From the NCBI GenBank assembly GCA_963204825.1, contig CAUJHN010000104.1, forward strand, positions 1-33,341: 33,341 nt of DNA, read 5' to 3'. Position numbers and translations under genes: made by a program. Shown here one piece after another: positions 1 through 33,341 of the stretch (within the stretch, counting starts at the first letter, position 1; each line of letters starts with the position of its first letter). A model generated the notes under the pieces. It did no database searches and was not told where the DNA came from. It was given only the letters and a program-made list of their open reading frames with translations. Origin of the DNA: Pseudomonadota bacterium. GTDB taxonomy: Bacteria > Pseudomonadota > Alphaproteobacteria > Micavibrionales > Micavibrionaceae.

Positions 1-267
1 ATGGAAGGGGCTGCCGAGGTGAATGTTAAGGGCGTAAAAATAGCTTCGGTCGGTGTGGGTGATATCGTGGGCGAGGCTGCGCTCTTTAAAGGATCTGATT
101 ACGGGGCGAGCGTAAAGGCTATAGGACCTATTTCTGTTCAACCCATTCCCCCATCAGTGCTGGACGAAAAGATTAAGCAATGCGATCCGATGCTTCGGGC
201 GCTGATCCGTATGTTAATGATACGCCTGCGAAAAACGAACGCAGCCCTTGCGTCTGGGCATGAATGA
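1..267 (+). CDS. C-terminal part of a cyclic-nucleotide-binding (CAP_ED-like) domain protein, 5' partial
   Basis: The 88 visible residues resemble the second half of a cNMP-binding beta-roll. A GDIVGEAALFKG stretch (about residues 20-31) matches the conserved G-E-x-A-L phosphate-binding cassette. It is followed by further strands and a helical tail (MLRALIRMLMIRLRKTN) like the C helix of this fold. The fold's N-terminal strands are missing, so the ATG at base 1 is probably internal and the gene begins upstream of the window. No DNA-binding helix-turn-helix follows the domain, so this is not a complete CRP-type regulator as seen here. It could be the end of a sensor or of a stand-alone CAP_ED protein. 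It lies 129 bases upstream of recJ on the same strand. Confidence 0.6.
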   Translation: MEGAAEVNVKGVKIASVGVGDIVGEAALFKGSDYGASVKAIGPISVQPIPPSVLDEKIKQCDPMLRALIRMLMIRLRKTNAALASGHE

Positions 268-396
268 GGCTTATTTTCTTATGGAAGCCCCATAGGCGCT
301 GGCGTATCCTTTCACAAGTGATTCCCTTTTTTTCGGTTCTTTGATGTTCGCAGAATTTTTATTTCAGCTGCTTTTTCGTGCCAGTGAGGTTTTTTA

Positions 397-2214
397 ATGA
401 CCTCCATGTCTTTTCTTAACGTGAATCGATCCTTAAAGGATTTTCGTTGGGTATTTCCTGCGGTAGAGCAGGATATTGTGGCGCGGATATCGCAGCTGCA
501 CGGCTTGCCAGATTATATCGCGCGTATGCTCCATATTCGCGGTGTGGGGCCGGACGACGTAGAATCTTTTCTTTATCCAACATTACGCAGCCATTTTCCA
601 GACCCGTTTTCATTGGCGGGCATGAAAGCATTTGCGGAAGATATTGCCGCTAAGATAATGCGTGGCAATTCTATAGGAATTTTGGCGGATTTCGATGTGG
701 ACGGCGGAACGTCCGCGGCGACCATGATCCGGTTTTTGCGGCATTGCGGTGTTAATGCGCCGGTATACATTCCTGACCGCTTAAGCGAGGGGTATGGGCC
801 AAATTTAACGGGGCTGCAATTTTTAAAAAATGCGGGCGCGCATTGTGTCGTTATGCTGGATTGTGGAACGACGGCGTTCAAGGCCGTTGAAGAAGGGCGC
901 AATCTCGGCCTGGAAATTTCCATTTTCGACCATCATGAGACGGAAGGAAGCCTTCCGAACGCAAATCACGTCATTAATCCCAAGCGCATCGATGACACAT
1001 CGGGATTGTCCATGCTTGCGGCCTGCGGTGTAACCTTTTTGTCATGTGTGGCCATCAATAATGTTTTAAGGCGCGAAAAATTTTTTGAACAAAAAAATAT
1101 CGTGGATGCGCCGATGAAAAACTGGATGGATCTGGTCGCTCTTGGAACCGTATGCGATATGGTGCCTATGACCGGACCAAACAGATTGTTTGTGCGTGAA
1201 GGTTTTCGACAGATGGCGTTAAAGACAAACGCTGGCATCCGGGCCTTGTGCGAGGTCGCAAACCTTGAAACGGCGCCGCGGCCCATTGATGCGGGATTTA
1301 CGCTGGGGCCGCGTATCAATGCAGGCAGTCGCGTTCATAAATCTGATCTAGGCGCGCGGTTGCTTTCGACCGATGATATGGACGAGGCGAGATCCATCGC
1401 GTTTGTGCTGGATGATTGCAACGAACAGCGTAAGAAAATCCAATCCCAGATGATGAAAGAAGCCGTTGAGCGGGTGGAGCGCGATGGTCTGGATCAAGGC
1501 TCTGTGATTATTGTATCCGATCCGGAATGGCATCCGGGGCTCAGCGGCCTTGTGGCGGGTCGTTTAAAGGAGCGGTTCGGAAAGCCTGCGATTGTTGTGA
1601 CCTTTGCCGAAAACCCGGATGGGGTATTAGAAGGGCGCGGTTCCGGACGTTCTATTATGGGCGTTAATCTGGCGAAGGCCTTTATAGAAGCGCGCAACCA
1701 AGAAATCTTGATCAAGGGCGGTGGGCACGCCATGGCGGGCGGATTTACAATTATGCCGGATCGTCTGCCGGAATTCCGTGAGTTTTTGAATGTAAATATA
1801 ACAAAGCAGAGCGAGACAATCGATTTAACGCCAGAGACGGTCATTGACGGGATTGCGACGATACGGGGTGCGGAGACGCAATTCGTTCGTCTGGTCACGG
1901 ATCACCTCGGACCGTTCGGCCCGCAAAATACAGAGCCTGTATTTGCGCTTGCCAATGTACGTGTTCAAATGGCGGATGTGTTGAAAGAAAAGCATATCCG
2001 TGTGCAGATTAACGATTGGGAGGGCGGACGCCGAATGAAGGCTATGTTCTTCAATGGGGTGGGCACAAAGCTTGGACAGGCGCTGCTAAACCATAATCAA
2101 TCGCTGTTTCACCTGGCCGGTCAGTTTCAGATTAACAATTGGCAAGGCCAGGAAAATGTGGAGTTTCTTATTTCCGATGGCGCGCATGCGCAGGAAGCGC
2201 GAGCTGTTGCGTAG
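397..2214 (+). CDS. recJ: Single-stranded-DNA-specific exonuclease RecJ
   Basis: RecJ is a 5'-3' single-strand DNA exonuclease acting in RecF-pathway recombination, mismatch repair and base-excision repair. The 605-residue length is close to the E. coli enzyme. The DHH phosphoesterase core is clear: ADFDVDGGTSAA (about 97-108, motif I), LDCGTTAFKAV (motif II, about 152-162) and FDHHETEG (about 177-184, motif III, the metal-binding DHH). The DHHA1 domain shows IKGGGHAMAGGFT near residues 440-452. A C-terminal OB-like domain completes the RecJ layout. The ATG at 397 has GAGG at 386-389, seven bases upstream; a second in-frame ATG lies at 406. The gene ends at a strong bidirectional terminator shared with the convergent stress-protein gene. 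Confidence 0.97.
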   Translation: MTSMSFLNVNRSLKDFRWVFPAVEQDIVARISQLHGLPDYIARMLHIRGVGPDDVESFLYPTLRSHFPDPFSLAGMKAFAEDIAAKIMRGNSIGILADFDVDGGTSAATMIRFLRHCGVNAPVYIPDRLSEGYGPNLTGLQFLKNAGAHCVVMLDCGTTAFKAVEEGRNLGLEISIFDHHETEGSLPNANHVINPKRIDDTSGLSMLAACGVTFLSCVAINNVLRREKFFEQKNIVDAPMKNWMDLVALGTVCDMVPMTGPNRLFVREGFRQMALKTNAGIRALCEVANLETAPRPIDAGFTLGPRINAGSRVHKSDLGARLLSTDDMDEARSIAFVLDDCNEQRKKIQSQMMKEAVERVERDGLDQGSVIIVSDPEWHPGLSGLVAGRLKERFGKPAIVVTFAENPDGVLEGRGSGRSIMGVNLAKAFIEARNQEILIKGGGHAMAGGFTIMPDRLPEFREFLNVNITKQSETIDLTPETVIDGIATIRGAETQFVRLVTDHLGPFGPQNTEPVFALANVRVQMADVLKEKHIRVQINDWEGGRRMKAMFFNGVGTKLGQALLNHNQSLFHLAGQFQINNWQGQENVEFLISDGAHAQEARAVA

Positions 2215-2220
2215 CTCCCT

Positions 2221-2256
2221 AAAAAATAGCCCCGCATAGAGCGGGGCTATTTTTTT
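2221..2256. terminator. Bidirectional rho-independent terminator between recJ and the KGG protein gene
   Basis: A perfect GC-rich stem (left arm 2221-2235 ending in GCCCCGC, loop 2236-2240, right arm 2241-2255) is flanked by an A run on the left and a T run on the right. It can therefore end transcription in both directions. The right T run overlaps the TAA stop of the minus-strand gene at 2255-2257. Confidence 0.92.
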
Positions 2257-2989
2257 AGCGCCGGTTTTCCCAGCCACGTCTTGCTGCTTCAGCGTGCCCG
2301 CGGGGATCGCCCTGCCAGCCACGATTACCGCTGCTTCCGCCATTAGAGCGTCCACGGCCGTTGCCATAGCTTTCGCGGTCGTCATAACTGCGTCCTCGGG
2401 AACGATAGCCCCGGTCGTCGTCATAGTTGCCACGGCCTTGCGACCTATAGCCCCGCTCATCGTCACGGTTGCGATAGTTTGAGGAGCGGCCACGTTCGTC
2501 CCATCCTCTGCGCGATGCTTCCGAATGACCTTCAGGGTCTCCGTACCAACCGCTCGGGCCGTGATCTTCGTTCTCCCATCCCCTGCGCGATGCTTCCGAA
2601 TGACCTTCGGAATCTCCGTACCAGCCGCTGGGGCCGTGATCTTCGTTTTCCCATCCTCTGCGGGAAGCTTCCGAATGGCCTTCAGGATCGCCAAACCAGC
2701 CGCCACGCCCATGGCCGCGGCCTTCGCCTTCACGCTGATAATTGCGTTCGTCGTTATAGCGTGCCTGCTGGCGGCCTCTCATCGATTGTTGTCCGCGTCC
2801 ACTCCGTCCGTAGTCATTGGATTCATAACGTTCATCCTCTTCCTCGTCATATCCCGAGTCGGAGTCGGATGAACTCATGAAGCGGCCTTCCTCATCTCGT
2901 TCCGGTGTGCCGTTGCCGCGTCCACGCCGTCTGGACTCCTTGTTGTCGTCTTCGTTATCACGCGAAGATTTTGTAGATTTCCGTGCCAT
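2255..2989 (-). CDS. KGG-repeat stress-induced hydrophilic protein
   Basis: This is a 244-residue, very hydrophilic protein rich in Gly, Arg, Ser, Asp and Glu, with no membrane segment. It carries four KGG-type motifs: three in tandem with a 25-residue period (core GDPEGHSEASRRGW) and a fourth at the C-terminus (GDPRGHAEAARRGW). An acidic N-terminal part contains ERDEEGRFMS, a motif common in alphaproteobacterial relatives. The family (stress-induced KGG repeat; E. coli YciG-like) is linked to general stress and desiccation responses, but its biochemical role is not established. Between the repeats and the C-terminal motif lies an RGY/RGR-rich low-complexity segment that may bind nucleic acid (inference). 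The ATG at 2989 has a strong AGGAG eight bases upstream. A weak EcfG-like promoter lies about 40 bases before the start. Confidence 0.88.
   Translation of the reverse strand: MARKSTKSSRDNEDDNKESRRRGRGNGTPERDEEGRFMSSSDSDSGYDEEEDERYESNDYGRSGRGQQSMRGRQQARYNDERNYQREGEGRGHGRGGWFGDPEGHSEASRRGWENEDHGPSGWYGDSEGHSEASRRGWENEDHGPSGWYGDPEGHSEASRRGWDERGRSSNYRNRDDERGYRSQGRGNYDDDRGYRSRGRSYDDRESYGNGRGRSNGGSSGNRGWQGDPRGHAEAARRGWENRR
2495..2703 (-). repeat. 75-bp tandem repeat encoding three KGG units
   Basis: The word CCGAATG(A/G)CC recurs at 2521, 2596 and 2671 on the plus strand, an exact period of 75 bases or 25 codons. The units differ by scattered, mostly silent changes, so they are not a fresh duplication. 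The repeat stays in frame and expands only the KGG motif of the enclosing gene. Confidence 0.9.
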
Positions 2990-3028
2990 GTTTTTTCTCC
3001 TTTTCTATGTGGGAAATTGTCACTTCAC

Positions 3029-3054
3029 AAAGGAATGGAAGGAATGATGGTTCC
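3029..3054 (-). promoter_or_regulatory. Possible EcfG-type general stress promoter for the KGG protein gene
   Basis: Read on the minus strand, GGAAC (3054-3050) is followed after 17 bases by CTTT (3032-3029). The alphaproteobacterial EcfG consensus is GGAAC-N16/17-CGTT. The -35 is perfect and the -10 has one mismatch. It sits about 40 bases upstream of the start codon of a gene of a family often in the general stress regulon. This is inference from a short match. Confidence 0.32.
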
Positions 3055-3234
3055 TTAAATTTTCATGTTTATTTCATGTGCGCTGGACGTATTTTTCCTC
3101 AGTCATAAAATAAATCGCGCATGGTGCGACAGTGCGCATGTAAGGACGTGCGCGAAAGTCCTCTCCGGTATCTGCATTATGTTTGGCTTTGTTTGGATTC
3201 TGATATATGGTCTCAGAACGCTGGAGGGAAGCAC

Positions 3235-3648
3235 TTGGGGCATTTTCTGCAATCGGCAGGCAAGAATATAAAACATGCGCAGATAATCTGCGCGTTTGTC
3301 GTCCTTGCCTTTCTGCTTCAGTCGTTCATTCCTACCGGGTTTATGCCGGGGACGACGAGGGACGGCAAGGTTGCCGTCGTTATATGTTCTGGTATGGGTG
3401 AGAAAACGGTTTACGTGGATCCTGGTTCTATTCCGGGTGACCGTGAGTCAGATCATCCTCAACACCTAAGCGTGAAGGTTTGCCCCTATTTTTCGACGAT
3501 CTCCTGGAGCACGATAGATTCGGGGCAGGCGAATATCGCTATCCCTGTGAATGTCGTCGTCACGCCTGTCTTTGCGTTGCAGGTATCGTTTGCATCTGAC
3601 TTCCATTATTCCGGTCACTCCCCCCGTGGACCGCCTGCGTCCGTTTAA
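3235..3648 (+). CDS. DUF2946-like small membrane-anchored protein
   Basis: I chose the TTG at 3235 as start because GGAGGG (3223-3228) lies seven bases upstream; an in-frame ATG at 3121 has no comparable ribosome-binding site. This gives 137 residues. One hydrophobic segment near the N-terminus (IICAFVVLAFLLQSFIPTG) is followed by a non-cytoplasmic part containing PGTTRDGKVAVVICSG, a CPYF motif and a PRGPPA ending. This layout resembles DUF2946 proteins, often found beside TonB-dependent metal receptors. The function of DUF2946 is unknown. The gene stops 47 bases before the start of a TonB-dependent receptor, so the pair is probably an operon. The family assignment is from recall of motif pattern, not a search. 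Confidence 0.7.
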   Translation: MGHFLQSAGKNIKHAQIICAFVVLAFLLQSFIPTGFMPGTTRDGKVAVVICSGMGEKTVYVDPGSIPGDRESDHPQHLSVKVCPYFSTISWSTIDSGQANIAIPVNVVVTPVFALQVSFASDFHYSGHSPRGPPASV

Positions 3649-3695
3649 TCCAATCACAATTGCCAAATTTTATCAGGATTAAATGGAGAATTTTC

Positions 3696-5720
3696 ATGCT
3701 CATAGCCATGCGCGGTGCGCTTTGTGCCGCCCTTGTAACTTTATCGCTATTACCTCAACACGCAAAAGCTGACCCGTTGGAAATAAACGTACCTATTGGG
3801 CAGGCGGGAACGCGGACAGCGCCCGGAACGGCTATTGTAGAGGAGCGAATGCGGGCCATTCCGGGAGGGGTGAGTTTTGTGCCCGCGAAGAAATTCCAGA
3901 ACGGCTATGCCCTCTCGATGAAGGATATGATGGCCGGCACACCTGGTATCCTGGCTCAGCCGCGATGGGGGGAGGAATCCCGGCTTTCAATCCGGGGGTC
4001 CGGATTATCGCGATCTTTCCATTTGCGCGGTGTAACGTTGTTGCAGGATGGGATCCCCTTTAATTTCGCGGACGGAAGCGGGGATTTTCAGGAGATTGAT
4101 CCTCTTATGCTTCAGCATGTCGAGGTATATAGGGGCGGGCAGGCTCTAAGATACGGGGCGGCGAGTTTAGGGGGCGCTGTGAATATGGCGTCGCCGACTG
4201 CATGGACAGCCGGCTATAACACATTGCTTCGTGCGGAGGCAGGTAGTTTTGGAACGATCCGCACGCATGCGGCGGCGGCAAAAATATTCGATGGTTTCGA
4301 TGCTTTTGCTGGCGTGACGAAGACTGTAAGTGATGGATATAGAAAGCAGAGCGATCAGGACAATCAAGGATTTTCCGGCAATGTTGGTGTGCCGTTAAGT
4401 GACCGGGCCGAGACACGTTTTTATGTGTCATGGAACGATATAAAGCAGGAGGTGCCGGGAACGATTACAAAAGAGGCCGCGCTGCATGACCCTAAATCTG
4501 TTCCGGATGTAAATCTGTACAATAATTATGCACGTGATATCAGGTCGCTTCGCGTTGCCAACCGTACTGTGTTTGATCTGGACAACGGCGTGCAGATCGA
4601 AGCGGGCGGATATATAAACGATAAGTCGTTATACCATCCGATTTTCCAGGTGGTTGATCAGGCGTCTTTGGATATTGGAGGTTTTGCCCGCATGCACGGC
4701 AGCGCTGAAATTGGCGGCAGGAAAAACGATGTAACCGTGGGTGTGAATATAGGTCGGGGCCGTAATGATGCGAAGCGGTTCGTCAATATGGCCGGGCACC
4801 GGGGTAATGCCACCGCAAACGGGGAACAGGTTGCGCAGAATGTTGAATTCTATGGGGAAGATCGTCTGCACATCATTCAAAACTGGAGTTTGATAACGGG
4901 GTTGCAGGCATCCGTTGCGGACAGAGACTACAAAGACTTCCTGAATCGTGCAAACGATGATGGAAAGACTTTTTACAGTCTCAACCCGAAAATTGGCGTT
5001 ATGTGGAATATCACACCACGCAGCGAAATGTACGCGAGTGTAACGCGCAGCAGTGAGGCGCCGACTTTTTCCGAGCTGGTGCAGGGGGCGTACGCTGGAT
5101 TTGTTCCGGTTGATCTGCAAACAGCGTGGACTGTAGAGGCGGGGACGCGTGGCAAAGAGGGTGATTTTTCGTGGGATGTAACGCTGTATCATGCGCAAGT
5201 GCGCGATGAGCTGCTGAATTTCGCGGTTACGTCCGATGTGCCGGCGTCCACCTTTAATGCGGACAAGACGATCCATCAAGGGATAGAACTTGGGGCTGGG
5301 TGGCGGTTGAACGACCGACTGTCGCTGTGGGGTATTTATAATTTGAACGATTTTCAGTTTGATGGCGATAATCAGTATGGTGATAACGAGCTTGCCGGCG
5401 CTCCAAAACATCAAATCAATCTGTCTATGCGATATGAAAAAAAGGGGGCGTCTATCGAACCCAACATCGAATGGGTGCCCGCGGCGCCATGGGTTGACTA
5501 CGCAAATACAATGAAAGCCGATAGCTACATTATAGCGGGGGTAAAAGCAGGATATGACATAAATGAAAATATGTCCTTGTTTCTGGATGCCCGCAACCTG
5601 ACCGATGAGAAGACAATTACAAGTTTTAGCACTGTTACGGATGCAAATGCCGCGGCAACAAATGTATTTTATCCTGGGGAGGGGCGAAGTGTATACTGCG
5701 GCGTAACGATAAAGTTTTAA
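3696..5720 (+). CDS. TonB-dependent outer-membrane receptor
   Basis: This 674-residue protein begins with a signal peptide (about 1-26, cleaved after QHAKA). The plug domain contains SIRGSGLSRSFHLRGVTLL, QDGIPFNFADGSGDFQEIDP and VEVYRGGQALRYGAASLGGA, classic TonB-receptor plug signatures. A 22-strand-type beta barrel follows and ends in a C-terminal Phe (VTIKF), the usual outer-membrane assembly signal. The ATG at 3696 has GGAG at 3685-3688, seven bases upstream; an in-frame TTG at 3660 is less likely. The substrate cannot be read from sequence. The DUF2946-like neighbour and general resemblance suggest metal or metal-chelate uptake (copper or iron). No TonB, ExbB or ExbD gene is in the window. 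Confidence 0.93.
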   Translation: MLIAMRGALCAALVTLSLLPQHAKADPLEINVPIGQAGTRTAPGTAIVEERMRAIPGGVSFVPAKKFQNGYALSMKDMMAGTPGILAQPRWGEESRLSIRGSGLSRSFHLRGVTLLQDGIPFNFADGSGDFQEIDPLMLQHVEVYRGGQALRYGAASLGGAVNMASPTAWTAGYNTLLRAEAGSFGTIRTHAAAAKIFDGFDAFAGVTKTVSDGYRKQSDQDNQGFSGNVGVPLSDRAETRFYVSWNDIKQEVPGTITKEAALHDPKSVPDVNLYNNYARDIRSLRVANRTVFDLDNGVQIEAGGYINDKSLYHPIFQVVDQASLDIGGFARMHGSAEIGGRKNDVTVGVNIGRGRNDAKRFVNMAGHRGNATANGEQVAQNVEFYGEDRLHIIQNWSLITGLQASVADRDYKDFLNRANDDGKTFYSLNPKIGVMWNITPRSEMYASVTRSSEAPTFSELVQGAYAGFVPVDLQTAWTVEAGTRGKEGDFSWDVTLYHAQVRDELLNFAVTSDVPASTFNADKTIHQGIELGAGWRLNDRLSLWGIYNLNDFQFDGDNQYGDNELAGAPKHQINLSMRYEKKGASIEPNIEWVPAAPWVDYANTMKADSYIIAGVKAGYDINENMSLFLDARNLTDEKTITSFSTVTDANAAATNVFYPGEGRSVYCGVTIKF

Positions 5721-5774
5721 ACATGTGAGTGCGCTGCACAATGCACTATACAAAAGCGCGGTTTGCTTACATAC

Positions 5775-5780
5775 TATAAT
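5775..5780 (+). promoter_or_regulatory. Perfect TATAAT -10 box upstream of the chemoreceptor gene
   Basis: TATAAT lies 129 bases before the chemoreceptor start. No good TTGACA-like -35 is found 16-18 bases upstream, so this is only a candidate. If used, transcription would start at about 5787, inside the first arm of the hairpin at 5783-5818. Confidence 0.35.
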
Positions 5781-5782
5781 TT

Positions 5783-5818
5783 CTGCATGCTATTTGGATC
5801 ATCCATAATAGTATGCAG
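5783..5818. other. Long imperfect hairpin upstream of the chemoreceptor gene
   Basis: The arm 5783-5798 pairs with 5802-5818 across a three-base loop (TCA). The arms share CTGCAT/ATGCAG, CTATT/AATAG and TGGA/TCCA, with one G-T wobble and one bulged base. No T run follows, so it is not a standard rho-independent terminator. It may be a 5' leader structure of the chemoreceptor mRNA, a 3' stabilising hairpin for the receptor mRNA, or a protein-binding dyad. Confidence 0.6.
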
Positions 5819-5909
5819 GGATTGAGTGTCTTCCTGCGTTTTTCTAATCATTCATTAACTATCGCTGCTATAGGCTAAAGAAGCCGTCATTTTTTGTCAG
5901 AGGTCATGT

Positions 5910-8021
5910 ATGTTCAAGCTGCTGAACAATTTATCCATTAACGCCCGTCTTGTACTGAGTATTACCATCCTGCTTGCCACGCTCTTGGCGGCATTATCGC
6001 AGACGTATACGACCATTGAAGCGAATATAAAATTTTCCGCCTGGGAAATGAAAGGCAACAAGTACGAACGGCCGCTGGCTATTATGCTGCGCGATGCGGG
6101 TATGTTGCGCGTTGGGTTGATTCTCGAGCAAAACAAAGCGCGGTTCAGTTTATTGGATAAAGACGCCCTCGTAAAAAACATTGACGATCAGATGGCGGTT
6201 TTAAAAACGATCCAGGATGAAATCGGCGTTGATCTGCAGTTTACGGATGAGGGGCTTGCCAAGCGAGGCCGTGAAGCTTTGAAGTATGAAACCGTTCTTG
6301 CCAAATGGAAAGAAATTGAAGCCCTGACGGCAACGGATGCTCCTGCCGCTGAAGAAAAGCTGGTGACATTCATCGCTGATCTCCGCGGGATGATTGCGCA
6401 TGCGGGGGATATTTCAAACCTGATCCTCGATCCGGACCTTGATAGCTATTATTTGATGGATGTCACACTTTTGGCGATGCCTCAGACGGTCGATAGATTG
6501 TCGGTGATCGGCTCTACGTTTGCGGAGCAATTGACTCCCGGCAGAGGGTTGAATCAAATGGAAATGACGGAAGCCGCTGTGTTCTCGCGGATGCTTACGG
6601 AAGCGGATATTGGCCGGGTCGTGGCCGATATGGATGTATCCTTTAAGGAAGATCCCAATTTTTATGGCGAAAGCGCGACCCTGAAAACAAATCTGGAACC
6701 CGCGCTGGCCGCATATAAAGAAAAGAATGACGCTTTTTCTGCTATTATCACGGGTATAGCAGGGGGCACTCCGGTGTCACAGGCCGATATGCTGAATTCC
6801 TGGCTGGCGGCAACGAAGGCCTCTTACGACTTCTGGAAGTCGGGTTTTGATGAGCTGGATGCCTTGATACAAATTCGCATAGACACATACAGGCAGCAGC
6901 AAATGCAGGTACTGGAAGTCTCTGCTATTGGAATTCTTATTTCTTTGCTTGTGTTTTTCATTGTCTCAAAAAGTTTAACAAAACCGTTGAACAATCTTAC
7001 GTCTTCCATGGACCGCCTTGCGAACAACAATCTTGATACGGATGTTCCATACACGACGGCAAAGTCTGAAATTGGTAAGATGGCGCGTGCATTGCAGGTG
7101 TTTAAAAGCAATGCTCTGGCCATAAAGCAGCTGCAGGAAGAGCAGGAGCTTGCGAAGATTATGGGTGAGCAGGAGCGCCGCAAGGCCCTCGTCGATATGG
7201 CGGACCGCTTCGATTCCTACGTACAGGACTCTCTGCAAAATCTCCTTTTATCTGCTGACAATATGAAAGAGGCGGCTGCAAACTTGAATACAGCGTCGCA
7301 ACAGACGGCCGAAGCCAGTAACTTCGTGGCCAATATTGCGAATGAAACGGATGCCAATGTTCAGACCGTTGCCAGCGCGACGGAAGAGCTGTCGGCATCT
7401 TCGCAGGAAATTGCCTTGCAGGTAGGCGCGGTCGCCCAGAAAGCGGGCGTTGCCGCAGATGAAGCCAAGAAGGCTTCCGAAACGGTGGCGCATCTTAACA
7501 GTTTGACGGGTTCTATCGGTGAAGTTGTTGAGGCGATTAAAGATATTGCGGATCAGACGAATCTTCTTGCGCTCAATGCCACGATCGAAGCGGCCCGCGC
7601 GGGCGAGGCCGGGAAAGGTTTTGCCGTTGTTGCGGATGAGGTTAAAAAACTCGCCATTGAAACAGCCAATAAAACCGAGCAGATCAACGAGCGGGTTCAG
7701 GGTATTGAGAAAGCCATTAAGAACAGCGTCGATGCCGTCGAAATGATTATTTCTAACGTTCGTCTGATAGATACTGCGGCATCGAGCGTGTCGGCCGCTG
7801 TTGAGGAACAGAACGCGGCGACGGGTGAAATCGGTCGCAATGTCACAGAAGTGTCTTCGGGAACGCAGCAAGTGTCTGAGACGATCAGGCGTGTTAGCAG
7901 CAATGCCGCCCAAACGGGCGAACAGTCCCGAATGGTTCTTGAAGCTGCCAATGATGTGGCAAAATTAACAGACTCCCTTCGTGGGCAGATTAATAGCTTC
8001 TTGTCAGGTATTCGCAATTAA
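5910..8021 (+). CDS. Methyl-accepting chemotaxis protein
   Basis: This is a 703-residue transmembrane chemoreceptor. TM1 spans about 14-33. A large helical periplasmic sensor domain runs from about 34 to 333 and includes a LILDPDLDSYYLMDV segment seen in many four-helix-bundle or bimodular receptors. TM2 is at about 334-352, followed by a HAMP domain (about 353-408) and the cytoplasmic signalling domain. The highly conserved hairpin tip that contacts CheW and CheA (IADQTNLLALNATIEAARAG) is at about 545-565. There is no C-terminal CheR/CheB-docking pentapeptide. GAGG at 5900-5903 is six bases before the ATG. No che or flagellar genes are nearby, so this is an orphan receptor. The ligand cannot be inferred. 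Confidence 0.96.
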   Translation: MFKLLNNLSINARLVLSITILLATLLAALSQTYTTIEANIKFSAWEMKGNKYERPLAIMLRDAGMLRVGLILEQNKARFSLLDKDALVKNIDDQMAVLKTIQDEIGVDLQFTDEGLAKRGREALKYETVLAKWKEIEALTATDAPAAEEKLVTFIADLRGMIAHAGDISNLILDPDLDSYYLMDVTLLAMPQTVDRLSVIGSTFAEQLTPGRGLNQMEMTEAAVFSRMLTEADIGRVVADMDVSFKEDPNFYGESATLKTNLEPALAAYKEKNDAFSAIITGIAGGTPVSQADMLNSWLAATKASYDFWKSGFDELDALIQIRIDTYRQQQMQVLEVSAIGILISLLVFFIVSKSLTKPLNNLTSSMDRLANNNLDTDVPYTTAKSEIGKMARALQVFKSNALAIKQLQEEQELAKIMGEQERRKALVDMADRFDSYVQDSLQNLLLSADNMKEAAANLNTASQQTAEASNFVANIANETDANVQTVASATEELSASSQEIALQVGAVAQKAGVAADEAKKASETVAHLNSLTGSIGEVVEAIKDIADQTNLLALNATIEAARAGEAGKGFAVVADEVKKLAIETANKTEQINERVQGIEKAIKNSVDAVEMIISNVRLIDTAASSVSAAVEEQNAATGEIGRNVTEVSSGTQQVSETIRRVSSNAAQTGEQSRMVLEAANDVAKLTDSLRGQINSFLSGIRN

Positions 8022-8022
8022 T

Positions 8023-8041
8023 ATTGTTATATTGTAACAAT
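8023..8041. promoter_or_regulatory. Perfect inverted repeat ATTGTTA-N5-TAACAAT
   Basis: Seven-base arms at 8023-8029 and 8035-8041 flank a five-base spacer. The repeat begins two bases after the chemoreceptor stop codon and lies 42 bases before the next start codon. The AT-rich arms and absence of a T run fit an operator better than a terminator. A second, near-perfect dyad (GATGAAGT-ACA-ACTTCTTC, 8063-8081) abuts the start codon at 8083. No regulator gene is adjacent. Confidence 0.45.
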
Positions 8042-8082
8042 GAGCTTGATTCTCTTGGGCGGGATGAAGTACAACTTCTTCC

Positions 8083-8481
8083 ATGAACGACAAGTTGCAT
8101 AAATCCCTGATGTGGGCGGTCATCGCCTCTGAGACGAGCCATGTTTTTTGCTGCGTTCTCCCGACTATGTTTAGTCTTTTCAGCCTCTTAGCAGGGCTTG
8201 GGATGGTCGCGGCCCTGCCTCCCTTTATGGTCAGGTTTCATGAGTTTATCCATCATTGGGAAGTTCCGATGATTGTAATTTCAGCCATAATTCTTGCGCT
8301 TGGCTGGGCTATTACGCTTTACAGCGAGAAGATGGATTGCCATAGCACGGGCTGCGCCCATGGGGCTTGTGCCCCGCGGAAATCAAAGGCTCACATGGTT
8401 TTAAAGGTGGCTACGATCCTGTTCGTTTTTAATGTATTCATATATGTCACAGTGCACCGCTCTCCTTGGCTGCTGCATTAA
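8083..8481 (+). CDS. Small Cys/His-rich inner-membrane protein, MerC-like in layout
   Basis: This 132-residue protein has about three to four hydrophobic segments (roughly 9-48, 62-80 and 104-124). A vicinal Cys pair (C23-C24) sits in the first hydrophobic segment, preceded by His20. A loop between later segments holds C86, H87, C91, H93 and C96 (DCHSTGCAHGAC), a likely metal-binding cluster. A short HEFIHHWE motif lies between membrane segments. The Cys pair within a membrane helix recalls MerC/MerT mercury carriers, but overall identity to those families is not established. The function is therefore unknown; metal handling is an inference. The gene stands 61 bases after the chemoreceptor and has two inverted repeats before it. 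Confidence 0.8.
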   Translation: MNDKLHKSLMWAVIASETSHVFCCVLPTMFSLFSLLAGLGMVAALPPFMVRFHEFIHHWEVPMIVISAIILALGWAITLYSEKMDCHSTGCAHGACAPRKSKAHMVLKVATILFVFNVFIYVTVHRSPWLLH

Positions 8482-8543
8482 TAAGACCTTGCGGAAAGCC
8501 GCGGAAATCTGCTAAAGATGCGCCCGCATAGGTAGAATATTAC

Positions 8544-9866
8544 ATGAAATTTGAAGATCTGGGTCTTAGTCCGGAAACGCTTAAAGCGGTTACCGAAAAA
8601 GGCTACGAAACACCAACGCCCATTCAACAGAAGGCAATCCCCATCATCATGATGGCGCGGGATGTTGTCGGTCTTGCGCAAACGGGGACAGGGAAGACGG
8701 CGGGTTTTACGCTGCCTATGATTGACGCTCTCTCTGGCGGCAGAGCCAGGATGCGGATGCCGCGTTCGCTGGTCTTGGAGCCGACGCGTGAACTGGCGGC
8801 GCAGGTTGCGGAAAATTTCAAGACATACGGCAAGTATCACAAGCTTACCATGGCGCTGCTCGTTGGCGGTGAATCCATGGGGGATCAGACAAAGCTTCTG
8901 GATAAAGGGGTCGATGTCCTTATAGCGACGCCGGGCCGCCTGCTGGATCTGTTCAGCCGTGGCGCGATTCTTTTGAACGACATCAGAATCCTTGTCATCG
9001 ATGAGGCGGACAGGATGCTTGATATGGGCTTTATTCCCGATATTGAAAAAATTGTTTCGCTGATCCCGCCGACACGTCAGACATTATTGTTCTCTGCAAC
9101 GATGCCGCCAGAAATCAAACGGTTGACAGAAAAGTTCCTGTCTAACCCAAAAGAAGTCTCCGTGGATGCTCCTGCTTCTACCGCCGTGACTGTGGAGCAG
9201 TTTCTGGTGCATACCAGTACGCGTGATAAAAAGCGCGTTCTTGGCCGACTAATGAAACAGGAGGCTCCTAAGAACGCATTTATTTTCTTAAATCGCAAAC
9301 GCGATATCGGCGATGTGGCGGGTTTTCTGCAAAAGCAGGGATATGCCGCGGCGCCCTTGCATGGCGATATGGTGCAAGCAAAAAGAACGGAGACATTGCA
9401 GGGTTTTCGGGATGGGACTATCAGCTTTCTGGTCTGCAGCGACGTCGCCGCGCGAGGGTTGGACATTTCCAATGTAAGCCACGTATTCAATTATGACGTA
9501 CCGATGAGCGCGGATGATTATGTTCACAGGATCGGCAGAACGGGGCGCGCAGGGAAGAGCGGGCGGGCATGGATGATCGCTACGAAAGAAGATGAAAAAT
9601 TCCTTGCAAACATCGAAAGACTAATCAAAAAACCCATTCCTGTCTTTGAAATGGAAACATCGAAAGACACTTCTGAACCGGTCCAAAAGGATCATGCGCC
9701 AAAAGAGCGGGCCGAACGCCGTCATGATCGTCCTAAGCGTGACGAACCGCGTTCCGCGTCGCATCAGGATGGCAAGCGCGCTGGGCATGCGCCTGCGCGA
9801 AGCAAAGACGAAGACGGCCATGACGGCCCTGGATTCGGCGATGATTTGCCTGCGTTTATGCGTTAA
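8544..9866 (+). CDS. DEAD-box ATP-dependent RNA helicase, RhlE-like
   Basis: This 440-residue cytoplasmic helicase unwinds RNA duplexes in ribosome assembly or RNA decay. All family motifs are visible: Q motif (TPTPIQQKAIP), Walker A AQTGTGKT (45-52), PTRELA, TPGRLLD, DEAD (153-156), SAT (184-186), DVAARGLDI and HRIGRTGRAG (about 328-337). After the two RecA-like domains (to about residue 370) comes a basic, hydrophilic tail rich in Lys, Arg, Asp and His, typical of RhlE/CsdA-type proteins, which probably adds RNA binding. A weak AGG lies 11 bases before the ATG. The exact subfamily is less certain than the family. Confidence 0.97.
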   Translation: MKFEDLGLSPETLKAVTEKGYETPTPIQQKAIPIIMMARDVVGLAQTGTGKTAGFTLPMIDALSGGRARMRMPRSLVLEPTRELAAQVAENFKTYGKYHKLTMALLVGGESMGDQTKLLDKGVDVLIATPGRLLDLFSRGAILLNDIRILVIDEADRMLDMGFIPDIEKIVSLIPPTRQTLLFSATMPPEIKRLTEKFLSNPKEVSVDAPASTAVTVEQFLVHTSTRDKKRVLGRLMKQEAPKNAFIFLNRKRDIGDVAGFLQKQGYAAAPLHGDMVQAKRTETLQGFRDGTISFLVCSDVAARGLDISNVSHVFNYDVPMSADDYVHRIGRTGRAGKSGRAWMIATKEDEKFLANIERLIKKPIPVFEMETSKDTSEPVQKDHAPKERAERRHDRPKRDEPRSASHQDGKRAGHAPARSKDEDGHDGPGFGDDLPAFMR

Positions 9867-9931
9867 TGCGTAAGCCTTTTCACGATTGACTTTTTCGTAG
9901 ATTCCTCAAGAATTACAAGGCCTGAACGGGC

Positions 9932-12328
9932 GTGCGTAACTATGTGATTCGCGGGAGAAATCTCATTTTTAAAAAATACGGCCTCACTCTTCTAACCTGC
10001 ACTTTTCTAACGGGAACTCTAACACCTCTTTGTGTGTTCCCGGCGGCTGGCCGTGCCGCTGCGGTAGATACTGAGTGGGGTGTAAGAAATCCGTATCTGC
10101 AGAATTTTCCCGCTACGCCTCCGCCATCATCACAGACTGCGGATCCTTTACCGCACATGGAATCCGCGACAGACGAAGCGCGCCCCATTAATTCGGAAGA
10201 TGTGCCGGTTGATCTGGAAGCGGAAACACTTATTAACGACGAAGAGAATCAGATCGTCACCGCATCCGGCAGTGTAGAAATGGTGCAGAATGGACGAATC
10301 CTGAAAGCTGACCAGGTATCTTATAATCTGCGCACAGATCAGGTGAAGGCCAGCGGCAATGTCGTTGTGAGTGAAGCGGACGGCACGACGTATTTCGCGG
10401 ATGACATCGAATTAACGCAAGATATGAAGGACGGCTTTGTTCAAGGCTTGCGAATATTATTGAACGATGGATCGCGCTTCACGGCCATGGAGGGTACACG
10501 CACGGGCGGGACGGTCGTCATATTAAAGAAAGCCACCTATACGCCATGTGAGCCGTGTAAGGAAGATCCGGAAAATCCGCCGCTTTGGCAATTGCGCGCC
10601 GACAAAATTACACATGATGAAACGGAAAAACGCATATCCTATCGCGATGCATGGTTTGAATTTGCAGGCGTGCCTCTTCTTTACACGCCATATTTTTCGC
10701 ATCCCGATGGATCGGAAAAGCAAAAGAGCGGATTCCTTATGCCTACGGCAGGATATGACAGTGAACTCGGCGCATCCTATCAGCAGGAATATTATTGGGC
10801 TCTGGCGCCAGATAAGGATGTTACGGTTGGGGCGATTGTGCCAACGAATGTAAACCCCGTTGCGTTGGCCGAATACCGACAGCGTTTTGACAATGCAAGG
10901 ATACAGTTTAATGGGAGTGCTACTATTTCGGACCATGCTGACCGCGTAAATGGCCGTTCTCGTACCATTCACGACGAGGCCCGAGGCCATTTATTCGGTG
11001 AAGGGCAGTGGGACATGAATGAAAACTGGCGATCCGGGATGAAAGTGGCCGTTGCGTCGGATGATCAATATTTGCGTCAGTATAATTTCGATTCTGACGA
11101 TGTCCTGGAGAATGAATTGTATGCCGAGCGTTTTTCGGGGCGCAATTATATGGTCGGTCGTATGATGGCGTTTCAGGATGTGCGGATCAGTCGCCGGCAG
11201 GTGGACCAGCCTGCGGTGCTGCCTGAAGTTGTCGCATCTTTCTACGGCGCGCCGAATGACACATTGGGCGGTAGATGGAATGCTACGATGTCGGCCTTGG
11301 GATTGTATCGGGATGGCAGCGGCCAGGACGTTGCCCGCGGTTCTGCAGAGGTGGGGTGGCAAAGACGTTACATCACAGGATTTGGCCTTGTGAACAAACT
11401 TGACGCATTAATCAGAGGTGATGTTTATAACGTGCAAAGCCGTGATGAAACCCTCAGCAATCCTAACGATGATCAAAGCACGCAGACCCGGGGGTTTGCG
11501 CAGGCGAATTGGGAAACAAGCTATCCTTTTGTCAAACGCCTTGAGACATCGCAAATTACTGTTGCGCCGGTGGTGTCTTTTACTGCAGGCACAAATGTGG
11601 ATTATGACGAAAATCAGGGTATCCCCAACGAAGACAGTCAGGATTTCACTCTGGATGCGTCAAATATTTTTGAATCCAATCGTTTCCCAGGATACGACAG
11701 AATTGAAGATCGCAGCCATGTGACCTACGGTATTCGTACTGGGTGGTACGGCGACAATGGATATCGTGGAGAATTGTATTTTGGACAAAGTCACAGAGTT
11801 GACGAAGACGATAATCCATTTAATGAAGGATCGGGCCTTTCGGGACAAGACTCCGATTATGTAGGCCAGCTTTCGCTCACGCTGGCTGAATATCTGACCT
11901 TGGATTATAGGACGCAGCTGGATAACAACAATATGAGTTCCCAGCGACACGATCTTGACGGGTATTTCAGCTGGGATCCGCTGCAGCTTGGTGTTCGTTA
12001 TTTTTATGCCGATGCTTTGAGCAATACGGATTTAACCGAGGCGAGGGAGCAGATACGTCCGTCGGCCAGATTAAGGTTTTACGACCATTGGTATGTTTCC
12101 GGGGACGTTTGGTATGACCTGAGCGACCGGCAAGACGGGTTGCGGCAGGCAGGTTACGGCATAGACTATGATGGCCAGTGTATGACATTTGCTCTGACCG
12201 CACAGCGGACGCTCACAGACGATTCCACAGGGGATAGCGATACGGAAATCATGCTGAGAGTTGGCTTCAAAAACCTGGGCGAATTTGAGAGTTCGGGGAT
12301 AAGTCTGCCTGGAAGCGGCATGAAATAA
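9932..12328 (+). CDS. lptD: LPS-assembly outer-membrane protein LptD
   Basis: LptD with lipoprotein LptE inserts lipopolysaccharide into the outer leaflet of the outer membrane. The 798-residue protein has a long N-terminal export signal (to about residue 43), a proline-rich linker and an LptA-like beta-jellyroll at about 80-200 (IVTASGSVEMVQNGRILKAD, VSYNLRTDQVKASGNVVV). The rest is the C-terminal barrel (for example SGFLMPTAGYDSELGASY). Cys residues in TPCEPCKED just after the jellyroll and one near the C-terminus (DGQCMTF) could form the inter-domain disulfides known in LptD. The start is probably GTG at 9932; a second in-frame GTG is at 9944, and neither has a strong ribosome-binding site. 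The surA-pdxA-rsmA genes that often follow lptD are absent. Confidence 0.95.
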   Translation: MRNYVIRGRNLIFKKYGLTLLTCTFLTGTLTPLCVFPAAGRAAAVDTEWGVRNPYLQNFPATPPPSSQTADPLPHMESATDEARPINSEDVPVDLEAETLINDEENQIVTASGSVEMVQNGRILKADQVSYNLRTDQVKASGNVVVSEADGTTYFADDIELTQDMKDGFVQGLRILLNDGSRFTAMEGTRTGGTVVILKKATYTPCEPCKEDPENPPLWQLRADKITHDETEKRISYRDAWFEFAGVPLLYTPYFSHPDGSEKQKSGFLMPTAGYDSELGASYQQEYYWALAPDKDVTVGAIVPTNVNPVALAEYRQRFDNARIQFNGSATISDHADRVNGRSRTIHDEARGHLFGEGQWDMNENWRSGMKVAVASDDQYLRQYNFDSDDVLENELYAERFSGRNYMVGRMMAFQDVRISRRQVDQPAVLPEVVASFYGAPNDTLGGRWNATMSALGLYRDGSGQDVARGSAEVGWQRRYITGFGLVNKLDALIRGDVYNVQSRDETLSNPNDDQSTQTRGFAQANWETSYPFVKRLETSQITVAPVVSFTAGTNVDYDENQGIPNEDSQDFTLDASNIFESNRFPGYDRIEDRSHVTYGIRTGWYGDNGYRGELYFGQSHRVDEDDNPFNEGSGLSGQDSDYVGQLSLTLAEYLTLDYRTQLDNNNMSSQRHDLDGYFSWDPLQLGVRYFYADALSNTDLTEAREQIRPSARLRFYDHWYVSGDVWYDLSDRQDGLRQAGYGIDYDGQCMTFALTAQRTLTDDSTGDSDTEIMLRVGFKNLGEFESSGISLPGSGMK

Positions 12329-12337
12329 GAGCCGCTT
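12313..12337 (+). terminator. Weak hairpin overlapping the lptD stop codon
   Basis: AAGCGGC (12313-12319) and GCCGCTT (12331-12337) form a seven-base stem around an 11-base loop that contains the lptD stop. Only a short T stretch follows, so termination is doubtful. Confidence 0.3.
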
Positions 12338-12402
12338 TACGCCTCTTGTTCTTCCTTTGCATGCTCGTTATATTAGTCCGATTTTCCGGAGATACACCCA
12401 TT

Positions 12403-13128
12403 ATGATGATTAATTCCTACAATCCTCATACACGGTATCGCGCACGCGCGATACAAAAGGCGAATAACGCTATTAGTATGATCCTTGTCATTGGACTGTC
12501 CGCCTCTGTGGGGTTCTGGCTGGGCAAACAATTCAGTATGGAAAAATCCATATCAATGAAAGAACAGGTTGCTGAATTGAGCAAGGAACGGGATGCGTTG
12601 CAAAAAAGCGTTACCGAGCTTCGCGCCGAAGCGCAAACGGCTAATACGCGCTATGAGCAGGTCAAGGCCGAATACAATGCCGTAATGCCGGAAGGTCCCA
12701 TGCAGGATCTGACGAAGCTGGTACGGGAGCAGCTAGAGCAGGGTATGGCGCCGGAGCGGTTATCTTTTGTCATTAAATCCTCCCGCCCGCCGACAGATTG
12801 TACGGATCCGGAAACGAAGCGCTTTGTCGTTTCAACGCCGAGTTATACAGGACCTGATTCCAGCGCTTCAGTGGCGGACGGAGCCATAATAATAAAAGCA
12901 AAGGGCGCAAGCGCGTTTAGCAAAGACGGTCAGGCAGAGGCGTGGTTCGATCCGGCGCAGAATGTCGAAATTTCCTTTATTACAGCGGACGCAGGAACGG
13001 AAGTGAAAAAAGGCACGTTTCCCATTCGTCACTCTATTGTCGTTGGGGGGCGCGAATACAGATTCACGGTTGAGGAAGGCGCGAAATCTTTCGCCAAGGT
13101 CGTGTTTGACTCCTGCGCTTATCCTTAA
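12403..13128 (+). CDS. Single-pass membrane protein with coiled coil, unknown function
   Basis: I do not recognise this family. From the ATG at 12403 the product is 241 residues. It has one membrane segment (about 25-44, SMILVIGLSASVGFWLGK), then a coiled coil of about 50 residues rich in Glu, Lys, Gln and Ala (KEQVAELSKERDALQKSV), then a roughly 140-residue beta-rich domain, presumably periplasmic. That domain has a conserved-looking DCTDPETKRFVV stretch and a final Cys (DSCAYP), so a disulfide is possible. GGAG at 12388-12391 is 11 bases before the start. Upstream in-frame starts at 12346 (TTG) and 12361 overlap a possible promoter and seem less likely. The stop shares the palindrome TTAA with the convergent gene. 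Confidence 0.8.
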   Translation: MMINSYNPHTRYRARAIQKANNAISMILVIGLSASVGFWLGKQFSMEKSISMKEQVAELSKERDALQKSVTELRAEAQTANTRYEQVKAEYNAVMPEGPMQDLTKLVREQLEQGMAPERLSFVIKSSRPPTDCTDPETKRFVVSTPSYTGPDSSASVADGAIIIKAKGASAFSKDGQAEAWFDPAQNVEISFITADAGTEVKKGTFPIRHSIVVGGREYRFTVEEGAKSFAKVVFDSCAYP

Positions 13129-14390
13129 TTGGCGGTTTGCTCTTTGCTCTGTAGAAAATGGCGGGAGTCACCGTCCAGCCTTATGAAGTTTTGCTTTATG
13201 TTTTCCGATGGGATTTTGAAGTAATCCTGGAACGCCATTGCCAGATTCGTGTCCGTTTCCAGAGAGCCGCGGACATCCATTGTGTCTGAATAAAAGAGAG
13301 CGTTTCCTTCCATGACATCGCTTCCATCCGTGTTTAAAGAAATGGAGAATGGAAGCGGACCGCCGACAAAACGGCGGTCTGGCTGAAATGTAATGGTGAG
13401 TTCAAATCGTCTGCGATTCAGTAACGTTTCCGGGATAGTCTTATTCTTGGTCGTCGTTTCATCTATATAATCCAGCAGTCCGCCAAAATTGTCGCCTTTT
13501 AATATGGCTGTGAAGGATTCCTGCTTTTCGTTTCTTGTTAAATCCGCGGTAAAAAGAACATCCTTCATTCCGGAAATGCCGGAACGGGCAGACAAAACGG
13601 TTTGTTCCGGCGTAATCTCGCTTATCACAGAAAGCTTTTGCAACGGAACATCCATGAAAGCTGCGCTGCCTGCTTCCAGCTGCGTTTGAAGCTTATATGC
13701 TTTCCCATCGAAACCGGTCCCGGCCCAGCCATTAAAGCGGGAAATGCGCAACGGCCCCATGTTCATCCGGCCATCTACGATGTTGCCCGTCAAATCAAGG
13801 GTGCCGTCCTTATTAACAAGGCCTTCCCATTCGCTGCTGAAACCCAGCTGGTATTGGTCGGCGGTCAATTTCGCTTGGATCTTTCGGACGTGGGGATTGT
13901 CTGCGTTTTCTACAGATGCATCCAAGCGCACGCGTATATCGCCAAATATCGTGGAGATATCAATCACGACGTCCGAAAGATTGAGACGAAAATCGGGAAG
14001 GGTCAGGATTTTTTCCGTCAGCTTGCGGCTGATTGCGCTTATGTCGTCGATATTGCTGCTGATTGTCGCATCCTTTATTCGGAGACCCTTAATCTCACCC
14101 GTTACTATAAAGGACGGCCAGCTCAAATCCACGTCGAAGGTCTTTATGATATCCAGGCCTGAGGCATCGAGTTTAATGTCCGTTGCGCGAATTCCCATGG
14201 GGCGCAGATAAACGCTTTCTACGCTTGCTTCGCCAAAGCCTGCGGATTCCAGCATGTTTAAAACACGTGTTCTGGCCATTGCCGGGACTTGCACTATCAA
14301 AAGGTAAAAAGCGAGGGCTGTGCACGCCAAGGCAAGTATCGCTTTCGGCCTGGCGTTGAATAAGCCTGAGATAAGGGTGGGGATCGGCAT
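13125..14390 (-). CDS. AsmA/YdbH-like membrane-anchored protein
   Basis: This 421-residue protein has an N-terminal membrane anchor (about 15-37, AILALACTALAFYLLIVQVPA). A long beta-rich repetitive domain follows, with strand patterns such as GIRATDIKLDASGLDIIKTF and FIVTGEIKGLRIKDATIS. This architecture resembles AsmA/YdbH/TamB-type proteins that span the periplasm and help move phospholipids to the outer membrane. The match is by general pattern only. The gene starts seven bases after the parE stop and lacks its own clear ribosome-binding site, so it is probably translated from the parE transcript. Its TAA overlaps the stop of the convergent gene by four bases (TTAA at 13125-13128). Confidence 0.75.
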   Translation of the reverse strand: MPIPTLISGLFNARPKAILALACTALAFYLLIVQVPAMARTRVLNMLESAGFGEASVESVYLRPMGIRATDIKLDASGLDIIKTFDVDLSWPSFIVTGEIKGLRIKDATISSNIDDISAISRKLTEKILTLPDFRLNLSDVVIDISTIFGDIRVRLDASVENADNPHVRKIQAKLTADQYQLGFSSEWEGLVNKDGTLDLTGNIVDGRMNMGPLRISRFNGWAGTGFDGKAYKLQTQLEAGSAAFMDVPLQKLSVISEITPEQTVLSARSGISGMKDVLFTADLTRNEKQESFTAILKGDNFGGLLDYIDETTTKNKTIPETLLNRRRFELTITFQPDRRFVGGPLPFSISLNTDGSDVMEGNALFYSDTMDVRGSLETDTNLAMAFQDYFKIPSENIKQNFIRLDGDSRHFLQSKEQTAN

Positions 14391-14397
14391 TTTTATT

Positions 14398-16404
14398 CTA
14401 GATGTCTATATCCTGGACGAATTCAGCATTCTCTTGAATGAATTGGAAGCGTGCATCCGCGTTCTTGCCCATAAGTCGCTCTACCAGATCGTCTACTTCG
14501 GAGTTACCGGCTTTGCCTTCTTCTTCGGTGATGCCGAGGGCGGCCATGGCGTCAGGGATTGTTACGCGCAGCAGCGTACGGCTTTCCGGCGACATTGTGG
14601 TTTCCTTTAGTTGCGCTGCCGGCATTTCGCCAAGGCCTTTGAAGCGGGAAATATCGACTTTCTTTTTATCTTTGAAGGTCGTTTTCATCAGTTCTTCTTT
14701 GTGTGCGTCGTCCCGCGCGTACTCTGAAAGGGTTCCGGCTGTGAGGCGGTAAAGCGGCGGTTGCGCCAGATAGAGATGGCCTTTTTCAATAAGTCCGCGC
14801 ATTTGCGTATAGAAGAAGGTGACGAGCAGGGAGGCGATGTGTGCGCCGTCGACGTCGGCATCCGTCATGATGACAATGCGTTCGTAGCGTAGTTTGTTGA
14901 CATCGAAATCTTTTCCGGCGCCACAACCAAGAGCGAGGATCAAATCCTGAATTTCCTGGTTTGCACGTATTTTATCGGCGGTGGCGGAAACAACGTTCAG
15001 GATTTTACCGCGCAGAGGAAGCACGGCCTGGGTTTCACGCGAACGGGCTTGTTTGGCAGAGCCGCCAGCGGAATCCCCCTCAACCAGAAAAATTTCAGTA
15101 TCTTCCGCATCGTTTCTGGAACAGTCGGCAAGTTTGCCAGGCAGGCGCAGTTTGCGGGTCGCGGTTTTGCGCGCCATTTCCTTATCTGACTTGCGGCGCT
15201 GACGCTCTTCTGCTTTTTCGATGATGCTTTCGAGGAGCATTTTAGATGCAGCCGGGTCGGCGGTAAGCCAGTGGTCGAAATAATCTTTTATAGCAGAATC
15301 AACCCATTTGGCGGATTCGTTGGTAACCAGCTTTTCCTTCGTCTGACCCTGAAACTGCGGGTCACGGATGAAGACGGAGAGCAAAACAGCGGCGCCGTTC
15401 ATAACGTCGTCTGAAGTAATCTGGTCCGCTTTCTTGTTGTTGACGAGAGAGCCGTAGGATTTAATCCCGCGCGTCAATGCCGTGCGCAGCCCCTGTTCGT
15501 GTGTGCCGCCGAGCGGGGTCGGGATAGTATTGCAGTAGGAGTGGCTGATCGGGTCGCCGTCTTCGGGCCATGCGATGGCGAATTCAACTTTTCCGGCCTT
15601 GTCAGGCAAATTCAGTTGCCCATGAAAGAATTTGTCCGTGATGACGGGGCGGTCATGTAGCGAGGCTTTCAGGAAGTCGAGAAGCCCGTTTGGAAAGTGC
15701 AGCACATCTTGCTCTGGGATATTCGCGTCTTTCAGAAGCGAAGGATCGCAGGACCAGCGGATTTCCACGCCGCGGAACAGATATGCCTTTGACCGCGCCA
15801 TCTGGTAAAGCCAGGACGGTTTGAATTTCAGTTTCGTGCCGAAGATTTCATGGTCGGCCTTGAAAGTCACTGTTGTCCCGCGCTTGTTGCTCACGCTGCC
15901 GAGTTTTTCCAGCTTGGAAGTAGGAATGCCGCGGGCGAAGGATTGTTTATAATGCGTCTTATCGCGAAAAACTTCCACCGTCATCCATTCGGAAAGGGCA
16001 TTCACAACCGAAGAGCCGACACCGTGCAGACCGCCGGAGGTTTCATAGGCTTTTCCACTGAATTTTCCACCGGAGTGAAGGGTGGTAAAAATGACCTCTA
16101 GGGCGGATTTCTTGGGGAATTTCGGGTGGTTGTCCACAGGGATGCCGCGGCCGTTGTCTGTGACTGTGATCGAGCCATCGGCGTTCATCGTGAGTTCAAT
16201 CCGGTTCGCGTGGCCCGCGACCGCTTCGTCCATCGAGTTATCGAGGATCTCAGAGGCGAGGTGGTGCATGGCGCGCTCGTCCGTGCCGCCTATATACATG
16301 CCCGGGCGTTTACGGACCGGTTCAAGGCCTTCTAAAACCTCGATATCCGCCGCGCCGTAGGAGCCTGCTTTTGCTGTGTTGCCCTCGCCGAACAAATCCG
16401 CCAT
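14398..16404 (-). CDS. parE: DNA topoisomerase IV subunit B
   Basis: ParE is the ATPase subunit that pairs with ParC to decatenate chromosomes after replication. From the ATG at 16404 it is 668 residues. The GHKL ATPase domain shows SEILDNSMDEA (51-61, catalytic E52, Mg-binding N56), TDNGRGIP (82-89) and SGGLHGVGSSVVNALS from about 123. The TOPRIM domain shows EGDSAGGSAKQ (about 437-447) and MTDADVDGAHI (about 512-522). The start MADLFGEGN is typical of alphaproteobacterial ParE and has AGG 10 bases upstream; an upstream in-frame start at 16449 adds 15 unlikely residues. The lack of the long GyrB-type insertion and the N-terminus favour ParE over GyrB. It is followed by the AsmA-like gene and is divergent from the thioesterase gene. 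Confidence 0.95.
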   Translation of the reverse strand: MADLFGEGNTAKAGSYGAADIEVLEGLEPVRKRPGMYIGGTDERAMHHLASEILDNSMDEAVAGHANRIELTMNADGSITVTDNGRGIPVDNHPKFPKKSALEVIFTTLHSGGKFSGKAYETSGGLHGVGSSVVNALSEWMTVEVFRDKTHYKQSFARGIPTSKLEKLGSVSNKRGTTVTFKADHEIFGTKLKFKPSWLYQMARSKAYLFRGVEIRWSCDPSLLKDANIPEQDVLHFPNGLLDFLKASLHDRPVITDKFFHGQLNLPDKAGKVEFAIAWPEDGDPISHSYCNTIPTPLGGTHEQGLRTALTRGIKSYGSLVNNKKADQITSDDVMNGAAVLLSVFIRDPQFQGQTKEKLVTNESAKWVDSAIKDYFDHWLTADPAASKMLLESIIEKAEERQRRKSDKEMARKTATRKLRLPGKLADCSRNDAEDTEIFLVEGDSAGGSAKQARSRETQAVLPLRGKILNVVSATADKIRANQEIQDLILALGCGAGKDFDVNKLRYERIVIMTDADVDGAHIASLLVTFFYTQMRGLIEKGHLYLAQPPLYRLTAGTLSEYARDDAHKEELMKTTFKDKKKVDISRFKGLGEMPAAQLKETTMSPESRTLLRVTIPDAMAALGITEEEGKAGNSEVDDLVERLMGKNADARFQFIQENAEFVQDIDI

Positions 16405-16479
16405 GATATTTACACCTGTTAAAATTCTTACCGCCTTATCAATAGACAATTCACACGCCTTTGAAAACTTAAAAACCCC

Positions 16480-16908
16480 ATGGATCGGACTAAATTTAAG
16501 GAAATGGAGCCGGAGCTCCCCGAGGAACTAAAGGGACGGGTGCCCACCCTGAAAGTAATTCCGCTTTTGCATGATTCAAACCCGAGTGGGGATATCTTTG
16601 GCGGGTGGATCTTATCGCAAATGGACCTGGCGGGCGCTAGCCGCGCTCATCAGGTGGTCGGTGGCCGGGTCGTGACGGTCGGGGTGGAGACTATGGCCTT
16701 CCACAAGCCTGTATTTTTGGGGGATCAGGTCAGTTTTTACACCAAAGTTTTTAAAGTGGGTAACACTTCCATTACAATAAAGATTGAGAGCTGGGCTCTG
16801 CGCCATGGTTCCGGCGGGAAGTACGCATATATTAAAGTTACAGAAGGGCTTTATACCTATGTCCATATTGATGAACACCGCAAGCCTGCGAAGATCAAGG
16901 ATGCTTAG
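16480..16908 (+). CDS. YciA-like acyl-CoA thioesterase (hotdog fold)
   Basis: This 142-residue hotdog-fold enzyme should hydrolyse acyl-CoA to free acid and CoA in the cytoplasm. The hallmark SNPSGDIFGGWILSQMD (about 29-45) matches the YciA/ACOT signature N-x-x-G-x-(I/L)-F-G-G-x-(L/I/V)-(L/M)-x-x-(M/I)-D, in which Asp is catalytic. FHKPVFLGDQVSFYTKV is the second conserved segment. The length fits YciA. The start ATG has only a weak upstream ribosome-binding site; an in-frame ATG at 16504 is an alternative. It diverges from parE across about 75 bases and overlaps the following exported-protein gene by eight bases, so the two are probably cotranscribed. Substrate chain length cannot be read from sequence. 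Confidence 0.93.
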   Translation: MDRTKFKEMEPELPEELKGRVPTLKVIPLLHDSNPSGDIFGGWILSQMDLAGASRAHQVVGGRVVTVGVETMAFHKPVFLGDQVSFYTKVFKVGNTSITIKIESWALRHGSGGKYAYIKVTEGLYTYVHIDEHRKPAKIKDA

Positions 16909-18091
16909 GTTCCTCTTATTACTCATTGCGGTGGTGTATATGCCTGTTTCCGCCGTGGCCGCTGGGATTGATATTAAAAGCCTGCCTAAAATTAAGGCCT
17001 ATGAATTCGGCCCGCAGGCGGAGTTTGAGGCCATAACAAAATCCGTGAAAGTCGATAAGCCGTTCGGTGATGACAATCTTTCCTATACATTGCGTCTGCC
17101 CAAAGAGTGGTCTGAAAGCGGGCAAGGCGGAACTCTTGAAGGTATAGACGGGGTTATTCTCAGTGACGCTGTTTTGAACATTGTGGCCCGTTATGTCGGG
17201 CCCCCAAAAAACCTGATGCGCAGCTCTATTTCGGTTGAGGCGCAGAGTCTGTCCCATGAAATTACCGCGCAGAACTGGTTTATAAACTTTATTATGAAGA
17301 ACGGGTTCAGTTTGAGCGCGCTCGACGTCAAGTCAAAGCGGGAGGTTAATGCTCTCTACGTTCAGGTGATCGACGATCAGACATATGTCGTATATTCGCG
17401 GCTTTTGATCAATGGCGCCCGCCTTGTACTGATACGCTATTACTTGCCGCAGGAAAATTATGATTCGGAAAAGATGGATCAGGCGAGGATCGTGCAATCT
17501 TTTCAACTGGCCAATCCTACAAAGGCGGCAATCGAAAAACAGGAAACATACGGGTTTTTGGATCAATCCTATTTTGATTATCCCGTTTCGTGGACGCTGG
17601 AGGCGAAGCCAATTCTTTCTATCGAAAGGATGAGTGCGCTGCTCTATCAGGAAAGCAAAGATGGCAAAGTCTCTATTTTGGAAGGGCATATACGCATAAA
17701 TGTGATTTCCAGGCTTCTTAATACAACGTTAGAGCAGGAAATTGCCACGTTCAGGAAGGCCACTAAAATTGACGGGTATACAATAGGGCCGGTCATTGAA
17801 AATATCGCATATAGTTACGGTCCGGACATAAAGTCGGGCAAGGCGCAAATATATAAATTAGTGCCGTCCGATCCCGTCAATATGAAGGCATATGAATTTA
17901 TCGTGTCTGTTATGGAAGGCGCGGATTATTACTATATAGCGAGTATGATAACGCCTTCGCGCGAGGAAGATTTTTATACCTGGGCGCAGAACACGGAGAC
18001 ATTCCGGGTGATTTGCGAAAGCGTTCGCCGTCAAAAGACTGCCATGGAATATGATCCGAACGACCCGTATTACGATTACATGAAGCAGTAA
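16901..18091 (+). CDS. Exported protein of unknown function, possible tandem PsbP/MOG1-like domains
   Basis: I do not recognise this family. From the ATG at 16901 the product is 396 residues with a signal peptide (FLLLLIAVVYMPVSAVAA). Earlier in-frame ATGs at 16859 and 16871 inside the thioesterase gene give a longer charged N-terminus and are possible; GAAGG at 16843-16847 would serve the first. The mature protein seems to have two similar halves. Each has a short aromatic strand with LPKEW or YPVSW followed by alternating strands, and a YVVYSRLLINGARLVLIRYY or YEFIVSVMEGADYYYIAS strand pair. This recalls a duplicated PsbP/MOG1/DcrB-like fold, but that is inference. It ends at a strong bidirectional terminator shared with convergent glnA. 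Confidence 0.82.
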   Translation: MLRFLLLLIAVVYMPVSAVAAGIDIKSLPKIKAYEFGPQAEFEAITKSVKVDKPFGDDNLSYTLRLPKEWSESGQGGTLEGIDGVILSDAVLNIVARYVGPPKNLMRSSISVEAQSLSHEITAQNWFINFIMKNGFSLSALDVKSKREVNALYVQVIDDQTYVVYSRLLINGARLVLIRYYLPQENYDSEKMDQARIVQSFQLANPTKAAIEKQETYGFLDQSYFDYPVSWTLEAKPILSIERMSALLYQESKDGKVSILEGHIRINVISRLLNTTLEQEIATFRKATKIDGYTIGPVIENIAYSYGPDIKSGKAQIYKLVPSDPVNMKAYEFIVSVMEGADYYYIASMITPSREEDFYTWAQNTETFRVICESVRRQKTAMEYDPNDPYYDYMKQ

Positions 18092-18092
18092 A

Positions 18093-18118
18093 AAAAACCG
18101 GCCATAGGGCCGGTTTTT
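18093..18118. terminator. Bidirectional rho-independent terminator between the exported protein gene and glnA
   Basis: An 11-base perfect stem (AAAAACCGGCC at 18093-18103 and its complement at 18108-18118) encloses a four-base loop, with A and T runs on either side. It begins two bases after the stop codon of the plus-strand gene and lies eight bases beyond the glnA stop. Confidence 0.92.
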
Positions 18119-18125
18119 CTTTTTC

Positions 18126-19562
18126 TTACGAGGAATAATACATCATGTATTCGATTGGATGCGGCATCGTTTCATAGGCGTCTATTTCTTCCATTTTCAG
18201 GTCAATATAGGCTTCGATGGCATCCTTGGTGAAAACATCGCCTTTAAGCAGGAAGGCGTGATCTGCCTTGAGCGCTTCGACGGCTTCACGCAAAGATCCG
18301 CAAACCGTGGGCACTTTCGCCAGTTCTTCTTTAGGCAGTTCGTAAAGGTTTGCATCCATGGCGCTGCCTGGGTGGATTTTGTTTTCGATTCCATCGAGGC
18401 CCGCCATAAGCATCGCGGAGAAGGCGAGATATGGGTTTGCTGTTGGATCGGGGAAACGGACTTCCACGCGTTTTGCTTTTGGCGAATTGCCGAACGGTAT
18501 GCGGCAGGACGCGGAGCGGTTGCGCGCGGAGTAGGCGAGCAGAACCGGCGCTTCATAGCCAGGGACCAGACGCTTATAGGAGTTGGTGCCTGGGTTTGTG
18601 AAAGCGTTCAGCGCGCGGGCGTGTTTAATGATTCCGCCGATATAAAAGAGAGCGGTATCAGACAGGCCTGCATATTTATCACCTGCAAACATTGGTTTGC
18701 CGCCAGCCCAGAGCGATTGGTGCACGTGCATGCCTGATCCGTTGTCGCCGAAAACAGGTTTCGGCATGAATGTGGCTGTTTTCCCGTAGATGTGGGCGAC
18801 ATTACGAACGCCGTATTTATAAAGCTGCATATTATCGGCGCAGTCCACAAGCGTGGAGAAGAAAATGCCGAGCTCACATTGCGAAGCCGCGACTTCGTGG
18901 TGATGCTTTTCAACGGGCACCCCCATAGAGGCAAGCACGGTCAGCATTTCCGCGCGCAGATCGGAGAGAGCGTCGACAGGGCCTTCCGGGAAATAGCCGC
19001 CTTTTACGCGCGGGCGGTGACCGGAGTTGCCTTCTGGGTAAACGCGGCCGGTGTTGTATGGACCTTCAATGGAGTCGAATTCGAATCCCACGCGGTTGGG
19101 CTTTACATCGAAGCGCACGTCATCAAAGATAAAAAACTCTGCTTCCGGACCAAAATATGCCGTGTCGGCGAGGCCGGTTTTTTTGACGTAGGCCTCTGCT
19201 TTCAGGGCGATCTGGCGCGGGCAGCGGGCGTATGCATCGCCGCTTATCGGTTCGAACACGATGCAGAATACTTTTACCGTTGGCTGCGCCGCGAAGGGGT
19301 CCAGAAAGCATTTTGTCCAGTCGGGAACCAGGCACATGTCGGATTCATTAATGGCTTTCCAGCCGGAGATGGAAGATCCGTCAATCATGATCCCGTTTTT
19401 AAAGATATCTTCATCGATGGTGGTAATATGCTGGTCCGTGTGATGCAGCGTGCCGCGTGGGTCCGTGAATTCGAACCCGACATATTGGATATCGTTTTCA
19501 TCGGCATATTTTTTGAATTCTGCATGGGATTTAAATGAAAGAGCTTTTGGGGAAGTGGGCAT
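18126..19562 (-). CDS. glnA: Type I glutamine synthetase
   Basis: GlnA makes glutamine from glutamate, ammonia and ATP and is the main ammonia-assimilating enzyme. The 478 residues fit the bacterial dodecameric GSI family. Clear motifs are DGSSISGWKAINESDM (substrate-binding latch region), the GPEAEFFIFD metal-binding segment, VFGDNGSGMHVHQSLW, NPGTNSYKRLVPGYEAP and NRSASCRIP. The adenylylation site is kept (NLYELPKEE, Tyr407), so control by GlnE is expected. AAGGA lies eight bases before the ATG. In many alphaproteobacteria glnB precedes glnA; here no glnB is present and a tRNA-His lies upstream on the other strand. Confidence 0.98.
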   Translation of the reverse strand: MPTSPKALSFKSHAEFKKYADENDIQYVGFEFTDPRGTLHHTDQHITTIDEDIFKNGIMIDGSSISGWKAINESDMCLVPDWTKCFLDPFAAQPTVKVFCIVFEPISGDAYARCPRQIALKAEAYVKKTGLADTAYFGPEAEFFIFDDVRFDVKPNRVGFEFDSIEGPYNTGRVYPEGNSGHRPRVKGGYFPEGPVDALSDLRAEMLTVLASMGVPVEKHHHEVAASQCELGIFFSTLVDCADNMQLYKYGVRNVAHIYGKTATFMPKPVFGDNGSGMHVHQSLWAGGKPMFAGDKYAGLSDTALFYIGGIIKHARALNAFTNPGTNSYKRLVPGYEAPVLLAYSARNRSASCRIPFGNSPKAKRVEVRFPDPTANPYLAFSAMLMAGLDGIENKIHPGSAMDANLYELPKEELAKVPTVCGSLREAVEALKADHAFLLKGDVFTKDAIEAYIDLKMEEIDAYETMPHPIEYMMYYSS

Positions 19563-19702
19563 TACGCGGATCCTTAGTTGGTCTGTTATACGAAAAATGA
19601 ATAAGGCTTATGCGCCTCGGTCATAGCTAGTTAGCATATGCAACATGGGGCGTCTAGTCAGATTTGGCCAAATTTGCATGAAAAACGAGCATGGAAAAGA
19701 CC

Positions 19703-19730
19703 TTGACCTAAACAAGCCTTACACTATACA
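19703..19730 (+). promoter_or_regulatory. Sigma-70-type promoter of tRNA-His
   Basis: TTGACC (19703-19708), a 16-base spacer and TATACA (19725-19730) place the start point near 19737, about nine bases before the mature tRNA. Confidence 0.75.
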
Positions 19731-19745
19731 AAAAGCAAACTTTAT

Positions 19746-19822
19746 GGCGGACGTAGCTCAGTTGGTAGAGCCCCTGGTTGTGGTCCAGGTTGTCGCGGGT
19801 TCGAGCCCCGTCGTTCGCCCCA
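19746..19822 (+). tRNA. tRNA-His (GTG)
   Basis: The cloverleaf is complete. The acceptor stem GCGGACG (19747-19753) pairs with CGTTCGC with one G-U pair. The D arm (TAGCTCAGTTGGTAGAG), anticodon loop TTGTGGT and T loop TTCGAGC are normal. CCA is encoded (19820-19822). An extra G at 19746 (G-1) faces C73, the identity pair recognised by canonical histidyl-tRNA synthetase. It has a good promoter and stands 57 bases before the hydrate dehydratase gene. Confidence 0.97.
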
Positions 19823-19879
19823 TTTCTTATCCTTTACGTGCTGTGTTGCTCTACCTTAATTTCTGGTTGATGATAGGAC

Positions 19880-20686
19880 ATGGCCGTATCAAATAATCCT
19901 TCTCTCTGGCGTAGCAAAATGCCTGTTCTTCCGGCGGACGGGCACAAGTATGAGCGCGGATGCGCGGTTGTGTTTGGCGGGGAGATGACGGGGGCTGCGC
20001 GATTGGCGGCGGCCGCGAGCATGCGCATGGGGGCCGGGCTTTGCGTCCTTGCCGTTCCGCCTAAATTTGCGCCAGTCTATAGCGCGGCCGTTCCGCCGCA
20101 TATTATCGTTGAGTCTTTCAGAAACGTGCGCGAGACGCTATCGGATGAGCGGCGAAACGCGGTGCTGATCGGCCCTGGGCTGGGCGACGGCAAAAGGGCG
20201 ATGATTTTATCCGTCATACATTCGGCGCGTCCCGTGGTCGTTGACGCTGATGCTATCACACGGTTTGAAGATGATCCTGGAAAATTGCTGAAAACGATTC
20301 CGCCGCATTGCGTTTTGACGCCTCACGAAGGGGAATTCGCGCGGCTGTTCCCCAATATAAAAGGCGGGCGGGTTGAAAGGGCGGTTGCGGCGGCGGGGCA
20401 GGCCGGATGCACTGTCGTTCTAAAAGGGGCGCATACGGTTATTGCCGCACCGAATGTAGAGCCTGTCGTGAATGAGATCGAAGCGCCGATGCTGGCCACC
20501 GCGGGGAGCGGGGATGTTCTGGCAGGAATGATCACGGGATTGCTGGCGCAGAGGATGGAGCCTTTTTCCGCTGCCTGCGCTGCCGTTTATATGCATGCCA
20601 TGGCTGGCCATATGTTCGGTCCGGGGCTGGTGGCCAGTGATTTGCCCGATATGATACCGGCAGTGTTCAGAGAAGTTTTACGATAA
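19880..20686 (+). CDS. nnrD: Stand-alone ADP/ATP-dependent (S)-NAD(P)H-hydrate dehydratase
   Basis: This enzyme repairs hydrated NADH and NADPH with ADP or ATP as energy source. The 268 residues form only the ribokinase-like C-terminal domain of YjeF/Nnr. Visible motifs are HKYERGCAVVFGG (23-35), IGPGLGD, VVDADAIT, LTPHEGEFARL and the catalytic/phosphate-binding TAGSGDVLAGMITGLLAQ. It begins with NNPSLWRSKMPVLPADGHKY, which looks like the linker that follows the epimerase domain in bifunctional Nnr, yet no epimerase domain precedes it. The ATG at 19880 has AGGA only one base away, so the exact start is uncertain; an in-frame ATG at 19919 is an alternative. It overlaps the convergent M20 hydrolase gene by nine bases. 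Confidence 0.93.
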   Translation: MAVSNNPSLWRSKMPVLPADGHKYERGCAVVFGGEMTGAARLAAAASMRMGAGLCVLAVPPKFAPVYSAAVPPHIIVESFRNVRETLSDERRNAVLIGPGLGDGKRAMILSVIHSARPVVVDADAITRFEDDPGKLLKTIPPHCVLTPHEGEFARLFPNIKGGRVERAVAAAGQAGCTVVLKGAHTVIAAPNVEPVVNEIEAPMLATAGSGDVLAGMITGLLAQRMEPFSAACAAVYMHAMAGHMFGPGLVASDLPDMIPAVFREVLR

Positions 20687-22045
20687 CGCGTACATCTGAT
20701 CAAAAGCGGCTATGAACGGAGTTCTGTGTTGTGCGTTTGTAGGAAGGCCGTTGTAAGCAAAATCTCCCAGCATACGTATAGCCTGCGCGTAGTCGCCCTT
20801 CATTGAAAATGTCATTTCAGGATCGCGGCCCATGTCTTCTTCCGGGCAATGCGATACGCCGCTTTTCTGAGCCACAAAAAGCATGCTTGATGGAATTTCG
20901 GCTTTAGCAAATACGGCTGTGTCATGTCCGGCCCCTGACGGCATGAGCATGTGTGGAATATATTGGTTTTGCGCGGCGGCGCGTAAGGCTTCAATAATGT
21001 TGGTCGACATTATTGCAGGGTCCGAATAGACGGATGGTCCAAGATTTATTTTTACCTTCTGTTCCTTTTCTAAATCTTGTGATACGTCCGTTATTCTTTC
21101 TGTGAAGTCTGCTAGTATAAGCGGGTTAACACTTCTGAATTCCATTGCGGCGATTGCCAGATCCGGTATGTGGGTTAGCTTGTTTGGCGATCCGGCCGCC
21201 ATATGGGGCGCGGTGAATACGGCATCATAGCCTTCTTCGTTCAAGGATGCGCAAAAGCTATGCATGGAGCCAACAAGCCGGACCAGTGCGATGGCGGCAT
21301 CTTGCCTTTTGGCGAAAGATTTTGCACCGGAATGCCCTGTAACACCATCAATCCTAATATTCGGATATCTTCCATTGCCGCGGATGGCGGTGACAACGCC
21401 GACGCCCAGACCGTTATCGCGCAGCTCGCCTTCCTGTTCGATATGCACTTCGACGGTTGCAACGAAGGATGAAGGGGGGATCAGCAATCCATGCCTGTTA
21501 AAAGTATGTGTCAGTCTTTCGGGAGACAATCCGCACTCTATCAAATGGTCACGAAAAGGGCGGCCCGTTATTGTGTGTTTGCGATCCATGAAGTCTGATG
21601 GATCTATTTCTCCAAGGGCAATTTTTGCGCCGACCGAAACTTGTTTGAAGGCGGGGCTTTCTTCGTTGCGGTAAATTCCGACAACGAAATCATGGTCTGG
21701 TTGTATGTTGGCGTCTTTTAATGTTTTGGCAACGACCATGGCGGCGATAACGCCGGCGGGGCCGTCATAGCGTCCACCGCTGACGACGGAATCAAGATGA
21801 GAGCCGGAAAGGATGGCGCCGCGTTCAGGCTTTTTGCCCGGAAGAACCATAAAGACATTGCCGACAGCATCCTGGCGAATTGTGAGGCCTAGGGCGTTGC
21901 CTTCAGCAATCATGGCGTCCACCGCTCTTGTCTCTTCGGCGGTGTAGCCCAGGCGGTTCATGCCGTGTCCGTCCTTCCATTCTGCTTCGAGCAGGGAAAA
22001 GAGGTGTTCGGCATAGGCCATGGATTCAGAAGACAACGTAAACAT
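20678..22045 (-). CDS. M20-family amidohydrolase (allantoate amidohydrolase / N-carbamoyl-L-amino-acid hydrolase type)
   Basis: This 455-residue zinc-dependent hydrolase belongs to the hydantoinase/carbamoylase group of M20 peptidases. Such enzymes cleave ureido or N-carbamoyl groups and release ammonia. Metal-site motifs are GSHLDSVVSGGRYDGPAGV (H83 and D94), RNEES (E128/E129), VEVHIEQEGEL and VSHCPEED near the C-terminus. GHSGA and PSGAGHDTAVF are also typical of the dimerisation and substrate regions. The EEG-S-R-F segment of characterised enzymes is changed to NEESPAF here, which may alter substrate. The substrate cannot be chosen from sequence; no purine-degradation or hydantoin genes are adjacent. 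The start lacks a strong ribosome-binding site. The 3' end overlaps nnrD by nine bases on the opposite strand. Confidence 0.92.
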   Translation of the reverse strand: MFTLSSESMAYAEHLFSLLEAEWKDGHGMNRLGYTAEETRAVDAMIAEGNALGLTIRQDAVGNVFMVLPGKKPERGAILSGSHLDSVVSGGRYDGPAGVIAAMVVAKTLKDANIQPDHDFVVGIYRNEESPAFKQVSVGAKIALGEIDPSDFMDRKHTITGRPFRDHLIECGLSPERLTHTFNRHGLLIPPSSFVATVEVHIEQEGELRDNGLGVGVVTAIRGNGRYPNIRIDGVTGHSGAKSFAKRQDAAIALVRLVGSMHSFCASLNEEGYDAVFTAPHMAAGSPNKLTHIPDLAIAAMEFRSVNPLILADFTERITDVSQDLEKEQKVKINLGPSVYSDPAIMSTNIIEALRAAAQNQYIPHMLMPSGAGHDTAVFAKAEIPSSMLFVAQKSGVSHCPEEDMGRDPEMTFSMKGDYAQAIRMLGDFAYNGLPTNAQHRTPFIAAFDQMYALS

Positions 22046-22135
22046 AAATCACTTGGTACCGCGCTGCCATTTTTATGTCAACAGCCCTTTAAATTCCCTT
22101 TGTTTTTCATGGGGCTTCAGGTTAAATCCCGTGGC

Positions 22136-22627
22136 ATGACTCTGCCGGTAGAAGAGATAATCTATAAATATTGCGAAGGGCGCCTGTTCCCGAACCCGGA
22201 TTATTACGAGGGGCGGGGGAATAATCTGCACGATTTAAATTCTCCGGTTTTAGAGCTGGTTTATAAAGGCATCCACACGGAAGTCGGGCCGGAGGCGGCG
22301 CGGGCCTTCGTTAATATGGTGAAAAACCTTAAGGACACCAATGCTGCCAGCTTTTTGCACGGGGTCTATAAGCTTGAGAAAAAGGAATGGGTCTATAAGG
22401 CGCCGGTCCTGAAGGTCAGGGTGAAGGATGTTTCATCCCCAACGGCGGAAACGCCCCAAGCCCCGACCGAAGCGCCAAAGCGGATGATAGAGGTTTTAAA
22501 CGCCTTCCGCCGGAGCGGCTCTTCCTTCGGCCATGACAAGGGAATAACTGACGCATTTCTTGCCAAACATAAGGATGAGATCGACGCCTCGCTCATCGCG
22601 CAGAAATACACGGATGTCGCCGGGTAA
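22136..22627 (+). CDS. Soluble protein of unknown function (163 aa)
   Basis: I do not recognise this family. From the ATG at 22136 the product is 163 residues, with no signal peptide or membrane segment. An N-terminal part (about 1-105), beginning PVEEIIYKYCEGRLFPNPDY, is joined by a Thr/Pro/Ala linker (about 108-121) to a short helical C-terminal part with FRRSGSSFGHDKGITDAFL. The start is uncertain: an in-frame ATG at 22109 adds nine residues, and neither has a convincing ribosome-binding site (CAGG at 22118-22121 is 14 bases before 22136). It diverges from the M20 hydrolase gene and ends just before the tRNA-Leu promoter. Codon use matches its neighbours. Confidence 0.72.
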   Translation: MTLPVEEIIYKYCEGRLFPNPDYYEGRGNNLHDLNSPVLELVYKGIHTEVGPEAARAFVNMVKNLKDTNAASFLHGVYKLEKKEWVYKAPVLKVRVKDVSSPTAETPQAPTEAPKRMIEVLNAFRRSGSSFGHDKGITDAFLAKHKDEIDASLIAQKYTDVAG

Positions 22628-22645
22628 CGTAACCCGAAAAATCCC

Positions 22646-22674
22646 TTGGCTTTCCTAGGGGTTTGGGTTAAAAC
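22646..22674 (+). promoter_or_regulatory. Sigma-70-type promoter of tRNA-Leu
   Basis: TTGGCT (22646-22651), a 17-base spacer and TAAAAC (22669-22674) place the start point near 22681, about seven bases before the mature tRNA. Confidence 0.65.
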
Positions 22675-22687
22675 CGCCCACTGGAGC

Positions 22688-22772
22688 GCGGGTATGGCGA
22701 AATTGGCAGACGCACCAGATTTAGGTTCTGGCGGGGAGACCCGTGGGGGTTCAAGTCCCTCTACCCGCACCA
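22688..22772 (+). tRNA. tRNA-Leu (TAG)
   Basis: This 85-base class II tRNA has acceptor stem GCGGGTA/TACCCGC, anticodon TAG in loop TTTAGGT, a long variable arm (GGCGGGGAGACCCGT) and T loop TTCAAGT. CCA is encoded at 22770-22772. It is followed after 33 bases by the trigger factor start codon without a visible terminator. Confidence 0.97.
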
Positions 22773-22805
22773 TATTGTTGCTTAAACAAAATTATTAGGA
22801 AAACC

Positions 22806-24221
22806 ATGCAAGTTAAAGATATCAAGTCAGAAGGTCTGAAAATCGAACTGGAAGTCACCGTTCCTGCGAACGACATCAAAAAGAAGCAGGAAGTTCGTCT
22901 GAAAGAAGTGGGCAAGACTGCAAAACTGCCTGGTTTCCGTCCCGGTAAAGTGCCGATGGCCATGCTGGAGCAAAAATACGGCCGCGCCGTGATGGGCGAA
23001 GTTCTTGAACTCGTCGTCAATGACGCGACGGCAAAAGTCCTGAAGGATAAAAACATTCGCCCTGCGATGCAGCCGAAAATCGAAGTGAAAGAATTCGATG
23101 AAGGCAAGGATCTGGTTTTCAAAATGGAGCTGGAAAAACTGCCCACGGGTGAAGTCATGGATCGGAAAGGTCTGAAACTGACGCGTCCGGTTGCCAAAAT
23201 CGATGAAAAGACGATGAATGAAACGCTGGAGCGCATCGCCCAGAACAACCGTGTTACGAAGCCGGTTGAAGGTGACCGCGCCACGAAGAAGGGCGATATC
23301 GCCGTTATTACGTTCCATGGCCGCACCAAAGACGACGGTGTTCAGCATCAGGGCATGCATGCGCACGATGTTGAACTGGAACTTGGTTCGGGGCGCTTTA
23401 TTCCCGGGTTTGAAGATCAGCTGATAGGCAAGAAGGCCGGTGAGACTGTGGAAGTTAATGTAACCTTCCCGAAAGATTACGGTGCAACCGAACTTGCAGG
23501 CCGTGAAGCGATTTTTGATACGGTGATTGAGGCCATTCACGAAGCCGCGCCGGCTCAAGTGAATGATGAGCTTGCTAAAAAACTGGGCATGGAAGATGAA
23601 AAAGCGCTGCGCGCCGCGGTTGAACAGCAGATGGGCGCCGAATACGAAATGCAGAGCCGCATGAAGCTGAAGCGTCAGCTTCTTGACATACTGGATGAAA
23701 AGCATGACTTCGAAATTCCGGCGAATATGGCGGAAGCGGAATATAAAGGCATTCTCCAGCAGATCGAAGCAGAGCGTAAGGCGAACCCTGCGGAAAACGG
23801 CCCTGAGCTGACGGAAGATGAAAAAGAAGAACTTAAGCTGATTGCTGAGCGTCGCGTGCGTCTTGGCCTTATTTTGTCCGAAGTGGGTTCCAAAAATAAA
23901 GTGACGGTGACGGATCAGGAAATTCAGCGCGCCGTGATCATGGAAGCGCAGAAATATCCGGGCCAGGAAAAGATGGTGTTCGAATATTACCAGAAAAACC
24001 GCGGTGCGCTTGATATGCTCCGCGCGCCGATCTTCGAAGAAAAGGTCGTTGAGCTGATCTTTAAAGACGCCACCATCACGGACAAGGAAGTTTCCATCGA
24101 GGAGCTGACGAAGGAAGAAGACGATATCGAGCTGAAAGGCGCGAAGAAGGGCTCTTCCAAGAAAAAGGCTGATGATGGTGAAAAACCCGCCGCCAAGAAA
24201 AAGGCGAAGAAAGACGAATAA
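22806..24221 (+). CDS. tig: Trigger factor, ribosome-bound chaperone
   Basis: Trigger factor binds the ribosome exit tunnel through protein L23 and shields nascent chains; it also has prolyl isomerase activity. From the ATG at 22806 it is 471 residues. The ribosome-binding signature GFRPGKVP (43-50) is intact. The FKBP-type PPIase domain (about 155-240) shows GDIAVITFHG and FIPGFEDQLIGKKAGE, with VNVTFPKDYGATELAG. The helical C-terminal chaperone domain follows. The protein ends in a Lys-rich acidic-basic tail (SSKKKADDGEK). AGGA at 22797-22800 is five bases before the start. It probably shares a transcript with tRNA-Leu and ends at a clear terminator before clpP. Confidence 0.97.
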   Translation: MQVKDIKSEGLKIELEVTVPANDIKKKQEVRLKEVGKTAKLPGFRPGKVPMAMLEQKYGRAVMGEVLELVVNDATAKVLKDKNIRPAMQPKIEVKEFDEGKDLVFKMELEKLPTGEVMDRKGLKLTRPVAKIDEKTMNETLERIAQNNRVTKPVEGDRATKKGDIAVITFHGRTKDDGVQHQGMHAHDVELELGSGRFIPGFEDQLIGKKAGETVEVNVTFPKDYGATELAGREAIFDTVIEAIHEAAPAQVNDELAKKLGMEDEKALRAAVEQQMGAEYEMQSRMKLKRQLLDILDEKHDFEIPANMAEAEYKGILQQIEAERKANPAENGPELTEDEKEELKLIAERRVRLGLILSEVGSKNKVTVTDQEIQRAVIMEAQKYPGQEKMVFEYYQKNRGALDMLRAPIFEEKVVELIFKDATITDKEVSIEELTKEEDDIELKGAKKGSSKKKADDGEKPAAKKKAKKDE

Positions 24222-24223
24222 GG

Positions 24224-24253
24224 AAATCGGGCCGCAATGGCCCGATTTTTTTT
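24224..24253 (+). terminator. Rho-independent terminator of tig
   Basis: The stem AAATCGGGCC (24224-24233) and GGCCCGATTT (24239-24248), with loop GCAAT, is followed by further T bases to 24253. It starts two bases after the tig stop codon and separates tig from clpP. Confidence 0.93.
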
Positions 24254-24313
24254 GCCTCTTCAGAAAACACGCGGGCGGCGTTTTATGTATATTTTTGGTA
24301 GGGAAGATGGGCC

Positions 24314-24342
24314 TTGAATATTATTGCCTCGGGCGATAGGTT
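24314..24342 (+). promoter_or_regulatory. Possible promoter of clpP
   Basis: TTGAAT (24314-24319), a 17-base spacer and TAGGTT (24337-24342) precede the clpP start by 44 bases. The preceding CC makes the -35 read CCTTGAAT, compatible with a heat-shock sigma -35, but no matching CCCCATNT-like -10 is seen. Confidence 0.3.
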
Positions 24343-24386
24343 TATTCTTACGATTCAAAACCCTGATCAGAGAAAAGTTCCACGCC

Positions 24387-25037
24387 ATGAGCATGTTCCC
24401 CAAAGACCGCGACCCCGTCGATATTTATCAGAACTACCTTGTCCCTACCGTTATCGAGCAGACGAACCGCGGGGAGCGGGCGTTCGACATTTATTCGCGC
24501 CTTCTGAAAGAGCGCATCATCTTTTTGACAGGGCAGGTAGAAGACGGTGTTTCCGCCGTAATCTGTGCGCAGCTTCTGTTCCTGGAATCGGAAAATCCAA
24601 CGAAAGATATTTCCTTTTACATTAATTCCCCCGGCGGCGTTGTGACGTCTGGTATGGCGATGTATGACACTATGCAATACATCAAGCCGGAAGTTTCGAC
24701 CGTTTGTATTGGTCAGGCGGCCTCTATGGGCTCTCTGCTGCTGACGGCTGGCGCCAAAGGCAAGCGTTTCTCTCTGCCGAATTCCCGCATCATGATCCAC
24801 CAGCCATCGGGCGGTGCGCAGGGGCAGGCGACGGATATCGAAATTCAAGCGAAGGAAATTCTGCGCCTTCGCGCCAACCTCAACAATATCTATGTGAAAC
24901 ATACGGGCCGCAAACTGGGCGATATTGAAAAGGCGATGGAGCGCGACAATTTCATGTCAGCAGAAGAGGCTAAAAAGTTTGGCCTTATCGATGAGGTTGT
25001 CGAAGAACGTACGGCTATTGCCTCTGAAAAGAAGTAA
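24387..25037 (+). CDS. clpP: ATP-dependent Clp protease proteolytic subunit
   Basis: ClpP forms a double heptameric chamber that degrades proteins fed by ClpX or ClpA. The 216 residues match the usual length. The catalytic triad is complete: Ser113 in [10 protein letters not shown], His138 in MIHQPSGG and Asp187 in MERDNFMS. The N-terminus ([20 protein letters not shown]) includes a short propeptide. The ATG at 24387 was chosen; an ATG two codons later (24393) is also possible. The next gene is lon, 176 bases on, whereas clpX usually follows clpP directly. No Clp ATPase gene is present in the window. Confidence 0.97.
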
Positions 25038-25129
25038 TCTAAATCGCTGCCTTGGCGGAAAAGGTTAACGAGATCGGCTCAAAAATGCCAATGCCTGGCG
25101 GGGTTTGGCCGGTTTCCGGCGTCTGTGAC

Positions 25130-25158
25130 GTTGAATTCTTAACCAAATGCCACCATAT
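25130..25158 (+). promoter_or_regulatory. Probable heat-shock (sigma-32/RpoH) promoter of lon
   Basis: GTTGAAT (25130-25136), a 14-base spacer and CACCATAT (25151-25158) resemble the RpoH consensus CTTGAAA-N13-15-CCCCATNT. The lon start codon follows 55 bases later. A perfect inverted repeat ACCATA-TGT-TATGGT (25152-25166) overlaps the -10 element. Confidence 0.5.
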
Positions 25159-25213
25159 GTTATGGTAGAATGGTATTTCGCAGTGCAGAAAATCAAGAAC
25201 AAGGGATAAGACA

Positions 25214-27628
25214 ATGACGGGCGCTATCACACGGGATAAGGATATTTTCGCGGTTTTACCGCTTCGGGATATTGTCGTTTTCCCCCATATGATTGTACCT
25301 CTTTTCGTGGGGCGGGAGAAATCCGTCAAGGCGCTCGAGTCCGTGATGCTGGATTCAAAAAAGATCCTGCTTGTTACCCAGAAATCACCTTCTGAAGACG
25401 ATCCGACGGCGGAGGACGTTCACCGCATAGGGACCGTTGGCTCCATTCTGCAGCTGCTGAAACTGCCCGACGGAACCGTGAAGGTTCTGGTTGAGGGGAT
25501 AGAGCGGGTCGAAATCACGTCCTTTACGGAGCGTGCGGAATTTATCGAAGCGCGCGTTAAACAGATGCACGATGAAAGCGTGAAGGGTGAAGAACTGGAA
25601 GCCCTGGCGCGCGCCGTTGTTGCACAGTTCGAACAGTATGTGAAGCTGAACAAGAAAATCCCGCCGGAAGTTATCGTTTCAATCAACCAGATCGAAGAGC
25701 CGTCTAAGATGGCCGACACTATAGCGTCGCATCTTACTTTGAAGATTGAAGAAAAGCAGGAATTGCTAACCATTTCGAACTCTGCGGACCGTCTTGAAAA
25801 GATTTATGGGTTTATGGAAGGCGAGATCGGCGTATTGCAGGTCGAAAAGCGTATCCGTAACCGCGTCAAGCGCCAGATGGAAAAAACGCAGCGCGAGTAT
25901 TACCTGAACGAACAGATGAAGGCGATTCAGAAAGAGCTGGGTGAGGGCGAAGATGGCCTGGATGAGCTTGGCGAGCTTGAAAAACGCATAAATGAAACGC
26001 GCCTTTCAAAAGACGCGCGTGAAAAAGCGAAGGCAGAGTTGAAAAAACTTCGTCAGATGTCTCCGATGTCGGCGGAAGCGACGGTTGTGCGTAATTACCT
26101 TGACTGGGTTCTGTCTGTTCCATGGGACAAACGCAGCCGTGTGAAAAAGGATATCAAGGAAGCCAAGAAAATTCTCGATGCGGATCATTACGGTCTGGAA
26201 AAGGTCAAAGAACGTATCCTTGAATATCTTGCCGTGCAGCAGCGAACGGGCAAGGTGAAGGGCTCCATTCTCTGCCTAGTCGGTCCTCCGGGGGTTGGTA
26301 AAACATCTCTGGGGCAGTCGATAGCAAAGGCGACGAACAGGAATTTCGTGCGTATGTCGCTCGGCGGCGTGCGTGATGAGTCTGAAATTCGCGGTCATCG
26401 CAGAACATATATAGGCGCGTTGCCGGGCAAAATCATTCAGGGCATGAAGAAAGCCAAAACCAGCAACCCGCTGTTCCTTCTCGATGAGATAGACAAGCTG
26501 GGTTCCGATTGGAGGGGCGATCCATCGTCCGCGCTTCTGGAGGTTTTGGATCCGGAGCAAAACGAAAAGTTTAACGATCATTATCTGGAGCTGGATTACG
26601 ACCTGTCCGACGTGATGTTTATCTGCACGGCGAATAGCCTTCGTATGCCGCAACCATTGATGGACCGGATGGAAATCATCCGCATCGGCGGTTACACGGA
26701 AGATGAAAAAATCCAGATTGTCAGACAGCACTTGATCGCCAAACAAATGAAGGCCGCTGGCCTTAAAAAAGACGAACTGGTTATCAGTGACCATGCGATA
26801 CGCGATTTGATCCGTTATTATACTAGAGAGGCCGGGGTGCGTTCGCTGGAACGCGAAATCGCCAATCTGTGCCGTAAAGCCATCAAGGATATTTTGATGA
26901 AAGGCCGGGGTAAAGTGAGCGTCACGCCGGGTAATCTGGAGAAGTACGCAGGGGTTCGCAAATTCCGCTATGGCGAAGTGGATGACCAGGACCGCGTGGG
27001 TATTGTGTCCGGCCTGGCCTATACGGAATTCGGTGGGGATCTTCTTTCCATCGAAGCTGTTACCATGCCTGGCAAAGACGGGAAGGTTTCTACGACCGGT
27101 AATTTGAAAGACGTTATGAAAGAATCCATCACGGTTGCGGAAATGCTCATCAAATCCCGCGCCAATAAATTCGGCATAGATTTCGAAAAGCTGAAAGAAA
27201 CAAACGTGCACGTGCACGTGCCGGAAGGTGCGACGCCGAAAGATGGTCCATCTGCGGGCGCGGCGATGACAACCGCGATTATTTCTGCGTTGACCGGCAT
27301 TGAAGTGCGGAAGGACATCGCCATGACCGGTGAGATCAACCTCCGCGGCTATGTAACCGAAATCGGGGGCCTGAAGGAAAAGCTTCTGGCGGCGCATAGG
27401 GGTGGAATACGGAAAGTTCTGATTCCCAAGGACAACGCCAAGGATTTGCCGGAGATTCCCGATAAAATTAAAAAAGGTCTCCAGATTGTTCCGGTCAACA
27501 CGATCGAAGAAGTTTTGACGCATGCATTAGTCAGAATTCCTGAGCCAATTCAGGAGGATAAGACCAAAATCGACCCGATTGCGCCGGAATCTGCAGAAAA
27601 TAAGGGATCGGATGTAATTCGGCATTGA
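25214..27628 (+). CDS. lon: ATP-dependent protease Lon
   Basis: Lon is a cytoplasmic AAA+ serine protease that removes misfolded and regulatory proteins. The 804 residues match LonA. The N-terminal substrate-binding domain covers about 10-205 (LPLRDIVVFPHMIVPLFVGR). Coiled-coil helices follow, then the AAA+ module with Walker A GPPGVGKTS (357-365) and Walker B LFLLDEIDK. The protease domain has the Ser680-Lys723 dyad in PKDGPSAGAA and GGLKEKLLAAHRGG. AAGGG lies eight bases before the ATG. A heat-shock-like promoter precedes it and HU follows, as in most proteobacteria. The upstream clpX expected between clpP and lon is missing. Confidence 0.98.
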   Translation: MTGAITRDKDIFAVLPLRDIVVFPHMIVPLFVGREKSVKALESVMLDSKKILLVTQKSPSEDDPTAEDVHRIGTVGSILQLLKLPDGTVKVLVEGIERVEITSFTERAEFIEARVKQMHDESVKGEELEALARAVVAQFEQYVKLNKKIPPEVIVSINQIEEPSKMADTIASHLTLKIEEKQELLTISNSADRLEKIYGFMEGEIGVLQVEKRIRNRVKRQMEKTQREYYLNEQMKAIQKELGEGEDGLDELGELEKRINETRLSKDAREKAKAELKKLRQMSPMSAEATVVRNYLDWVLSVPWDKRSRVKKDIKEAKKILDADHYGLEKVKERILEYLAVQQRTGKVKGSILCLVGPPGVGKTSLGQSIAKATNRNFVRMSLGGVRDESEIRGHRRTYIGALPGKIIQGMKKAKTSNPLFLLDEIDKLGSDWRGDPSSALLEVLDPEQNEKFNDHYLELDYDLSDVMFICTANSLRMPQPLMDRMEIIRIGGYTEDEKIQIVRQHLIAKQMKAAGLKKDELVISDHAIRDLIRYYTREAGVRSLEREIANLCRKAIKDILMKGRGKVSVTPGNLEKYAGVRKFRYGEVDDQDRVGIVSGLAYTEFGGDLLSIEAVTMPGKDGKVSTTGNLKDVMKESITVAEMLIKSRANKFGIDFEKLKETNVHVHVPEGATPKDGPSAGAAMTTAIISALTGIEVRKDIAMTGEINLRGYVTEIGGLKEKLLAAHRGGIRKVLIPKDNAKDLPEIPDKIKKGLQIVPVNTIEEVLTHALVRIPEPIQEDKTKIDPIAPESAENKGSDVIRH

Positions 27629-27672
27629 GTATTAACCGAAAACAGCCTAGAACAGATTGGTCCGGATTGCCC

Positions 27673-27688
27673 GAAACCCTAGGGTTTC
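27673..27688. other. 16-bp perfect palindrome between lon and HU
   Basis: GAAACCCT-AGGGTTTC is fully self-complementary. It lies 45 bases after the lon stop and 91 bases before the HU start. There is no T run, so it is more likely a protein-binding site than a terminator. A longer, looser repeat AAATCCG/CGGATTT lies just downstream (27706-27744 region). Confidence 0.5.
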
Positions 27689-27778
27689 AGCCATAAATGG
27701 GTATAAAATCCGGTGGTTTTTTCGAGGAATTTTTCTTCGGATTTATATCTGTTCAAACACAACTAAGGGGACTCCCAA

Positions 27779-28054
27779 ATGAATAAAGCAGAACTCATCG
27801 AATATGTTGCCAAAGAAGCCGAACTGACCAAAGCCGACGCGCAAAAAGCCGTTGAAGCTGTTTTCGGCGGCATCACGGCAACGCTGCAAAAAGGCAATGA
27901 ATGCCGCTTCGTAGGCTTTGGCACGTTCGCCGTGACCAAGCGCGCCGCGACAACGGGCCGCAACCCACGCACAGGCGAAAGCATCAAAATCCCGGCATCC
28001 AAATCCGCGAAATTCAAAGCGGGTAAAGAGCTGAAAGACGCCGTTAACAAATAG
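27779..28054 (+). CDS. hup: HU-family nucleoid DNA-binding protein
   Basis: HU bends and compacts DNA and helps replication and transcription. The 91-residue protein begins MNKAELIEYVAKEAELTKAD and contains GFGTFAV and the DNA-binding beta-arm signature GRNPRTGESIKIPASK. A strong AAGGGG lies eight bases before the ATG, and codon use is strongly biased, both fitting a highly expressed protein. Its position after lon is the common proteobacterial arrangement. It ends at a good terminator. Confidence 0.97.
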   Translation: MNKAELIEYVAKEAELTKADAQKAVEAVFGGITATLQKGNECRFVGFGTFAVTKRAATTGRNPRTGESIKIPASKSAKFKAGKELKDAVNK

Positions 28055-28078
28055 TCTCTGGCTTATAGCCGTTCAAAG

Positions 28079-28102
28079 CCCCGCAGAAATGCGGGGTTTT
28101 TT
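28079..28102 (+). terminator. Rho-independent terminator of the HU gene
   Basis: CCCCGCA (28079-28085), loop GAAA and TGCGGGG (28090-28096) are followed by six T bases. Confidence 0.93.
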
Positions 28103-28116
28103 ATATGATTTTAGGG

Positions 28117-28145
28117 TTGCAAAAGCCATTGTCCCTATGTATCAA
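28117..28145 (+). promoter_or_regulatory. Sigma-70-type promoter of tRNA-Val
   Basis: TTGCAA (28117-28122), a 17-base spacer and TATCAA (28140-28145) place the start point about 14 bases before the mature tRNA. Confidence 0.65.
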
Positions 28146-28165
28146 TACGGCCTTACGCGAATAGC

Positions 28166-28240
<75 letters not shown>

Positions 28241-28260
28241 TTCTGTGGTATCATCCTTCC

Positions 28261-29274
28261 ATGAAATCTTTGCTTTTAAGCTTTTTCCTTCTGCTGTTGA
28301 CTTTGCCCGCGCATGCGCAAAACGCGCCGCCGGAAGCGCGGCCTTTCAGCAAGGAGGAAATGAAATCGACATCGCTCAGCGAGCTGATGGAGCAGTCCAA
28401 GAAGAAACGTTTTGCCATTGAAGACGAAAACGCCCCCGAGCCGCGAAAAACGAAATCGGGAAAGTTGTATCAGCCGAATGTTGAAATCTGGCTGCCTCCC
28501 GAATTTCAGTCGACGGAACAGAAGTGGCCGTTGATTATATTCTCACATGGCTTTGGCGGGTGTTCAAAGCAATCAACGTTCCTTACGCAATATCTGGCCG
28601 ATAACGGTTACATCGTGATCGCGCCCGATCATGCGGATGCTGATTGCAGGAAGCGGCTGGGGCTTGATCTGGGCTTGCAGGAAATGCGCGCTGGAAAATC
28701 CTTGCGGCCTGAAAAACCATTCCGCAATCCTGAATTATGGACCGATCAAACCGAAGCGGACAGGAAGGACGATATTTTATTTGCGCTCTCGTCCATGTTG
28801 GATGATCGCCAATATGCGTCTTATATCGATAAGGACCGCATTGGCCTGATGGGGCATTCGCTGGGCGGCTACACGGTTTTAGGAATGGCCGGGGCCTGGC
28901 CGTCGTGGAAGGATAAGCGATTCAAGGCTGTGCTTGCATTATCACCCTATGTAGAGCCGTATTTGCGTATCGGCGCCATGCGTAAAATCGGCGTGCCGGT
29001 GATGTATCAGGGCGGAACGCGCGATGTCGGGATTACGCCGTCCTTGAAACGGGCGGGCGGCGCGTATGCGCAAACGCATGAGCCGAAATACTATATTGAG
29101 TATCTGGGCGCCAATCATTTCGCCTGGACGGAAATGGAAAAGAGCTTTCAGTCGGTCATTCAAAAAACGGCGCTGGAATTCTTTGATAAATATCTAAAGG
29201 AAAAGCCGGTGGAAATAGACGAGGCAAAAACGCCTAAAGTAAGCGTGTTCAGGAAAGAAGAGGGAAAACCCTAA
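28261..29274 (+). CDS. Exported alpha/beta hydrolase (dienelactone-hydrolase/PAF-acetylhydrolase-like)
   Basis: This 337-residue protein starts with a clear signal peptide (LLLSFFLLLLTLPAHAQ, cleavage about residue 20). The alpha/beta-hydrolase fold shows FSHGFGGCSKQ (oxyanion region), APDHADADC and the nucleophile elbow GLMGHSLGGYT (Ser in GHSLGG). The likely acid lies in YQGGTRDVGIT and the catalytic His in GANHFAWTE. The substrate is unknown; an ester or lipid is likely. The start at 28261 excludes the overlapping tRNA-Val. The 20-base leader lacks a strong ribosome-binding site, and no separate promoter is visible, so it is probably cotranscribed with tRNA-Val. It is likely periplasmic or secreted. 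Confidence 0.92.
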   Translation: MKSLLLSFFLLLLTLPAHAQNAPPEARPFSKEEMKSTSLSELMEQSKKKRFAIEDENAPEPRKTKSGKLYQPNVEIWLPPEFQSTEQKWPLIIFSHGFGGCSKQSTFLTQYLADNGYIVIAPDHADADCRKRLGLDLGLQEMRAGKSLRPEKPFRNPELWTDQTEADRKDDILFALSSMLDDRQYASYIDKDRIGLMGHSLGGYTVLGMAGAWPSWKDKRFKAVLALSPYVEPYLRIGAMRKIGVPVMYQGGTRDVGITPSLKRAGGAYAQTHEPKYYIEYLGANHFAWTEMEKSFQSVIQKTALEFFDKYLKEKPVEIDEAKTPKVSVFRKEEGKP

Positions 29275-29289
29275 ACCGCCTGCGCGGTT
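29274..29289. terminator. Weak hairpin after the hydrolase gene
   Basis: AACCGC (29274-29279) and GCGGTT (29284-29289) form a six-base stem with loop CTGC. Only a TTCTTT stretch follows several bases later on the plus strand. It lies between the convergent hydrolase and small-protein genes. Confidence 0.35.
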
Positions 29290-29298
29290 CGGGGTTCT

Positions 29299-29400
29299 TT
29301 AGGCTTTTACTGTAGAGCGCGCTGCTTCCAGATCGCGGATCATGGAGATGATGTGCGCGTCGTGTGCGAGGAATTCGCTTTCGGTGAGGTCGATGGTCAT
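29299..29400 (-). CDS. Small protein of 33 residues, unknown function
   Basis: This short gene encodes MTIDLTESEFLAHDAHII followed by SMIRDLEAARSTVKA. Support comes from AAGGAA seven bases before the ATG and from strong G/C bias at third codon positions in most codons, both typical of translated genes. The peptide is predicted to be mainly helical and amphipathic, acidic in the first half and basic at the end, without a membrane segment. I recognise no family. It lies between the convergent hydrolase and the LysM-protein gene upstream on the same strand. It could be a fragment of a longer lost gene, but the start, ribosome-binding site and stop look intact. Confidence 0.6.
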   Translation of the reverse strand: MTIDLTESEFLAHDAHIISMIRDLEAARSTVKA

Positions 29401-29568
29401 GGTGTCGTTCCTTATATCTATGATTTTTGGTCTATGGTGGGCAGTGTGAGAGTGAAAAGCGGCGGAATTTCCATCAGAATGTGGAAATACCGGGGCATTT
29501 CACAGGCATGACAATGCCAGACCTTGGTTAAAGATCCGTAAAGGAACGTCTGAAATTTTTAAAATAGG
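29401..29568. other. Intergenic stretch with no gene seen
   Basis: This is upstream of the 33-residue gene and downstream of the LysM-protein gene. It holds the ribosome-binding site of the small gene (AAGGAA on the minus strand at 29408-29413). I see no convincing promoter and no other open frame with coding character. Confidence 0.5.
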
Positions 29569-29595
29569 TATGCCGGGATTATTTCACCCGGCATA
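29569..29595 (-). terminator. Hairpin after the LysM-protein gene
   Basis: TATGCCGGG (29569-29577) and CCCGGCATA (29587-29595) form a perfect nine-base stem with a nine-base loop, starting eight bases beyond the stop codon. On the minus strand the T-rich run follows only after a few bases (ACCTATTTT), so termination is likely but not textbook. Confidence 0.65.
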
Positions 29596-29602
29596 AAATT
29601 GA

Positions 29603-30868
29603 TTATAAAGCGCTTGTGGGTGCAAGCCATTGAGGTCTTGCTGCGGAAGGCGCCGCTGCTGCTGCCGGGGCTGCTGGGGCTATCGGTGTAGGGCCCAGGC
29701 TTTCCGTCAGTGTTTGCAGTGGGTTTGCTCCGTTGCGGCCAAGGTCGACAGCTCTGTAATTGCCTTGTGCGTCTCTCTTTTCCATCTGGCCATTGTGAAT
29801 GCGTACGCCTGCGCGCTCTGCTTCGGCCATACGGACGGCGAAGGCTTCTGGGCTTTGGGCTCTTTCCGTTGCCAGACGTGTGTGCAGATCCGAAGACACG
29901 GATGTCAGACGGTGCGCATCGCCGCGGGCCATAAATTCGCTCAATGTTTCAGCAACTTTAATTGTTGTGCCGTGTTTGATGATGTTTGGATTCGCTATGC
30001 CGTTAATGGCGGCAAGTTCTTCTGCCGTTTTCATCGCGCGGCCCTGGGGATTGACGGCAAGGCCAATATAGCCAAGCTGGTCGCCAGGTCGGATCGTGTA
30101 TGTGTTCGCATTTGGATCAAGTTGTACGGGCTGAGGCCTTGCGGCGGCGTGTCCGAAATTTGTCGTCGGGCGATGTGCCGGCAGAACAGCTGGCGCAATA
30201 GGAACTGCAACAGGTTGTGGTCTTTCGGGTGCTCTTTGTGCTTCATAGTATGGTGTACGTCCGGAACCGCCCGGGCCTTCCTGCCCGCCGACTTCGGATG
30301 GCGGCAGGTTGTTAGAGCCTCTATAATGTGCATACAGCTCCGCCTGGCTACGGTTCGGGTTCGGCGGCAGTGCTGCTGATTGTCCGGCATAGCCTGAAGG
30401 AATAATTGCCCGCTGGGCTTGGTAAGAGACAGCTGGCGGCGGTGCTTGAATGTAGTTAGGCCCCATATAAGCTGGTGGCGGCGCGTATTGTACAGGCGGT
30501 GCGTAGTACGGCGCGGGTTGCGGTTGCGCCATCGCGGCGATCGTTTCTACTGTGCCTACGCCTATGGCTGCTGCCGCGAACGCTCTGCGTGTGCCGTGGT
30601 CAGGCATAACCGCGCCCAGGGTGCCTAATAAGGCGCCGACAGGGCCTGTGCCATATCCGTAAGCCGGAGCATAATAGCCCGTTTCATAAGGGAAACGCTT
30701 GGATACCGTAAGATTGGGGGCTCCGCCAACGAGCGCATGGCCGCTTCTCGAGTGCGTCGGGCCGCCCCAATAACCGCTGAAGTTTTGATGGGGAAAGCGT
30801 GGCGCATAAGCCGGCATATTCGGATTGTAATAGCTGCCGCCGCTGCTTGTTACGTGTGGATATCCCAT
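29603..30868 (-). CDS. Proline/tyrosine-rich protein with one LysM-like domain and no signal peptide
   Basis: This 421-residue protein has an N-terminal Gly/Tyr/Pro-rich part (1-75) and a Gly/Ala-rich hydrophobic stretch (about 76-113, VGALLGTLGAV and AFAAAAIGVGTVETIAAMA). A long Pro/Tyr/Gln-rich low-complexity segment follows (about 115-250). A LysM-like domain spans about 255-305 (NTYTIRPGDQLGYIGLAVNP to NIIKHGTTIKV), then a helical, charged region and an Ala/Pro-rich tail. LysM domains bind peptidoglycan or chitin, so export is expected, yet the N-terminus (MGYPHVTSSGGSYY) is no Sec signal. The start is well supported by AGGGG eight bases upstream. It may use another secretion route or be a phage-tail-like or surface component; this is inference. 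Confidence 0.82.
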   Translation of the reverse strand: MGYPHVTSSGGSYYNPNMPAYAPRFPHQNFSGYWGGPTHSRSGHALVGGAPNLTVSKRFPYETGYYAPAYGYGTGPVGALLGTLGAVMPDHGTRRAFAAAAIGVGTVETIAAMAQPQPAPYYAPPVQYAPPPAYMGPNYIQAPPPAVSYQAQRAIIPSGYAGQSAALPPNPNRSQAELYAHYRGSNNLPPSEVGGQEGPGGSGRTPYYEAQRAPERPQPVAVPIAPAVLPAHRPTTNFGHAAARPQPVQLDPNANTYTIRPGDQLGYIGLAVNPQGRAMKTAEELAAINGIANPNIIKHGTTIKVAETLSEFMARGDAHRLTSVSSDLHTRLATERAQSPEAFAVRMAEAERAGVRIHNGQMEKRDAQGNYRAVDLGRNGANPLQTLTESLGPTPIAPAAPAAAAAPSAARPQWLAPTSAL

Positions 30869-30895
30869 AATAAAAACCCCTGAAATGTTTCAACT

Positions 30896-30901
30896 ATTAT
30901 A
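30896..30901 (-). promoter_or_regulatory. TATAAT -10 box upstream of the LysM-protein gene
   Basis: On the minus strand TATAAT lies 27 bases before the start codon. No good -35 element is visible at 16-18 bases. Confidence 0.35.
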
Positions 30902-30947
30902 AATATGAGACACTAATCGAGGGTGAAGATGCAAAACGGCAAATTAA

Positions 30948-30980
30948 CTATTTGATTTAAATAGAAAAAAGTGCTTTTAT
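30948..30980 (+). promoter_or_regulatory. Candidate ald promoter with overlapping inverted repeat
   Basis: TTGATT (30952-30957), a 17-base spacer and TTTTAT (30975-30980) form a plausible sigma-70 promoter. It is overlapped by CTATTT-N5-AAATAG (30948-30964), an AT-rich dyad of the sort bound by Lrp/AsnC-type regulators, which control ald in several bacteria. No such regulator gene is adjacent. Confidence 0.42.
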
Positions 30981-31018
30981 TGCATCTTGGTTAATTTGGC
31001 AGAAAAGGCAGGTTTTCT

Positions 31019-32128
31019 ATGATCATAGGCGTACCCAAGGAAATCAAGGCTCAGGAGCACCGTGTGGGGCTGGTCCCGGCCAGTGTGCGGGAGTTTACGG
31101 CCCACGGGCATAAGGTTCTGGTCGAAAGCGGGGCCGGAGCCGGGATCAACTTTATGGACGCGGATTATGAAGCCTGCGGGGCCGAAATAGCCAGGGACGC
31201 AGCGGATATATTCAAACGCGCCGACATGATCATAAAGGTGAAGGAGCCGCAGGCGGCTGAATGCCAGATGCTGCGTGAAGGGCAGGTCCTGTTCACCTAT
31301 CTGCACCTTGCCGCCGATCCGGCGCAGGCGAAAGGGTTAATAGATTCTAAATGTATCGCCATCGCCTACGAAACCGTAACCGGCGCAGGCGGGCGTGGTT
31401 TGCCGCTGCTGGCGCCTATGAGTGAGATTGCAGGCCGTCTTTCCATTCAGGTGGGTGGGGCTTATCTGCTCAAGCATCTCGGTGGACGCGGTCGCTTGAT
31501 CGGCGGATCTCCCGGCGTCGAACCGGCGAAGGTCGTCGTGCTCGGCGGCGGCGTATCCGGTTTTCATGCCGCGGAGATGGCGGTGGGCATGCAGGCGAAT
31601 GTGGTGATACTGGAGCAGAATCATGACCGCATCCGCGAACTGGACAAACATTTCGGCAACCGCGCGCGCGTCATTCAGGCATCGCGCGATGCGATTGAAC
31701 GCTATGTTCTTGATGCCGATCTGGTTATCGGCGCGGTCCTTATTCCGGGCGCGAGTGCGCCGAAGCTTGTCACGCGCGCGATGGTAAAGGCTATGCGGCC
31801 AGGTTCCGTTCTTGTCGATATCGCCATAGACCAGGGCGGCTGTTTTGAAACCAGCCGCACGACAACGCATAACGACCCTGTTTACAGGGTGGACGATGTC
31901 ATACATTACTGTGTGGCCAACATGCCGGGGGCGGTGCCGATGACATCGGCGCAGGCGCTAAACAACGCCGTTCTTCCTTACGCGCTTGCACTTGCAGACA
32001 AGGGGTGGAAAAAGGCATTGTCTGACGATGTGAACCTGCGCGCAGGGTTGAACGTTTATAATGGCCAGATCACGCACCGGGGCGTGGCCGAGTCGCTAGG
32101 AATGCAATTTACGGAGCCTGTTTTATGA
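31019..32128 (+). CDS. ald: Alanine dehydrogenase
   Basis: Ald interconverts L-alanine and pyruvate plus ammonia with NAD. The 369 residues match the family. The N-terminus MIIGVPKEIKAQEHRVGLVP is the family signature. The catalytic Lys75 (IIKVKEPQ) and His96 (TYLHLAAD) fall at their usual positions. The nucleotide-binding loop reads VLGGGVSGFHAA, where GAGVVGTNAA is more common. NMPGAVPMTSAQALNNA is the other conserved segment. A weak AGG lies ahead of the ATG. The stop overlaps the next start by four bases (ATGA), so translation is probably coupled to the aminopeptidase. G+C at third positions seems higher here than in the 3-6 kb region. Confidence 0.96.
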   Translation: MIIGVPKEIKAQEHRVGLVPASVREFTAHGHKVLVESGAGAGINFMDADYEACGAEIARDAADIFKRADMIIKVKEPQAAECQMLREGQVLFTYLHLAADPAQAKGLIDSKCIAIAYETVTGAGGRGLPLLAPMSEIAGRLSIQVGGAYLLKHLGGRGRLIGGSPGVEPAKVVVLGGGVSGFHAAEMAVGMQANVVILEQNHDRIRELDKHFGNRARVIQASRDAIERYVLDADLVIGAVLIPGASAPKLVTRAMVKAMRPGSVLVDIAIDQGGCFETSRTTTHNDPVYRVDDVIHYCVANMPGAVPMTSAQALNNAVLPYALALADKGWKKALSDDVNLRAGLNVYNGQITHRGVAESLGMQFTEPVL

Positions 32129-33264
32129 ACCAACAGAAACTTGATCAACTTGCCGAAGCGTATATCGGCGGCTCGCTGGAGATGCAGGCCGGCGAGAAGA
32201 TCTGGCTGGAATACCAGGGCAGGGAATCCAAGCCCCTTGCCGATGCATGCCTTGCCGCCGTACAGCGCCGCGGATGTTCCGCGCATGTCGTGGAATCGGG
32301 CAGCGAGTATCTCAATAAACTCCTGGCCCATGCCACGGATGAGCAGCTGCGCACCATCGATATGCGTGATCTCAACGTCATGAAGACGATGGATTGTTAT
32401 ATCCGTATCGGCGACGTGGGCGATGAAGCCCTGATCACGGCAAGCACCGAAGACATGATGCGGTATGGCTCTCTGGGCAGTCATGAGAAGACCCGCTACC
32501 GCGTCGAAAAGACGCGCTGGCTCGTGGTCCGCGCGCCTACCGCCGCTTTCGCAAGGTCCTGCGGCATGGCGCTGCCGGTGTTCGAGGATTTCTATGCCGA
32601 TGCATGTCTTTTCGATTATGCGAAGATGCGCGCGCCGGCGGATGTGCTGACGTCCATTCTCGCCAACGGGCGCGACGTGCGCATCGTCGGCAAGGACACG
32701 AATCTGACGTTCAGCGTTGCCGGCATAGACGCCAAGCCCTGCGTGGGCAGCCGTAACATCCCGGACGGCGAATGTTTCACCGCGCCGGTCAAGGGCTCCG
32801 TCGAAGGGCATGTTTTATATGGGCCGTCCGTATACGCCGGTAAAAAATTCAGCGAAATTTATCTGACCTATTCCGCGGGAAAGATTATCGAAGCGCGGGG
32901 CGGGTCCGACGAAGAGACCATCAACCTCAACAAGATCCTCGATACGGACCCCGGCGCGCGGTATCCGGGGGAGTTCGCCATTGCATTCCATCCGCTCATC
33001 GAAAATCCCGTCGGCGAAATTCTGTTCGACGAGAAGATCAAGGGCAGTTTCCACATTGCCAGCGGCGCCTGTTACAAGGGCTGGGCCGATAACGGGAACG
33101 AATCCGCGGTCCATTGGGATATGGTCCAGATCCAGACCCCGGCGCATGGGGGCGGTGAAATCTGGATCGATGGCCGCCTGATCCGCAAGGACGGGGTGTT
33201 CGTGGTGCCGGAGCTTTTCGGCCTTAATCCCGATCGACTGCTTTTGGGGGCGAAAACCATTTGA
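32125..33264 (+). CDS. M29-family (thermophilic-type) metalloaminopeptidase
   Basis: This 379-residue protein fits M29 aminopeptidases (AmpS/AmpT/PepS), which remove N-terminal residues from peptides using two metal ions. The expected ligands and catalytic residues are all present: Glu216 (IPDGECFTAP), Glu283 (GEFAIAFHP), His310 and Tyr317 (SFHIASGACY), and His330 and Asp332 (AVHWDMVQ). It starts with an ATGA overlap with ald, which suggests an operon feeding peptide-derived alanine to Ald. The stop codon overlaps the -35 box of the tRNA-Asp promoter. No signal peptide is present, so the enzyme is cytoplasmic. Confidence 0.94.
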   Translation: MNQQKLDQLAEAYIGGSLEMQAGEKIWLEYQGRESKPLADACLAAVQRRGCSAHVVESGSEYLNKLLAHATDEQLRTIDMRDLNVMKTMDCYIRIGDVGDEALITASTEDMMRYGSLGSHEKTRYRVEKTRWLVVRAPTAAFARSCGMALPVFEDFYADACLFDYAKMRAPADVLTSILANGRDVRIVGKDTNLTFSVAGIDAKPCVGSRNIPDGECFTAPVKGSVEGHVLYGPSVYAGKKFSEIYLTYSAGKIIEARGGSDEETINLNKILDTDPGARYPGEFAIAFHPLIENPVGEILFDEKIKGSFHIASGACYKGWADNGNESAVHWDMVQIQTPAHGGGEIWIDGRLIRKDGVFVVPELFGLNPDRLLLGAKTI

Positions 33265-33289
33265 CAGGGCGGGGGTATACCGCTATTTA
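33261..33289 (+). promoter_or_regulatory. Sigma-70-type promoter of tRNA-Asp
   Basis: A consensus TTGACA (33261-33266), a 17-base spacer and TATTTA (33284-33289) place the start point about eight bases before the tRNA. The -35 overlaps the stop codon of the aminopeptidase gene. Confidence 0.75.
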
Positions 33290-33303
33290 ACCCCCCTAGT
33301 TGC

Positions 33304-33341
33304 GCGGGTGTAGTTCAGTTGGTTAGAACGCCTCCCTGTCA
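33304..33341 (+). tRNA. tRNA-Asp (GTC), 3' truncated by the window end
   Basis: The 5' acceptor strand GCGGGTG, the D arm TAGTTCAGTTGGTTAGAA and the anticodon GTC (33338-33340) are visible. The rest lies beyond the window. The D-arm and anticodon match bacterial tRNA-Asp. Confidence 0.88.

Follow-up and report, generated by a model that had tools for sequence, protein, structure and literature searches.

We describe a small protein gene of 33 codons, MTIDLTESEFLAHDAHIISMIRDLEAARSTVKA, at 29299..29400 on the minus strand of the window, i.e. the whole stretch of 33,341 nucleotides analysed here (contig C104 of a 1.94 Mb genome in 166 contigs). The gene runs from an ATG at 29400-29398 to a TAA at 29301-29299, and comparison with relatives shows it to be conserved as coding sequence and held under purifying selection. 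Its predicted product is a new, lineage-restricted small protein that is ordinary in kind. A Micavibrio-like lineage thereby gains a well-supported small protein and, taken together with a candidate CtrA box, a testable candidate cell-cycle or developmental regulator. In the open-access literature, no paper was found with both Micavibrio and small proteins in its title or abstract.

Coding conservation within the genus

The comparison within the window's genus (g1) covered three genomes, namely the window genome (G000), G001 and G002, and the small gene lies at the same place in all three. Identity to the window peptide is 76% in G002, and in G001 it is 64% in the alignment and 61% in the search match. 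Twenty of the 33 positions are invariant among the three peptides. The start and stop codons are kept and the frame is unbroken in both relatives, and the sole length change is one extra in-frame codon (a 3-base insertion) in G001. A protein search of 58 relatives at E<=1 returned four genomes, i.e. the three genus members and G042, whose match (E 0.38) was rejected as chance, its frame lying antisense inside another ORF. In a profile search of 142 genomes of the order, the three genus members reached E<1e-21, and all else scored no better than 0.0048.

The substitutions separating the three copies are strongly biased towards silent change. Nei-Gojobori counts (own script) gave a pS of 0.654 and a pN of 0.163 between the window and G002, 0.515 and 0.202 between the window and G001, and 0.824 and 0.207 between G002 and G001. 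For the same pairs, differences at codon positions 1/2/3 number 7/4/16, 8/6/13 and 10/5/19, giving the third position 16/27, 13/27 and 19/34 of all base differences. Read in either shifted frame, these bases have no silent excess. The residues changed number 8, 12 and 11, compared with approximately 17-19 under random placement of the substitutions (P 0 to 0.013, 5000 draws each), and random placement introduces a stop codon in 35-48% of draws. A sequence-only reading of this DNA had named conservation in close relatives and synonymous-biased change as the checks on the gene, and both speak for it, with an unbroken frame in the two other genus genomes (2/2) and pS values of 0.52-0.82 against pN values of 0.16-0.21.

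Frame and start signals

A ribosome-binding site, AAGGAA, lies at 29408..29413 on the minus strand, with a 7-base spacer to the ATG, and the equivalent position is occupied by GGAG in G002 and AAAGGAG in G001. The G+C content per codon position is 0.58/0.39/0.70, which resembles that of adjoining genes (0.59/0.35/0.59 for lon and 0.67/0.43/0.66 for ald). In the frame list of the window, the gap 29275-29602 holds no further frame of at least 90 codons. The sequence-only reading had described each of these features, i.e. an intact 33-residue frame with a stop, AAGGAA at seven bases, a third-position G/C bias (here measured at 0.70) and a gap otherwise free of genes, and all were recovered; it had given no strand.

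Taken singly, the ORF and its ribosome-binding site are weak evidence and not beyond chance. The window contains 166 ATG frames of 30-60 codons, 10 of which carry an SD-like site, and the remaining nine share coordinates with long frames or a tRNA. The small gene is clear of chance because of the comparative evidence, that is, the relatives, the alignment and the substitution pattern. A reader's cue of this type (ribosome-binding site and third-position G/C in a gene-free gap) can flag a real gene that single-sequence statistics are unable to certify.

Genomic neighbourhood and transcript boundaries

The small gene is convergent with an alpha/beta hydrolase gene (28261..29274, plus strand; PAF-acetylhydrolase-like, PF03403 E 1e-13), and its upstream neighbour encodes a proline/alanine-rich LysM-domain protein (29603..30868, minus strand; PF01476). 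The conserved interval is bounded by an HU gene on the left (27779..28054, plus strand; PF00216) and by alanine dehydrogenase on the right (31019..32128, plus strand; PF01262, PF05222). The gene order in G002 is HU, hydrolase, small gene, another minus-strand gene and alanine dehydrogenase, and that in G001 is HU, hydrolase, small gene and another minus-strand gene. The hydrolase orthologue adjoins the small gene in both genomes and its 3' end points towards it in all three, with an overlap of 11 bases in G002. The upstream gene varies: it encodes a LysM protein of 421 residues in the window, a protein of 333 residues in G002 (L006 1798-2799), where a LysM-like stretch was recognized by eye, and one of 434 residues that looks unrelated in G001 (L004 1747-3051). 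The mechanical hydrolase frame begins at 28180, inside tRNA-Val (28166-28240); the true start is likely the ATG at 28261, from which the N-terminus resembles a signal peptide by eye.

The hydrolase and the small gene were considered as a pair, and the pairing is not essential because two genomes of a second genus (G036 and G060) carry a DUF983-like gene instead, and G050 has a hydrolase without the small gene. G050 is the one genome among 58 with a hydrolase homologue outside the genus at E<=1e-20, and no such small gene was seen by eye beside its hydrolase locus.

An intrinsic terminator hairpin is predicted directly after the stop codon of the small gene (29265..29298; -20.9 kcal/mol on the minus strand, z -3.0) and would be common to the small gene and the convergent hydrolase gene. 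On the upstream side, a predicted terminator of the LysM gene lies at 29569..29595 on the minus strand (-15.6 kcal/mol, z -3.75) and is followed by a T-rich run. Since terminator-like hairpins flank the small gene on both sides, it most likely forms a single-gene transcript. In G001, a hairpin with A and T runs lies between the small gene and the hydrolase (z -3.2), and in G036 a hairpin follows the copy of the gene (z -4.1). A sigma-70 consensus scan of the gap found no promoter, and the scan also missed both bulged or wide-looped hairpins. An RNA-family scan of the window returned three tRNAs only, and nothing relevant was found among repeats near the small gene.

Distribution beyond the genus

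Diverged copies were identified in a second genus (g35). In the 142-genome profile search, G060 gave a weak match (E 0.034) to a 33-codon minus-strand frame with its own AAGGA site, and this match was kept despite its poor E-value because of its genomic position, in the order lon end, HU, DUF983-like gene (by eye), small gene (minus strand) and alanine dehydrogenase. At E<=1, a search with the G060 peptide matched 3 of 99 genomes, of which two were dropped (G107, E 0.54; G024, E 1.0) and the third, G036, has its copy (E 1.6e-5) in the corresponding lon-HU-X-[gene]-ald position. The second genus thus has the copy in 2/10 genomes, and none was found in the other eight. A profile comparison of the two genera scored 25.6, whereas 300 column shuffles reached at most 14.7, and six positions (M1, L5, E9, A12, D14 and I18) are common to all five peptides. 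These results refer to a small sequence set of three close and two distant peptides.

Wider searches covered the order, the class and viral contigs. The region downstream of lon was fetched from 40 of the 133 lon-matching genomes, a sample lying outside the window's genus. HU was present in 40/40 of these regions and alanine dehydrogenase fell within the fetched stretch in 25/40; a motif scan placed the small gene in G036 and G060 only, and nine other lines of the scan were judged by eye to be chance. At E<=0.5, the 142-genome search gave 45 places in 39 genomes, three of them the strong genus members. Fifteen places had no locus and were left unopened, and another 26 were read by script, with three at contig ends (L016, L017 and L033) left out of judgement; the rest of the 26 were rejected as long unrelated frames, short frames without neighbouring genes, or members of a ~87-residue family (L008, L009 and L030) that is discussed below. 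A class-wide profile search with the five peptides in 385 genomes returned G000, G036 and, in G009, the helix of a protein of 87 residues, with no copies beyond those of G000 and G036. A phage origin was also considered and rejected, as viral contigs contained no relative (46 pattern stretches, none confirmed).

Peptide properties

AlphaFold2 with the five-row alignment predicts a single helix over residues 7-32, with a mean pLDDT of 90. The net charge is -3 in the window peptide and -3 or -4 across all five peptides, and the conserved stretch is E-[FY]-x-A-x-D-x-[HY]-[IL]-I-x-x-[IV]. The hydrophobic moment of the helix is not above that of shuffled peptides (P 0.16-0.46) and so lends no support to an amphipathic docking face. 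Pfam and NCBIfam gave no match for the five family peptides at E<=5, PADLOC gave none for three peptides, and PDB chains gave none at E<=1. Matches in PHROGs were sub-threshold only (E 0.37 for the window peptide and 0.073 for that of G036), and in both cases the family is of unknown function. The description of a charged, helical peptide of no familiar family, made earlier from the letters of the window, agrees with these results.

A candidate CtrA box

A CtrA-like box, TTTACGGATCTTTAAC, lies at 29527..29542 on the minus strand, 126 bases before the ATG, with one mismatch to TTAA-N7-TTAAC. The form of the Caulobacter CtrA motif is TTAA-N7-TTAA (PMC4287350). The box reads TTTA-N7-TTAAC in the window, TTAG-N7-TTAAC in G002 and TTAA-N7-TTAAC in G001, with 1, 1 and 0 mismatches at distances of 126, 126 and 120 bases upstream of the start codon, respectively. 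This mismatch total was reached in 0 of 20000 dinucleotide-preserving shuffled triples, in a test designed after the motif was seen. The window alone contains six sites with at most one mismatch against 5.75 expected, which is chance level, and the copies in G036 and G060 lack any box closer than 2 mismatches.

All three genus genomes encode a CtrA orthologue (71-73% identical to the Caulobacter CtrA query across 224 residues), and exact TTAA-N7-TTAAC boxes outnumber the reversed pattern by 24:8, 33:15 and 30:19 in these genomes. Box context was examined at 30 loci among the 87 matches listed; three pairs were palindromic, leaving 27 distinct places, and 21 of these were intergenic by our own ORF rule. 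One exact box precedes a CheA-like kinase gene, and FtsK-like and GGDEF-type neighbours were recognized by eye. Control of the small gene by CtrA is plausible, supported rather than shown, because of the CtrA orthologues, the excess of boxes over the reversed pattern, their mostly intergenic placement and the three boxes at similar distances from the ATG. The G002 box (L003 1362-1381) lies within a near-perfect inverted repeat, GGCGTTTGTTAACAAACGTC, and may have another role because this repeat can fold as RNA. No paper joining CtrA with Micavibrio was found in the open-access literature.

Proposed mechanism and alternative explanations

We lean, with somewhat more confidence than doubt, towards an account in which a genuine free-standing gene with a CtrA-box promoter encodes a cytosolic, acidic 33-residue peptide that acts by helix docking. 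Transcription would start from the gene's own promoter, downstream of the LysM gene terminator, and in genus g1 this promoter is probably controlled by the cell-cycle regulator CtrA. Translation in the cell would be initiated at the AAGGAA site, and the transcript would end at the predicted terminator common to the convergent hydrolase gene. The product is predicted to be a single helix (residues 7-32), folded alone or upon binding, whose conserved stretch most likely binds a single protein partner and modulates its action. Translation in the cell and the cytosolic location, docking and regulatory role of the peptide are what we infer.

The alternative that survives best, itself unlikely, is that the small gene encodes a helix-only microprotein, a reduced relative of the unnamed ~87-residue beta-beta-alpha-beta family that mimics or replaces the helix of that domain. 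The small-gene profile finds the helix of the G009 87-residue protein (E 2.5e-4 when calculated for a single genome), and the reverse search returns the G001 small gene (E 0.0076). The hhalign score is 30.0, a value reached by none of 600 column shuffles (highest 21.6), and the matched residues 48-74, which resemble the small peptide, fall on predicted helices of the 87-residue model. However, the G009 row, which carries most of the similarity, was chosen by the search itself and the score without it is 25.6, while genus g1 alone, without G009, scores 20.5, inside the shuffle range. Short helices easily look alike, and the peptide lacks the three strands of the family, is encoded elsewhere in the genome and shares neither synteny nor common neighbours with it. 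Further, no partner to mimic was found in G000, G002 and G036 because no 87-residue protein matched there at E<=0.1. A microprotein derived from or mimicking the helix of this domain, which belongs to stress-type gene clusters, and put under CtrA control in one genus is more doubtful still.

The G009 member of the ~87-residue family matches 18 of 58 relatives at E<=0.1, one match being the G001 small gene, and has no match in Pfam or NCBIfam. In sister genera (L084-L095 and L102; alignment A4), the family follows the pattern HPLV..MYLKK...VLVIET...FDSYLxDLLxDLxDLK.QAE..VG.FDRVDIR. The 87-residue model is strand-strand-helix-helix-strand with a mean pLDDT of 76; a fold search with it was uninformative (best E 0.015), since the 50 matches listed fell almost entirely on small parts of large acyl-CoA-synthetase-like chains. 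Among five neighbours tested are CsbD, PRC-barrel, DUF2383, EF-hand and response-regulator proteins, and in several loci the family adjoins genes for PRC-barrel, CsbD, DUF2383 and EF-hand proteins. In G037 (L019 1393-3046), two tandem short genes of 68 and 73 residues are convergent with a hydrolase gene distantly related to that of the window (35% over 149 residues); the helix of the first is like that of the small gene, and the second belongs to the ~87-residue family.

Far less probable is a role as the antitoxin or toxin of a small toxin-antitoxin pair, which the small, acidic and free-standing nature of the gene would fit. No partner gene is seen alongside, PADLOC has no match, and the charged peptide (net -3) is unlike the membrane toxins of type I pairs. 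A leader peptide acting by attenuation on a downstream gene, to which the small size and the hairpin directly after the stop codon could point, is slightly more improbable again, given that the next gene is the convergent hydrolase and no same-strand gene follows, that the two genes overlap at their 3' ends in G002, and that the peptide lacks a run of any single regulatory amino acid. Just as improbable is a chance frame within a conserved non-coding element (a 5' or 3' region or a small RNA): a frame with a ribosome-binding site is not rare in the window (10/166), but the third-position bias of the changes strongly disfavours it, as do the in-frame insertion in G001 with start and stop kept and the amino-acid conservation that extends to another genus.

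Comparison with known small proteins

The preferred reading, a free-standing small protein gene, has precedents in kind. In Caulobacter crescentus, small CDSs under 50 residues were found by ribosome profiling (PMC4117421). The small gene is like them in being short, free-standing, overlooked by routine gene finding and alphaproteobacterial; the evidence here is comparative whereas there it is experimental, and no sequence relation is claimed. In a global smORF catalogue, over half of the families that have at least three members are restricted to one genus, and a CDD domain is reported in 6.1% of small-protein families (PMC11364881). The small gene fits this picture of genus-specific families, few of which have a known domain, and the catalogue may already list it. 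It differs from the genus-specific families of the catalogue in that another genus carries a diverged copy in syntenic position.
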